From positions 1 through 64,000 of the forward strand of contig PLFY01000088.1 of NCBI GenBank assembly GCA_003138365.1: 64,000 nucleotides of DNA. Direction: 5' to 3'. How positions within the stretch are numbered: the stretch's first letter is position 1; every line of letters begins with the position of its first letter. Below, piece after piece: positions 1-64,000 of the stretch. The position numbers and the translations under genes were made by a program. The notes under the pieces are model-generated. The model was not told the DNA's origin, did not search any database, and saw only the letters and a list, made by a program, of their open reading frames with translations. Origin of the DNA: Acidobacteriaceae bacterium (lineage in GTDB: Bacteria > Acidobacteriota > Terriglobia > Terriglobales > Acidobacteriaceae).

Positions 1-1782
1 TTCGTTGGAGTCGACGTCGTGATAACTGCCGTCGTAGACGGTGGCTTTGAAGTCCACCACCGGGAAGCCGGCGAGATAGCCGCGGGCGGCGGACTCGACA
101 ATACCTTTCTCGATAGCGGGGATGAAGTTCCGGGGGATGGCGCCACCGAAGACTTCGCTGGCGAATTCGAAGCCGGCACCGCGGGGCCGTGGCTCCATGC
201 GGATCTTGCAGTCGCCGAACTGGCCGTGGCCGCCGGTCTGCTTTTTGTGGCGACCCGGCGCCTCGACCTTGGCGCGGATGGTCTCGCGGTAGGGAACCTT
301 GGGGGCCTTGAGGGTGACCTCGGCATGGTAGCGCTTCTTGAGCCGGCTGACGATGGTTTCAATGTGCGGCTGACCTGCGCCGGCGATGAGGAACTCGTTG
401 GTCATGGGGTCGCGGAAGAAGCGGATGAGGCGGTCCTCCTCCATGAGCTTATGAATGGCGGGAGCGAGTTTGTCCTCGTCGGCGCGGCTCTTGGGCTCGA
501 TGGCGTAGGTCATGGCAGGCTCGGGGAACGCGACCAGATCCACCTGGATCTCGGCGCCCTTCTGGCCCAGCGTGTCGCCGGTGAGGGTGTCGCGGAGCTT
601 GGCCACCGCGCCCAGGTCGCCGGCGTGCAGTTCGGGCACCTCGACGGCCTTGCGGCCCTGCATGATGCTGAGGTGGGAGAGGCGTTCCTGAGAGCGGCGG
701 GTGTAGTTCTCGACGGTGGCGTCGTTGCGAACGATGCCGCTGAGGACTTTGAAGAAAGTAATCCGTCCGGAGAAGGGGTCGGTCATGGTCTTGAAGACCA
801 CCAGCGCCGCCGGTTCGTTGTCGTCTACCTTGCGGAAGGAGATTTCTGCGCCAGCCTCAACGGCAGCGTCTCCGTTTGTGGCGACGGCCTCAAACGATGG
901 CGCGTGGACGGCAATGGGAGCGCGCTCGACGGGCGAGGGGGCGTAGACCTTGATGAAGTCGAGCAGGTGGTCGGTAGCCATGTTGGCCAGGCCGCTGGAG
1001 AAGAGTACCGGGAAGATGCGGTCTTCGCGGATGGCTTCATGGAGCGCGGCGATCAGGTGCTGCTCGGGGATGGTGCCCTTTTCGAAATACTCCTCCATCA
1101 GCTCGTCTTTGCCCTCGGCGACCAGCTCGACCAGCGCCTCATGGCGGGCCTTTGCGTCGGCGGCAAGGCTGTTGGGGATCTCGCCGATTTTGCCGCGGCC
1201 GTCGCCGCCTGGGGTGTAGAAGAACGCCTCCATGGTCACCAGGTCCACCACGCCATGGAAACCTTGCGCATCGGAGATGGGCAACTGGACCGGGACGCAA
1301 TTACGGCCCCAGCGGTCGACAAGATCCTCGACGAGGGCGCTCAAGCCGCCGCCACCGCCGGCTTTGGGGTGGTCCATCTGGTTGACGACGACGATGCGGG
1401 GGACGCTGGCCTCTTCGGCATACCTCCACACCCGCTCGGTCACGGCTTCTACGCCATTCTGGGCGTTGACTAAAACGACAGCAGCTTCGACGGGAAGGAG
1501 GGCCGCACGGGCTTCGTGGGAGAACATATGGAAGCCGGGAGTATCTACGAAATTGATTTTGACGCCCTGCCACTCGGCAAAAGCGACGGCATTCTGCATG
1601 GTTACGCCGCGGGCAATTTCTTCGTCGTCATAGGCGGTGGCGGCGGTGCCGTCGGCCACGCGGCCCTGGGTTGGGGTCATCTTGGCGGCATGCAGCAGCG
1701 CGGCAATCATGGTGGTTTTGCCGCAGTGCGCATGCCCCACTACAGCTACGTTGCGGATCTCACTTCCCTGGTAGGTTTTCAT
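1..1782 (-). CDS. fusA: Elongation factor G-type translation GTPase (3' end runs off the window start)
   Basis: Not in the ORF track because it is open at the window edge. Minus-strand translation from ATG at 1782: MKTYQGSEIRNVAVVGHAHCGKTTMIAALLHAAKMTPTQGRVADGTAATAYDDEEIARGVTMQNAV...INFVDTPGFHMF; P-loop GHAHCGKT and G3 DTPG. Confidence 0.88.
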   Translation of the reverse strand, partial: MKTYQGSEIRNVAVVGHAHCGKTTMIAALLHAAKMTPTQGRVADGTAATAYDDEEIARGVTMQNAVAFAEWQGVKINFVDTPGFHMFSHEARAALLPVEAAVVLVNAQNGVEAVTERVWRYAEEASVPRIVVVNQMDHPKAGGGGGLSALVEDLVDRWGRNCVPVQLPISDAQGFHGVVDLVTMEAFFYTPGGDGRGKIGEIPNSLAADAKARHEALVELVAEGKDELMEEYFEKGTIPEQHLIAALHEAIREDRIFPVLFSSGLANMATDHLLDFIKVYAPSPVERAPIAVHAPSFEAVATNGDAAVEAGAEISFRKVDDNEPAALVVFKTMTDPFSGRITFFKVLSGIVRNDATVENYTRRSQERLSHLSIMQGRKAVEVPELHAGDLGAVAKLRDTLTGDTLGQKGAEIQVDLVAFPEPAMTYAIEPKSRADEDKLAPAIHKLMEEDRLIRFFRDPMTNEFLIAGAGQPHIETIVSRLKKRYHAEVTLKAPKVPYRETIRAKVEAPGRHKKQTGGHGQFGDCKIRMEPRPRGAGFEFASEVFGGAIPRNFIPAIEKGIVESAARGYLAGFPVVDFKATVYDGSYHDVDSNE

Positions 1783-2105
1783 GGGTTTCTCCTTGATAAT
1801 GCAGACTTTGGACGAGTGTCCGTGGGGAATGAGGTCGCTGACTCCCAGGTCTCAAAAGCGAGAACTGGAGCAGCCAGTGAGTTGGGTTGGGCCCGGCACA
1901 GGGAAAGATTGGGAACGTCCTGGGGGGCGTCCAGGTGGCCGGATTGGAGGGCCACGTGTCCCGGTCTGCCGTCTACCTCATTCATAAAGGTTTGGGCCGA
2001 CGCCGTGCAGATGATTGGAGAATGAACCTGCAGGCGTGATTTGCTAAGAAGAGGGATGCTATCACAGGCGGAGTGTGAACGTCCTGTGACTGGGGACACG
2101 AAGAG

Positions 2106-2155
2106 GGGTCAGAGATCAGAGATCAGGGGTCAGAGATCAGGGGTCAGAGATCAGG
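2106..2155. repeat. Tandem GGTCAGAGATCAG heptad-type repeat
   Basis: ggtcagagatcagagatcaggggtcagagatcaggggtcagagatcagg in intergenic DNA. Confidence 0.85.
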
Positions 2156-2424
2156 CGCGGAGTCTGCGGGGCTTTTAGCCTGCCTGAGCACCGGCATCTT
2201 TACGGCTGCTCTGGCCGTCGCCACAAAGGCTGAAATACTGGGCCTCAAGAGTGAGATATGGAGCGCCTTCGGATCTAACGCGCGATGGTTCGTTCCATCG
2301 GATCAAGCGGGTGTGCCTGGTGGGGCGATCAGAGGTTTTGACTCGGTCGGGGGTATTATGCGGCGACACGGCGGTAGGGCTGACGCATTCCCAGGTCTCA
2401 GAGTCGAGGTCTGGGGCACCCGTA

Positions 2425-2474
2425 ATGATACTAAAAGGTATCATACTGTTTGGTATGATACCTTTTAGTATGAT
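2425..2474. repeat. 22-bp near-perfect inverted repeat with 6-nt loop, overlapping the start of the ATPase gene
   Basis: atgatactaaaaggtatcatac (2425-2446) / gtatgataccttttagtatgat (2453-2474); one mismatch. Confidence 0.85.
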
Positions 2475-3678
2475 ACTATTTAGTGTGATTATAAATCCAT
2501 TTCAGTTTGGGCGGGAGTTGGGGCTGGGATCTCTGATTGATCGCGCGGATGAACTCGCGACGGTCGAGCGAACCATTCGCGAGGGCGGCAAGTTGTTCCT
2601 GATTGGCCCGCGGCGGTTTGGCAAGACTTCAATCCTGAAGACCGCCGCAGACCGCCTGTCGGCGGAATCCGCCATTGTGCTGCGTCTGGACGCCGAGAGC
2701 TATCCCACTCTGGATTTGATGGTGGCCGGGATCGTGACCAGTGCGGCCCGGCATTTGAAGGGAGGAGTGAGACGGGCGGGCGAACAGGTGCGGCGCTTCT
2801 TCCACACTTTGCGGCCGGAGCTGGATTACAGTGTCCTGGACGACACCTGGAGCGCAAAGCTTGGCATCGATTCGTCGCGGCAAGACCACACGGTGCTTCT
2901 GACCGAAGCGCTGAACGGCCTTGAACAACTTGCGCGGGCGCAACCGAAGACCAGGCCGGTGGGCCTCATCATCGATGAGTTTCAACGCGTGGTTGAGCTG
3001 GGAGGAAGAGTTGCGGAGGGGCAGATTCGTGCCGCGATTCAGACCCATTCCCGGATTGGATACGTCTTTGCGGGTTCGAAGACCCGGATGCTGAACGACA
3101 TGGTCACCGACGCGGCCAGGCCCTTTTATCGATTGGGGAGCAAGATGTTCCTTGGCCCCATCCCGCGTGAAGATTTCAGCAGATTCCTGGAGGAAAAGTT
3201 CCGCGAAGGCGGGTACTCGGTTGAGCCTCAGGCGATCGTCCGCTTGCTCGATCTAGCCGAGGACGTGCCCTATAACGTGCAAATGCTGGCGCATAGTTGC
3301 TGGTTTCGATTGAGAGAGGGCACGACTGCGAATCCCTCTGCTCTTACACAACCGTTTGTATACGAAACACTGGTCTACCTCGTTCGACAGCAGGATCCAT
3401 TCTTCACCCAGCTATGGAGAGCGCTTACATCGATCCAGCAGCGAACGCTGCTGGCGGTCGTAGAACAAGGTGGGGTCAATCTCCAGTCGACCAAGACAGC
3501 ACAGTCTGTCGGCCGAGGGCCTGGAACGATTCGAAAATCTCTTCATTCCATGATCGACAGCGGCATTCTTCGCGAGGATCACCTGATGAGTTCCACCCGT
3601 CTGCGGTTTGAGGACCCGTTTTTTGCTCAGTGGATTCGAGTGACCATCATGCCAGCCAACGGGCTCCGGCAAGCCTGA
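2470..3678 (+). CDS. AAA-type ATP-binding protein (archaeal-ATPase-like) with C-terminal winged-helix-like region
   Basis: ORF 2251-3678; likely start ATG 2470 (MILFSVIINPFQFGRELGLGSLIDRADEL). Walker A GPRRFGKTS, Walker B LIIDEFQ. Confidence 0.75.
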   Translation: MILFSVIINPFQFGRELGLGSLIDRADELATVERTIREGGKLFLIGPRRFGKTSILKTAADRLSAESAIVLRLDAESYPTLDLMVAGIVTSAARHLKGGVRRAGEQVRRFFHTLRPELDYSVLDDTWSAKLGIDSSRQDHTVLLTEALNGLEQLARAQPKTRPVGLIIDEFQRVVELGGRVAEGQIRAAIQTHSRIGYVFAGSKTRMLNDMVTDAARPFYRLGSKMFLGPIPREDFSRFLEEKFREGGYSVEPQAIVRLLDLAEDVPYNVQMLAHSCWFRLREGTTANPSALTQPFVYETLVYLVRQQDPFFTQLWRALTSIQQRTLLAVVEQGGVNLQSTKTAQSVGRGPGTIRKSLHSMIDSGILREDHLMSSTRLRFEDPFFAQWIRVTIMPANGLRQA

Positions 3679-3680
3679 TA

Positions 3681-5207
3681 TTAGATGGCTGCGGCGGCGG
3701 GGAGGATGTCTTCTACATCGACCCACTCGGTGGGGTAGTTGCCGGTGTAGCAGGCGGTGCAGTAACCGGTGTGCTCTGCGCCGTCGCAGCTCTTCAGGAG
3801 GCCTTCGAGGGATAGGTAGGCTAGTGAGTCGGCTTCAATGTATTGGCGGATCTCTTCTACGGACTTATTCGCAGCTATCAAGTCGCGCTTGCTGGGGGTA
3901 TCTACACCATAGAAGCAGGGGGAGATGGTGGGCGGGCAACTTATGCGGAGATGGACCTCTTTTGCGCCTGCGCCGCGGACCATGCGCACAATCTTCCGGC
4001 TCGTCGTGCCGCGGATGATGGAGTCGTCGATGAGGATGACGCGCTTGCCTTCCAGCAGGTTGTGGACGGGGTTGAGCTTGAGGCGGACACCGAAGTCGCG
4101 GACACGCTGCTCGGGCTCAATGAAGGTGCGGCCTACATAGTGGTTGCGGATGAGCCCGAAGCGGAAGGGGATGCGGGCTTCTTCAGCGTACCCCAAAGCT
4201 GCTGTCACTCCGGAGTCGGGGACGGGAACGACGACGTCGGCGGAAACTCCGGATTCGCGGGCTAGCTGGCGGCCCATCTGGTCGCGGCTTTCCTGAACCC
4301 AACGGCCGAAGATGCGGCTGTCAGGACGGGCGAAGTAGACGTGCTCGAAGATGCAACTTGATTGGGGAACGCCGGTGGAGTATTGGCGGCTGGTGACGCC
4401 GTCCTCGGTGACCATGACCAGTTCGCCGGGGAGGACGTCGCGCTCGTATTCGGCGCGGAGGAGGTCGAAGGCGCAGGTTTCAGAGGCGAAGACGATGGTG
4501 TCTGGGCCGTTGGAGTTGCGGATGCGGCCCATGGAGAGCGGGCGGAAACCGCGTGGATCGCGGGCGGCGAAGATGCGGTCGCGCGTCATCATGACGATGG
4601 AGAATGCGCCCTCGACCTGGGAAAGCGAGTCGGCGATGGCGTCTACGAGCGAGCAGGCGCGGGAGTGGGCGATGAGCTGGACGATGATCTCGGAGTCGGA
4701 AGTGGTTTGAAAGTAAGCGCCATCGCGTTCGAGGCGGGCACGGACGTTGCCGAGGTTGACGAGGTTGCCGTTGTGGGCGATGGCGATGAGGCCCTTGGTG
4801 GAGTCGACGCGGATGGGCTGGGCGTTGAGGAGAGCCGAGTCGCCGGTGGTGGAGTAGCGGGTGTGGCCGATGGCCATGGAGCCGGGGAGCTTGGCGAGGA
4901 CGTCGTCGGTGAAGATTTCAGAGACGAGGCCCATGCCCTTGATGTTGGCCAGATGATAGCCGTCGGCGGTGGCGATGCCGGCTGACTCCTGGCCGCGATG
5001 CTGCAAGGCATAGAGGCCTAGATAGGCCTGGCGGGCAGCTTCAGGGTGGCCGTGGATGGCGACTACACCGCATTCTTCGCGGAGTTTGTCAAATGCAGGG
5101 AACAGGGAACAGGGAACAGGGATCAGGGCTGACGAAGCCGAGGCGACGGGAATTTCATTCGTCGGGCTCCGAATTCCATCAACTCCCTCGTAGAGGCGGC
5201 GGGTCAT
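3681..5207 (-). CDS. purF: Amidophosphoribosyltransferase
   Basis: [36 protein letters not shown]-terminal nucleophile domain; [22 protein letters not shown] motif. Confidence 0.95.
5096..5128. repeat. GGGAACA/GGGATCA heptad repeat inside the purF 5' coding region
   Basis: cagggaacagggaacagggaacagggatcaggg; in purF frame encodes [11 protein letters not shown]. Confidence 0.8.
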
Positions 5208-7690
5208 GCCGTTACCTCGCCGTGGAGGGTGGCTTCCAAGGCGGAGGCCCAGGGCTTGCGGAGGCTGGCTAGCGGGGCGGAGATGAAGGGATCGTGGTAG
5301 ATGGAAACTTCAAGGCGGTGGCCGCCGGTAACGCCGATGCGGGCGGAGAAGAAGCTGTATTCGGCAGCGAGGGATTCAATTTGGGGGACCCGGCTGGGAT
5401 GTGCGGTGACCAGCATGGTGGAAGCGGGCTCGGCGAACAGGCCGAAGAGAGGATGAACCATGAGGGACTGGTCCTGCTCGACGGCAGCGCCGATATCCTT
5501 TGGAAATCCGGCCTGGGCCAAGGCTACCGCGAGGCCGCCGTCAGAGAGGTCGCAGGCGGAACTGAGCAGTTGATGGTCGGCGAGGACGGCGAGCAGGGTG
5601 TGGAGATCGGCTTCGGCGTCAAGGTCAAGCGGCGGCGGCTGGCCCCACAGGCCGCCAAGAACTACCTTGGCGTATTCGGAAGAGCCAAAGGCGACCAACT
5701 CGGCGGTGGCGAAGGCTTCGGGGTCTTCCGCGTCCTCGGGAACGACCGCGGCCTCACCGCCGAGCACGCCCGGCAGTGGGCTGGCATTGTCTTCCGCTTG
5801 ATCGGGATGAAAGGGCACATGGAGATCGGGGTCGGGCTCCTGGCCGGCGGGGATCGGCCAAAGAAGAAGGATGGCGTCGCCTTGGGCCTGGAAGTGAGAG
5901 GGAACGGCTTTGGTAACGTCGTCGAGGATGCCGACGATGCCGAGGACGGGGGTAGGATAGATGCCTTCGCCGCGGGTTTCATTGTAGAGAGAGACGTTGC
6001 CGCCGGTGATGGGGGTGGAGAGGGCGGTGCAGGCTTCGGCGATGCCGTCAATGGCGGCGGAGAGCTGGGCCATGATTTCAGGCTTCTCAGGGTTGCCGAA
6101 GTTGAGGCAGTTGGTGGCAGCCACTGGGGTTGCGCCGGTGCAGGCTACCTTGCGGGCGGCTTCGGCTACTGCGTGCATGGCGCCTAGCTTGGGGTTGAGA
6201 TAGGCCCAACGGCCATTGCCGTCCAGAGCCATCGCCAGTCCACGCTCGCGGCCTGGACTTCCGGTGCCCTTGATGCGCATGACTCCGGCTTCGCCGCCGG
6301 GTCCGATCACGGTGTTGGTCTGGACCATGGTGTCGTACTGCTCGTGAACCCAGCGCTTGGAACAGACGTTTGAACTGGCGAGGAGTTTTTTCAGGTCGGC
6401 AGTGAAATCGCGGTCTTCGGCGAGCTGGGCGAGGACGGCTTCAGAGGGATTGAGCGGGACGGGTGAGTTCCAGACGCCGACGGGGCGGTTGTAGAGGGGA
6501 GCGTCGTCAGTGAGGGACCGATTGGGAATGTCTGCGACGAGAACGCCGTGGTGGCGGATGCGGAGGCGCGGCGCGGGCTCGACGGCGCCGACAATGACCG
6601 CATCCAATCCCCATTTTGAGAAGACGCGGAGGACTTCGTCTTCGCTGCCCTTGATGGCGACCAGCAACATGCGCTCCTGACTTTCGGAGAGCATGATTTC
6701 ATAGGCGGACATTCCGGTTTCGCGCTGGGGAACGAGGTCGAGCTCGACGTCGAGGCCGACACCGCCGCGGGCGCCCATCTCGCAGGTGGAACAGGTGAGG
6801 CCGGCGGCGCCCATGTCCTGAATGCCGACGATGGCCCCAGTGCGCATGGCCTCAAGGCAGGCTTCGAGGAGCAGCTTTTCCATGAAGGGGTCGCCCACTT
6901 GAACATTGGGCCGCTTCTGTTCGGAGCCCTCTTTGAACTCTTCCGAGGCCATGGTTGCGCCGTGGATGCCGTCGCGGCCAGTCTTTGCGCCTACATAAAT
7001 GACGGGGTTGCCGACGCCAGTGGCTTTGCCGTAAAAGATCTCGTCAATGCGAACGAGGCCGAGGGCGAAGGCGTTGACCAGGGGGTTGCCGCTGTAACAG
7101 GACTCGAATTTGGTTTCGCCGCCGAGATTGGGCACGCCGAAACAGTTGCCGTAACCGGCGATGCCGCTTACCACGCCTTCAACGATGGAGTGGTTGCGGG
7201 CGATGAGCTTGCGCTCTTCAGCGTCTTGACCGGCCTCCTCGGTAATTGGCCCGAAACGGAGCGAATCCATCACGGCGAGGGGCCGGGCGCCCATGGTGAA
7301 GATGTCGCGGAGAATGCCGCCGACGCCGGTAGCCGCGCCCTGGAAGGGCTCGATGTAGCTGGGGTGGTTGTGGGACTCGATTTTGAAGGCGCAGGCCCAG
7401 CCATCGCCCACGTCGATGATGCCGGCGTTCTCTCCGGGACCCTGGACAACGCGGTCGCTCTTGGTGGGCAGCCGCTTGAGGTACACTCGGCTGGACTTGT
7501 AGGAGCAGTGTTCGCTCCACATCACGCTGTAAATGCCAAGCTCAGTGAGGGATGGGACGCGGCCCAGCGCCGCCAGGATGCGAGTGTACTCATCCGCGGT
7601 GATGCTGTGTGAGGCGAGCAACTGCGGGGTCACCGCAACCGGTTCGGGAACAACTACAGAGGAGGCTGTGGTCATCACGATTGCCTTCAT
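5204..7690 (-). CDS. purL: Phosphoribosylformylglycinamidine synthase subunit PurL
   Basis: [63 protein letters not shown]; overlaps the purF start. Confidence 0.96.
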
Positions 7691-7698
7691 TGTCGCAC

Positions 7699-7727
7699 GG
7701 CGCCTGCGGTGGGGCAGGCGCCTTCGG
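7699..7727. repeat. GGCGCCTGC-GGTGGG-GCAGGCGCC palindromic repeat plus TTCGGC tail, upstream of purL
   Basis: Perfect 9-bp stem 7699-7707/7714-7722, 6-nt loop; core shared with 24411-24436. Confidence 0.7.
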
Positions 7728-7869
7728 CCAGGACACGCGTGGAAAAATGCGGGCGGGTTCTTGAAGAAAGCAACTGTGGTGGCAGATCAGTTGATTCGGT
7801 CCGTGCGCGAACGCGGTGGCGGATGGGGCAAAGGCTGTGCGATACTTTTTATGGATATTCCCACCCCGA

Positions 7870-7956
7870 GCCGGGATGGTGGAACTGGCAGACGCAGCGG
7901 ACTCAAAATCCGCCGACCGCAAGGTCATGGGGGTTCGACCCCCCCTCCCGGCACCA
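7870..7956 (+). tRNA. tRNA-Leu (anticodon CAA)
   Basis: GCCGGGA...TCCCGGCACCA acceptor stem; anticodon arm GCGGA CTCAAAA TCCGC; class II variable arm; GGTTCGACC T-loop. Confidence 0.93.
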
Positions 7957-7978
7957 TAAAATCAATAACTTAGCTTGC

Positions 7979-8008
7979 TATACCCGCTGGGGGTATAGGC
8001 CAGTTTTT
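7979..8008 (+). terminator. Probable terminator after tRNA-Leu
   Basis: tataccc-gctgg-gggtata hairpin, then ggccagttttt. Confidence 0.45.
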
Positions 8009-8263
8009 AAGTCAGGTAGCCAATTTGGGAACCACTTGCTCCTTTAGGTGTACCGGGCTTGATTTGGTCCCAGAACGATTCCGATAGCCTCACCCCTGCC
8101 AACACGCCAGCGGCCCACCCTGTGGCCGCCTTAGCCCCGTCGTTGGTGCCACTTCTCCTACTTTTCTCATGCTTACAAAGTAACGGGACTGACGTAACCA
8201 AGTGCCCGGTGGGAGGATTAGGCATGGCTGATCTGGGCGGGGACTTGCAGAATATCTTTCAGT

Positions 8264-8671
8264 TCATTGGATGGCCTCCTGCGCATGAACGAGGTTGGTG
8301 TTGAGTTGCCGCGGAGCTTTGAGCGCAGCACGAATCACGCTTTCAGTGATTGCGTCGAAGGTGACGCGCACATATCGGCGAAGGTTCAAAACCTGCTGAA
8401 GGTGCCATGCAATCGCTTCTCCCTCGCGGTCGGGGTCCGTGGCTAGGTAAACCTGTTCGGAGCGGGCGGCGCGCTGCCGCAGTTGTAAAACGACAGATTC
8501 GCTCCGTTCGAGGATCTGGTATTCAAGCCGGTAAGTGTTCGGCTCGACACCCAAGCTCTTCACCGGGAGATCCCGAATATGCCCAACGCTTGCGGCAACA
8601 TCCCAACCGCTGCCCAAAATTGCCTTGATCTTCTTTATCTTGTTTGGGCTCTCCACGATCATCAGGTTCAT
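8264..8671 (-). pseudogene. Truncated DNA topoisomerase I, TOPRIM-domain fragment
   Basis: MNLMIVESPNKIKKIKAILGSGWDVAASVGHIRDLP...YLATDPDREGEAIAWHL is the TopA TOPRIM region; stop comes shortly after HAQEAIQ, no catalytic Tyr domain. Confidence 0.75.
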
Positions 8672-8706
8672 GCGGTTGCCTCTTGCGCAGCGATGTTCCG
8701 GCAGGA

Positions 8707-9132
8707 TTATGCAACGGTGGGATGTGTTGGACTCTTCAACTTGTAGATGGAGGCAAAGTAGGCCACCATGACGCGAAATGTCTTGGAGCGATTCACTCCC
8801 CCAAGAATCTCGCCTCCGACTCTCTCCAGTTCATCCGCGATCTCGTAGGTCAACGGGAAGACGAAGGCGGTGTCGATAGCTTGAAACGGAATGTTCAGCC
8901 ACGGGCCGTTGTAGAACCCAACAAGTTGCGCCTGGGCGGCCTTGGTTTTGAAGTTCATGATGATGTGCTCTGCGAGGGCGTTCTTTCTCCGGATTTTCAG
9001 CACAGCAAAAAGTTGGTTGAAATGGCTCAAAGTGAATCTGGAATCGACGGTGAGCCGGAGTTGGGTGCGCTTCTCTGCGGGAGCAACAACTCTACGCTTC
9101 GTTCGGGGTGCGGTCCTCTTGGGTGGGGTCAT
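8707..9132 (-). CDS. Conserved protein of unknown function, paralogue of 15190-15705
   Basis: ATG 9132 with AAAGGA upstream; LRLTVDSRFTLSHFNQLFAVLKIRRKNALAEHIIMNFK...IPFQAIDTAFVFPLTYEIADELERVGGEILGGVNRSKTF near-identical to the second copy. Confidence 0.7.
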   Translation of the reverse strand: MTPPKRTAPRTKRRVVAPAEKRTQLRLTVDSRFTLSHFNQLFAVLKIRRKNALAEHIIMNFKTKAAQAQLVGFYNGPWLNIPFQAIDTAFVFPLTYEIADELERVGGEILGGVNRSKTFRVMVAYFASIYKLKSPTHPTVA

Positions 9133-9242
9133 GCCGTTTCCTTTCTGTGATGTATTATAGAGCCTATCTGTACGAGTTTGGAAAGACAATAACGCTAAAA
9201 TACAGCAATTAAAGCGGGTTTTGGATAGCGAATAGTTGGGGT

Positions 9243-9683
9243 GGCAGTGGGTTTATTGCACGGGGAGGCGTTTTGGACGCATCTCCGTGCGCACTCTTCA
9301 CTGGAAACGGCCGTGCCTCATGTGGCGATTCTCATGAGGCAGAATCTCCATTCTTTGTTGGAAGAAAGGGCAAACAAATCCCTCTCAACACACTCGAAGG
9401 GGCTTTTCAACAACTGCGCCAGCACGCTGGCCTGCATCGAGAAGGAGGACCGCGCTGCCAACCGCGCCTCCATGACCTGCGCCATACCTCGGCAGTTCAT
9501 CGACTGACAGCGTGGTACCGCGAAGGTAAAGATGTGCAACTGCTGTTGCCGCAACTGTCCGTGTACATGGGGCACGCACATTTGGCTGCGACCCAGGTGT
9601 ATCTCACCATGACGCCGGAACTCCTGCACGAGGCAAGCCTGCGATTTGAACTCTATGCCAAGCGGGAGGACCATCATGACTGA
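9243..9683 (+). pseudogene. C-terminal fragment of a tyrosine recombinase (RitB-like, second recombinase of a RIT element)
   Basis: RLHDLRHTSAVHRL...YMGHAHLAATQVYLTMTPELLHEASLRFELYAKRED; overlaps the next recombinase start by 8 nt; N-terminal half absent. Confidence 0.7.
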
Positions 9684-10686
9684 CGCAGCCCTTCTTGGAC
9701 CGTGGGTCCGGCGCTTTCTTCTTGAGTATCTGGTGACTGAACGCAATCTGGCACGCAATACGCAACGGAGTTACCGAGATACGCTTTGTTTGCTACTTCC
9801 GTTCGCGGCCAGGAGTACGCGGAAAGAGATCGACCAGCTCACCGTGATTGATGTGTCTGCGGACTTGGTTCGATTGTTCTTGCAAAATCTGGAGCAAGTT
9901 CGCAGGTGCGGAACGGCAACGCGGAATCAGCGACTGGCCGCCATCCACTCGCTGTCTCGTTATATAGGGCTGCACAGCCCCGAACACGTCGCTTGGTGCG
10001 GACAAATCCGTGTTATCCCGCCCAAGCGAGCGCCCCGGTCGTGTATCACCTATCTTGAGAAATCTGAGATGGACGCTCTGTTGGATGCCCCGGACAAATT
10101 CACCGAGCAAGGCCGCCGGGACCATGCGTTGCTGCTGTTTCTCTACAACACGGGTGCACGGGCCGACGAAGCAGCACATACGACGGTCGGCGATCTGACT
10201 CTGACGAAAGCCAGCAGCAAGGAGCACTCCTTGGTTCAGATACATGGAAAGGGCGACAAGCTGAGACGCTGTCCACTCTGGCCGCAGACGGTGATGGAAC
10301 TCGCGCCTCTGATACGCAGCCGAAACGATACCGGCCACGTGTTCCTCAATCGACGCGGCGAACCTATCACCCGGTTTGGAATCCACGCCATGGTCGAGAG
10401 ATACGCTCAGAAGATCTCAGCTCACATGCTATCTCTCAAGAATAAGCGCGTGAGCCCACATACGATTCGGCATACAACGGCAACCCATCTACTCCGTGCC
10501 GGGGTTGACATCAATACGATCCGCGCATGGCTCGGCCACGTCTCTCTCAACACCACGAACGTCTATGCCGAGGTCGATCTGGAAATGAAGGCCAAAGCGC
10601 TTGCCACCTGTGAAATCAAGACCGAGAAGGAGCACAAACACTGGAGGGCGGACCCCGGATTGCTCCGGTTCCTTCAATCGCTGTAG
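9676..10686 (+). CDS. Tyrosine recombinase/integrase (RitC-like, third recombinase of a RIT element)
   Basis: LFLYNTGARADEAAHTTVGDL, SPHTIRHTTATHLLRAGVDINTIRAWLGHVSLNTTNVYAEVD (R-HxxR-H/W-Y). Confidence 0.88.
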   Translation: MTDAALLGPWVRRFLLEYLVTERNLARNTQRSYRDTLCLLLPFAARSTRKEIDQLTVIDVSADLVRLFLQNLEQVRRCGTATRNQRLAAIHSLSRYIGLHSPEHVAWCGQIRVIPPKRAPRSCITYLEKSEMDALLDAPDKFTEQGRRDHALLLFLYNTGARADEAAHTTVGDLTLTKASSKEHSLVQIHGKGDKLRRCPLWPQTVMELAPLIRSRNDTGHVFLNRRGEPITRFGIHAMVERYAQKISAHMLSLKNKRVSPHTIRHTTATHLLRAGVDINTIRAWLGHVSLNTTNVYAEVDLEMKAKALATCEIKTEKEHKHWRADPGLLRFLQSL

Positions 10687-10690
10687 TCTG

Positions 10691-10802
10691 GTTATGTGGC
10701 GTTCAAATACTGAAACGGAGCGAATATGGCTGCTTGTTTTGCTGAACGCCACATAACGGGCTGCGCCACAGAAGAACTCTTATGTGGCCGACCACATAAG
10801 AG
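10691..10802. repeat. Two nested palindromes with TTATGTGG core, probable right end of the RIT remnant
   Basis: gttatgtggcgttca (10691-10705)/tgaacgccacataac (10743-10757), perfect 15 bp; ctcttatgtgg (10777-10787)/ccacataagag (10792-10802), perfect 11 bp. Confidence 0.8.
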
Positions 10803-11702
10803 GTCAATCAATACGAAGCATTTCAGCAGGTAGTTGTAAAACACCAGGTCGATGAAGTAAGGCTGCGACTCGGTCGTCACGCGATATTGGCGGCCAACGA
10901 AAGCAACGCCCTTGCCCAACTCCAATAGAAACGGTTGCAGGTTCTCGATGATCGCCGTTTCCAGATCCGATTCGCGAAGTTGCGCTCTATCTGGCAGGTC
11001 AAGAAAATCCAGGACGTAGGGCTGCTTGATGACGTCGATGGGCTGACTGACCACTTGCCCCTGCGCGGCCAGAGCCAGCACTCCGGCCTTATCGCGGCTC
11101 TTGAGCAGGCGGGCAAAGAGCAAGCTGTGAATCTGCCGTTCCAAGATGCGAATACTCCATCCACACTTTTCCGCCTCTATTTCATAGAACCGCCGCTCAA
11201 CCGGATTCTCCACCCTGGAGAGAGTGAGGTAGTGGGACCAACTCAGGTTGGGAGAAAATCCATGCAGCTCATTCTTCGCAACCAGGGCCGTCTGCATTTC
11301 AGATACGACATCCGCCTGAGTGATCGAACTGAATTCAGCAGACAGTGTCTGCTGAATTGGAGACCTATCGCTAAATGACTGATAAAACAGGCGCATATGG
11401 CGCAAATTCACTATCGAAAACCCCTGACCGTAACGTTCGGTCAGTTGCTCCGAAAGCTCATCCAGAACGCCTTGGCCATACTCGGCCCGGCGCTCGCCGC
11501 TCTGCAACGCCTCAACGATCTCGCGTCCGATCAGCCAGTAGGCGATCACCATATTGCTGTTGACGGCGCGCACCACGTTGCCGCGAGCCTGCTCCAGAAT
11601 CGAGACCACACGATCCATCAAGCTGCCCAGACCAACAGAGAAACCTTCGCTCGTCGCCGGGTTGGGCTGCTGAGTGATCTTCGCCTGCTTTTTCGTCGCC
11701 AT
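10692..11702 (-). pseudogene. DUF1016 (YhcG-like, PD-(D/E)xK nuclease) protein with truncated, altered C-terminus
   Basis: IAYWLIGREIVEALQSGERRAEYGQGVLDELSEQLTERYGQGFS, FIDLVFYNYLLKCFVLIDL then unrelated LCGRPHKSSS... coded by the palindrome region. Confidence 0.8.
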
Positions 11703-11767
11703 GCATACTCCTGAATCTCAATCCAATTCGGCACGTAGCGTGTGCCGAATCTCATTTTCTTCTTCGG

Positions 11768-11794
11768 CAGTTGTTCGGAGTTTCCGAACAACTG
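11768..11794. promoter_or_regulatory. 11-bp inverted repeat upstream of the DUF1016 gene
   Basis: cagttgttcgg-agttt-ccgaacaactg. Confidence 0.5.
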
Positions 11795-12215
11795 GTAGGT
11801 CGCCCTCGATTTGAACTGTTTTCCATTTTGGAAGCAGTTGGCTCGGTCATCATGCACGGTCTACAGGTTCCTCCAAACGGCAACTACAGGCTATTCGGCT
11901 CTACCATGTGATCGACACAGTGGTGCAACTATATCCGCCGACAGCCGCATCAATCAGCCACATACACTCGACTCAGCTAACGGCTTGATTCGTGATTCGC
12001 GTCATGCCGCACGGTTCCCGAACTTGAAACCTGGGAGGGCAAGGAACCTTGCTGAACAAGTTTGCTGGCAAGGTCACCTTACGCCAACAGCCCTTACCAA
12101 ACAGAGGAGTCCATGCCGGTTATCCAATGATCGGCATGGACCTGAATCGTCGGCAATCCGGATATCGATGCTGATCCCCAAGAGCCGGTTCGTACCGTCG
12201 TACTATTCAATGCCT

Positions 12216-12467
12216 TTACTTGGCAGCCTTCTTTTGCGCAGCCCAGCGCTTTCTGGCGGCTTCCGCAATGCGGGCGCGGCCCTCTGGTGACAGATTACGT
12301 TTCTTCTTGCGTTTTGGGGTCGCCGTAGTGCCAGGCTGCACCTTTGGCGGTCTGCCGGCCTTCCGTTTCGCTACGGTGACCGCTGATCCGGCCGCGAGGA
12401 GCGCGCGGGCTTGTTTGAGCGTCGCGATCTCCGCATCAATGAGTGCAATAGCCTCTTTCAGAGCCAT
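12216..12467 (-). CDS. Small basic protein of unknown function, possibly DNA-binding
   Basis: MALKEAIALIDAEIATLKQARALLA...KRKAGRPPKV...KRKKKRNLSPEGRARIAEAARKRWAAQKKAAK; AT-hook-like GRPPK. Confidence 0.5.
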   Translation of the reverse strand: MALKEAIALIDAEIATLKQARALLAAGSAVTVAKRKAGRPPKVQPGTTATPKRKKKRNLSPEGRARIAEAARKRWAAQKKAAK

Positions 12468-12592
12468 GCCGGAATTATATCTCTGAGGAGCCATGCCGCC
12501 CACGGCCAGCGCTTTTTCCCCCGCTCCCCGCACGGTTACGCTAACCGGAGCTGTGGCGGCTGTGAACAACCCGATGGATTGCAACTTCTCAG

Positions 12593-12829
12593 ATGCAAGG
12601 TGATAGCGCCGATGAGGATCTTGCAATGTTTTCTAGTCTTTTTGGGGAAATGGGGGTAAAGCCAATTGTCAAACCCAGTCGGAACATAACTCCCGACGAC
12701 CTTCGGCAACATAACGTGATCTTGCTTGGCTTGCCATTTCAGAATGTTGCAGTTGCTGAGCTCATTGTCACGGGGATCTCAACTTCAAAAGTTGGGCAGA
12801 CTGGTGCTCTTTCTTGGGTTCCGGTATGA
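12593..12829 (+). pseudogene. Possible fragment of a regulator C-terminal domain
   Basis: GDSADEDLAMFSSLFGEMGVKPIVKPSRNITPDDLRQHNVILLGLPFQN; no full gene around it. Confidence 0.25.
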
Positions 12830-12830
12830 G

Positions 12831-13515
12831 TCAGGGATTCCCCACCTCGGCGTGTCCCCTTTCGATTTCGCGCCTGTTTCTCTTTGCCTTGTACATGGCG
12901 GCGTCCGCGGCGCTTAAGAGGCCATCGTTGGTGGTGGCGTCTGCCGGATAGAGGGCCATGCCGACGCTGGCGGAACCATGCAGCAGGTGCCCACCGATGG
13001 CAAACGGATCGTCGAAGCAGCGCTCCAGGCGCCGCGCGATCTCCTCGACATCGGCGCGGCTTCGCGCCACCGGGACCAGTGCGACGAATTCGTCGCCGCC
13101 CAGGCGCGCCAGCTTGTCCTGAGGGCGAAGCTGCCGCTTCATTCTGAACGTGGCTTCCTGCAGATAAAGATCTCCGAGATGATGTCCATATAAGTCGTTC
13201 ACCTGCTTGAATTCATCGAGGTCGATGTAGATGAGTCCAAAGATCCCGGCCGTTTCACGGGCTTCGCGAATCTGCCGATCCAGGTGCTTGTCCAGCGAGA
13301 AACGATTGTGAATGTCGGTGAGCAGGTCGAACTCCGAGCGGTGGACCAGGTCGGAGTAGAGGCGGCGGGTTTCGATGGCCAGAGCCGCTAGGCCAACCGC
13401 CATGGAGAGCGTCTTCGTCTCGTTGGCGGAGGGTTTGGTCAGCCGATCGAAGGCTGCGAAGACTGTGCCGGGAGGCGGCCCGGAGCGGGCGGGAATGTCA
13501 AGCTGGACGATGCGC
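12831..13515 (-). pseudogene. GGDEF diguanylate cyclase, 5'-truncated
   Basis: RSEFDLLTDIHNRFSLDKHLDRQI...LARLGGDEFVALVP...ADAAMYKAKR; frame continues upstream of ATG 13403 (IVQLDIPARSGPPPGTVFAAFDRLTKPSANETKTLS) until about 13515, where homology-like sequence ends. Confidence 0.7.
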
Positions 13516-13516
13516 A

Positions 13517-13693
13517 GTCCAGGCGCGGGCCCTCACCCGCTACAAGGAACGCATGGCTCGCATGGTTCTTGCACAGCTTCTCGAAACTGGTCTGCTTGTT
13601 TCTGCCGGTTCACGAGCACCTGTTCGCCTGGGCTTTCCGATCAGCGTTGTGGAGCGTTGGTTCCCGGCGCTCTACCCTGCAAATTCCCGTTGA
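13517..13693 (+). pseudogene. C-terminal fragment resembling a Fic-family protein
   Basis: QARALTRYKERMARMVLAQLLETGLLVSAGSRAPVRLGFPISVVERWFPALYPANSR*, no upstream portion. Confidence 0.45.
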
Positions 13694-13714
13694 GATGCGC
13701 GGTAACGCCCAAAT

Positions 13715-13788
13715 TGAGCGATATAATCTGATTGTATCGCTCATGTTTATGGGGTATGATGAGCGATAGAAAGGTCCGTAATCGCTCA
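13715..13788. promoter_or_regulatory. Two operator-like palindromes TGAGCGAT(A)-N11/12-(T)ATCGCTCA upstream of the Fic gene
   Basis: tgagcgata (13715-13723)/tatcgctca (13735-13743) and tgagcgat (13760-13767)/atcgctca (13781-13788); the second abuts the ATG at 13788. Confidence 0.8.
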
Positions 13789-14897
13789 TGGCATGGAACT
13801 GGCAAAACCCGGATTGGCCGAATTTCAAGTGGGACCGTTCTCGGATGGCTGCTGCCGAGGAGCAGTTTCTCGTTGGTGCGGGCGTTGTCATCGGCACGGC
13901 CAAGCACTTGGGCGAAAACGAGCGCAATCAACTTCTCGTAGAAGCGATGAGTGGAGAAGCGCTGACGACCTCCGAGATTGAAGGTGAAATTCTCAATCGG
14001 GCCAGTGTTCAGTCTTCCGTCCAGCGCCAGCTTGGGCTGGTTGCTGACAAGCGGCGCGCCACGCCAGCAGAACAGGGGATTGCCGAAATGATGGTCGATC
14101 TTTTCCGATCATCCGCTGAGCCTGTTTCAAACGAGCTGCTGTTTCGCTGGCACCGGATGGTGGTCGCTGGCCGAAATGACCTCGGCAATATCGGGAGTTA
14201 TCGCACCGGCAAGGAGCCAATGCAGGTTATTTCTGGCCGGATTGGCGCACAGAAAGTGCATTTTGAAGCTCCTCCATCGAAGCGGGTTCCGTCAGAGATG
14301 AAGCGGTTCATCGCATGGTTCAATCAAACGATGCCGCAGGGTGCGGAACCCCTGTCCGCCATTACAAGGGCGGGCATTGCCCATCTGTATTTCGAGTCCA
14401 TCCATCCGTTTGAAGATGGCAACGGTCGGATCGGCCGCGCCGTCGCAGAAAAGGCGATGGCGCAGAGCTTCGGTCAACCCCTGCTCGTCGCTTTAGCCAC
14501 GACGATTCTTGCTCACCAGAAAAGCTATTACGAGGCCCTTGAACGGGCCAACAAGCGGGTTGATGTGAATGAGTGGCTCACATGGTTCGCTGACATCGCC
14601 TTGGAAGCGCAGCGCCGGACCATCACGCAGGTGGAGTTCCTGATTGCCAAAACAAAGCTACTGGACCGGCTGCGCGACCGCATCAATGACAGGCAGCAGA
14701 AGGCGCTCCTGCGGATCTTCCGGGAAGGTCCCGACGGGTTCAAGGGGGGACTGAGTGCGGGCAACTACAGCACGATCACCGGCGCTTCCCCAGCCACAAC
14801 AACCCGCGATTTATCCGACCTCACAGAAAAGGGCGCGCTCGTCCGTACGGGTGAACGCAAGCACGCTCGCTATGCGCTGAATCTGGCCAGAGACTGA
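13788..14897 (+). CDS. Fic/DOC-family protein (DUF4172 N-terminus, C-terminal winged helix)
   Basis: HPFEDGNGRIGR Fic motif; TTSEIEGE inhibitory-type motif; YSTITGASPATTTRDLSDLTEKGAL wHTH-like C-terminus. Confidence 0.9.
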   Translation: MAWNWQNPDWPNFKWDRSRMAAAEEQFLVGAGVVIGTAKHLGENERNQLLVEAMSGEALTTSEIEGEILNRASVQSSVQRQLGLVADKRRATPAEQGIAEMMVDLFRSSAEPVSNELLFRWHRMVVAGRNDLGNIGSYRTGKEPMQVISGRIGAQKVHFEAPPSKRVPSEMKRFIAWFNQTMPQGAEPLSAITRAGIAHLYFESIHPFEDGNGRIGRAVAEKAMAQSFGQPLLVALATTILAHQKSYYEALERANKRVDVNEWLTWFADIALEAQRRTITQVEFLIAKTKLLDRLRDRINDRQQKALLRIFREGPDGFKGGLSAGNYSTITGASPATTTRDLSDLTEKGALVRTGERKHARYALNLARD

Positions 14898-14931
14898 AAC
14901 GCCAAGGCAGTACGGGCGTCGGGGTTTTGAC

Positions 14932-14964
14932 GTCGCGCCCCGCGCGGGGCGCGTGGATTGAAAC
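14932..14964 (+). CRISPR. Single orphan type I-C-like CRISPR repeat (no array)
   Basis: GTCGCGCCCCGCGCGGGGCGCGTGGATTGAAAC (33 nt), matches the GTCGC...GCGTGGATTGAAAC form typical of I-C repeats; opposite-strand translation gives VSIHAPRAGRD, a known mistranslation of such repeats. Confidence 0.7.
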
Positions 14965-15189
14965 AAAGTCGTGCGCTTCGCGGTCTCTGGCCGGTTCTCT
15001 TTTCTCCATCCCCCCCACGGTTTGACTTGTTGTGGTTCATTCGGTTTTGAATCCCTCGACTTCCTGCAATGAATCCACTACTTCCCCGCCGCTTCCTTCA
15101 TGCGAATTCCTTTGGTTACTATCGGTTAGCGCATAGTCTTCTACACTCATACACGAGTGCTGTAAGATACATCACAACAAGGAAACCAT

Positions 15190-15705
15190 ATGCCTGCCGC
15201 GAAGAAGGCCACATCCCGACCGAAGCGCAGGGTCATCTCTCCCGCAGAGAAGCGCACTCAACTCCGGTTGACCGTCGATTCCAAATTTACCAAGAGCCAT
15301 TTCAACCAACTTTTTGCCGTGCTCAAAATCCGGCGAAAGAACGCCCTCGCTGAGCACATCATCATGAGTTTCAAGAGCAAGGCCGCTCAAGCGCAGCTTG
15401 TTGCATTTTACAACAACCAGTGGTTGAACATTCCATTTTAGAGTATCGACACCGCTTTCGTATTCCCTTTGACCTTCGAGATCGCCGATGAACTGGAGAG
15501 AGTTGGCGGAGAGGTTCTCGGCGGGGTGAATCGGTCCAAGGCATTTTGCCTGATGGTGGTCTATTTCTCCTTCGTCCATAAATTGAAGAAGTGGGGTGGC
15601 TGCCTTAGTACAGTTACCACAATAGGTTGTGGTACGAGAAGTATTAACCCCGTGAAACCGAGGATAGTCGCCGCACGCACTACGGTGCCAAGGAAAGAAG
15701 GGTGA
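15190..15705 (+). pseudogene. Paralogue of 8707-9132 interrupted by an in-frame TAG
   Basis: Two ORFs in one frame (15190-15441, 15469-15705) together match the 8707-9132 protein; TAG at 15439-15441 sits where the paralogue has CAA. Confidence 0.75.
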
Positions 15706-15879
15706 AAGATGAGTGACGGATTAACTGATTCACGAGAACGGGTAAATCTAAATCCGCCAAAAGCACGAGTTGTGGAGCGTCGCGATTGGGGCGGCGGTAT
15801 TTCGGGAACGCCTCAATCTTGCCCAATAGACACCACTTTAGTGCTCGGATCGGTGCTATAATTGGTGTATGGAGGAAAT

Positions 15880-16077
15880 ATGAGAGCAACCGTATCGCTC
15901 GACGACGATCTGCTACGAACGGCGGAAGAGTACAGCGGCTTGACTGAAAGAGCGGCGTTGATTCGTGCCGCGCTAAAGTCGTTGATTGCGCGGGAAGCCG
16001 GTCGCAGGCTTCTGGCGTTGGCTGGGACCGCTCCGAACATTGAAGACGTGCGGAGATTGCGAGTAGACGAACAGTGA
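15880..16077 (+). CDS. VapB-type antitoxin
   Basis: MRATVSLDDDLLRTAEEYSGLTERAALIRAALKSLIAREAGRRLLALAGT; overlaps PIN toxin GTGA. Confidence 0.85.
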   Translation: MRATVSLDDDLLRTAEEYSGLTERAALIRAALKSLIAREAGRRLLALAGTAPNIEDVRRLRVDEQ

Positions 16078-16448
16078 TTCTCGCGGACACTTCAATCTGG
16101 ATCGCCATGTTTCGTACTGGCGCTTACAAGGCAGAGTTGGACACATTGATTGCCAATGACCAACTCTGCATTCACCCATTTTTGATTGCGGAGTTGGCGC
16201 TCGGCACGTTGCCGGAACGCCGAAAAACACTAGCGTATCTCGACCACCTGATTTCAATCCGCCCGGTGCGGTTGGAGGATGTTCGGCACATGATCGAAGC
16301 TCGGGGATTTGCCTCGAAGGGGATCGGCTTGACGGACGCACATTTGATTGCCTCCTGCCTGGCAACTCCGGGTACCCAAATATGGACTCTAGACGGAAAA
16401 CTCGGCAAAGTCGCCGAATCCCTAAGCATCCGCACTACTCTCCCTTAA
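16074..16448 (+). CDS. VapC-type PIN-domain ribonuclease
   Basis: ILADTSIWIAMFR, HPFLIAELALG, GLTDAHLIASC, IWTLDGKL. Confidence 0.9.
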   Translation: MILADTSIWIAMFRTGAYKAELDTLIANDQLCIHPFLIAELALGTLPERRKTLAYLDHLISIRPVRLEDVRHMIEARGFASKGIGLTDAHLIASCLATPGTQIWTLDGKLGKVAESLSIRTTLP

Positions 16449-17447
16449 CAACCCTCGCCCACACCATTGCGTGCATCTTTTGACGTGAGCAAGCCATTAT
16501 GCTCTTCGGCAAGTGCATACAGCTCGTCCATTCGAGTGCGGGGCATAGATAGAGTATGCAGTCGCAACGCCGCCATCTCAATATAGTTCCATTATGGAAT
16601 GATATGGACACTCTAAGATCTACTGATCGTGCCCATTTTCCGGGTTCATCCGGCATCCGGATGAACCGGCCGCACGAAAGCTGCGAGCAGCAGTGGAATG
16701 ATTCCGACTAGACTGCCGTGACAGTGAGTCGATAACTCGTAACTCGTAGAAAGCAGGGGCAATGGATGGCCACTCTTAGCGCTCTGAGACCCTTGGTAAT
16801 CGTTATTGTGACCTTAACGTGCCTGCGGTTTTTACCTGATTTGACTGCAACCTTTGCCCGTACGAGGCAGAGGTCAGCGATTTTTCCTACCTGTTCCGCA
16901 GGACAGCAGAGGTTTGGGACAGTTTTCCTCCCTCGACTTTTTCGCGACTTCTTCCGCAGAACAGCAGAGGTTTGTCAACTTTTGTGTAAATTGCCAAAAG
17001 TGTGCCCAGATTGCGTCTGGATTGTGCCCACGTCGGCTTCCCTGCTCCCAGAGTTCTATTGTGCGCACAAAAAGTTCCCTTTTAAGAAACAATCCGGCAT
17101 CGAAGAATCATGCTATTCCATGTATGTTAGGTTCCCTGCAAAGGAACATCTCGCACATGACGAATTACACTGCCAAGACACTCGGTCCACAGACCTCCAC
17201 CCTCTTCGTTGAACTCAACGAGAAAAACAAACGCTGCTGTCACGGCAACAGTTCATGAAACCAAGATCCGTTGGTGGCCTACTTTTGCCCCACCGTAACA
17301 CCCCGCGATCACGGCGTACTATTGCCAATCCTTGCTCCGGCGCTCATGCCAATGTGGCGGCGGATACAGGTCATCGTGACAAGATGGCTGTATCTGCTGA
17401 TTATAGTTTATTCTAAATCAGATGGATCAGCCATCAGGAGAGCGGCC

Positions 17448-18491
17448 ATGGTAAAGACAGCGAAGGCATCCCGCGGTGTCTGGGAGAACCCGCCGGGGTC
17501 GGGAGTTTGGTGGATTTTGTATTATGTCAACGGTGTTCGTCATCGGGAAAAGGTTGGCCGCAAGTCAGATGCAATCGCACTGTATCAACGGCGCAAGTCT
17601 GATGCACGCGCCGGCCGCAAGTTGCCGGACCTGAGACGCGGTGATGTAGTCACTGTAGCTGAGCTGGCGGCGGATGCAGTCGAGTACGCGCGGACCCATC
17701 TCCGGACTTCACGTGATTATGTTAGCCGAGCAAAGATCATTCAGCCCGATCTTGGCTTCCGTCTTGCCTTTGAGGTTACCCCTCTGGAATTGGATCGCTG
17801 GATCGCCAAACACTGCCACACAGCAGCCACAGCGAACCGCTACAGGTCATTTTTCTCACTGTGCTTTCGTGAGGGCCAGCGGAACGGCAAGGTCGATGGG
17901 AACCCGGCGCGACTGGTCCGGCTCCGGCACGAGGAAAACGCCAGGCTTCGATTCTTGGGCAGGGACGAATATGCAAAGTTGGCCGCAATCATCCAGCGCG
18001 ATCATCCTGAGCATTTCCCGTCATTTGTTATATCAGTCTTCACCGGAATGCGCTTGTCGGAACAGTTCAGTCTCACTTGGGGTCAGGTGGACTTCGAGCG
18101 GCGCATAATCCGCTTGACCAGGACGAAGAATGGCTCGGCCCGCAATGTGCCCCTCAATAGCGCCACGCTGAATGCTCTGCAGTCACAGCGCAACCATGTG
18201 CCTCACAAGCCGGGAGATATGGTCTTCCCCCGTCCTGGCCCGGCATCAGATTACAGGTGGTGGTTCAAGCCCGCGCTCAGAGAAGCGGGCATCGTGGGAT
18301 ACACATGGCATTCCAACCGACATACGTTTTGCTCTTGGCTTGCCATAGCGGGGGTCAGTATCAAAGAGATTCAGGTTTTGGCCGGCCACAAAACAATTGC
18401 AATGGCCGCTCGCTATGCGCATCTATCACCTGATGTCGCGGCTTCGGCATCAGAGCGTCTCGTCCTTCCCGCAACCCCAAGCACTGTCTGA
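17448..18491 (+). CDS. Tyrosine site-specific integrase
   Basis: Start ATG 17448 with AGGAG upstream; SVFTGMRLSEQFSLTWGQVDF, WHSNRHTFCSWLAIAGVSIKEIQVLAGHKTIAMAARYAHLS. Confidence 0.9.
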   Translation: MVKTAKASRGVWENPPGSGVWWILYYVNGVRHREKVGRKSDAIALYQRRKSDARAGRKLPDLRRGDVVTVAELAADAVEYARTHLRTSRDYVSRAKIIQPDLGFRLAFEVTPLELDRWIAKHCHTAATANRYRSFFSLCFREGQRNGKVDGNPARLVRLRHEENARLRFLGRDEYAKLAAIIQRDHPEHFPSFVISVFTGMRLSEQFSLTWGQVDFERRIIRLTRTKNGSARNVPLNSATLNALQSQRNHVPHKPGDMVFPRPGPASDYRWWFKPALREAGIVGYTWHSNRHTFCSWLAIAGVSIKEIQVLAGHKTIAMAARYAHLSPDVAASASERLVLPATPSTV

Positions 18492-18586
18492 GCCAACAGC
18501 CATCACAACAGCCACTAGATGAAAACTGTCTCTCGACAAGAAGAGGCAGTTTTGTCTATAAAGTATTTAGTTTCTAATATTTAGAA

Positions 18587-18662
18587 TGGAGCCGAAGATC
18601 GGAGTCGAACCGACGACCTGCTGATTACGAATCAGCTGCTCTACCAACTGAGCTACTTCGGC
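18587..18662 (-). tRNA. tRNA-Thr (anticodon CGT)
   Basis: Minus strand GCCGAAGTAGCTCAGTTGGTAGAGCAGCTGATTCGTAATCAGCAGGTCGTCGGTTCGACTCCGATCTTCGGCTCCA. Confidence 0.95.
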
Positions 18663-18896
18663 TTGCTACTCATCAGATTGTATAGTCGCGGCCAGATTCG
18701 GTAAAGTTTGGGCGGCGAATAAAAACATGCTGGGACCGACGATTCAACTCGCGTTGAGGATTGCAATTGTGTGGGCGGCGGCCATTCCGATGGCTGTAGC
18801 GGTGGGTGCGCTCTTCCAGCCAAGCTCGCTGTAGCCTTTTGCTTTGTGCGTTTGATCATGCGTCCCACTGAGCGGAAAGGAGCTATACTCCGTCCC

Positions 18897-19565
18897 ATGC
18901 AGGCAGACCCAATAGAAGAATGGCGAAAGCTCAGAGAGCTCTACAGCGAGATGAGCGACGAAGAGCTGCATGAACTGGCCATCGATTTCGTCGATCTGAC
19001 CGAGAGTGCCCAGCAAGTTCTGCGCGATGAGATGAAGAATCGCGGTCTAGGCGAGCCGCGAGCCGCGGGCGATGCTTCAAAGGACTCAGCCCGCCTCACA
19101 CCCCCGGGCTGGGATCCAGACGTTAGCCGAACGAACGCAGCAGGCGCGAATCGTGAAGGCGGTCTTCCCCACGAGTACACCTGGAAGACGCTGCTATGCG
19201 CATGTGACGAGTGGGAAGAGGCTTGGCAAATCTCCGAAGCGCTGCGGCGAGCGGGAATCGAGAGCTGGATGCAGGGGCCGGGATCGGGTGTTCGCACGGA
19301 CTTGAGCACGACCGGGGTGCTGGTTGCTGCCGATCAGCTTGACGAGGCGCGCGAGATTGCCGCGAGGCCGATCTCGCAGGAAATCATCGATGAATCCAAA
19401 ACGGACTCCTCAGAATTCGAACCGCCTGCATGCCCTCGATGTGGCGCCGGAGACCCGGTGCTTGAAGGTGTCGATCCGTTCAATGCATGGCGATGCGAAG
19501 CGTGCGGAAAGCAGTGGACCGAATCGACAGAAGACCCGAATAAGACGCCGGAAAAAACCGGGTAG
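18897..19565 (+). CDS. DUF2007-like/signal-transducing-type protein with C-terminal zinc ribbon
   Basis: TLLCACDEWEEAWQISEALRRAGIESWM...GVLVAADQLDEAREIAARP; CPRCG...CEACGKQW. Confidence 0.6.
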   Translation: MQADPIEEWRKLRELYSEMSDEELHELAIDFVDLTESAQQVLRDEMKNRGLGEPRAAGDASKDSARLTPPGWDPDVSRTNAAGANREGGLPHEYTWKTLLCACDEWEEAWQISEALRRAGIESWMQGPGSGVRTDLSTTGVLVAADQLDEAREIAARPISQEIIDESKTDSSEFEPPACPRCGAGDPVLEGVDPFNAWRCEACGKQWTESTEDPNKTPEKTG

Positions 19566-19582
19566 TGAAAGCCCGCAAAAAC

Positions 19583-19617
19583 GGAAAGAGCCGCCCGGCA
19601 ACAGGGCAGCTCTTTCC
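19583..19617. terminator. Hairpin after the zinc-ribbon protein gene
   Basis: ggaaagagc...gctctttcc 9-bp stem; weak T-tract. Confidence 0.4.
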
Positions 19618-19872
19618 TCAGGGAGAATAGTCCCAACGGAGGCAAAACCATCAGAACTTTCTGGCTGCATAGTAGGGGTGTGGGAAGAGAGTGTCAAGGG
19701 GAAATCTTGGAGGAAATAAATCCTTCCGATTCAATAGTTTATAAATCGTGCTGCGGCAAAGGTATGGGACGCATCTTCGATGTGTCTTCGCCTTTTTCCG
19801 CTCCAGAATCCCCGTCTTTTATGGGTGTTTCTTCGGTTTTATGTCCTGTTTTCCACAGCTTTAGAGGCGCCA

Positions 19873-21087
19873 TTAACCCTTCTGATGCGGTCTGTCGCTC
19901 TCTGGCGGCGTTTCGATCCACTCTTCCCGCAAATCCAGGTGAATGAACTCCATGTCGTAGACCGAGGAGACCGGTTTGCCGCGCGCAATGCGGTACAGCG
20001 CCCGGCCGCCGCCCAGGAAAAACCCGAGCAGAATGGCGGCGCTGGCGCCAATGATCACCAGGGTCACAATGCCGATAAGCAGTCGGCCGGTCTTGGCTAC
20101 CTCGGATTCCGTGGGCTGGGGGATCGAGGTAATGTCGGACTCGTAATGTACCGTAGCCAGCAGCTTGTGGCTCTCCTCGGGGATGGCGTCGCCGCTGACG
20201 ATGGCCACCAGCGGCCCACTGCGGCGGACTTCCAGGGACGCCTGGTCGGAGTCCACCAGCGGCTTTGGCCACGCGGGCAGCGCCTGGCTGCCGGCTTTTA
20301 TGTAGGCCCGAATCTTGCTCTCCTGGGCGGCAGCCATCTGCGGCGTAGGGTAGTCGATGAGGGTGAGCGTGGCCGGGTTTGAGCGCAGCGAGTAGTTCGC
20401 AGTCACAGCCTCCGCGCCGCGATCGAAGCCCACCAGCTCCGGCGGCAGCACTCCGCCAGCTCCCGTATAGCCCGCCGGCCCCAACGCATAGTGCGTGGTC
20501 TGCGGGTCCAGCGAGTCCTTGGGAAGTTCGCTCAGAATGGGAGGCGCCATCGCCCTGGTCCCGTCGGGGAGGGGCAACTGGCCGGCCAGTTCGCGAAGCT
20601 CCGCGCCGGACATGGGCCCGATGCGAGAGAAATTCGCGTCTACCACCGTGTTGCCCACCCAGAAAAGTACACGGTTGTGGTTGGACGTGGCGCCGGCGCC
20701 GATCTCTTCCTTGGGCCAGCCATTCTGGCGGTAGAACGAGTAGGCGCCGTAAGCGCCGCTGGCGTCGTGAAACCGCAGTGCGCGCAGGCTGAGCGTTTCG
20801 CCGCTGCGCTTGTAGTTGGCCAGCGATCCATCGGTGAAGTCGTATTCTTTCAATGCCTCCGCGTTGGCTTGGTCGGCCTGAGCGGCATCGGAGACGGTTT
20901 TGGGTGCATCGGCCGCAACCCATCCGGCAAAGGAGTCCGGCAGCAGCGCTTTAGGCACAGGCGGCAGCGTCAGGTGCGTGACGCCCTGCGGAGCCGTCGC
21001 TTTTGCCGGCGCAGCCTGCGCCTGGGCAGAGTGCGCGCTCCCGGTCAGCACCACCGAACAAGCCACAATGGAAATCCAACGCATCAA
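19873..21087 (-). CDS. Secreted/membrane protein, DUF6599-like
   Basis: Signal peptide; AYGAYSFYRQNGWP, TLTLIDYPTPQMA; C-terminal TM helix. Confidence 0.6.
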   Translation of the reverse strand: MMRWISIVACSVVLTGSAHSAQAQAAPAKATAPQGVTHLTLPPVPKALLPDSFAGWVAADAPKTVSDAAQADQANAEALKEYDFTDGSLANYKRSGETLSLRALRFHDASGAYGAYSFYRQNGWPKEEIGAGATSNHNRVLFWVGNTVVDANFSRIGPMSGAELRELAGQLPLPDGTRAMAPPILSELPKDSLDPQTTHYALGPAGYTGAGGVLPPELVGFDRGAEAVTANYSLRSNPATLTLIDYPTPQMAAAQESKIRAYIKAGSQALPAWPKPLVDSDQASLEVRRSGPLVAIVSGDAIPEESHKLLATVHYESDITSIPQPTESEVAKTGRLLIGIVTLVIIGASAAILLGFFLGGGRALYRIARGKPVSSVYDMEFIHLDLREEWIETPPESDRPHQKG

Positions 21088-21290
21088 GAAATGCTCCGGT
21101 ATTCAGGGTACACGTTTCCACACGCGCACGTTCCTAGCGCGTCCCCTCTCTACTTGGACACTGAAGAAGCCGGAAAGGTTCCTGAGCCAAGCCTTCGATT
21201 GGCCGGGGAAACTCGCGTTAGAGCCGGAAGCCTCACCAGGGGAAAGGGACCACCGGGGCTAACGTTGCCATCAAGGCTTGTCCCAAGGCG

Positions 21291-22919
21291 CTATTTCTGC
21301 TGGGACAGGTAGAGCGCTTTTGCCTCTTGGAGATCGATCTTGGCCCGATGACCGTGAGCGGCGAGTAGCGAGAGCAGTTCGCCGCCGCTCAATAGGGTGA
21401 GGGGCTTATCCTTTGCAAATTCGTACGCATCGGAGCCATAGGTAGAAGTGGTCACAAGGATGCCCTTGGTTGCGCCTTCATTATGGACAGTACCGTAGAG
21501 GTCGCGGACCGCTGATACGCCCACAACGTTTGTATACCGCTTGGCTTGGATGACGATTTTGCCGCCACGTATCGGATCGGGGTCAAATGCAACCGCATCA
21601 ACCCCGCCGTCTCGACTGGCCTGTGTGATCTTAACCTCGCCGCCATTTTTGCTGAATTCCTTCTCGAATAGTTCACGAATGAGATTCTCGAAATCCAGCC
21701 AGTCCATCGCCGCGAGATTCGTCCGGTCATCCAGGCCGTCGGCCACCCCGTAGCCTTCCACAAACCGATGATCTTCTTTGTTGATTGTGAGGATTGGGCG
21801 CACAGGAGTGAGCTCCGCAAGGCTGCTGCTTGCGACTCCTTTGAGTTTCCGGAGACAAGCTCTTGGCTCGACATAGCCGAGGTTAATCTCATGGAATTCG
21901 CCACGACCTGCCTGAACGGAAAGAATACAACCGTGTGTTTCAACGCCTGTCGCCTTATCGATACTACGTACCCATCCGTTGAAGACTATGCTTTCGAGGA
22001 CATTCGCCTCGTCCGCAATATAAAGTTCGTAAAGCGTCCTGAGGGCAATCTGGTATAAAACCTCATCGTATGTCTTTTTCAACCATGCATCTGAGACCGG
22101 TACGTCTTGAAACTGTTGGCGCGTTGCGATGTATTTAACTTCCTTGTTGGCCGGGAGGGCGGATAGGTTTGGAAGTTCGAAGTCAACGATCAACACTCCA
22201 CTGCCCTGATTAAAGGCGAGGGTATTCCCCTGGGGAAAACCTTCGGGATACGCGGAATGATTTAGAATCTCCGCGAAGAAAAACTCCACAGCGGATGCGG
22301 TCCCAGCTCTATACTCCACGCGTAGCGCATCGATTTGCGCGTGCTGTGCCTCTCGCTCGGCCGTGTGCTGGGCTCGCGCAAGCTCCCATTCAGAGGCGTT
22401 ATCCACATATTCCTTGAGGACTCTTTGATAGGTCGCATCAATTGCTGCACATTCCCCGCGCCATTGCGCCGTCGCTTCCCCAAGCGCCGCTGTTGCCTGA
22501 TTCTCCTTCCTCATTCGACGACCGCTGAGAATACGGTCGAAGAAAGTCAATTGTGGGGCATATGCGAGCCGTTGCGGCTCATCCGGCTTTTTGGGCGAGG
22601 CTGGCTCTTTCGGGCGAGGTTGCGTAAACGCAGCGCCATCTTTCAGGTCCAACCATCGAAATGGCTGTTGCTGGAGTCCAACGGCTAGAATTGCTTCTAG
22701 CGCTGCGATCTGCACCCGCAATTCTGCAGTACGAACCGATGCCGTTGCCTTGTTAACTTTAAGATTCAAATGAGTTCGGGCCGACAGTTGCTTCTTCTCC
22801 CATCTCTCATTCCAAACCGCGACCTGAAGGCTGGCCTTCAACTCGGCCTCTTGCTGCGTGACTCCACGAACAACGCGGTAGGCATTGAGTCCGGGATGTT
22901 GTACTCTGACTTCCCACAT
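21291..22919 (-). CDS. Mrr-like restriction endonuclease with long coiled-coil N-terminus
   Basis: C-terminus MDWLDFENLIRELFEKEFSKNGGEVKITQASRDGGVDAVAFDPDPIRGGKIVIQAKRYTNVVGVSAVRDLYGTVHNEGATKGILVTTSTYG = Mrr_cat. Confidence 0.85.
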   Translation of the reverse strand: MWEVRVQHPGLNAYRVVRGVTQQEAELKASLQVAVWNERWEKKQLSARTHLNLKVNKATASVRTAELRVQIAALEAILAVGLQQQPFRWLDLKDGAAFTQPRPKEPASPKKPDEPQRLAYAPQLTFFDRILSGRRMRKENQATAALGEATAQWRGECAAIDATYQRVLKEYVDNASEWELARAQHTAEREAQHAQIDALRVEYRAGTASAVEFFFAEILNHSAYPEGFPQGNTLAFNQGSGVLIVDFELPNLSALPANKEVKYIATRQQFQDVPVSDAWLKKTYDEVLYQIALRTLYELYIADEANVLESIVFNGWVRSIDKATGVETHGCILSVQAGRGEFHEINLGYVEPRACLRKLKGVASSSLAELTPVRPILTINKEDHRFVEGYGVADGLDDRTNLAAMDWLDFENLIRELFEKEFSKNGGEVKITQASRDGGVDAVAFDPDPIRGGKIVIQAKRYTNVVGVSAVRDLYGTVHNEGATKGILVTTSTYGSDAYEFAKDKPLTLLSGGELLSLLAAHGHRAKIDLQEAKALYLSQQK

Positions 22920-23008
22920 TGCTAGCGTCCCCCCGCATGGAAGGATAAGAACACAGCCAGATCATTGTTGCCGCAGCCGAAAGGTTAGCATGATCTCGTA
23001 GGACCGGA

Positions 23009-24403
23009 TCAATAACTCACAGGTGTTACGTGCCTAATCGCGCTCCACCACGCATCGAACGCCGCCAGCGCCCGTTCGCACACCAACCTGTGCCGCTCCT
23101 TCTTGTCGCGAACTTTCTTGCGCGTTTCTTCTTCGAGCGGCTCAAGCAAATCAAACGTGATGTTCGCCGGTTGAAAGTCTTTGGGATCGGCGTGAGTGAT
23201 GTAATGCACCAGCGAGCCGAGCGCGCAACCGCGCGGCGCTGGCACTGGCTCTTCTCCGTGCGCCAAAGAAGCCGCGTAGATTCCTGCGAGCAGCCCTGTT
23301 GCAATGGATTCTGTATAGCCCTCGACTCCAGAAAGCTGCCCGGCGAACATCAGCCACGGAGCTTTCTTCAGCCGCAGGTTTTCGTCGAGCAGTACAGGCG
23401 CCTGAATATACGTGTTGCGATGAATCTGCCCGTAGCGCAGGAAGCGCGCATTCTCAAGGCCCGGAATCAGCCGCAGCACGCGGGCCTGCTCGCCAAACTT
23501 GAGATGGTTTTGAAAGCCGACAAGGTTGTAGCTGTCGGCGCGCAGGTTCTCTTTGCGCAGTTGCACAACGGCCCAGGGCGTTCTGCCGGTGCGCGGATCG
23601 CGCAGGCCCACAGGCTTCATCGGCCCAAATCTCAAGGTATCGCGGCCTCTGCGGGCCAGCACTTCGATGGGCAGGCAGCCTTCAAAGTAATCAAGCTTCT
23701 CCCACTCCTTGGCTTCGGCAGCCTCGGCGGCCAGCAGTGCGTCAAGAAAGCGATCGAACTCCTCGCGATCCATGGGGCAATTAATGTAATCAGCTGTCCC
23801 CTTGTCCCAGCGCGCCGCAAAGTAAACCCGCTCCATGTCGATGGAATCGGCATCGACGATGGGCGAGATGGAGTCGTAAAAGGCCAGGCGCCCCGAGCCT
23901 GTGATGCGCTCAATCTCCGCGCTCAACGCGTCGGAAGTGAGCGGTCCCGTGGCCAGAATCGTGAGGTGCTTCGCACTGTCCTCGGTTTGCGGGTCTTCGC
24001 CTTGAAGCAGCGGTGCGCCAAGCCGCGTCACCTCCTCGCGAACCACGCGAATCAGGGGCTCGGCCGCAATCGCCTCGGCAATGAGCCGCGAGAACTCGAC
24101 GCGATCCACGGCCAGTGCGTGGCCGGCGGGGACGGCGGTCCGGTCCGCAATTCTCAAGAGTGCCGAGCCCGCCCTCCGCATCTCCTGCTTGAGCAGCCAG
24201 GGCGCGGTGTTGGGCGACTCGCTCTTGAGCGAGTTGGAGCAGACCAGTTCGCCGAACTCCGTCGTCTGGTGGGCAGGGGTGAGCCGCGGCTTTCCGTCCA
24301 CCATGGCCCGCATCTCGTAGAGGTCCACCTGGCAGCCCAATCGGGCCGCGGTCAGTGCTGCCTCCGGCCCAGCCAGTCCGCCGCCAACCACGCGAATCCT
24401 CAC
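23009..24403 (-). CDS. trmFO: Methylenetetrahydrofolate-tRNA-(uracil-5-)-methyltransferase
   Basis: RVVGGGLAGPEAALTAARLGCQVDLYEMR...TEFGELVCSNSLKSESPNTAPWLLKQEMRR...FAGQLSGVEGYTESIATG. Confidence 0.95.
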   Translation of the reverse strand: MRIRVVGGGLAGPEAALTAARLGCQVDLYEMRAMVDGKPRLTPAHQTTEFGELVCSNSLKSESPNTAPWLLKQEMRRAGSALLRIADRTAVPAGHALAVDRVEFSRLIAEAIAAEPLIRVVREEVTRLGAPLLQGEDPQTEDSAKHLTILATGPLTSDALSAEIERITGSGRLAFYDSISPIVDADSIDMERVYFAARWDKGTADYINCPMDREEFDRFLDALLAAEAAEAKEWEKLDYFEGCLPIEVLARRGRDTLRFGPMKPVGLRDPRTGRTPWAVVQLRKENLRADSYNLVGFQNHLKFGEQARVLRLIPGLENARFLRYGQIHRNTYIQAPVLLDENLRLKKAPWLMFAGQLSGVEGYTESIATGLLAGIYAASLAHGEEPVPAPRGCALGSLVHYITHADPKDFQPANITFDLLEPLEEETRKKVRDKKERHRLVCERALAAFDAWWSAIRHVTPVSY

Positions 24404-24966
24404 TGCGCCACCTGCGGTGGGGCAGACGCCTTCGGCTCGGGGAATTCAGCGTGTCGCTTTCCCAATGCACGGTCGTCCACCGGTTCTACGCCTCCCGCCA
24501 ACCGCGCCAGCGCCTCGCCCGTGATCCGCACATTGCGCCACGCATCCATGAACTCGGCTCCCATGGCGCGATAAAACTCAATCGCCGGCGTATTCCAGTC
24601 CAGCACCTCCCACTGCAGGCGCGGGCAGTTTTTTTCTTGAGCGATGGCCGCTACTTGTTGCAGCAGCGCCTTGCCGATCCCCAGTCCGCGGAACTCCGGC
24701 GCAACGAAGAGGTCCTCAAGGTAGAGCCCTGGCCGCCCCATCCAGGTTGAGTAGTTGAAAAAGTACAGGGCAAAGCCGGCAGGCTGGCCGCCCTGTTCGG
24801 CTATCAGGCAGAAATAGAAGGGGTTAGTGCCAAAGCCGTCGTGGAGCAGGCCCTCCTCGGTCGCCGTCACCGCGTCCGGTTCCCGCTCGTAGACGGCCAG
24901 TGCGCGAATGAATGCGAGAATCTGCGGTACATCCGCCGCAGTCGCGGTGCGAATCGTGGTTGCCAT
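24400..24966 (-). CDS. GNAT-family N-acetyltransferase
   Basis: LYLEDLFVAPEFRGLGIGKALLQQVAAIAQEKNCPRLQWEVLDWNTPAIEFYRAMGA. Confidence 0.92.
   Translation of the reverse strand: MATTIRTATAADVPQILAFIRALAVYEREPDAVTATEEGLLHDGFGTNPFYFCLIAEQGGQPAGFALYFFNYSTWMGRPGLYLEDLFVAPEFRGLGIGKALLQQVAAIAQEKNCPRLQWEVLDWNTPAIEFYRAMGAEFMDAWRNVRITGEALARLAGGVEPVDDRALGKRHAEFPEPKASAPPQVAQ
24405..24437. repeat. CACCTGCGGTGGGGCAGACGCCTTCGGC dispersed repeat at the GNAT 3' end/trmFO start
   Basis: Core shared with 7703-7727; encodes the GNAT tail PKASAPPQVAQ. Confidence 0.65.
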
Positions 24967-25452
24967 CCCTGTATTCTAGTGTGTGATCCAGGCCACAAGC
25001 GGCAGCCTTCCCGACACACTACGATGGTGAGGTGACCATTGCGGCGTCCTCCCATGCAGGTTCCCTGCCCGGAGGCTCCTGCAACTTGCTGCCGGGCTGA
25101 ACCGTCCATTTGATTCGGCCTGAAGGCAGGGCTTCAAAGCCGTTCATAGCGCGGCGGCCATTGCACATGTTGCCATGCGCCCCTTGTGCTGAGTAGTCGA
25201 TTGGATTTAACTTGGGTGCTGCTGGCAGCGCCGGTTCAAAGAACGGTCCCTGCGGCAACTTACTGGTATCGGATGCAACCGGCGGCCGAGGCCACAAGAG
25301 TTTCGGCAGTTTTAGTTCGGCCTCTGGCGCCTGTCTTCAAGGGCACACTCACTGGGTAAACGCCTCTGGCGGAGACCTGGGCTGGGCCTGGGAAATACGA
25401 CTTTTTTGAGCTCGCGGGCAGCCTTGTTCCCGCCGCTCCCAAGGAGAAGATC

Positions 25453-26640
25453 ATGAAACGCAACTTTTCACTTTGGCTTGGCCTGCTGGCTTTCGCCCTC
25501 TTGCCCGCGCTTGCGCAGACACCCGCGCCCATGGGTAAAATTCACGGCCACGTGACCAACCCGACGGGGGCGTCTACGGTCAACGGCACGGTGAGCCTGT
25601 CGACCGACGGCGGCAGAACCCCAAAGTACAGCTTCCCGGTCTCCGCAACCGGCGATTATGCCGGCGAGGCGGCTCCAGGCAACTACACCGTGGTCTACCG
25701 GGCGCCGGAAACACCAGCCGACCAGATGGTCGATTCCATCAGCGGCGTCAAAGTCCTGGCCGATCAGGATGTCATGGCGGATGTGGACATGTCCCGCAAG
25801 GAATTCATTGACAAGCTCAGCCCGGAACAGAAAAAAACTCTGGACGAACTCAAGAAGCATAACTCCGAAGCCATGAAGGCCAACGAGATCATCAAGAACC
25901 TCAACGCCGACATCAGGGTCGCCTCGCAGGATTTCAAAGACGCTGACGCCGCCCGTGCCGCGGCAGTTCAAGCTCTGGGCGCGACGGCCTCCAAGACCGA
26001 TCTCGATGCCAAGGAAGCGGAGATCAAGGCCGCGAAGTACACCGAGGTTGAAACCCTTATGCTCAAGGACACAGCGGCCAAGCCGGACGCTTCTGTCTTG
26101 TGGGTCGATCTGGGCCAGGCGCAGGTTGGACTCAAAAAGTACGACGAAGGGGAAGTGACCTATAAGAAGACCCTCGAAGTGGAGGCCGCTTCCAAGAAGC
26201 CGAATATCGCCGTTTCGGGCTCGGCCGACGCTGGTTTGGGCGAGATCTACGCGCGCACCGGCAAGATTCCCGAGGCCAATGCGGCCTATGACGCAGCCGC
26301 CAAAGTCAATCCAACCGGGGCGGGTCTCTACCTGAAGAACGAAGCCGTGATCTTCTTCCAGATGAACAATTCAACTGCGCAGGTGGCCGCTGCGAACGAG
26401 GCCATTGCGGCCGATCCCACCCAGCCAATCCCCTACTATCTCAAGGGCGCGGGGCTAATCGTGAACGCTACCGTCGACCCCGCGGGCAAGTACGTTCTGC
26501 CTCCAGGTTGCGCCGAGGCTTACCAGAAGTATCTTGATCTGGCGCCCACTGGCCCCTATGCCGCTGAAGCAAAGGGCATTCTGGCTCAGTCCGCGCAGAA
26601 GGTCGACAACAACTACAAGGCTCCCACCAAGAAGAGGTAA
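25453..26640 (+). CDS. Secreted TPR/carboxypeptidase-regulatory-like protein
   Basis: Signal peptide; GKIHGHVTNPTGASTVNGTVSLSTDGG; TPR-like repeats. Confidence 0.6.
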   Translation: MKRNFSLWLGLLAFALLPALAQTPAPMGKIHGHVTNPTGASTVNGTVSLSTDGGRTPKYSFPVSATGDYAGEAAPGNYTVVYRAPETPADQMVDSISGVKVLADQDVMADVDMSRKEFIDKLSPEQKKTLDELKKHNSEAMKANEIIKNLNADIRVASQDFKDADAARAAAVQALGATASKTDLDAKEAEIKAAKYTEVETLMLKDTAAKPDASVLWVDLGQAQVGLKKYDEGEVTYKKTLEVEAASKKPNIAVSGSADAGLGEIYARTGKIPEANAAYDAAAKVNPTGAGLYLKNEAVIFFQMNNSTAQVAAANEAIAADPTQPIPYYLKGAGLIVNATVDPAGKYVLPPGCAEAYQKYLDLAPTGPYAAEAKGILAQSAQKVDNNYKAPTKKR

Positions 26641-26657
26641 GCTCTCAGCTTGTTTTC

Positions 26658-26695
26658 CCAAGGGCGTCTGCCGCGGCGGACGCCCTTGGTTTTTT
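26658..26695 (+). terminator. Rho-independent terminator
   Basis: ccaagggcgtc ... gacgcccttgg followed by TTTTTT. Confidence 0.85.
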
Positions 26696-26751
26696 GGGGC
26701 CCTTGAATCCCTTCTGTGCCACAGTCCTCGCCACCCTCTACAATCCAATCC

Positions 26752-28044
26752 ATGAGCCCCGCTCTCCCCAGCTACGAGGAAGCCGCGGCACTGGTTGCCC
26801 ATTACGCCGCCCGTCTCGCCGGGTTGCGGCCCTCGGCCCAGAGCGTGAGGCTTGGTCTGGCGGCAGGCCGGGTGCTGGCCCAGCCCCTCTATGCCGATCG
26901 CGATCAGCCGCCGTTTGCCCGCTCCACCCGTGACGGCTTTGCCTGCCGTGCCGCGGAAGCCTCCGCACATGGAGCGCTTACCCTGGTCGGCGCCACCCGT
27001 GCAGGCGAGGCTCCGTCCGGACCGCTGCCGCCGGCCGCTGCCTGGGAGATTATGACCGGTGCTCCGGTTCCAGCGGGCGCCGACGCCGTGATGATGATCG
27101 AACACGTCAGGATCGAACACGTCAAAGCCGGCGGGGAACAGGTCCGCCTGCTTTCGCCTCGCAAGCTGAAACAGGGTGAGAACATCGTGGCCCAGGGCGC
27201 CCAGGCTCGCCAGGGAGACGAACTGCTTGCCACTGGGACCGCAATCCAGTCCTCGCAGATTGCACTCGCCGCAGCCTGCGGCTACTCTGCACTTGAGGTC
27301 TTCGTCCGGCCCCGTGTGGCCATCCTCACTACCGGCGATGAACTCGTGCCTGTCGAGTCCGAGCCCGCTCCCGGTCAGATCCGCAATTCGAACGCCCCCA
27401 TGCTAGCCGCGATGGTGGCCGCCGCGGGTGGTGAGCCCTGGGTCTTGCCCAGCGCCGAGGACAAGGCTGAAGCTCTCGACCACGCGCTTGCCCAGGCCGC
27501 GGAGGCTGACCTTCTGCTTCTCTCCGGCGGCGTCTCGGCGGGAAAATTCGATCTTGTCGAGCCCGCCCTGGCCCGTGCTGGCGCTCGCTTCCAATTTACC
27601 GGCGTTCGCATCCAGCCCGGCAAGCCCCTGGTTTATGGGGAGCTGCCAAGCGGGCGTCACGCGTCTTCTCAATCGCGTGGCGAGGAGCGCACTTTGCCGT
27701 TCTTTGGGCTTCCCGGCAATCCAGTCTCTTCCGCCGTCACCTTTCTGCTCTTTGCGGCGCCCATGCTGGCGGCGCTTGCAGGCAGTCTTGAATCTGGCCC
27801 ACGCTTTGCCCTGGCGCGGCTCTCAAAAGATTCCGACAAGCACGGCAAGCCTGGACTCACCCGCTTTCTCCCCGCGTCCTGCACCTTCAGCGGGGCTGTC
27901 GGCCAGCTTCCAGAGGTTGCGCTCGTTCCCTCGCAGGGTTCGGGCGACTTAGCCGCACTGGCTCGCTGCAACTGCTTCCTGGTCGTACCCGAAGAGACTT
28001 CCAGCCTTGAAGCCGGCGCAATTGTCCGCATTCTGCTCTCCTGA
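26752..28044 (+). CDS. moeA: Molybdopterin molybdenumtransferase MoeA
   Basis: PPFARSTRDGFACRAAEA, EIMTGAPVPAGADAVMMIEHV, ILTTGDELVP, GLPGNPVSSAVTF. Confidence 0.93.
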   Translation: MSPALPSYEEAAALVAHYAARLAGLRPSAQSVRLGLAAGRVLAQPLYADRDQPPFARSTRDGFACRAAEASAHGALTLVGATRAGEAPSGPLPPAAAWEIMTGAPVPAGADAVMMIEHVRIEHVKAGGEQVRLLSPRKLKQGENIVAQGAQARQGDELLATGTAIQSSQIALAAACGYSALEVFVRPRVAILTTGDELVPVESEPAPGQIRNSNAPMLAAMVAAAGGEPWVLPSAEDKAEALDHALAQAAEADLLLLSGGVSAGKFDLVEPALARAGARFQFTGVRIQPGKPLVYGELPSGRHASSQSRGEERTLPFFGLPGNPVSSAVTFLLFAAPMLAALAGSLESGPRFALARLSKDSDKHGKPGLTRFLPASCTFSGAVGQLPEVALVPSQGSGDLAALARCNCFLVVPEETSSLEAGAIVRILLS

Positions 28045-28103
28045 GCATGTCCGGTGGTAGTGTAAGGACGAATAGGTGCCCCATCCATTCCGCGTGACCG
28101 GGT

Positions 28104-28131
28104 CCCCACAGACGGGTCTTTGTCTGTGGGG
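28104..28131. repeat. Palindromic element CCCCACAGAC-gggtcttt-GTCTGTGGGG between moeA and moaC
   Basis: Perfect 10-bp stem, 8-nt loop; near-identical structure and loop to 58709-58736. Confidence 0.85.
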
Positions 28132-28195
28132 TGGTTGGCGGAATGGGTGGGAGGCCACGCATTCCCGGAACAATAACAGAGCCCCAGAGGATCCC

Positions 28196-28687
28196 ATGCC
28201 CAAACCCTCGAAACCGCAGCTCTCGCATTTTGACTCCTCCGGAAAGGCCAGCATGGTCGATGTGAGCGCCAAGCAGCCCTCCCGGCGAACTGCCACCGCC
28301 TCGGCATTTGTCGAGCTCTCCGCGGCAGTCCTCGCCGCCTTGCCCGCCAATCCCAAAGGCAATCCCCTTGAGGTAGCTCGATTCGCAGGCATCCAGGCTG
28401 CCAAGCGCACCGCCGATCTGATTCCCATGTGCCACCCACTGCAGCTTAGTCACGTAGACGTCCAGGCGGAGATCGTTCCCGGCGGCGTCCGCATTACTGC
28501 GACGGCGGCCACCACGGGCCCCACCGGCGTTGAGATGGAAGCGCTCACCGCCGCTGCCGTAGCCGCCCTCACCGTCTACGACATGACCAAAGCTCTCGAC
28601 AAGGCAATCGTCATCCGAAATATTCAGCTCGAAGAAAAGTCCGGCGGCAAGAGCGGAGATTTCCTGAGGGCCGGGGGTAGCGCATGA
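28196..28687 (+). CDS. moaC: Cyclic pyranopterin monophosphate synthase MoaC
   Basis: FDSSGKASMVDVSAKQPSRRTATA, AKRTADLIPMCHPLQLSHVDV, GPTGVEMEALTAAAVAALTVYDMTKA. Confidence 0.95.
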   Translation: MPKPSKPQLSHFDSSGKASMVDVSAKQPSRRTATASAFVELSAAVLAALPANPKGNPLEVARFAGIQAAKRTADLIPMCHPLQLSHVDVQAEIVPGGVRITATAATTGPTGVEMEALTAAAVAALTVYDMTKALDKAIVIRNIQLEEKSGGKSGDFLRAGGSA

Positions 28688-28755
28688 TCTCGCCAAATGT
28701 CCTTCCCCAACCCCCAAAATGCACTACGATTCTCCTTCCGTGTGAAGGAGGCTTC

Positions 28756-30231
28756 ATGCCGCGCTCCCCGATTTTTGCTACCTGCCTTGCCTTGGCTACC
28801 CTCGTCCCAGGCTGGGCGACCGCCCAGTCCATCTCTGTTTATCAGTCCACGCCTGATCTGCTTGAGACTCTCTCGCAGCGCGCTACACTGCATTTCTCCA
28901 CCAAAGCCGCTCCGGGCGCGCAATCCCCGCTCATCACCGTGGACGACGCGCAGCGATTCCAGGAGATCGACGGTTTCGGCGCCTCGCTGACTGACGCGGC
29001 AGCCTGGCTCTTCGCCAAGAAGCTCACTCCGGCGCAGACCGACGCCGCCTTCAAGATGCTCTTTAGCCGACGGGACGGCATTGCGCTCAGTTTCCTGCGC
29101 CAGCCCATCGGGTCTTCAGACCTGGCTGTCACCTTCTACTCCTACGACGACCTCTGCCAGCAGACAGACAAGGCCTGCACCACCCCCGCCGGCGTAAGCG
29201 ATCCCAATCTCGACCACTACTCCCTTCAGCACGACCAGGAATACATCCTGCCGCTGCTCAAGAAGGCCGTCGCCCTCAATCCGTCGCTCCACATCATGCT
29301 CACCCCCTGGAGCGCGCCCGGCTGGATGAAGACCTCCGGATCGATGCTCGGCTCCAATCCCGACACCAAGCAGCCCTCGTCCCTACGCCCCGAAGCCTAT
29401 CAGCCGCTCGCCAATTACCTTGTGAAGACGATTCAGGGTTATCAGGCAGCCGGCGTGCCGGTGTACGCCCTGAGCGTGCAGAACGAACCGCTCTACGCCC
29501 CACCCACCTACAGCGGGATGCGGATGCTGGCCACCGAGCAGGCGGCCTTCCTGGGCAACGCGTTGGGGCCGACCCTTGTCGCGGCGCATCTCAACACCAA
29601 GGTCATGGTTTACGACCACAACTGGGACCGCCCCGACTACCCGGAAACTGTGCTGAAGGACCCCAAGGCCGGTCCACTAGCCGCCGGAACCGCCTGGCAC
29701 CACTACGGGGGTGATCCCTCCGTCATGACCAAAAATCACGAGGAGTTTCCCCAAAAGGACCAGTGGGTGACCGAATCGAGCGGTGGGGCCTGGCAAAAGG
29801 ACAATGTCCTTGCCGCCGAGGCAGCGGAATTGATCGCCGTCACCCGCAACTGGGCAAAAAGTTACGTGCTGTGGGCGCTGGCCACCGACCAGAACCACGG
29901 CCCCTTTGTGGGCGGTTGCGAAACGTGCCGAGGTCTGGTCACCATCGACCTCTCCAACCCCGAAAAGGCGACCGTGAAGCCCGAACCCGACTATTACGTG
30001 CTTGGCCAGGCCAGCAAGTTCCTGCTGCCCGGCGCGTTTCGCATCGCCTCGGATGAACCTGCCGGAACGAAACTGAAAGACGTAGCCTTCCGCAACCCCA
30101 ACGGTACGGTCGTGCTCTACACCTTGAATGCCGGAACCGCCAGCCAGGACCTGCGCATAGGCTTCCACGGAAAAACTGTGGCCACCACCCTACCGGCAGG
30201 ATCGGTGGCCACGTTCATCTGGAGCCCGTAA
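28756..30231 (+). CDS. Glycoside hydrolase family 30-like glucosylceramidase
   Basis: Signal peptide; QEIDGFGASLTDAAAWL, LRQPIGSSDLAVTFYSYDD, LTPWSAPGWMKTSGSM, VQNEPLYAPPTYSGM, WVTESSGG. Confidence 0.9.
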   Translation: MPRSPIFATCLALATLVPGWATAQSISVYQSTPDLLETLSQRATLHFSTKAAPGAQSPLITVDDAQRFQEIDGFGASLTDAAAWLFAKKLTPAQTDAAFKMLFSRRDGIALSFLRQPIGSSDLAVTFYSYDDLCQQTDKACTTPAGVSDPNLDHYSLQHDQEYILPLLKKAVALNPSLHIMLTPWSAPGWMKTSGSMLGSNPDTKQPSSLRPEAYQPLANYLVKTIQGYQAAGVPVYALSVQNEPLYAPPTYSGMRMLATEQAAFLGNALGPTLVAAHLNTKVMVYDHNWDRPDYPETVLKDPKAGPLAAGTAWHHYGGDPSVMTKNHEEFPQKDQWVTESSGGAWQKDNVLAAEAAELIAVTRNWAKSYVLWALATDQNHGPFVGGCETCRGLVTIDLSNPEKATVKPEPDYYVLGQASKFLLPGAFRIASDEPAGTKLKDVAFRNPNGTVVLYTLNAGTASQDLRIGFHGKTVATTLPAGSVATFIWSP

Positions 30232-30239
30232 GCGGAGAA

Positions 30240-30504
30240 GGAACCGATCAAGTATTTCCTCTGCGATCTGCCGGCGAACTACACACTGCGCCGCCTGGTG
30301 CGCATCACCAAGTGCAGGTGGAAGATCGAACAAGACTACCACCAGTTGAAGGAAGGGCTTGGCCTGGATCATTACGAAGGAAGGAGTTGGAACGGCTGGC
30401 ACCATCACGTGACCTTGGTGATGCTGGCGCACTCCTTCCTGACCCTGGAAACTTTGCGCAGTAAAAAAAACTTCTGGGTGGACCCTGCCAAGGACTCGGC
30501 GTGA
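30240..30504 (+). pseudogene. C-terminal remnant of an IS701-like transposase
   Basis: EPIKYFLCDLPANYTLRRLVRITKCRWKIEQDYHQLKEGLGLDHYEGRSWNGWHHHVTLVMLAHSFLTLE. Confidence 0.75.
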
Positions 30505-30784
30505 AATCCAATACTTGCTCTTCACGTGGACAGGCAACTGCGCTTACTGCGGGGTCGCGGTGGACCACTCACACGGCCCGTAGCACTTAACGTTGTAATA
30601 TTAGCGCGACAATCTTTACTTTTTTGAAACCTCGGTGTGGCTGTGAGGCTTTCGCTGTACCTTCTCCGGCCGCTTCACCTTGAGTACGTCCTTCATCACT
30701 TCCCCAAACGGCAGGGGGATGGGCGGAATCGGCCTTGAGTTCGTGGTTCTCCTCGATTGATTTTGCTGATTCTCCAGGGCATAC

Positions 30785-30813
30785 TTGACATTCCATTTGC
30801 GGAAATGTAAAGT
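30785..30813 (+). promoter_or_regulatory. Predicted sigma-70-type promoter with palindromic spacer
   Basis: TTGACA-17 nt-TAAAGT; spacer contains ttcc-atttgc-ggaa. Confidence 0.5.
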
Positions 30814-30843
30814 AGGCTTGTCTTTTAGGAAAGGAAACCAACC

Positions 30844-31254
30844 ATGGCCTTCTGCAATCGACACTTTAGCCCACTTCAGCGCCGCTCTCTACAGCTGTTC
30901 TTTGCCAATCTACTCCTCACCGCCGTGATCGTCGTGATCGCCCATAAAACATACGACCAGGCGCGTGCGTCAATTCTGCTGACCTACGTGCTGGCCACCC
31001 TCGCCGCCATCCCTGTGATTGTGGTCATCGCCGTCGTCGGCCGCTATATGGCGCGGGAGACCGATGAGTTCGTCCGCATGATGGTCGTCCAGGCACTCCT
31101 CTGGGGACTGGGCGTGACGTTTGTTGCCGATACATTTCTCGGCTGCCTGTTCGCGTACCCCTCCATCTACACGCTGATCCCACCCCTCAACCTCGACCTC
31201 TTTGTCGTTTCCGCGGGAGTGGCGTTGCGGGTCCAGATGTGGAGGAACCGATGA
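30844..31254 (+). CDS. Small integral membrane protein
   Basis: Four hydrophobic helices; ATGA overlap with the next gene. Confidence 0.65.
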   Translation: MAFCNRHFSPLQRRSLQLFFANLLLTAVIVVIAHKTYDQARASILLTYVLATLAAIPVIVVIAVVGRYMARETDEFVRMMVVQALLWGLGVTFVADTFLGCLFAYPSIYTLIPPLNLDLFVVSAGVALRVQMWRNR

Positions 31255-31469
31255 AGAACCGGCTCCGTGTTCTGCGCGCCGAGCGTGGCTGGAGCCAGGC
31301 CGACCTGGCCGAGCGGCTTCAGGTCTCCCGTCAATCGGTCAACGCCATCGAGACAGGAAGGTTCGATCCGAGTTTGCCCCTTGCGTTCAAACTGGCGAAG
31401 CTTTTCGAGACGACGATCGAGGCGATCTTCGTTGAGGATTCGGCGGCTGCATCGGAAGGATCTCACTGA
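31251..31469 (+). CDS. XRE-family HTH transcriptional regulator
   Basis: MKNRLRVLRAERGWSQADLAERLQVSRQSVNAIETGRFDPSLPLAFKLAKLFETTIEAIF. Confidence 0.92.
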   Translation: MKNRLRVLRAERGWSQADLAERLQVSRQSVNAIETGRFDPSLPLAFKLAKLFETTIEAIFVEDSAAASEGSH

Positions 31470-31526
31470 CCAAGCGCCGGCCCAGAATCGCCAGAACCTT
31501 TTCCGCTCCTCCCATTGCCCATCGAC

Positions 31527-31550
31527 AATATAAGCAAAATTGCTTATATT
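31527..31550. promoter_or_regulatory. Palindromic operator upstream of hicAB
   Basis: aatataagcaa-aa-ttgcttatatt, 11-bp arms. Confidence 0.75.
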
Positions 31551-31556
31551 TTATAA

Positions 31557-31733
31557 GTGAAGAGCAGCGAGTTCAAGCGGTGGCTGGCGGCTCAGGGAGC
31601 GACGTTTCAGTCAGGCAAGGGCTCGCATCTGAAGGTGGAGCTGAACGGCAAGACTTCCGTCCTGCCGATGCACACCAAGGATCTCAAGAAGGGCCTGGTC
31701 GAGGACATTAAGAAACAACTCGGGCTTAAGTAG
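31557..31733 (+). CDS. hicA: HicA-type toxin
   Basis: GTG start; VKSSEFKRWLAAQGATFQSGKGSHLKVELNGKTSVLPMHTKDLKKGLVEDIKKQLGLK; 58 aa, absent from the ORF track. Confidence 0.88.
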   Translation: MKSSEFKRWLAAQGATFQSGKGSHLKVELNGKTSVLPMHTKDLKKGLVEDIKKQLGLK

Positions 31734-31743
31734 GAGGAGCGGT

Positions 31744-32163
31744 ATGTTGAGCTATCCAGCAAATTTTGAACCAGCCGAGGAGGGCGGGTTCGTGGTAACC
31801 TTCCCCGATATCCCCGAGGCAATTACTCAAGGTGAGGATGAGCAGGACGCGCTGCTGCATGCCGCGGATGCGCTTGAAACGGCACTCGACTTTTATTTTG
31901 AAGCGGGGCGGACGGTTCCCACACCCTCCAGGCCAAAGCGTGGCCAATATCTGGTCGAGCTGCCTGCCAGCGTTTCCGCCAAGGTTCTGCTCTTGAACGA
32001 GATGAATGTGCAGAAGATTCGCCCGGCAGAACTGGCGCGACGTTTGCAGGTGACGCCGCAGGAGGTGACCAGGTTGATCGACCTGCGTCACACATCGCGG
32101 ATCGATGGCATCGCCGTCGCACTGAAGGCACTCGGCAAAACCATGGAGATTCGGGCCGTATAA
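31744..32163 (+). CDS. hicB: HicB-type antitoxin with C-terminal HTH
   Basis: YPANFEPAEEGGFVVTFPDIPEAITQGEDEQDALLHAADALETALDFYFEAGRTVPTPS. Confidence 0.9.
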   Translation: MLSYPANFEPAEEGGFVVTFPDIPEAITQGEDEQDALLHAADALETALDFYFEAGRTVPTPSRPKRGQYLVELPASVSAKVLLLNEMNVQKIRPAELARRLQVTPQEVTRLIDLRHTSRIDGIAVALKALGKTMEIRAV

Positions 32164-32408
32164 AGCTAAACTTATCGCCGAGGGAGCCACACGCGAGAGC
32201 CGGTGGAATCTTGCGATTGCATTTGTACCGGCTTTCTCCGCCGCCCATTAAGTTCTTCATGGATGAACAAAAGCCTTGAACCTCTCTTTGGCCTATTTCG
32301 TATGATCTTTGCGGGGACGGGTGCGGTTCAGCGTCAATCAAGCGTGTTACATTACGCTATCAAGGAACGTCAGCCCAGCGAATTCACTCAACCGAAGGAA
32401 ATCTTCCC

Positions 32409-34610
32409 ATGCGACATAGCCAACTTGTTCCCGTGATTTGCCTAACAGGCTGCCTGAGCGCAGCCGGTCTTCTGCATGCACAATTGGCAAAGCCTCCCGT
32501 AGCGCCTGTCCAAACCGTTGTCGACACCTACTTTGGCCAGAAGGTTGAAGACCCTTACCGGTACATGGAGAACCAGAAGGATCCCGCGGTGGTCGCCTGG
32601 ATGAAAGCGCAGGCCGACTACACGCGCACGGTGCTGGACTCCATGCCCGGACGCAAGGCGTTTGCCGCCCAGATGCAGACCTATATGAACGCCGCCGAAT
32701 ACACCATCTCCGATGTGCAGCTTGCGGGAAAGTTTACCTTCTATCGCAAACGCAAACAGGGCCAGAATCTGGCCGCGCTGTATGTTCGCGAGGGGACGGA
32801 CCCGCGGGAGCGGCTGCTCTTCGATCCCAACAAGTTTGACACCGGCGACCACCATATCTCGCTCGATCAATACTCCCCCTCCTGGGACGGCAAATATGTT
32901 CTGATCGGCAGCTCTCCCGGCGGGTCCGAGGACCAGACCGCGCACGTCTACGAAACCGCTACAGGCCGTGAACTGCCGGATAGCCTGGAACGGTACCTGG
33001 GTGGAGTCTTTTCCCTCGACGGAGAAACGGTCTACTACTTGCAGCGCCAGAAGCTCGCGCCGGGAGCTCCTCCCACCGACAAATACAAGAAAGGAAAAGT
33101 CTTCGAGCATAAGCTTGCAACCGATGTGAGCGCCGATCAGCCGGTGTTCGGCTACGATGTCTGCCCCGGTGTGAAGATTACCGAGGATGAGTTCTCCTTC
33201 GTTTTTCCAGCGCCGAACTCGTCCTACGCGATTGGGATTGTCAGTAACGGCGTGGCGCCTGCCCAGGAGGTTTATGTCGCTCCCTTAAGCGCCATTGGAA
33301 CCAGGACAAGTTGGAAGAAGCTGGCCAGCTACAGCGACAACATTACAGATCTCGCTTTGGTCGGCAACGATCTCTACCTTGTGACGCTCAAGGACGCTCC
33401 GAACGGTAAGATTCTGCGAGTGAGCGCCGCGGACCCAGACCTGTCCAAAGCGGAGGTTGTGCTTCCCGGCAGCTCCGCGGTTCTGACCGGCTCGTATGTC
33501 GGGACAAATGTTCTTCGTCCGGCAAAGGACGCGCTTTACATTCAGCAGGCGGAGGCCGGTATTGGGAAAGTTCTTCGTCTTTCCTATCAGCCCGGATCGA
33601 AGCCGCAGGCGATTTCGCTTCCCTTTGACGGCAGCGTCGACGATGTGGTCACGAATCTGACGGAGCCGGGAGCGCTGATCGACATGGCCTCCTGGACAAG
33701 TCCTGGAGATTATTACCGCTACGATCCAGCCACTGCTGCCGCCGTTGCGATGCATCTGGTTCCGGAAAATGCCGTCGATCCCAAGGACTTTGTTTCAGAA
33801 GAGCGAATGGCTCCCGCGCCGGATGGAACGCTGATTCCGCTTTCCATCGTCTACAAGAAAGGCATGAAGCTGGACGGAAACAACCCCACCGCTCTCATTG
33901 GCTATGGGGCTTATGGCGATGTGTTTAAGCCGGGGTTCTCGCGCCGCAACTCCGAATGGATTGAGCGAGGCGGCATTCTGGCCGTGGCGCATGTGCGTGG
34001 CGGCGGCGAGTATGGAGTAGCGTGGCACCTGGCCGGCCAGAAGCTCACCAAGCCGAATACCTGGCGCGACTTTATCGCCTCGGCGCAGTATCTGATCGAC
34101 CACAAGTACACGTCCACGCCGAAGCTTGGAATCTGGAGCCAGAGCGCCGGTGGAATTTTGATCGGGAGGGCTGTCACCGAACGTCCCGACCTCTTCGCTG
34201 CGGCAGTGGACGGTGTGCCGTGTTCAGACACCTTGCGAGAGGAAACCGGCGCAAATGGGCCGCCGAATATTCCCGAGTTCGGAACGGTAACCACGAAGGA
34301 GGGTTTCGAAGGGCTCTACGAAATGAGCTCGTATGCGCATGTGAAGGCGGGAACGAAATACCCTGGGATCCTGGTGACCGCAGGGGCAAACGACCCCAGA
34401 GTCGATCCGTGGCAAGGCGCAAAGATGGCTGCCCGGCTGGAGGCAGCGAACGCAAGCGACAAGCCGATCCTGCTGCGCGTCAACTATGACGCTGGCCATG
34501 GAATCACCGATACCGTATCGCAGCAGGTCTCCGACTGGACGGACATCTTCACCTTCTTCCTGTGGAACTTTGGCGAGAAGGACTTCCAGCCGTCTGCGCT
34601 CAAGCCATAG
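32409..34610 (+). CDS. Prolyl oligopeptidase family protein (S9)
   Basis: VEDPYRYMENQKDPAVVAWMKAQADYTR; GGEYGVAWHLAGQ; GIWSQSAGGILIGRAVTERPDLF; YDAGHG. Confidence 0.92.
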   Translation: MRHSQLVPVICLTGCLSAAGLLHAQLAKPPVAPVQTVVDTYFGQKVEDPYRYMENQKDPAVVAWMKAQADYTRTVLDSMPGRKAFAAQMQTYMNAAEYTISDVQLAGKFTFYRKRKQGQNLAALYVREGTDPRERLLFDPNKFDTGDHHISLDQYSPSWDGKYVLIGSSPGGSEDQTAHVYETATGRELPDSLERYLGGVFSLDGETVYYLQRQKLAPGAPPTDKYKKGKVFEHKLATDVSADQPVFGYDVCPGVKITEDEFSFVFPAPNSSYAIGIVSNGVAPAQEVYVAPLSAIGTRTSWKKLASYSDNITDLALVGNDLYLVTLKDAPNGKILRVSAADPDLSKAEVVLPGSSAVLTGSYVGTNVLRPAKDALYIQQAEAGIGKVLRLSYQPGSKPQAISLPFDGSVDDVVTNLTEPGALIDMASWTSPGDYYRYDPATAAAVAMHLVPENAVDPKDFVSEERMAPAPDGTLIPLSIVYKKGMKLDGNNPTALIGYGAYGDVFKPGFSRRNSEWIERGGILAVAHVRGGGEYGVAWHLAGQKLTKPNTWRDFIASAQYLIDHKYTSTPKLGIWSQSAGGILIGRAVTERPDLFAAAVDGVPCSDTLREETGANGPPNIPEFGTVTTKEGFEGLYEMSSYAHVKAGTKYPGILVTAGANDPRVDPWQGAKMAARLEAANASDKPILLRVNYDAGHGITDTVSQQVSDWTDIFTFFLWNFGEKDFQPSALKP

Positions 34611-34724
34611 GAGTTGATCGTGCTGGATGCATCTTCGGGTTGCCGTTTGGGCCAGCGTGCGATTGCCGGCCGCTCTCTTGCGCCGTCTTCTGGCGCAAAG
34701 GTAGGAGGCTGACTTATTGACCTG

Positions 34725-35537
34725 CTAGGCCGCCGCCGCATGAATCGCCAGCAGCTTTTCCAGCAGCGGCTTGAGCAGCTTCAAATCCAGCGCATTCGCG
34801 CCGTCGGATTTGGCGTTCGCCGGGTCGTCATGGACTTCAAGGAACAGTCCGTCCACACCCGCCGCCACAGCCGCCCGCGCCAGCAGTGGAATGAATTCCG
34901 GCTGTCCGCCGCTTACCCCGCCTGCCGCTGAAGGCTGCTGAACCGCATGCGTCCCGTCAAAAACCACCGGCGCGAACCGGCGCATCAACGGCAGCGAGCG
35001 GTAGTCCACCACCAGCGTGTTGTAGCCGAAACTCGCTCCCCGCTCGGTCAGAAAGACCCGCTCATTTCCGGTCGAGCGCACCTTCTCCACCGGGTGCTCC
35101 ATGTCCCACGGCGCCACAAACTGCCCCTTCTTGATGTTGACGGCGCGCCCGGTCTTGCCCGCAGCCACCAGCAGGTCCGTTTGGCGGCAGAGGAAAGCAG
35201 GAATCTGCAGCACGTCCACGGCTTCGGCGGCAATCTCGCAGTGGCCGGGCTCGTGCACGTCGGTCAGCACCGGCAGCCCCGTTTCCCGAGCCAGGCGCCC
35301 CAGAATCCGCGTGCCCTCGATGAGGCCGGGACCGCGGAAACTCTTCACGCTGGTGCGGTTCGCCTTGTCGTAGCTGGCCTTGAAGATGAAGGGAATGCCC
35401 AGGTCGCCCGTAATCCGCTGAATCGCGTCGGCCATGGTCCGCACATGCGCCTCGCCCTCAATGACGCACGGCCCGGCGATCAGGAAAAGCTGCCCCGCGC
35501 CCACATGCACGGGCCCGATTTCAAAGGAGTTGCTCAC
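34725..35537 (-). CDS. kdsA: 3-deoxy-8-phosphooctulonate synthase
   Basis: FLIAGPCVIEG, FKASYDKANRTSVKSFRGPGLIEGTRIL, DVHEPGHCE, QIPAFLCRQTDLLVAAGKTGRAVNIKKGQF. Confidence 0.95.
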   Translation of the reverse strand: MSNSFEIGPVHVGAGQLFLIAGPCVIEGEAHVRTMADAIQRITGDLGIPFIFKASYDKANRTSVKSFRGPGLIEGTRILGRLARETGLPVLTDVHEPGHCEIAAEAVDVLQIPAFLCRQTDLLVAAGKTGRAVNIKKGQFVAPWDMEHPVEKVRSTGNERVFLTERGASFGYNTLVVDYRSLPLMRRFAPVVFDGTHAVQQPSAAGGVSGGQPEFIPLLARAAVAAGVDGLFLEVHDDPANAKSDGANALDLKLLKPLLEKLLAIHAAAA

Positions 35538-35571
35538 GAGGCGATTTTACCCTGCCGGGGCCGGCTGCGCG

Positions 35572-36126
35572 TCAATCCGCACGGTGCTTCGACCATTGCC
35601 AGAGCGCACGTTCCAGAGCATGGAGCGCCGTCGGGGCGGGGAGATCCTCTTTTGCCCGGACCATCCCGCACGCGGCCAACCGCTTGCAATAGGCATTGTA
35701 TTCGGCATAAAACGCGACATCGTGCCGCGCATGTCCCAGAGCCTCCAAAGCGCGATAATCCAACACCGCGTAGCGCTCCGGGTAAATTGTTGCCAGAATC
35801 GCGGAGGCAATGGAAATGTCAACGCCGCGAAGCCCGATCAGAGCCTTGACGGCGTCTTCGGTCTTGGCCTCCGGTGAAGCGGCTATCGCTAGAGCGCTCT
35901 TGATGTTCTCACTGCTGTTGCCAATCAGGTAATGAACAACTCGTTCCGACTTCCAACGGACGATCGTCTCAAGATTGGGCAGCGTGTGTTCGCCGCCTCG
36001 GATTGCTTCCCCGGCTTCGAATGCGGCTGTCTCAAGCTGCTGTTCCCTTTCGCCGGCTTCCTGCCAATACTGCTCAGACAATTGCTGAAGATCCGCTTCA
36101 GCGGGTTGAAGTTCAAAGTAAGCCAT
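35572..36126 (-). CDS. HhH/DNA-glycosylase-like protein, unknown function (paralogue of 37838-38407)
   Basis: Start MAYFELQPAEADL; LIGLRGVDISIASAILATIYPERYAVLDYRALEALGHAR resembles an HhH-GPD core. Confidence 0.55.
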   Translation of the reverse strand: MAYFELQPAEADLQQLSEQYWQEAGEREQQLETAAFEAGEAIRGGEHTLPNLETIVRWKSERVVHYLIGNSSENIKSALAIAASPEAKTEDAVKALIGLRGVDISIASAILATIYPERYAVLDYRALEALGHARHDVAFYAEYNAYCKRLAACGMVRAKEDLPAPTALHALERALWQWSKHRAD

Positions 36127-36358
36127 GATGTCTCGTCCTCCGTTGACAAAAACTAGCAAACAATAGGCCCGGCAATTGCCTTTGTCAACAGCGGGGAACA
36201 CATAAGAACGCACGGAAGTATGCAGGCTGCCGCATTTCCTCGCATGAAGGGCGAAAAGCGGCAAAAGGCTCCCTCGGAATCCGAAGGTCGCGAGCTCGAA
36301 GCGGAAGGTCTCTCCAGCCTCTGCACAAGGAAAAAATACAAAGCATAATGCCATTTAC

Positions 36359-36375
36359 GATGGTAAAATACCATC
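36359..36375. promoter_or_regulatory. Operator-like palindrome GATGGTA-AAA-TACCATC immediately 5' of the antitoxin ATG
   Basis: 7-bp arms 36359-36365/36369-36375; ATG at 36376. Confidence 0.6.
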
Positions 36376-36687
36376 ATGTCTACCATTATCGAGATCGACA
36401 AGGCTGGCCGCATCGTCGTCCCCAAGAAGCTGCGCGACGCCCTGCATCTGACGCCGGGTACGCGGCTCAGAGTCGAGCGCTCCGGCGACTCGTTGAGGCT
36501 CATGCCGAGTTCCGATGAGGCTCAATTAGTGATTGAGAACGGTGTGCCGCTAATCTTTCCCGCAGATCGCTCAAATGCGGCCATCCTTACCAATGAAATG
36601 GTTACCGAGCTAATTGCCCAAGGCCGCCTGGAACGGGAGGGCCGGTTTCTTGGCTTGAATGGGAATTTGGACGACGAAATCGCATGA
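36376..36687 (+). CDS. AbrB/MazE-type (VapB) antitoxin
   Basis: MSTIIEIDKAGRIVVPKKLRDALHLTPGTRLRVERSGDSLRLMP. Confidence 0.88.
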   Translation: MSTIIEIDKAGRIVVPKKLRDALHLTPGTRLRVERSGDSLRLMPSSDEAQLVIENGVPLIFPADRSNAAILTNEMVTELIAQGRLEREGRFLGLNGNLDDEIA

Positions 36688-37106
36688 TCTTCCTCGACAC
36701 CTCCGTGCTGATCGCGACCGCCCAGGTTAGCCACCAGCATCACCGGCCCAGCCGCGACCTCTGGGATCGATGCACGGCCTCAGCAGCAGCTATCAGCACG
36801 CACACAATCGCCGAAGTCTATAACACGCTCACCGCAATGCCCACGGCGCTGCGGCTGTCCCCGCGCAATGCAGTCCTTGCCGTGGAAACATTTCTCCAGC
36901 GGCTTACTGCAGTAGCTCTTTCAGCGGATGACTACCTGGAGACTCTGCGCCGCACAGCCAACCTTGGCTACTCCGGCGGCATGATCTACGACGCCTTGCA
37001 TCTAGCCTGCGCACGGAAGATCGACGCCGAACAAATATTCACCTGGAATGTGCGCCATTTCCGCGTGGTAGCGCCGGATCTGGCCGACCGGATCGTTACG
37101 CCGTAG
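36684..37106 (+). CDS. VapC-type PIN-domain toxin
   Basis: MIFLDTSVLIATAQ...AISTHTIAEVYNTLTAMP...GMIYDALHLACARKIDAEQIFTWNVRHF. Confidence 0.9.
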   Translation: MIFLDTSVLIATAQVSHQHHRPSRDLWDRCTASAAAISTHTIAEVYNTLTAMPTALRLSPRNAVLAVETFLQRLTAVALSADDYLETLRRTANLGYSGGMIYDALHLACARKIDAEQIFTWNVRHFRVVAPDLADRIVTP

Positions 37107-37185
37107 TTGCAGATATCAAAGTGCGTCCTGACTGCAATCACCGGAAATCTGCGCCATAAAAACATAAATGTGCTATATTGAACGT

Positions 37186-37419
37186 ATGCGCACCACCATC
37201 GACATCCCAGACGAGACCTACAAAAACATCAAGATGATGGCCGTTCAGGGAGACTCGACAGTAAAGCAGATGGTGCTCGACGGTCTGGATCTCCTCATGT
37301 TGCACAGGGCGTCACGACCTCAAGCCCGGCGGCTGCAGTTGCCCCTGATCCGGTCGACGCGCACCGACATGCTGGAAATCGACAACGAGCAAATCTATGA
37401 AATCATTGATTTTCCCTGA
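37186..37419 (+). CDS. VapB-like antitoxin
   Basis: MRTTIDIPDETYKNIKMMAVQGDSTVKQMVLDGLDLL; overlaps the next gene. Confidence 0.75.
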   Translation: MRTTIDIPDETYKNIKMMAVQGDSTVKQMVLDGLDLLMLHRASRPQARRLQLPLIRSTRTDMLEIDNEQIYEIIDFP

Positions 37420-37828
37420 TGTGAATGTATGGCTTGCGCTCAACTATGAGAAACACACGCACAACGCCTCAGCAGTAAGGTGGTATCAGGCGCTCGATCC
37501 TTCGACGGTTTTCGTCTTTTGCCGGCATACCCAGCTGGGGCTGTTCCGCTTGTTGAGCACTGAGTCCATCTTGAAGCAGGATGTTATGAATCAGCTTCTG
37601 TGCTGGCAGATTTTTGACAGGTGGATCGATTCGGACGAAGCGTTTTTGGCGCAGGAGCCTATTGGCCTGGAGGCCAGAATGCGGGCGCGAACGGTGGCCG
37701 AATCCCCCTCGCCGAAGACATGGGCGGATGCGTATTTGAGTGCATTTGCCGAGGCAGCGGGTCTCACGTTGGTCACCTTTGACCGGGCGCTGGCTGGGAA
37801 GGTGAGCGGAGCGGTGCTGCTGTGCTAA
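37397..37828 (+). CDS. VapC-type PIN-domain toxin
   Basis: FPDVNVWLALNYEKHTHNASAVRWY...TQLGLFRLLS...TWADAYLSAFAEAAGLTLVTFDRAL. Confidence 0.9.
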   Translation: MKSLIFPDVNVWLALNYEKHTHNASAVRWYQALDPSTVFVFCRHTQLGLFRLLSTESILKQDVMNQLLCWQIFDRWIDSDEAFLAQEPIGLEARMRARTVAESPSPKTWADAYLSAFAEAAGLTLVTFDRALAGKVSGAVLLC

Positions 37829-37837
37829 TGTCAACAG

Positions 37838-38407
37838 CTACTCAGGTTCCAAGTTCCCCTTGCTGGCTGACCACTGCCAGAGAGCGCGATCAAGGGCACG
37901 AAGAGCTGTCGGCGCTGGATAGCCATCCTGCGGGTGAATGATTCCACGCTGGGCAAGATCTGCGGCAAGACCCGCGCAAAAGCTCAGATAACGGTCGTAA
38001 AAGTCCACGTGGTCCGGTTCATGCCCGAGAGCTTCCAGAGCGCGGAAGTCTATGATCGTGCAGCGGTCGGGGAAGATCGTAGTAAGAATCGCGGAGGCTA
38101 CGGGAACGCCAACGCCGCGGAGTTCGGTGAGAGCAAGGATGGCTTCACGCGAGCTGGTGGCTGGGGCGATTGCCTTCTGGAGAGCCTCTCGAATCTTCTC
38201 TGGAAGGTTTTCGTCTATATGGTGAACCACCCTCGGAGACTTCCAGCAAACAATCTTCTTGAGGTTCGTAGCGGAAAAATCGCCCCCGAGTATTTCCCGA
38301 CCGGCATCGAAGGCCGCGGCCTCAGAGTCCTTTGAATTCGCTTTCCAATACTCCTTCGCCCATTCGTCAAGTTCTGCCTCTGGCGGTTTCAATTCAAAAA
38401 TGGCCAT
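37838..38407 (-). CDS. HhH/DNA-glycosylase-like protein, unknown function (paralogue of 35572-36126)
   Basis: Start MAIFELKPPEAEL; LTELRGVGVPVASAILTTIFPDRCTIIDFRALEALGHEPDHVDFYDRY. Confidence 0.55.
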   Translation of the reverse strand: MAIFELKPPEAELDEWAKEYWKANSKDSEAAAFDAGREILGGDFSATNLKKIVCWKSPRVVHHIDENLPEKIREALQKAIAPATSSREAILALTELRGVGVPVASAILTTIFPDRCTIIDFRALEALGHEPDHVDFYDRYLSFCAGLAADLAQRGIIHPQDGYPAPTALRALDRALWQWSASKGNLEPE

Positions 38408-38484
38408 TTTGCCTCCCATAATCATTGTCTGCGTGAAATACCCCAATGCCGGTCCTTCGACTTCCTGCGCTTCGCTCCAGTCGC

Positions 38485-40287
<1,803 letters not shown>

Positions 40288-40466
40288 TCACAATCGTTGT
40301 GGATTCATAAGTTTGCAGACGCGCCAGCCGGTGCAAAAGTCGATACGCCAGCCCGTTCGGTATTCGCCACGCCCTCGAATTTGAGCTCCCTCAAAGGCGA
40401 AGTTGCAGCGCGGCGATGGCGGAGCTAGCATTCGAGACAGCGAAAGGCGGAACGACAGGAGAACAG

Positions 40467-40982
40467 ATGATCGAACAAATCGCGATTCTCAAGACGGACA
40501 TCACAACCCTGACTGTGGATGCAATTGTCAACGCCGCAAACAGTTCATTGCTCGGCGGCGGAGGGGTCGATGGGGCCATTCATCGCGCTGCCGGCCCGGA
40601 GCTTCTCAATGAATGCCGCCTGCTTGGCGGTTGCAAGACCGGGCAGGCAAAACTCACCAAGGGCTATCGCCTTCCCGCAAGATATGTCATTCATACTGTT
40701 GGTCCGGTATGGAATGGAGGAGACAACGAAGAGCGCGAGTTACTTGCCAGTTGTTATCGATCTTGTTTTGCTATCGCGCGCGAGCGGGACCTGCGGACTC
40801 TCGCATTTCCGGCCATCAGTTGCGGCATTTACAGGTTCCCAGTCGATCTGGCCGTCGAAATTGCGGTGCGCGAGACGATGGCGGAACTGAATGGAAGCGA
40901 CGCAATTGACAAGGTGATTTTCGCCTGCTTCGGTGAAGAGGTGTATGCATCGTATCGGCGGGCTCTTCCAGCAACTCGATAG
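40467..40982 (+). CDS. Macro-domain protein (O-acetyl-ADP-ribose deacetylase-like)
   Basis: [45 protein letters not shown]...[24 protein letters not shown]...[13 protein letters not shown]. Confidence 0.93.
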
Positions 40983-41060
40983 GTGGAATCGTCCTTCGAT
41001 GACCCTTGCCATAAACGGGGTGAGTCGAGCATGGTTAACTCGCCACACCCCGTATGCGGG

Positions 41061-43817
41061 TTAGAAGTTCAGCGTAATCTTCGCCGTCAGCGCCCGCGGA
41101 GTTACATAGTGCGTTCCGCTGAAGGTTGACAGGAAGTTATACAAGGCGTACTTGTCGGTGACATTGATGGCCGTCAGATCCAGGTCAACCTTGTAGTGCT
41201 CTTTGTGGAAGAGGTTTTCCTTGCCGACAGATGCGTCGAACAGGTCGCGAGGCTGAATGCGCGGGGGGTTGTGGTCGTTGTCGCCGGCGCCTGGAGCGGG
41301 AATCTTGAGCAACGCCGAGTTAAACTCCGATGCCAGACACGCTGCCGGCAACGGGTTGCCGGGTGTGGCCTTTAGTCCACCGCAGGTAAGTCCGGCCTGA
41401 AACTCCTCGTCCGCGGTCAGGCTGGTCAGATTCACCGCGGGCTGGCCGTTGAGCGTGGTGGACGTTGCGGCGCAGGCACTGTTGGGATCGTTCGATAACA
41501 GGTTGTAGCACGGCGCGGCCCCGGCCACTTCACCCGAGTCATAGCGCCAGTTGAAGCCGCCCCAAAGACCGCTCAGCACCTTTCCGCGTGAGAACGTGTA
41601 CTGAAGGTGTGAGGTCTGGTTGAACCTTTCGTCGTGGTCGATGCGGAAGGGCAGGCCGGTTTGGCCAACGGTGGCTCCCGCCCCAGCCACCTGCGGCGGG
41701 TAAAAGCGCGCTGCCACTGAAGACATGACGACGTAGGCACTTACGTTGTGATATTGCGGTACTTCCACATGCAGCGCATAGCCGGGAATCTTCGAGCTAT
41801 GCCAGTCAATGGGGAAGGTGATAGGCGTGTTGCCCAGCACGCTGAAGTCGAAGGCGTTGTGGGTGTACTTCCAGATGTACTCGCCGCTCACTACGACCCG
41901 CTTGCCGAAGGCCTGCTGCAAGCCGGCATGGAACTCGTTGCGGAAGCCGGGGTCCAGTATTCCCGATACACCTGAAGTGCAGCTAAGCAACGGCGCCAGC
42001 ACTGCATTCGAGCATCCTATGCTGGACAGGACAAGATTCTCGTTGAACGGCGTTTCCAAAGTGCGTGCATAAGAGATGCGCAGCACGGTCGTAGTCGGCT
42101 TGATGTTATACGCGATGCCGATGCGGGGCTCTGCCTGGGTAGCCGCCGTCAAGCCGTTGTAAATGTCGCCCCTGATGCCGAGATTGAAAAGCCAGTTGCC
42201 GGCCTTGATCTGATCTTCGATGTAAAGAGCCATCTCCTTCACGTCCGTGTGGCCTACAAAGTTGTAATAACTGCCCCCGCGGGTAAAGTCGTATGGAGCA
42301 AGGATTCCGAGGTAGTCTGGATTCCGTCCTGATGCGCCGCCGGGACATTGAGACGGGTTGGAGTAACCCGGCAATGCATTGCCATTGGCGCCGACGCAGG
42401 GTGCGCTGAATATATAGGTCGAGTCGACCACGCCCAGCTTGTCATTCTCATTAAGGAAGGTCTGTCCGTACTGCGCGCCTGCCTTGAAGGTATGGATTCC
42501 CTGGGCGTAAGAGAAATCGGAGTGAACGCCAGTATTGGTGAGGGTGCGGTTCTGGGAGATCGAGGAGGTCTGCAAATTGGCAGGCCCCAGGTCGGATAGC
42601 GGGTTGCCGCTCGGGTAGTAGTTATAGTCGTCCCTGCGGACAAATGCGCCCAGATTGAACACCGAGTCATTGCCGATCACCCGTGTATAAGTTGGCGAGA
42701 TATTGATGGTCCCGATCTTGGAGCGCTGGTCGGCATTGCCGACATTGGCGAACACGGGGCTGGCGCTGGCGCCGGCGCTGATCACGTTTTGAACGTTCAG
42801 GCTGTCGTAAGAGTTGGGCGTCTGGAACCAGGAGCGGCTGTAATTCAGGTCCAAGTGCATCGAATCGACCGCCGAAAAGCTGTAGTCCACACGGTCGAAG
42901 ACATTTTGCTCGTTGCCTTCGTCGTGGAAGACCTGAAACTCCGGGGGATCGAGGAAGCGCCCGGAATTCAGCCCATCGGTCTCGACAAAGTTTCCCCAAT
43001 TTTTGCCACCATAGGCAAGGTCGAAACTGGCCGTGGCCGACCCGAACGCTCCATAGGAGCTGCTGATGCTGCCGGTTGGCTTGGTCACGCCCTGGCCTGA
43101 ACGTGTGGTGGCCACAATCACCAGGCTGGTCTTGTCGCCATACTCGGCCGGCGGCGCGCCGCTGATGACCTCAATGGACTGAATCGAGTTGGATGGAATC
43201 TGGTTGGAAAAGACCTTGCTCTGCTGGTCGGTAATCGATTGACCGTCCACGGAGAAGGAGTTCTCCGCGTGGTCGCCGAGGCCGTGGAAGAGGCCGTTCG
43301 AGTCGGCGGACACGCCGGGGGTGGTGGCTGTGACCAGGGAGCTAAGGGAAGAAGACTCACTCTCCAGCGGCACCTTGATAAATGCATCGCGATCCACATC
43401 GGTGTGGAAGGTGGGGTCGGTCTCAACCAAGTCGCCTGAGGTGGCCTCGACGGTCACGGTCTGGTCTGCGCCGGCAATCTGGAGCACCACTTTGAGGGTG
43501 ATTCCCACGACAGACCGAATCTCAAAACTCCGGCTCGATGGCGCAAAGCCGTTAGCGGCGACGCTGATCCGGTAGGGGTTGAAGGGGACGTTGGAGAACG
43601 CGAACTGTCCTGTGTCATCGCTGATCGCTGTCCGATCCAGCCCACTGCTTGCATTTGTCAGATGAACCGTGGCGCCCGGAATTACCGCGCCGGTGGGATC
43701 GGCCACCGTGCCGCGCACAACGCCGGCGTTGCCGCTTTGCGCAGGCGCGGCAAGCACTCCTAGAAGCAAAGCTATAAGGGGAAGAATGCGAAGAATCGTG
43801 CCGCGAATGACCGGCAT
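41061..43817 (-). CDS. TonB-dependent receptor with N-terminal carboxypeptidase-regulatory domain
   Basis: VRGTVADPTGAVIPGATVHLTNASSGLDRTAISDDTGQFAFSNVPFNPYRISV; plug and beta-barrel features; C-terminal ITLNF. Confidence 0.85.
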   Translation of the reverse strand: MPVIRGTILRILPLIALLLGVLAAPAQSGNAGVVRGTVADPTGAVIPGATVHLTNASSGLDRTAISDDTGQFAFSNVPFNPYRISVAANGFAPSSRSFEIRSVVGITLKVVLQIAGADQTVTVEATSGDLVETDPTFHTDVDRDAFIKVPLESESSSLSSLVTATTPGVSADSNGLFHGLGDHAENSFSVDGQSITDQQSKVFSNQIPSNSIQSIEVISGAPPAEYGDKTSLVIVATTRSGQGVTKPTGSISSSYGAFGSATASFDLAYGGKNWGNFVETDGLNSGRFLDPPEFQVFHDEGNEQNVFDRVDYSFSAVDSMHLDLNYSRSWFQTPNSYDSLNVQNVISAGASASPVFANVGNADQRSKIGTINISPTYTRVIGNDSVFNLGAFVRRDDYNYYPSGNPLSDLGPANLQTSSISQNRTLTNTGVHSDFSYAQGIHTFKAGAQYGQTFLNENDKLGVVDSTYIFSAPCVGANGNALPGYSNPSQCPGGASGRNPDYLGILAPYDFTRGGSYYNFVGHTDVKEMALYIEDQIKAGNWLFNLGIRGDIYNGLTAATQAEPRIGIAYNIKPTTTVLRISYARTLETPFNENLVLSSIGCSNAVLAPLLSCTSGVSGILDPGFRNEFHAGLQQAFGKRVVVSGEYIWKYTHNAFDFSVLGNTPITFPIDWHSSKIPGYALHVEVPQYHNVSAYVVMSSVAARFYPPQVAGAGATVGQTGLPFRIDHDERFNQTSHLQYTFSRGKVLSGLWGGFNWRYDSGEVAGAAPCYNLLSNDPNSACAATSTTLNGQPAVNLTSLTADEEFQAGLTCGGLKATPGNPLPAACLASEFNSALLKIPAPGAGDNDHNPPRIQPRDLFDASVGKENLFHKEHYKVDLDLTAINVTDKYALYNFLSTFSGTHYVTPRALTAKITLNF

Positions 43818-44009
43818 GGGAGGCCTCCTTGTATCGGCTGAAGAATGCTGAAAGTGAGCCGGGGCTCGAACGGCCTCGGCATCCTCTATGCACTAGGGGG
43901 GCTTTCTCCGCTCTGCCGAGTCAGCCTGTGGGGATGCGCCGGAGCCTTGCCGCCATGAGGGGCAAGGCCAAACGGGAATCAGACCGAGTTGGAGAATTGG
44001 AGAAAAGCC

Positions 44010-44417
44010 CTAGCAGCCAGCCGGAGGGGGACGGGTGAAGAGCTGCGGATGCCAGAAACGTACGACCGTCCGCGCTTTAAAAACCGGGGTCACTGTTTCG
44101 ATCTGGACCAGCACGACCACGGCAGCCGTCACCGCAACGGGCGCGGCTGTGTGCATGACGATGCACAGCGGGCAATGGTCGGCGTCGCTCTCGACCGGGT
44201 GGAAGTGCGCCACCTGGACGACGGTCAGCAGCGCCAGCAGGACAAGACACACCACGGTGACCACCGGCAAAGCACTTGACTTTGCGCGGCGTTCGCTGCG
44301 GAAATGTGTCCTTAATCCTGTCAAAAACACCCTCAATACTAAGAATACACATAGTTGGATGCGTCCAAGCGTTTCGGGGTTACGCGGAATCCGATTTCCC
44401 GCAGAGCGAGGCGGCAA
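44010..44417 (-). CDS. Small membrane protein, DUF2946-like (start uncertain)
   Basis: ALPVVTVVCLVLLALLTVVQVAHFHPVESDADHCPLCIVMHTAAPVAVTAAVVVLVQIETV; HxHP...CPLC motif. Confidence 0.5.
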   Translation of the reverse strand: MPPRSAGNRIPRNPETLGRIQLCVFLVLRVFLTGLRTHFRSERRAKSSALPVVTVVCLVLLALLTVVQVAHFHPVESDADHCPLCIVMHTAAPVAVTAAVVVLVQIETVTPVFKARTVVRFWHPQLFTRPPPAGC

Positions 44418-44453
44418 ACGCAGCCTGACCCTGTTCGTCTAAACTGTGGGGCG

Positions 44454-45488
44454 ATGGCTCATTTTCCGCATTTACGCAGTCTGCTGACCGGTTCGCTGGC
44501 GATACTGCTGGCGGCTGCGATTGCCGCGCCGGTGCACGCGCAAAAGACACTCCCCGTCAAGCCGGACCAGCCCGGCATGGCCACCAACCACAGGCTCATT
44601 CTCAAGGACGGTTCTTATCAACTGGTCCGCAAATACGAGATTGTGGGTGACCGTGTCCGCTACGTCTCCCTGGAGCGCGGCGGAGATTGGGAGGAATTGC
44701 CGGAAAATCTGGTGGACTGGGAGGCGACGCGCAAGTGGGAGCGGGACCACGCGGCCGAGACTGTGGAGGCGCCTTCTCCCGCGATGAAAGAAGCTGAGGA
44801 CCTCGACCGGGAAGAAACCGCGGAGCGCGATGAGCAGAAAGCCCGCATGCCCGAGATAGCCAAGGGCCTCGAGCTGCCCAATGAGGACGGCGTGTTTGCG
44901 CTGGACACGTTTCAGAACACGCCGGAACTGGTCGAGCTGCTGCCCAACGAGCTCAGCGCAAATGCAAAGACCAAACACGGCCTGAGCACGCTGAACCCGC
45001 TGGCCGGGGCCAAGGCCAGCCTCGAACTCGACGGCGCGCACGCGAAAGTCCACCTGCACGTCAACGATCCGGCCATCTATCTCTCGCTCAACGCCCGCGA
45101 CGCCGCCGAGCAGGTCGTCTCCCACGCCTTGACGGTGGACACCGGCGGCGCCAAAGACGTAGCCAACCGCAAGCATGGCGCGCATTCGGCTACCTCGGGA
45201 TTCGCCATCGTCCGCGTGGACGAGCGCAGAGCCGTCCGCATTGTGGGCGCTATTCACATGAGCCCCACGGGCACAGTGACCCAGGACGAGGACGTGATGG
45301 CCGCCAAGGTGGAAGTGTTGCCCGGTAAACACTGGCTCAAGATCACGCCCGAAAAGCCGTTGCTCATCGGCGAGTATGCGCTGGTGGAGATCCTCTCCGC
45401 CTCCGACATCAACCAGTCCGTCTGGGACTTCCGTGTAGACCCGCAGCTCGGGGACAATGTTGGGTCGATCGGGCCGATTTTCAAGTAG
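44454..45488 (+). CDS. Secreted protein of unknown function
   Basis: Signal peptide MAHFPHLRSLLTGSLAILLAAAIAAPVHAQ; HRLILKDGSYQLVRKYEIVGDRVRYVSLERG. Confidence 0.65.
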   Translation: MAHFPHLRSLLTGSLAILLAAAIAAPVHAQKTLPVKPDQPGMATNHRLILKDGSYQLVRKYEIVGDRVRYVSLERGGDWEELPENLVDWEATRKWERDHAAETVEAPSPAMKEAEDLDREETAERDEQKARMPEIAKGLELPNEDGVFALDTFQNTPELVELLPNELSANAKTKHGLSTLNPLAGAKASLELDGAHAKVHLHVNDPAIYLSLNARDAAEQVVSHALTVDTGGAKDVANRKHGAHSATSGFAIVRVDERRAVRIVGAIHMSPTGTVTQDEDVMAAKVEVLPGKHWLKITPEKPLLIGEYALVEILSASDINQSVWDFRVDPQLGDNVGSIGPIFK

Positions 45489-45494
45489 GATGAG

Positions 45495-45782
45495 ATGATG
45501 CAGATGCACAACCCCGCGCATCCCGGAAGAATCCTCGCCTATTACCTCGATGGCCGGTCCGTGACCGAGGTCGCCGCGCATATGGGCGTCACGCGGCCAG
45601 CCTTGTCGCGGGTGCTGAATGGCAAAGCTGGAATCTCGGCGGATATGGCCTTGCGAATTTCGGGAGCCTTCAACACCGATCCTGAACTCTGGCTCCGCTT
45701 GCAAGCTCAACGGGATCTTTGGGTCGCCTTACAAAAGAAGCGCGCAAAGGTGAAGCCGTTGCCCGTGAGGGCGGCGGCATAG
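45495..45782 (+). CDS. HigA-family antitoxin (no adjacent HigB seen)
   Basis: NPAHPGRILAYYLDGRSVTEVAAHMGVTRPALSRVLNGKAGISADMALRISGAFNTDPELWLRLQAQRDLW. Confidence 0.88.
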   Translation: MMQMHNPAHPGRILAYYLDGRSVTEVAAHMGVTRPALSRVLNGKAGISADMALRISGAFNTDPELWLRLQAQRDLWVALQKKRAKVKPLPVRAAA

Positions 45783-46035
45783 CGCATTCATATTGCATGG
45801 TTTATATACAGGCTAAAGCCCGTGCCCTTCATCTGCCGGGCGGCAATTTATATGCGCCGGCGCTGGGAGTTTGCATGGGTTACAGCTGAAAAGGATTGAA
45901 AACGCATATAATGTTGTCACATTCCGGGATGTGGCGGCGCCGGGACTTCCGGCGCCGTGCCCGGTGATTTGTTTTTTCACGGACGTGCAGTTCAGATGCA
46001 TCCAAACCTTCACGAAGAAAGCAGGAGATCGGCAC

Positions 46036-46347
46036 ATGGAAAACAAGCCGGCACAAAATATTCAGGACACCTTCCTGAACACAGTTCGCAAGGACAAGAC
46101 CCCGATCACGATTTATCTGGTGAGCGGCGTCAAACTGACGGGAAAGATCCGGTCCTTCGACAAGTATTCCGTGCTTCTGGAAAACAACAGCCAGGAGCAG
46201 TTGATCTTCAAGCACGCGATCTCAACCGTGGTGAGCAACCGGAGCGTCATGCATACGGAGCATCGTCCGGTGGGCGTGCAGACGGGGATTGGCCCATCGC
46301 CGGTGGCTGTTCCGTCCGTTTCCCCCGTTGCCGCGGAGCAGCGATAG
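46036..46347 (+). CDS. hfq: RNA chaperone Hfq
   Basis: [65 protein letters not shown]. Confidence 0.96.
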
Positions 46348-46372
46348 CACGCGGGATCGGTCTGGATTGGCG

Positions 46373-47929
46373 GTGAAGGAGGGCAGAACCGGCGGCTCGG
46401 GCGGAACCCCAGGGTCCTCGGCGACGGAACCTGGTCGCGCAGGTGCAACGCTGGAGCGAGCAGTGCTGGTTGGTGTGGACCTGACGCGGGCAGAGCCGGG
46501 GGGTCGCTCACGCGGCAACCGCGCAGGCGCGGCGGGTGCGCGGTTGGCGGCAGTGTGTTCGGTGCAGGCATTGCTCGGGGAGCGTTCGCCCGACGAGGCT
46601 GGGCCGGAACTTTCAGAATCTGAAGAATCCCTTTCATCGAGCGATGGTCCGGTCTTGGATCAGGAGCCGGAGGCGGTTCCTGCGCATGCATCCCCGGGTC
46701 TGGACGCAGAAGAATCGCTGGCCGAGTTTCGGGAGCTGGTATCGAGCGCGGGGGCCGTAGTGGTTGCCGAGTTGATGCAACGCCGTTCCCGGCCCGATCC
46801 GGCCACGCTGATTGGCTCAGGCAAGGTGGAGGAGATCGCGGGCGTGGCCGCGTCCACCGGGGCCGATCTGGTGTTGTTCGACCATGACCTGACCCCTACG
46901 CAACTGCGCAATCTCGAGGCCGCGTTGCCTTGCCGGGTGCTGGACCGAACTCAGTTGATCCTGGACATTTTTGCCCGCCACGCCCGGACCCGCGAGGGTC
47001 AGTTGCAGGTGGAGTTGGCGCAGCTTCAGTACATGCTTCCGCGGCTTGCGGGGCGGGGCAAATCGATGTCCCAGTTGGGCGGCGGCATCGGCACCCGAGG
47101 CCCAGGCGAAACCAAGCTGGAGACGGATCGGCGGCGGATTCAGAGCCGGCTCGACCACCTGAAGGGCGAACTGGAATCTGTTCGCAGCGTTCGCAAGCAG
47201 CAGCGTCAGCGGCGGGAGTCGGTTCCGGTGCCGACGGTGGCGCTGGTGGGCTATACCAACGCGGGGAAGAGCACGCTGTTCAACTGCCTGACCGGCGCCG
47301 AGGTGCTGGCCTCGTCGCGGATGTTCGCAACCCTTGACCCAAAGCTCAAAGCCATCGAACTTCCCAGCCGGCGCAAGGTGCTGCTTTCCGACACGGTCGG
47401 ATTCATCCGCAACCTTCCCCATACGCTGGTGACCAGCTTCAGAGCCACGCTGGAAGAGGTGGCGCAGGCCGAAGTGCTGCTGCACGTAAGGGACGCAGCT
47501 TCGACCTATGGCGAGGAACAAAAAACTCAAGTTGAGAAGGTTCTGGGCGAGCTTGGCGCGCTGGACAAGCCGCGCATCGAGGTGCTGAACAAGATCGACC
47601 TGCTGGGAGAGCAGGAGCGAGGTGGATTGCTAGCCAGGTCTCTGGCCGGAGGCGACGTGGCTGTTTCGGCGCAGACGGGCGAAGGGATGGAGGCGCTCAT
47701 CAAGGCCATCGACGAGGCTTTGCACTCCGATCCGGTGATCGAGGCGGAGCTGCGGGTTCCGCAGCACGAGGGCGCGGCGCTGGCGGCCATTGAGGCGGGG
47801 ATGGTTGTGCATCGGAGGGAGTACGAGGGCAATCTGGTGCGGCTGGCCGTGAGCGGGCCGGCGTCGCTGCTGGGCCGTCTGCGCAAGTTCCGGCTGCGGG
47901 ATGAATTGAACTCGAAGGAGACCCCATGA
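46373..47929 (+). CDS. hflX: GTPase HflX
   Basis: [73 protein letters not shown]; likely GTG start 46373. Confidence 0.92.
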
Positions 47930-48492
47930 ATCCCGGCGAAGGCGGCAACGGCCGCACCATCACCACGCTGGCCAGCCGCGAGGTATATCGCAACCCCTGG
48001 CTGCGTCTGCGCGAGGATGAGATTCTGCGCTCCAATGGGGAAAAGGGAATCTATGGCGTGGTGGACAAGGACGACTGCGCCATCATTCTGCCCATCGACC
48101 AGGGGCGCGTGTGGCTGGTGGAGCAGTTCCGCTACACCATCCAGGAGCGGGCGCTGGAGCTGCCGCAGGGCGGCTGGGAGATGGAAGTCGAGAATCCCGA
48201 GGAGCTGGCGCGCGGCGAGCTGAAAGAAGAAATGGGCCTGGAAGCCGCCGAGATGACCTACCTTGGAACGCTGTGGATTGCCTACGGATTTACCCGGCAG
48301 AAGCAGCACGTGTTTCTGGCCACCGGGTTGACGCACACAGAGAAAGAACCCGACCCGGAGGAGCACGATCTGGTCATGCGCTTGGTTGCGTTGGAAGAGT
48401 TCGAGGAGATGATGCTCAACGGGACGATCCGCGACGGCAGCACGCTGTCGGCGTGGGGGCTTTATCTGCTCTGGAAGGCGCGCAACGGGTGA
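47926..48492 (+). CDS. NUDIX hydrolase
   Basis: [29 protein letters not shown] Nudix box. Confidence 0.92.
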
Positions 48493-48503
48493 TGCGTGCT
48501 GGA

Positions 48504-49130
48504 TCAGCGAGTTTGCGGGATGCCGGCGGCCCTTCCAGCGGCAAAGTATATCTGCTGAAAGGTGCTGGAATCGAATACGCTCCGTGCCCGGGTTTTGCGC
48601 TGGATGTCTTCGACCAGGCGCGAAACTTCCCGATAGGTTTTCAACATTTTCGCTACAGAGACTTGCTCATTTTGCGACTGGCGTACAAAAGCATTGCATA
48701 GTTCCCGCATCACGCCTTCGACCGTGCCGTGGTGAATATTGGGGTCGGTTCCACTCAGGTCGCTGAGAGATTTCGATGCCCTGCGATGTACGGACTCAAA
48801 AACGAACCAATCATGAGGAGTAGGGTCGAGTTTGGCTGAGGCAACGGCGAGGCCAAGCTCAAAGGGCATATTGAATCGTGGAGTTGTGGGTGGAGTCCGG
48901 TCCAACTCGACCCTAGAGAGGTCGTGGATCGAATAACGGCAACTGCGAATCAGTTCCAGGATCTTATCAAGCCGGTTGCGTCCACCGGGGATTTCGATGG
49001 TAGCGCGAGGCTTAAGCCCCAGATGAATCAGGCCAGTAATATAGGCAAGATAGAGACGGCGAAACCGGTCGTCGTAAGGGATGTTCAGAAAGACGGACTT
49101 CTCAGAAAACTCAAGCGCTTGCGGTGGCAC
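48504..49130 (-). CDS. TIR-like/predicted nucleotide-binding protein, unknown function
   Basis: Likely GTG start 49130; KSVFLNIPYDDRFRRLYLAYITGLIHLGLKPRATIEIPGGRNRLDKILELIRSCRYSIHDLSRVELDRTPPTTPRFNMPFELGLAVASAK. Confidence 0.6.
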   Translation of the reverse strand: MPPQALEFSEKSVFLNIPYDDRFRRLYLAYITGLIHLGLKPRATIEIPGGRNRLDKILELIRSCRYSIHDLSRVELDRTPPTTPRFNMPFELGLAVASAKLDPTPHDWFVFESVHRRASKSLSDLSGTDPNIHHGTVEGVMRELCNAFVRQSQNEQVSVAKMLKTYREVSRLVEDIQRKTRARSVFDSSTFQQIYFAAGRAAGIPQTR

Positions 49131-49353
49131 GGTTTCTTGTCTTCCTCGCCGGACCGGCTTTCTTATTTGCCACAGTCTTCGTTGTCCTGGAAGATGCGGA
49201 CCTTGATTTGGGGGCGTGAACCTCTCGCCGCCGGGAACCCTTTTCATCGACAAGACGAATAAGGAAATCCTGCTCGGCTCTCGTTAAACCGAGTTCTTTC
49301 CCAATCTCGTCCAGAGTCGGCATCGGGGTCGTGATGATTACGGAGTGGGCCAT
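49111..49353 (-). CDS. Small basic protein translationally coupled to the TIR-like gene
   Basis: MAHSVIITTPMPTLDEIGKELGLTRAEQDFLIRLVDEKGSRRREVHAPKSRSASSRTTKTVANKKAGPARKTRNRATASA; overlaps 48504-49130 by 20 nt. Confidence 0.55.
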   Translation of the reverse strand: MAHSVIITTPMPTLDEIGKELGLTRAEQDFLIRLVDEKGSRRREVHAPKSRSASSRTTKTVANKKAGPARKTRNRATASA

Positions 49354-49514
49354 ATCAATTCCATGATACCGCTTTTCGTGTTTGTCGGCTCAGGAATTCC
49401 GTCGGCGTGGGGGCTCTATCCGCTCTGTAACGCCGCAGGGGTATGGTTGCATCCGCGAGTGCTGAACTCAATATCCCAGGCTGGCAATTCTGGGCTGGTG
49501 GATCGCTGCTGCGT

Positions 49515-50792
49515 CTAAATATCTATCGCGTGATCGGAAATCATATCGTCGCCTCGCCACAGTTTCTGTGCAGACCAGGATGCGTCCTGGGCTGACCAGA
49601 AACGATCCTCAGGCGGAAGGCCTAGCGGAAGAAACGCCGTGGAGCAAAGATAGAGACTGCCTGTGGAGATATAGCCCTCGCCGAGGTTCGGCTGGTGGCC
49701 GGCCAAGCCAATCTGAAGCCATCCGGCTTTGTCGAATGTACCCGGGGGCTCAAGCGTTCGATGAAGAACGGCAGAGAGTGCGCAACGCACCTGTTCGGGC
49801 GCGATGTCTTCAGGAAGCGCATGGCGAAGCGCAACATCGGCGAGAAGTTGGAATGCGCCGCCGCGGTATGGGATGGATCGGCCAATCACCGGATAAGAGC
49901 CGTCGGGGGCGATCAGGCGCTCGAGTATGTGTGCATAGCGGCTGGCGCGTGCGTTGACCGCGGGGATCATTGCCTTCCAGGCTTCTTCTTGATTGCCTAC
50001 TGATTCGAGAATGGCAAGCAAAAATGGCTGGATGACAAAGGAGTTGTAATAGTCCCAGTGGAAGTGGGGGCCATCGCCATAAGCTCCATCTCCGACGTAC
50101 CACTGCATGTGTTCGCGCAGGGCGTAATCGACCCGCGTGCGCTCCCAGGGCTGACCGAGGGCGAAGAGAGCAGCCTCAATGCCTGCCGCGAAGAGAAGCC
50201 AGTTGTTGGCGTGCGCCTGCAACGGCCGGGTCGCGCGAAGTGCGTCGGCCAATTGTGCGCGCACTGTTGAATCCAGCTTGGCATTCAGTTGCTGTGGAGC
50301 GCGGAGCACGGCAAGCGAGAAGAAGCCGGCGTCTACGAGGGTTTGACTAGTGGCGCCGAATTGCAAGTAGTCAGGGGATTTGGGGTCCACGCCGGCGGCG
50401 ATGGCTTGGCGGACTATTTCAAGATAGCCAGTCCGGAGTTCGCGCTCATTGGCAGTTGCAGGGCCATGCTCCAGGCCGCCATTCTCCAGCCACGGGGCTA
50501 TCCCGGCCAGGGTTCGCGCGAAGGCCTCCAGGTGCGTGGTGAGGCCGCGATTGCCAGCTCCTTCGCGGGACTTCTCAACCGGCATTGTGGTGCGCAGACG
50601 CCGTTGGCTGAGAGCGCTGAGCACAGGATGCGCCACGCGATGCATCTGCTCCAGCCAGAAACTGCGATCGTTGGATATGTCTGAGGCTGAGGCGGGGCCA
50701 GGAGCGGTCATGCCGGAGGCTGCGGCCCGGCCCGGAAATGCAGTTGCGAGTCCGGTGGCGATTGTGGACTTGATCAGGTCGCGGCGCAGCAT
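49515..50792 (-). CDS. DUF2264-domain protein with Tat-like signal
   Basis: MLRRDLIKSTIATGLATAFPG; HMQWYVGDGAYGDGPHFHWDYYNSFVIQPFL; YPVIGRSIPYRGGAFQLLADVAL. Confidence 0.82.
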   Translation of the reverse strand: MLRRDLIKSTIATGLATAFPGRAAASGMTAPGPASASDISNDRSFWLEQMHRVAHPVLSALSQRRLRTTMPVEKSREGAGNRGLTTHLEAFARTLAGIAPWLENGGLEHGPATANERELRTGYLEIVRQAIAAGVDPKSPDYLQFGATSQTLVDAGFFSLAVLRAPQQLNAKLDSTVRAQLADALRATRPLQAHANNWLLFAAGIEAALFALGQPWERTRVDYALREHMQWYVGDGAYGDGPHFHWDYYNSFVIQPFLLAILESVGNQEEAWKAMIPAVNARASRYAHILERLIAPDGSYPVIGRSIPYRGGAFQLLADVALRHALPEDIAPEQVRCALSAVLHRTLEPPGTFDKAGWLQIGLAGHQPNLGEGYISTGSLYLCSTAFLPLGLPPEDRFWSAQDASWSAQKLWRGDDMISDHAIDI

Positions 50793-50853
50793 TGAGGTTT
50801 ACCTTTGGAACCCGGACAGATTGACTCGGCGCGCGGGCGGCATTCCGGGGGAC

Positions 50854-51345
50854 TCAAAAGGCCAATTTGTAGATGTTGCCCTTGTTGTCCGTTGCCACGC
50901 CTTGACGGATGAGAGTGGGATTTTTGTCGTCCCCTCCTGAGTACTGGTACGCCTGAACATTGAGGATGGTTCCCTGATCACAGGGAATCACACCTTGTAT
51001 ACGAATTCGTTGCCCAAGTACATGGGCAACATAAAATCCATTTCCGTAAACAGTGTCCCAAGCGGCAACCAGATTGGACTGCGGCTGATTGTTGGCCGGA
51101 ACGCCGCCGTTCACTGTCGGGGCGGTGGACACACTGGTCCAGTTCCCTTTACATGCTTCGCCATTTGCAAGGGTCGCTGTAAAGCTGCCGGATTTAATGC
51201 CAGCCGAGGCTTTGGCGGCGAAGATAGGCGGGGGAGCCTGGGAGGCAAGTGGACCCTGGATGGGATAAAGCCGTCCGGCCGCGTAGCATCCGGATAGCAT
51301 ACAAACACACAACGCAGCAAGAGCAAGCGCGAGCTTCGTTTTCAT
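50854..51345 (-). CDS. Putative lipoprotein (paralogue of 51495-52028)
   Basis: MKTKLALALAALCVCMLSGCYAAGRLYPIQGPLASQAPPPIFAAK lipobox LSGC. Confidence 0.65.
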   Translation of the reverse strand: MKTKLALALAALCVCMLSGCYAAGRLYPIQGPLASQAPPPIFAAKASAGIKSGSFTATLANGEACKGNWTSVSTAPTVNGGVPANNQPQSNLVAAWDTVYGNGFYVAHVLGQRIRIQGVIPCDQGTILNVQAYQYSGGDDKNPTLIRQGVATDNKGNIYKLAF

Positions 51346-51410
51346 GGTTTATCCCTTGTCCGTTAGAAACCGGAAACTTCCAGATAGTTTCTGTGTCGAC
51401 GGAACCCTGA

Positions 51411-51468
51411 CCGCGCTCCTCAATGGGGATGTAAGGCGAGGGGTAGGCGGGGCCGATGTACTCGGCGC
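51411..51468. repeat. 58-bp exact copy of the gltA 3' coding end
   Basis: ccgcgctcctcaatggggatgtaaggcgaggggtaggcggggccgatgtactcggcgc identical to 52092-52149. Confidence 0.95.
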
Positions 51469-51494
51469 AAAACAGTTCAGCGTCCTGGGAGTCA

Positions 51495-52028
51495 TTACAT
51501 CACGAGTTTGTAGATGTTGCCCTTGCTATCCTGGGCCACGCCTCTCGCACCGTATCCTGCCGCACCGTTGTTATTCTCGTTTCCCAGGTCGTACCACTCC
51601 ACCTGGAGCATGGTCCCTTGATTTCCAGTCAGCTCTGTATGCACAAATAGGGGCTGACCTAGAACGTGGGCAACATAAAAGCCCTGTCCGTAGACTGTGT
51701 CCCATGCGGCAGCCATGCTGTTCGCTCCCGTCGCGCCGGCAGGAGCGCTGTCTGTTCCCGCCTTCTCGTATACCTGTTTCCACGTTCCTTGAAACTGCTC
51801 GCCATTTGCGAGAGTAATCGCCAGTTTTCCTTGCCTGTCATTCGAATGCGCGCCAACAGTGACGGGTTTGCTGAAGTTGGCGACGAGAGTGAATTTGGCA
51901 GCGTAGATGGGTGGCGGCGTCAGCGAGGCAAGCGGACCCTGGACCGGATAGAGATGGCCGAGGCTCTGGCATCCCGAAATAAAGATGGCGCTGAACAGGG
52001 TAAGTGTAAGAGAGAACTTGGCTTTCAT
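51495..52028 (-). CDS. Putative lipoprotein (paralogue of 50854-51345)
   Basis: MKAKFSLTLTLFSAIFISGCQSLGHLYPVQGPLASLTPPPIYAAK lipobox ISGC. Confidence 0.65.
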   Translation of the reverse strand: MKAKFSLTLTLFSAIFISGCQSLGHLYPVQGPLASLTPPPIYAAKFTLVANFSKPVTVGAHSNDRQGKLAITLANGEQFQGTWKQVYEKAGTDSAPAGATGANSMAAAWDTVYGQGFYVAHVLGQPLFVHTELTGNQGTMLQVEWYDLGNENNNGAAGYGARGVAQDSKGNIYKLVM

Positions 52029-52087
52029 AACGAATCCTTTTTTGCTGTAGACGCTGAGGGTGCGAAATAGTTCCGCTGGCAGGGTTC

Positions 52088-53224
52088 CTACCCGCGCTCC
52101 TCAATGGGGATGTAAGGCGAGGGGTAGGCGGGGCCGATGTACTCGGCGCGGGGGCGGATGAGGCGGTTGTCGTCGAGCTGCTCGATGACATGGGCGGCCC
52201 AGCCGGCGATGCGGCTGATGGCGAAGATGGGCGTGTAGAGATCGATGTCGATGCCCAGGGTGGCGTAGGTGGAGGCGGAGTAGAAGTCCACGTTGGCGTT
52301 GAGCTTCTTGTCGGCGTTGATGTGGAGCTCGATGGCGCGGGACATCTGAAACCACTTGGGCATGCCGGCGTCTTTGCCCAATTGCTCGCTCATCTTGCGC
52401 AGGTGGGTTGCGCGGGGGTCCTCGGTTTTGTAGACGCGATGGCCGAAGCCGGAGATCTTCTGCTTGGCGGCGAGCATGTTTTTGACGTATTCGACGGGAT
52501 CGGCGCCGGCCTTGTCGATGGCGTAAAGCAGGCGCATGACGCCCTCATTGGCGCCGCCGTGCAACGGTCCCTTCAGAGCGCCGATGGCGCCTGTGACGGC
52601 GGAGTGGATGTCTGCCAGGGTGGCGGCGATGACGCGGGCGGCAAAGGTGGAGGCGTTCAGCTCGTGATCGGCGTGCAGGACCAGCGCCAGATCCAGCGTG
52701 CGGGTGGCCGTTTCAGAAGGCATTTCGCCGTTAAGCATCCACAGGAAGTTGGCGGCGTGGGAAAGCGAGCGGTCGGGCGGGACAATTTCCTTGCCTTTGC
52801 GGATCCGGTCGTAGATGGCCACGAGCATGGCAATTTGCGCGGTGAGGTTATAGCTCTTGCGTACGTTTGCGTCGTGGGAGTTGTCTTTCTCGTCGGCGTC
52901 GTAAAAGCTGAGCGCGGAGACGGCTGTGCGCAGCACCTCCATGGGCGTGGCCGAGGTGGGAAATGCGCGCAACATGTCGACGATGCGCTGGTCGATCGAC
53001 CGCGCGAGCGCCAGTTGTGCCTGGAACTCGCGCAGTTCGAGCTGGTTGGGCAGGATGCCGTTCCAGAGCAGGTAAGTGGTCTCCTCGAAGGTCGAGTTCA
53101 CGGCCAGCTCGTGAATGTCGATTCCGCGATAGGCCAGCACGCCCGCATCTCCATCGATCCAGCAAATGCCGGAGTTTGCGGCAACAATTCCTTCCAGGCC
53201 CTTCCCAGCGACAGCGGTCGACAT
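52088..53224 (-). CDS. gltA: Citrate synthase
   Basis: LKGPLHGGANEGVMRLLYAID, ISGFGHRVYKTEDPRATHLRKM, FYSASTYATLGIDIDLYTPIFAISRIAGWAAHVIEQLDDNRLIRPRAEYIG; start MSTAVAGKGLEGI. Confidence 0.95.
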   Translation of the reverse strand: MSTAVAGKGLEGIVAANSGICWIDGDAGVLAYRGIDIHELAVNSTFEETTYLLWNGILPNQLELREFQAQLALARSIDQRIVDMLRAFPTSATPMEVLRTAVSALSFYDADEKDNSHDANVRKSYNLTAQIAMLVAIYDRIRKGKEIVPPDRSLSHAANFLWMLNGEMPSETATRTLDLALVLHADHELNASTFAARVIAATLADIHSAVTGAIGALKGPLHGGANEGVMRLLYAIDKAGADPVEYVKNMLAAKQKISGFGHRVYKTEDPRATHLRKMSEQLGKDAGMPKWFQMSRAIELHINADKKLNANVDFYSASTYATLGIDIDLYTPIFAISRIAGWAAHVIEQLDDNRLIRPRAEYIGPAYPSPYIPIEERG

Positions 53225-53790
53225 AGCTTTCGAATCTCCCCTTGCGATGTATCTGCGGTGGTTACGGCGGATGTCCTGACCTTCTGCCGGCATCGACGAA
53301 GACCTGTCGCTGGCGGCCTTGAATCTTGATTGAGGGTCTGGCGCCTGAAAAATGCAGTAAAGATGTTTATAACGTAGCGATTCGGTGGTTGTCACGGAGT
53401 GCGGGACGAACAGGGAGGTAAAGGCGTCAAAAACGAGAGCATGAATAAGCCCGAGATGGGGCCTGTCGTGCGGGCGCGAGAGACAGACTGACGCCATTTT
53501 CCAGGCGATCTTGATTCATTCGATACACTATCTTCCAGGTATTTCGGTATATTGTGTAGGTTCCTCGGTATTTGTGCGGGGTGGAGTCTCCTGCGTTGGA
53601 ATTGCGGGTTGGCATTCCGTGAGGCACAGCGAACGGTTTCAGCGCGAACAATTCAGAAAGAGTCAGCAAGAGATTGCTTATTACGGCGTCTAGCAGGACG
53701 GAACGGCGCCACCATCAGGCGTGAGCCACGCCGAGGGACCCGAAAGAGCGGGTCGCCGGACGGGCCGCCAGACAGAAGAAAGGGAAACAA

Positions 53791-54636
53791 ATGAGTGAAG
53801 AAGTCGAAAATGTCCCGAGAAACTATTCCGGCGCACTGCTTGGGGCGATCGCCGCGGCCTTGTTGCTGGCGATCGGCGGACTGATCTGGAGCTACACGCT
53901 CAGCGGCAAGCTGACCAGCCAGCAAACTGAACTGGCCGATGCCAAGCAGCAGAATGTCAACATGAAAGCTGCATTGCGCGAAACCGATGCCCGGCTGGAA
54001 GTGGCCACCGATGAGCTGAAAATGTCGTTGGGATTGACGCAGAAACAGTTGGACAGTCGCGCCGAGGAGATCGCCAAGCGTGAACAGCGCGACGAGGCGG
54101 ACGCCCAGCGGCTGGCGAGCGCCCAGAAGCAGACCGCGCAGCAGGTGACCGCAGTCTCCAGCGCCGTGACCGACGTCAAGACCGACGTGGGCGGAGTGAA
54201 GACCGACGTGGCCAAGACGCAAAGCGACCTGGCCGAAACGGTAAACCAGTTGACGTCGATGAAGGGGGATTTGAGCGGCCACAGCAGCCTGATCGCCCGC
54301 AATCACGATGAACTGGAACTCCTGAAGCACAAAGGCGACCGGAACTACTACGAGTTCACCCTGACCAAGGGGCAAAAGAAGCCCGTGGGCACGGTGAGCC
54401 TGGAGTTGAAGAGGGCCGACTCCAAGAGGAGCAAGTTCACCCTGGTGGTGTATTCCGACGACAAGGAGTACGAGAAGAAGGACCGGAACCTGAACGAGCC
54501 GTTGCAGTTTTATAGCGGCAAGGATCCGGGGCTCTTCGAGATCGTAGTGAACTCGGTCGGGACCAAGAATACGACGATCACAGGTTATCTATCGACGCCC
54601 AAGAGCGCGCCTGTACCGGCTGCTACTGGTCAATAA
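53791..54636 (+). CDS. Membrane-anchored coiled-coil protein
   Basis: N-terminal TM then heptad-rich region with TDVKTDVGGVKTDVAKT repeats. Confidence 0.6.
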   Translation: MSEEVENVPRNYSGALLGAIAAALLLAIGGLIWSYTLSGKLTSQQTELADAKQQNVNMKAALRETDARLEVATDELKMSLGLTQKQLDSRAEEIAKREQRDEADAQRLASAQKQTAQQVTAVSSAVTDVKTDVGGVKTDVAKTQSDLAETVNQLTSMKGDLSGHSSLIARNHDELELLKHKGDRNYYEFTLTKGQKKPVGTVSLELKRADSKRSKFTLVVYSDDKEYEKKDRNLNEPLQFYSGKDPGLFEIVVNSVGTKNTTITGYLSTPKSAPVPAATGQ

Positions 54637-55240
54637 CCGCAACGTGGGGTGCAAGCACCAGGCTGGGCTTGTACTGGAAGGCGAAGGTAAAGCTCAGGTC
54701 CTTGCGTGCATCCCACTGTTGTTTGGTCAGATGGAAGGCCGAAACGAAGGTTCCCTCTACAGTCTGGCCAGGGTCTATTGTCGTGCTCAGCGACAACCCC
54801 TTGCCGTGCGGCACGGGCATGGATGGATACGCGATAAAGACTCGATCGTAATCGGCCGCGGTTGCCGCATAGCTGGAGTGAATCCCGTCGTCCAGCGTGG
54901 CATTGGTCATGATGTTGTGCATGAAGAGCGGTTCCTTGCTCTGGTTGTGCAGCTTGACCAGGGTAAAGACGTACACCTGTTCCATTTCTTCCTTGGCCAT
55001 GGCGTTGCCGTTGGCGTCGACCCCTGAAGATTCAGAGTGCTGCGCGTGAGCCCACACCTGCTCGACCTCTCCAGTGCAAGCCGGCGGCGTTTGCCCGGCC
55101 ATGACATAGATGGCGACGGCGATGGTGACCACCACGGCCGCGATGATGCTGGCCAAGGCCACATGGCTTGAGCCTTTGGTAAATTCTTCGCCGCGGGCGG
55201 CATCGTCGAGTTCGGAAGATTCCTGCTGAAGAAGGCTCAT
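54623..55240 (-). CDS. Single-TM protein of unknown function
   Basis: MSLLQQESSELDDAARGEEFTKGSSHVALASIIAAVVVTIAVAIYVMAGQTPPACTGEVEQVWAHAQHS. Confidence 0.6.
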   Translation of the reverse strand: MSLLQQESSELDDAARGEEFTKGSSHVALASIIAAVVVTIAVAIYVMAGQTPPACTGEVEQVWAHAQHSESSGVDANGNAMAKEEMEQVYVFTLVKLHNQSKEPLFMHNIMTNATLDDGIHSSYAATAADYDRVFIAYPSMPVPHGKGLSLSTTIDPGQTVEGTFVSAFHLTKQQWDARKDLSFTFAFQYKPSLVLAPHVAVIDQ

Positions 55241-55248
55241 ACGCGAAC

Positions 55249-56034
55249 TTATCTTATTCCCATCACCGCAAAGTTGCCCACGAAATTGTGCAGAGCAGAG
55301 GAATTGTGGATTCGTTTGCACTGAAAGCGGGGCATTTCCCCGGGTTTTCGAGTGAGATCGACGACAGAGACGACTGCCTGGCCTTGCCAGTCCACAGGTT
55401 TTGCAATGAGTTTCCCTTCTGGCCCAATCACCGGGTCCGGAAACTGACTTACTCCGAGGTACGGAGCCAGGTGGCGAACATCGGAAGCGAGCGTTCTTAA
55501 GGTGAGTGCAGGGTTGCTGGCGGGGGTAAGCAGCGTGACCGGCAGTCCAGCTTCATCAACGACTATGCGCATCGGCTCTTTCAGATCGGTATCGTTCGTG
55601 ACGATAACAGCGTGCTCAAATGCGCCCGCGAATGCATCCCGCACCAGATGTGTGCCCAAATTGACGTCCGACCCCTTTTCTTCAGTTTTGACCACGCGAA
55701 CCGAGTCAGGAACCGGATGGGGTGCTACGCCGGGAGGCCAGAACTGCAGCGGCTGGACTAAGGGCATCCACGTCTTTGTGACTTGGAAATTCCCGAAGTG
55801 TATGTGTAAGTTGGGCAGGGTCCCGAGCGCTTTCAGATAGGTATTCTGGTCCTTGGGAGAATTAGGATTGCGGCTGCCGGAAACACGAGCCGTGTAGTAG
55901 TTAATAGCGACGATGTCGCAGGTCTGAGGTAGCGCTGCTTCGCAAAGTGCGTGCAGGTTTAGCCATTTGTGCCGGGATTCTCGCAAGGCACGGTAGTACA
56001 AATTGAACCCGTCGATGTAGACCACTGTACGCAT
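55249..56034 (-). CDS. NYN-domain (DUF88/PIN-like) protein
   Basis: MRTVVYIDGFNLYYRAL...KTEEKGSDVNLGTHLVRDAFAGAFEHAVIVTNDTDLKEPM. Confidence 0.88.
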   Translation of the reverse strand: MRTVVYIDGFNLYYRALRESRHKWLNLHALCEAALPQTCDIVAINYYTARVSGSRNPNSPKDQNTYLKALGTLPNLHIHFGNFQVTKTWMPLVQPLQFWPPGVAPHPVPDSVRVVKTEEKGSDVNLGTHLVRDAFAGAFEHAVIVTNDTDLKEPMRIVVDEAGLPVTLLTPASNPALTLRTLASDVRHLAPYLGVSQFPDPVIGPEGKLIAKPVDWQGQAVVSVVDLTRKPGEMPRFQCKRIHNSSALHNFVGNFAVMGIR

Positions 56035-56159
56035 GACGGGAATTCTACATGCAAAAAGCCGCCGCACTTGCATGCGACGGCTTCTGGGCCTACGGCACGC
56101 CGTAGGTGAGTTGTTTCAAGTGTATGTCCAGTCGCACTGTATGTCAACATGTTTGTGCA

Positions 56160-57902
56160 CTACGGCCTCGGGCGCAGGGCAGCCAGGAATTCATCCGCTC
56201 CCAGCGTGTTTAGCACATCTTCAGGGCCAAGCCACGCGCGGCGAAGTTGGCGAAGGCCGTAGTCCATTTTGCCGAGGTTGCGGGCGTCGTGGGAGTCGGA
56301 GTCGACGACGATGCGGCAGCCCAACTCCTTGGCCAGGCGAAGGTCGCGGTCGTTGAGGTCGAGGCGCTCCGGGGCGGCGTTGTGTTCGACGGCTACGCCC
56401 AGTTCGGCGGCGCGGCGCAAGACCGTCCCCAGGTCCAGCGCAAAGGGCTCACGGCGCAGCAGCAGGCGGCCGGTGGGATGGCCCAGAATCCGCACATAGG
56501 GGTTTTCGACGGCACGCAGCACACGGGCGGTCATCTCTTCGCGACTCTGCTCGAATCGGGTATGCACGCTGGCGATGACGACCTCCATCTGCGCCAGCAC
56601 TTCGTCATCCAGATCCAGAGAGCCGTCGGCCAGAATGTCGACTTCGATGCCGGTAAAGACGCGGATGCGGCCCTCCATCTGGCGGTCCACTTCACGAATG
56701 CGCTGAACGTGTTCAAGTGCGCGCTTCTCGTCCAGCCCATTGGTCATGGCCAGGTTCTTGGAGTGGTCGGTGATGGCGATGTACTGGTAGCCGCCGGCCA
56801 GGGCGGCCTCGGCCATCTCGCGGATGGTGTTGTGGCCGTCGGTGGCGTTGGTGTGCATATGCAGGTCGCCGCGCAGGTCGGCTCGCTCAATGAGCCGGGG
56901 CAGCGCGTGGCGGGCGGCGGCTTCAATCTCGCCCAAGTTCTCGCGCAGTTCGGGAGGAATCCAGTCCATGCCCAGGGCGGTGTAGATATCCTGTTCGGTG
57001 GCGGAGGCAACTGTCGAGTTGTCGTCAAGACGGGCCAGCGCCCACTCGCTGAGCGTGTAGCCCATCTTGAGTGCGCGTTGGCGAAGGGACACGTTGTGCG
57101 CCTTGGAGCCGGTGAAGTATTGCAGGGCGGCCCCGTAGGAGGCCGAGGGCAGCAGGCGCACATCCACTTGAAGGCCGTTGGCGAGATGGAAGCTTATCTT
57201 GTTCTCGCCTTTGGCGATGATGTCGTGGATGCCGGGATAGGCGGCTACGTGCTCGACTGCTGCGGCGGTATGTTCCGGGGCGCAGGCCGGGCCGGTGACC
57301 AACAAGTCGAGGTCGCCCGCAGTTTCGCGGCCACGGCGCAGGGAGCCGGCGGGCGTCACCTTCTCAATTCCAGGGAAGGCCAGCAGGTAGGCTGAAATAC
57401 GCTGGGCTTCTTCTTCGGCCACGTCGATGCGGTAACGGCCGGCGCTGCGGCGGTAATCTTCGATGCCCTTGCGCAGTTTTTCTATCTGTTTCTCGCCCAT
57501 GCGGGGCAGGCCGGCGAGACGCCCTGCTTCAATGGCCTCGGCGAGCTGGTCGATGCTGGCGATCCTGGCGGCGTCCCACAGCAGGGCAACGGTTTTGGGG
57601 CCCATGCCGGGCAGCTTCAAGAGCTCCAGAAGGCCCGCGCCGTACTTGGCCAGCAGTTCGTCGCGCAGCGGCAGCGTGCCGGTGGCGGCAATGGCTTGCA
57701 GGTTGGCGGCCATGCCTTTGCCGATGCCGGGAATCTCCAGCAGGAGTGAGGTCGAGGGCGCGGCGGTCATGAGGTCCACAGTGGTTTGCTCCGCGGCCTC
57801 GGCGGCGCGGCGATAGCTGCGGATACGGAATCCATCGCCGCCGTCGATTTCCAAAAGATCGGCGGTCTCAGCCAGCAGGCGGGCCATGGTGGGGTTGTCC
57901 AT
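56160..57902 (-). CDS. polX: DNA polymerase/3'-5' exonuclease PolX (PHP domain)
   Basis: LLEIPGIGKGMAANLQ, GSLRRGRETAGDLDLLVTG, DLRGDLHMHTNATDGHNTIREMAEAA, YIAITDHSKNLAM. Confidence 0.93.
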   Translation of the reverse strand: MDNPTMARLLAETADLLEIDGGDGFRIRSYRRAAEAAEQTTVDLMTAAPSTSLLLEIPGIGKGMAANLQAIAATGTLPLRDELLAKYGAGLLELLKLPGMGPKTVALLWDAARIASIDQLAEAIEAGRLAGLPRMGEKQIEKLRKGIEDYRRSAGRYRIDVAEEEAQRISAYLLAFPGIEKVTPAGSLRRGRETAGDLDLLVTGPACAPEHTAAAVEHVAAYPGIHDIIAKGENKISFHLANGLQVDVRLLPSASYGAALQYFTGSKAHNVSLRQRALKMGYTLSEWALARLDDNSTVASATEQDIYTALGMDWIPPELRENLGEIEAAARHALPRLIERADLRGDLHMHTNATDGHNTIREMAEAALAGGYQYIAITDHSKNLAMTNGLDEKRALEHVQRIREVDRQMEGRIRVFTGIEVDILADGSLDLDDEVLAQMEVVIASVHTRFEQSREEMTARVLRAVENPYVRILGHPTGRLLLRREPFALDLGTVLRRAAELGVAVEHNAAPERLDLNDRDLRLAKELGCRIVVDSDSHDARNLGKMDYGLRQLRRAWLGPEDVLNTLGADEFLAALRPRP

Positions 57903-57941
57903 TGCGTGAGTCTCCGCAAACAGTATCGGACAAAACAGGGG

Positions 57942-57980
57942 GCAGAGACCAGGGACCAGGGACCAGGGATCAGGGATCAG
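57942..57980. repeat. GGGACCA/GGGATCA heptad repeat upstream of nadB
   Basis: gcagagaccagggaccagggaccagggatcagggatcag. Confidence 0.8.
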
Positions 57981-58022
57981 AAATGCCGGTTGTCGGTTGG
58001 CGTGGTGGTAGCCTCAAAGGTT

Positions 58023-59690
58023 ATGGCAATGCTGTCTCGGGTGGATTTTCTGGTGATGGGAGCGGGCGTAGCCGGACTGCGCGCAGCCATTGAGCTGGCT
58101 CGCCACGGCGACGTTCTGGTGGTCACCAAGGAGTCGCTCTCGGAGTCGAACACGCACTACGCGCAGGGTGGAATCGCCGTCGCCATGGAAGGCGATCAGG
58201 ACGTTGCTCTCCACCTTGAAGACACCGTAAACGCTGGCGATGGAATCGTTTATCGACCCGCCGCCGAGGCGTTGGTGGCCGAGGGGCCAATCCGCGTAGC
58301 GGAACTGATCGAGTGGGGCGCGCAGTTCGATACCGAGGGAGGCGAGCTGCTGCGCACCCGCGAGGGCGCCCACTCCTTGCCCCGCATTCTCCACGCCCAC
58401 GGCGACGCCACGGGAGCCGAAATCAGCCGCTCTCTGGTTGCCTTTGCCCGCGCCCACAAGCGCATCCGCTTCGCTGAGTGGACCATGGTGACTGGCCTGG
58501 TTGGCGCCGACGGTCGCGTCATCGGAGCCGACCTCACCCGAGCCAATCTGTTCAGCGCCGATGCTCTCCATCCCGAACCGAAGACTCGTCGAATCAGTAC
58601 CCGCTCCGTCCTTATCGCCGCCGGCGGCGCGGGTCAGGTTTACTCCGACACGACGAACCCCGGGGTAGCCACCGGAGACGGCATCGCCCTTGCCGCGAGC
58701 GCCGGGGCCCCCACGGACAGGTCTTCGTCCGTGGGGTGGAGGGCCGGCGTCGAGTTGGCCGACATGGAGTTCTACCAGTTCCATCCCACCGCCCTTTCGC
58801 TCCCCGGCGCGCCCCGATTCCTGATCTCAGAGGCCCTGCGCGGCGAGGGCGCGTACCTGCGCAACGACAAGGGCGAGCGCTTCATGGAGCGCTACCACAC
58901 GCTGCTCGAACTCGCTCCCCGCGACGTTGTGGCCCGCGCCATTGCCCGCGAAGGAATTGGTGACGAGCCCGGCGAAACGCGGCTTGTTCATCTCGATATG
59001 CGCCATGTAACAGGCATCGATCTGCACAAACGCTTCCCCGGCGTCAGCGCCTTTCTCGCGCGCCACGGTTTGGACCTGGCTCGCGACCTGATTCCCGTTC
59101 GCCCCGCGGCACATTACCTTATGGGCGGCATTCGGACCGATCTGGCGGGACGCACAAGTTTGCCGGGCCTCTACGCAGCCGGCGAGGCGGCCTGCACCGG
59201 CGTTCACGGCGCCAATCGCCTGGCCTCGAACTCTCTGCTCGAAGGCTTGGTCTTCGGTGCGCGGGCCGCGCAGTCGATGCTGGCCGACGATTTGCAGATG
59301 ATTTCCGGAGGAGACCCGGCAGCGAAATGCACTCCGTTATCGAGAGGCGAAGCAAAATTCGTCGAAGAGCAGATTGCCGGCCTGCAACAAGCAATGTGGT
59401 CCTACGCCGGCCTGCTGCGGGATGAATTCACGTTGCGCGAGGGCTTTTCCGTTCACATTGCCTGTGTAACCGGTTTGGCCGAGTTGGCAGAGAAGGGGAA
59501 GGGAAGCCGGCGCCTGAGCGAAGCGCAGGCTCTCACCCGCATATCCCACGCAATTCTCTATTCGGCCATCCACCGCACCGAGAGCCGTGGCGCCCACTTC
59601 CGCAACGATTATCCCAAGCGCGACGACGAGAACTTCCGCAAGCATTCCGTTCTGAAGAGCAATGGGCAGATCGTTTTCGAAAAGTGGTAA
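58023..59690 (+). CDS. nadB: L-aspartate oxidase
   Basis: VDFLVMGAGVAGLRAAIELARHGDVLVVTKESLSESNTHYAQGGIAVAM, NPGVATGDGIALAASAGA...ELADMEFYQFHPTAL, HYLMGGIRTDLAGRTSLPGLYAAGEAACTGVHGANRLASNSLLEGLVFG. Confidence 0.96.
   Translation: MAMLSRVDFLVMGAGVAGLRAAIELARHGDVLVVTKESLSESNTHYAQGGIAVAMEGDQDVALHLEDTVNAGDGIVYRPAAEALVAEGPIRVAELIEWGAQFDTEGGELLRTREGAHSLPRILHAHGDATGAEISRSLVAFARAHKRIRFAEWTMVTGLVGADGRVIGADLTRANLFSADALHPEPKTRRISTRSVLIAAGGAGQVYSDTTNPGVATGDGIALAASAGAPTDRSSSVGWRAGVELADMEFYQFHPTALSLPGAPRFLISEALRGEGAYLRNDKGERFMERYHTLLELAPRDVVARAIAREGIGDEPGETRLVHLDMRHVTGIDLHKRFPGVSAFLARHGLDLARDLIPVRPAAHYLMGGIRTDLAGRTSLPGLYAAGEAACTGVHGANRLASNSLLEGLVFGARAAQSMLADDLQMISGGDPAAKCTPLSRGEAKFVEEQIAGLQQAMWSYAGLLRDEFTLREGFSVHIACVTGLAELAEKGKGSRRLSEAQALTRISHAILYSAIHRTESRGAHFRNDYPKRDDENFRKHSVLKSNGQIVFEKW
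58709..58736. repeat. Palindromic element CCCCACGGAC-aggtcttc-GTCCGTGGGG inside nadB
   Basis: Perfect 10-bp stem, 8-nt loop; sibling at 28104-28131; in frame adds PTDRSSSVGWRAG. Confidence 0.85.
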
Positions 59691-59694
59691 GACA

Positions 59695-59880
59695 GGTGTC
59701 AGAGATCAGGGATCAGGGGTCAGGCGGCGCGACACCAAGAAGCGACGGCCTCGCACACTTTTGCAGGGACCAGACACTTTCCGAAGGTGCCGAGAAAATG
59801 GCAAACTCTCATTGGCCGCGATCCAGCGCCATCTTCCAGTTCATTACTGATCTCCAAGCTCTGATCCCAGTTCCCTGCTT
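59695..59880. repeat. Pair of inverted GATCAG-type heptad blocks between nadB and terC
   Basis: ggtgtcagagatcagggatcaggggtcagg (59695-59724) and ctgatctccaagctctgatcccagttccctgctt (59847-59880). Confidence 0.7.
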
Positions 59881-60722
59881 CCAACAAACCACGAAACCAC
59901 GGCACACACTGTCAAGATTGCGCCCATTGTAGCCAGCGAAAGGAGAATCGGAATATCGATCCAGCGGGCGGAGAGCATCTTCAGCGCAACAAAGGCCAGC
60001 ATAGCGCCCAGTCCATAGTGCAGATAGCGGAAGCGGTCGAGGAGAGCGGCCAGAGCGAAGTAAAGCGAGCGCAGCCCAAGAACCGCCGCAATGTTCGACG
60101 TGTAGACCACGAAGGGATTGTGGGAGAGGGCCAGCACCGCGGGGATGGAATCCACGGCAAAGAGGACATCGGTGACTTCGACGGCCAGAATCACAGGGAG
60201 CAGCGAGCCTTTAGCGGGCTGGAGTTTGCGAATCCATTCAGGAATGGCCGCGTTTGCCGAGCCGCCGCGCACCAGCCGCCAGGCCACATAGAGGAGGAAA
60301 ATCCCGAAGATCCAGGTAATCCAGTTGAAGCGCTTAAGCAGCGCGATGCCGGCGAGAATGAAGAGGGCGCGCAGGACAACCGCTCCCAAAACGCCCCACA
60401 AAAGTGCATTGTGCTGTCGTTTCTGGCTGATGCGGAAGCCATGAAAGATGACCAGAAAGACGAAGAGATTGTCCACGCTGAGCGAGGTTTCAATGGCGTA
60501 GCCGCCTACCCATTCAAGAGCGGGCTGCCGGCCCTGGGTGAAGGCGATCCATGCGGCAAATCCCGCCGCGGCAAGCACGAATGCAAATGTGCCCAGCCAC
60601 GCAAAGGCCTGCGGGTGGCGCGTTTCGCGCCGATGGCCGGGCAGCAACGAATCGACGACGAGCAGCGCCGCAACCACGGCGTGAAAGCCCAGCCACCACA
60701 TCCAGGATGCGCCCGCAATCAT
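59844..60722 (-). CDS. TerC/Alx-family integral membrane protein
   Basis: ETSLSVDNLFVFLVIFHGFRISQKRQHNALLWGVLGAVVLRALFILAGIALL...LPVILAVEVTDVLFAVDSIPAVLALS. Confidence 0.93.
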   Translation of the reverse strand: MIAGASWMWWLGFHAVVAALLVVDSLLPGHRRETRHPQAFAWLGTFAFVLAAAGFAAWIAFTQGRQPALEWVGGYAIETSLSVDNLFVFLVIFHGFRISQKRQHNALLWGVLGAVVLRALFILAGIALLKRFNWITWIFGIFLLYVAWRLVRGGSANAAIPEWIRKLQPAKGSLLPVILAVEVTDVLFAVDSIPAVLALSHNPFVVYTSNIAAVLGLRSLYFALAALLDRFRYLHYGLGAMLAFVALKMLSARWIDIPILLSLATMGAILTVCAVVSWFVGSRELGSELGDQ

Positions 60723-60742
60723 TCCAGAATGCTACAGGAAAA

Positions 60743-60833
60743 CAGAGATCGGAGATCGGGGTTCAGGGATCAGACCGTTCCGCGAAACGCTCTGCCAGCT
60801 TGCTGCTCACTGATCTCTGAACCCTGATCTCTG
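60743..60833. repeat. Inverted pair of GATCAG-type heptad blocks between terC and peptidase genes
   Basis: cagagatcggagatcggggttcagggatcag (60743-60773) vs ctgatctctgaaccctgatctctg (60810-60833). Confidence 0.8.
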
Positions 60834-60836
60834 TCT

Positions 60837-61991
60837 TCACCGCAAATCAATGAGCCGGATCGTCTCCAGAAACACGTCGCCGTCGATGGTGAGGCTGCGG
60901 GCGGTGATCTTGTCCATGGTGTCCTGGGCGGTGTGGTGGTAGCTGTTATTGGGGCCGTAGTCCAAGTCGATCACGTCGATCGACGGCACGCCGCGCTGGA
61001 CAAAGGCCATGTGATCGTCTTCGACAGGGCCTTCGGTCTGGAAAAAGAAGCGGTCGTAGCCGAACTTTTTCGCGGCCTGCGTCATCAGCGAGACCAGCCA
61101 GTCTGAGGAGCGGGTTTCGCGCTGAATGTCCAGGTCTTTGTCGCCGATCATGTCGGCGAGGATGAATGCCTTGATGCGGCCCAGGGTTCCGTCCCGTCCC
61201 CACTTGGCGGCCAGGTGGCGGCTGCCGTAGGTCGAGTCGGACGCGGACCAGCTCTGGATGGCTTCTTCGCCGTCGAAGAAGACAAGCCATATCGAGTAGC
61301 CTTCGAGCGCCTTGTTGCGGGCAATTTCCGTGCGCAACTGGTCGGCGATGGCCAGCAGCAGCCCGGTTGTCGAGCCGCCGTCGTTGGCGCCCACAAAGTT
61401 GATGTTGCGCAGCCAGTAGTTGGTCTCGTAGTGCGTGCCCAGCACGATCACGCCGTCCTTTTTGCCGGGGAAGCGCACGATGAAGTTGCGCATGGCGACA
61501 GGGCCGATGGGCGTGTTGGCGGTGAATGTGTCTTCTTCAAGCTGGTCGTGCTTGAACTGGCCGCGCAGGAAGGCTTCGGCCTGGGTGTGCCCCTGGCTGG
61601 TGGGCCAGCGTGGGCCGATGGCTACAAACTGGCGTGCGTACTCGAGGGCTTTGGCGCCGTTGAAGTGAGTCTGCGCGGGAAGATTCAGGGGGAAAAACAG
61701 CACGATTACGGCTGCAAATGCGGCAAAAAAGTGCGCATAAACGCGGAAAATCGATCCTTTTACAGCGCGTAGCGCCGCGGAATTCTGCGACTGGGGAATC
61801 GAGTCTTCTCCAGGGCAAGCTTCTATGTTGCTAAGAATAAAAGGGTTTCTTCCTTCCAACACAACTTCGCCGAGCGTCCTCATCGGCTCGGTCGCACATT
61901 GTGGGACGTAAAAGGGTAGGGGGGGGTGGGGGTGGGTGATTCGAACGATTCTGGTCATGATTCGCAATCCTGAGAGCGGCTCTCCGCTCAT
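60837..61991 (-). CDS. M28-family peptidase / glutaminyl-peptide cyclotransferase-like (start uncertain)
   Basis: VIVLGTHYETNYW...FVGANDGGSTTGLLLAIADQL...WLVFFDGEEAIQSW...VPSIDVIDLDYGPNNSYHHTAQDTMDKI. Confidence 0.88.
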   Translation of the reverse strand: MSGEPLSGLRIMTRIVRITHPHPPLPFYVPQCATEPMRTLGEVVLEGRNPFILSNIEACPGEDSIPQSQNSAALRAVKGSIFRVYAHFFAAFAAVIVLFFPLNLPAQTHFNGAKALEYARQFVAIGPRWPTSQGHTQAEAFLRGQFKHDQLEEDTFTANTPIGPVAMRNFIVRFPGKKDGVIVLGTHYETNYWLRNINFVGANDGGSTTGLLLAIADQLRTEIARNKALEGYSIWLVFFDGEEAIQSWSASDSTYGSRHLAAKWGRDGTLGRIKAFILADMIGDKDLDIQRETRSSDWLVSLMTQAAKKFGYDRFFFQTEGPVEDDHMAFVQRGVPSIDVIDLDYGPNNSYHHTAQDTMDKITARSLTIDGDVFLETIRLIDLR

Positions 61992-62071
61992 CTTCTATAA
62001 ACCATTGTGTGCCAAGGGAAGGTAATCCTATGCAAGACTCTGGAAGAAAAGACGGCCGAGCGAAGGAAGGA

Positions 62072-62872
62072 TCATTGCGCGGCCTTTTTGGCTTCCTTGG
62101 CCTTTCTCCGCGAAGGATGCACCCACCAGGCTACGCCAATGCCAATCAGATAAAGCGCCAGCATGGGTACGGCGTAGATGCACATCGTCCATGGGTCGGG
62201 GCTGGGCGTGATGATGGCCGCCACCAGAAAGATGGCCAGAATCGCGTAGCGCATGTTCTTCCACAGGAACTTCGGGCTCACGATGCCGAACATGGCCAGG
62301 AAAAAGATGAGGATCGGCATCTCAAAGCTGATGCCCAGGCCCAGAATGATCGAGAGGAAGAAACTGCTGTACTCCTCGATGGTGACCATGGGCGTGAAAT
62401 TCTTGCCGAAATCGACGATCAGGATCTTCAGCGCGCCGGGCAGAACATAAAAATATCCGAATGCCGCGCCGCCCAGGAACAACCCCACCGTGGCTGCCAT
62501 GAATGGGACTACGAAACGCCGCTCCTTCTGGTAGAGCCCCGGCGCAATGAAGAGCCACACCTGGAAGAGGATGAAGGGCGAGGCCAGGATTGCTCCACCG
62601 ACCAAGGAAACCTGGAGCTGCAGGTTTAACGGGTCCATGGGGTGGGTAAAGACCAACGTCTTGCCGATGTGTGTGAGCGGCGCCTGGATGAAGTTGACGA
62701 GCGGGTTGCGAATAAACCAGCACACAAAGAATCCCACGGCCAGGTAGATGGAAGAGTGGACGATGCGCTTGCGCAACTCGTCCAAATGCTCCATCAGGCT
62801 CATGCCGGGCAGGTCCGCGCGCTGGCTCACTGCCGCTCTCGCTTTGCCGATTGCGTCCGCGGGATCAACCAT
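62072..62872 (-). CDS. tatC: Sec-independent translocase TatC
   Basis: MSLMEHLDELRKRIVHSSIYLAVGFFVCWF...ASPFILFQVWLFIAPGLYQKERRFVVPF; start 62872. Confidence 0.95.
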   Translation of the reverse strand: MVDPADAIGKARAAVSQRADLPGMSLMEHLDELRKRIVHSSIYLAVGFFVCWFIRNPLVNFIQAPLTHIGKTLVFTHPMDPLNLQLQVSLVGGAILASPFILFQVWLFIAPGLYQKERRFVVPFMAATVGLFLGGAAFGYFYVLPGALKILIVDFGKNFTPMVTIEEYSSFFLSIILGLGISFEMPILIFFLAMFGIVSPKFLWKNMRYAILAIFLVAAIITPSPDPWTMCIYAVPMLALYLIGIGVAWWVHPSRRKAKEAKKAAQ

Positions 62873-63494
62873 GGTGGGCCGCCTGCTCCAAGTCTGGGCT
62901 GGGGTCTGGGTTGACTTCGTCCGAGGGGGCAGCGTCGCCGCCTGCGGGGGGCGCAACCTCGGCCACCAGATTGGAATCGAGACTTGTCTCGTCGCTGACT
63001 TCGGCGCCAGACTCGTCCGCCGCATGAAGCTGTACTGCCGGGCTTGTCGGCTTCGCAGCCGGAACCTGCTCACCGGTCGAAGGCGGCTGGATGCGGGGAA
63101 CTGTCTCTTCGGGCGAGTTCTCGGCCGTGGTCTCGAGCGCGGTCAACTCGGGGTATTGGGTTTCATCCGGGTAGTGGCTTTCCATGACGGAGGTCGCTGC
63201 CGGAACAGTAGCTTCCAGGGCCAGCGCCGGTGGTGCGGGAGCTGCAAGCGCCAGCGCAGCCAGCCGGTCTTCTTCCTTCTTGCGGCGGTCGGCATCTTCG
63301 GCGCTGCGCAACTCCTCTTCCATCTGGAATTTGAAATCGTTGGAGGCCTTGCGGAACTCGTACATCAGCTTGCCGATTTGACGGCCAATCTGCGGCAGCC
63401 GCCGCGGTCCGAAGACCACGAGCGCAAGCACCATAAGGATCAGCGAGTCGGCCATGCCCAGGTTGGCAAGTTCAATTGGCGGCGGTGTTCCCAT
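62865..63494 (-). CDS. tatB: TatA/TatB-family translocase protein
   Basis: LANLGMADSLILMVLALVVFGPRRLPQIGRQIGKLMYEFRKASNDFKFQMEEEL; overlaps tatC. Confidence 0.85.
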   Translation of the reverse strand: MGTPPPIELANLGMADSLILMVLALVVFGPRRLPQIGRQIGKLMYEFRKASNDFKFQMEEELRSAEDADRRKKEEDRLAALALAAPAPPALALEATVPAATSVMESHYPDETQYPELTALETTAENSPEETVPRIQPPSTGEQVPAAKPTSPAVQLHAADESGAEVSDETSLDSNLVAEVAPPAGGDAAPSDEVNPDPSPDLEQAAHHG

Positions 63495-63854
63495 CGAGAC
63501 CAATGATACCTGCCCGCACAAGGCGCTCACAAACCGAGTACCTGCGGCTTCAGGCGCGGAAGCCATCGCAGCCGCCTATTCATCGCTTGGTCCAGCTACT
63601 ACCGCTGAATTACAATACTAGCAATGGAGCAGTTCTTGTCAGGTGGATTCTGCGGAACCCACCGTAGCCAGAGCGCATCCAATTGAGAAAGGGCTGCAAC
63701 AACCCCGTGGATGGGGGCTACCTGAAGAGTTCGGCGGCAGCGCCGAGGAATTCAGGAGTGTCCGCGCATCCGCTGCAGCCGTGTTTGCTTTCAACATCCC
63801 CGTCCGCCCCCCGCCAAAGAATTGAAGGGTGAGTTGGACTGAAGGCGGAATCGA

Positions 63855-64000
63855 GTGAACCTGGTTCTTGACGACATAACGGCGGCCTCGCCGGCGGCTG
63901 GCAACAGTTGCAGCCTTGAAAACTACCTTGCGCTTCCCGACCACTCGATGGACGCGCGCATTCGAGAGGCGCGAGTCAAGCTCGGCGCCACCACTATCCT
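63855..64000 (+). CDS. nadA: Quinolinate synthase NadA, N-terminus (runs off window end)
   Basis: GTG start; VNLVLDDITAASPAAGNSCSLENYLALPDHSMDARIREARVKLGATTIL resembles the NadA N-terminal helix; not in the ORF track. Confidence 0.6.
   Translation, partial: MNLVLDDITAASPAAGNSCSLENYLALPDHSMDARIREARVKLGATTI

Follow-up and report, generated by a model that had tools for sequence, protein, structure and literature searches.

The window, a stretch of 64,000 nucleotides from an Acidobacteriaceae bacterium, encodes a two-gene module in which a gene for a small basic protein, predicted to bind DNA, precedes and overlaps a gene for a TIR-like predicted N-glycosidase. We read this pair, at roughly even chances, as a TIR N-glycosidase toxin or abortive-infection effector that would be held by a DNA-binding, antitoxin-like partner. 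The features of the two genes, which we call ORF1 and ORF2, are as follows.

49111 to 49353, minus strand: ORF1, small basic predicted DNA-binding partner and first gene of the pair (ATG start, 80 aa)
49219 to 49314, minus strand: ORF1 residues 14-45, predicted two-helix HTH segment (LDEIGKELGLTRAEQDFLIRLV...), sigma-70 region-4-like (AlphaFold2 helices 14-21 and 25-45; profile matches)
49114 to 49233, minus strand: ORF1 residues 41-80, predicted disordered Lys/Arg-rich tail (pLDDT about 50)
48504 to 49130, minus strand: ORF2, TIR-like predicted N-glycosidase (GTG start, 208 aa)
48732 to 49106, minus strand: ORF2 residues 9-133, TIR-like Rossmannoid core (strands 9-16, 40-43, 64-70 and 107-112, helices 21-36, 53-62 and 87-101 in the model)
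48858 to 48860, minus strand: Glu91, predicted catalytic residue, within PRFNMP(F/L)E(L/V)G
48525 to 48656, minus strand: ORF2 residues 159-202, two helices at the C-terminus that are not part of the TIR core (model secondary structure)

An earlier note on this DNA had described a coupled two-gene arrangement, and we found both reading frames, their 20-nt overlap (49111-49130) and the peptides quoted from them. As in type II toxin-antitoxin systems, two small co-directional coupled genes stay together. ORF2 also has an alternative, longer TTG start at 49253. We consider 49130 to be the better start because protein similarity sets in at about residue 11 counted from the GTG and because relatives have a GTG or an ATG at about the same offset. 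A Shine-Dalgarno sequence was seen near a possible ORF2 start in 16 of 68 loci, several starts being allowed per locus. Production of a single protein by programmed frameshifting was ruled out, since the frame of ORF2 relative to ORF1 is not fixed (the three possible frames occur in 48, 18 and 9 loci), nor is the distance. An apparent fusion in L081 (597-aa frame) was likewise discarded as GC-rich read-out after a frameshift. Homologues with 27-77% identity are present in many species, and the dN/dS ratios are 0.04-0.20 for ORF2, which is under purifying selection, and 0.16-0.57 for ORF1. The distance matrices of ORF1 and ORF2 are correlated, with r 0.48 against at most 0.13 in 999 permutations, and, together with the homologues in many species and the dN/dS ratios, this indicates that the pair is more than a product of chance. 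With a limit of E 10, neither protein had a match in Pfam, PADLOC or NCBIfam, and with a limit of E 0.1 neither had one in PHROGs.

A scan of GTDB species genomes led to the identification of at least 574 ORF2 relatives, and the best 79 loci were retained. These best 79 belong mainly to Acidobacteriota, and also to Rokubacteria, Tectomicrobia, Nitrospirae and a few others. ORF2 relatives were present in 14 of 61 nearby genomes, in 68 of the 399 genomes of the class (17%), in 11 of 197 genomes of the phylum and in 15 of 95 genomes of another phylum, to which a Rokubacteria genome belongs. The pairing recurs in these other genomes. Within this clade, which was picked for its similarity to the window, ORF1 was placed directly upstream of ORF2 and on the same strand in 73 of the best 79 loci by a profile made from 12 ORF1 seeds, a few weak scores being accepted on position, and inspection of the reading frames by eye added five more (L052, L075, L079, L090 and L095). 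L056 is the sole case among the 79 loci where ORF2 has no recognisable ORF1, and in L034 the ORF1 is truncated and the ORF2 frame is open; both exceptions may be assembly errors. The host genome has two copies of ORF2 and exactly two good matches to the ORF1 profile, one beside each copy; neither an orphan ORF1 nor an orphan ORF2 was found in it. The pairing is thus near-obligate in the sampled clade. Beyond site-specific synteny, no third conserved gene was found beside the pair.

Across genomes the pair is patchy, sometimes multi-copy or tandem, and often broken. Besides the broken frames of L028 and L082 described below, ORF2 copies that are split or stopped are common elsewhere, a frequency that draft assemblies may inflate. 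The pair occurs in tandem on a single contig at L045:279-1600 and at L081:5378-6175 and 10027 onward, with at least one broken copy. Carriage by phages was considered and rejected: phage records gave no match and only one distant viral contig was found. Distant ORF2 relatives (about 30-36% identity) are present on rhizobial and Sphingomonas plasmids, where the upstream small basic gene differs from ORF1. In two of these plasmid loci (L160:4807-6479 and L161:4602-9150) the basic gene encodes a TGRF/TGQF-like motif, and downstream lies a gene for a restriction endonuclease or a RecB-like nuclease, an arrangement that is possibly a plasmid-borne defence version.

The TIR-like core that had been suggested for ORF2 is borne out by a confident AlphaFold2 model built on 76 family members (pLDDT 93.4, pTM 0.90) and by a fold search with TIR domains on top. 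The closest solved folds found with Foldseek in the PDB are the SPARTA TIR-APAZ proteins 8oz6 (E 2e-4) and 8i87, and the other leading matches are plant TIRs, AbTir (TMt 0.69), SARM1 (TMt 0.65) and TIR-STING. Among viral structures the best match is a CAP12/Pycsar-type TIR, and nucleoside deoxyribosyltransferases (NDTs) are also present. Direct comparison of ORF2 with the sequences of solved structures gave nothing meaningful. Using hhalign, the ORF2 family profile scored 41 (86%; 75% in a second version) against CAP12-PCTIR domains drawn from the same phylum, the controls being 60 column shuffles (best 31, then 18.7) and a reversed comparison (15). The scores were 27 (probability 17%) against deoxyribosyltransferases, 17 against TIR_2 and 15 against DUF4062. 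Of the two kinships that had been proposed for ORF2, that with TIRs therefore stands and that with NDTs is much weaker. In Pfam scans the window ORF2 matched neither PF10137 nor PF05014 (NDT); four of the 76 members matched PF10137 (best E 0.016), with a best score of 15.6 bits versus the gathering score of 24.7 bits.

Glu91 is invariant in all 76 ORF2 sequences, as are the surrounding PRFNMP and D124, and in the model it is located near the start of helix 87-101, after the third strand (64-70), as in TIRs. In the CAP12 alignment PRFNMPFELG of ORF2 falls on RxNVxFExG and SLSDLSG on PSDLxG. Counted on an alignment with the solved TIR-STING 9lmq, the glutamate of the CAP12 NVxFExG motif is residue 86 of that protein, which we take to be ElSTING because of its molecule name and residue numbers, and E86 is reported to be the catalytic residue of ElSTING (PMC12421889). 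ORF2 thus has an equivalent of the catalytic glutamate. Neither a lack of pairing nor a missing catalytic glutamate, two of the outcomes that the earlier note had named as refuting it, was therefore observed. TIR-class enzymes cut N-glycosidic bonds and TIRs specialise in NAD+ (PMC9503650), so that ORF2, judged from its sequence and model, is probably a NADase. The two C-terminal helices may form an oligomer or partner interface. Elsewhere in the host genome (G000), a frame at C34:62479-63249 matches both DUF4062 and TIR_2 and is possibly another TIR-type NADase.

We then consider the partner. In the AlphaFold2 model of ORF1, residues 1-40 are confident and the tail is disordered. Compared with the PDB, the ORF1 family profile matched sigma-factor region-3/4 HTHs (SigA, E 7e-6), below a higher-ranked match of 21 residues to 8vd6, 'CAP REPEAT'. 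Pfam Sigma70_r4 and Sigma70_r3 were found sub-threshold in 11 and 10 of 64 ORF1 members, other HTHs being also sub-threshold. The predicted helices and the sigma-factor matches agree with the HTH that the earlier note had seen in the small protein. The tails of the family contain on average 30% K+R and 5% D+E, and in three relatives with an unusual HTH-HU architecture (L041:4772-5059, L065:3480-3770 and L080:9539-9943) an HU domain (PF00216) replaces the tail, with E 1e-11, 4e-11 and 4e-22, respectively. Because of the HTH and of the HU domain found in the place of the tail, ORF1 very probably binds DNA. The tail is poorly conserved (18% mean identity), hence a toxin-neutralising segment is not obvious. 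No conserved operator showed upstream between close relatives, and the alignment was uninformative as to an operator palindrome, the upstream regions of four relatives being not alignable beyond the gene start.

In the genus, a conserved interval separates the citrate synthase gene from a NUDIX gene and hflX. The pair adjoins the citrate synthase gene in the window, L020, L028 and L082, and the NUDIX side in the window and L020; in L028 and L082 the ORF2 frame is broken and ORF1 is intact. The same interval is empty or holds other cargo in several relatives, so that empty and filled sites occur between the same two genes within one genus. The corresponding region of the window (48493-52087) is a site of variable cargo in the genus: empty, lipoproteins, a DUF2264-like gene or the TIR pair. 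Two tandem paralogous putative lipoproteins with the common motif LYPxQGPLASxxPPPIxAAK are encoded at 50854-51345 and 51495-52028 (minus strand), and relatives have similar genes in this interval. The adjacent NUDIX gene was ruled out as an ADP-ribose-clearing partner, since it is present in the genus with or without the pair, and we take its proximity to be coincidental. In other lineages the pair lies among different housekeeping genes, beside GerMN-like and racemase genes or beside lpxB and ABC transporter genes. The 140 nearest neighbours gave only scattered PADLOC matches, mostly generic, and by Pfam they are mainly housekeeping or metabolic genes rather than defence or mobile ones. A defence-island location is therefore not supported and the genome context does not help a claim of defence. 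The 25 families listed for the nearest neighbours include no CBASS or Pycsar family, and no pAgo or ThsA gene is among the neighbour families listed; the partner is ORF1.

We compared the pair with known systems. The CAP12/PCTIR TIRs (PF10137; TIR-STING of CBASS, PycTIR of Pycsar) share with ORF2 the TIR fold, the NVxFExG-type glutamate region and the SDLxG motif, and are its best profile match, yet the ORF2 family stays below the Pfam cut-off. Unlike these proteins, ORF2 is a stand-alone single domain, without a STING or cyclic-nucleotide domain, and its partner is a small predicted DNA-binding protein. SPARTA (short pAgo) also links a TIR NADase to a nucleic-acid-binding partner, but our pair has neither an APAZ domain nor an Argonaute gene. 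Type II RES-Xre modules (MbcTA, NatRT) likewise consist of two small genes, for an HTH-type partner and a NAD-degrading enzyme (PMC9503650, PMC11535050); in contrast, ORF2 is TIR-like and not of the RES/ART fold, and ORF1 has a sigma-4-like HTH with a basic tail or HU. DUF4062/Swarozyc, a demonstrated antiphage NADase, is another patchy TIR-like family outside the classical TIR models (PMC13174449), but ORF2 has no detectable profile kinship with it (the score of 15 above) and the fused domain of Swarozyc senses phage portal. The pair is described neither in the libraries scanned nor in the literature searched, which left most subscription papers outside. The enzyme class is known, and the combination of a TIR-like enzyme with a predicted DNA-binding partner appears to be new.

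In the toxin-antitoxin-like mechanism, in which we infer the NAD+ substrate, the toxicity, the neutralisation, the autoregulation and the trigger alike, ORF2 would be a stand-alone N-glycosidase of the TIR type, NAD+ being most likely its substrate and Glu91 its catalytic residue, and growth would stop. ORF1 would bind DNA via its HTH and basic tail, hold ORF2 inactive and probably repress its own operon; its loss or sequestration during infection or stress would release ORF2. We favour this reading because of the near-obligate pairing, with the partner gene first, adjacent or overlapping, and without orphans in the host genome; because of the TIR fold, the CAP12-TIR profile kinship and an invariant Glu91 that matches a known catalytic glutamate; and because of the HTH and HU fusions of ORF1. 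The patchy, multi-copy and broken copies, the empty and filled sites and the purifying selection point the same way, as does the precedent of RES-Xre, which are NAD-degrading modules with an HTH antitoxin (PMC9503650, PMC11535050, PMC8494770). Against it stand the variable ORF1 tail, L056 and L034, the lack of a visibly conserved operator and neighbours that are mainly neither defence nor mobile genes.

The main rival, which we hold to be possible though rather unlikely, makes ORF1 an activator or DNA sensor instead of an antitoxin: through its HTH, basic tail or HU domain it would recognise foreign, damaged or unusually packaged DNA and oligomerise ORF2 on it, switching on NAD+ cleavage. Partners with an HU domain or a basic tail indeed look like proteins that bind DNA in general rather than a particular sequence, a TIR NADase is coupled to the recognition of nucleic acid in SPARTA, which gives the top structural match, and the distant plasmid relatives have their basic small gene upstream and a nuclease gene downstream. 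However, the HTH is the most conserved part of ORF1, which is typical of a regulator, and the main clade has no defence-island context. A metabolic or regulatory role without killing, with ORF2 acting as a nucleoside or nucleotide N-glycosidase of the deoxyribosyltransferase type or as a maker of a cyclic-ADPR-type signal, is possible but weaker, and we judge it improbable. NDT is the second-best profile match, with its glutamate also on Glu91, NDTs occur among the viral structure matches, and the housekeeping surroundings and strong purifying selection would fit; but the CAP12 TIR score exceeds that of NDT, TIRs lead the PDB matches with NDT absent from the first 50, and a core metabolic role fits poorly with a distribution so patchy and with decay so frequent. 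A last reading, in which ORF2 would be a TIR-like protein without catalysis that serves as a scaffold or ligand sensor and modulates ORF1, a transcription regulator, seems to us very unlikely. The resemblance of the ORF1 HTH to sigma region 4 and the existence of inactive TIR/SLOG-class relatives that are sensors (PMC9503650) speak for it, and the invariance of Glu91 (76 of 76), with PRFNMP and D124, speaks against it.

With this pair we add a family of TIR-like enzymes that numbers at least 574 relatives, is missing from Pfam, NCBIfam, PADLOC and PHROGs, and has a near-obligate, probably DNA-binding partner. We tentatively raise the idea of a nucleoid-linked immune or suicide switch, in which an HTH/HU-type chromatin protein would directly gate a TIR NADase and a change in DNA state, such as phage takeover or nucleoid disruption, would lead to NAD+ loss. 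If true, this would be TIR activation without an Argonaute, a cyclic nucleotide or a fused phage-protein sensor. If active, the module would be the TIR equivalent of RES-Xre, or would show a new way in which DNA triggers TIR NADases.
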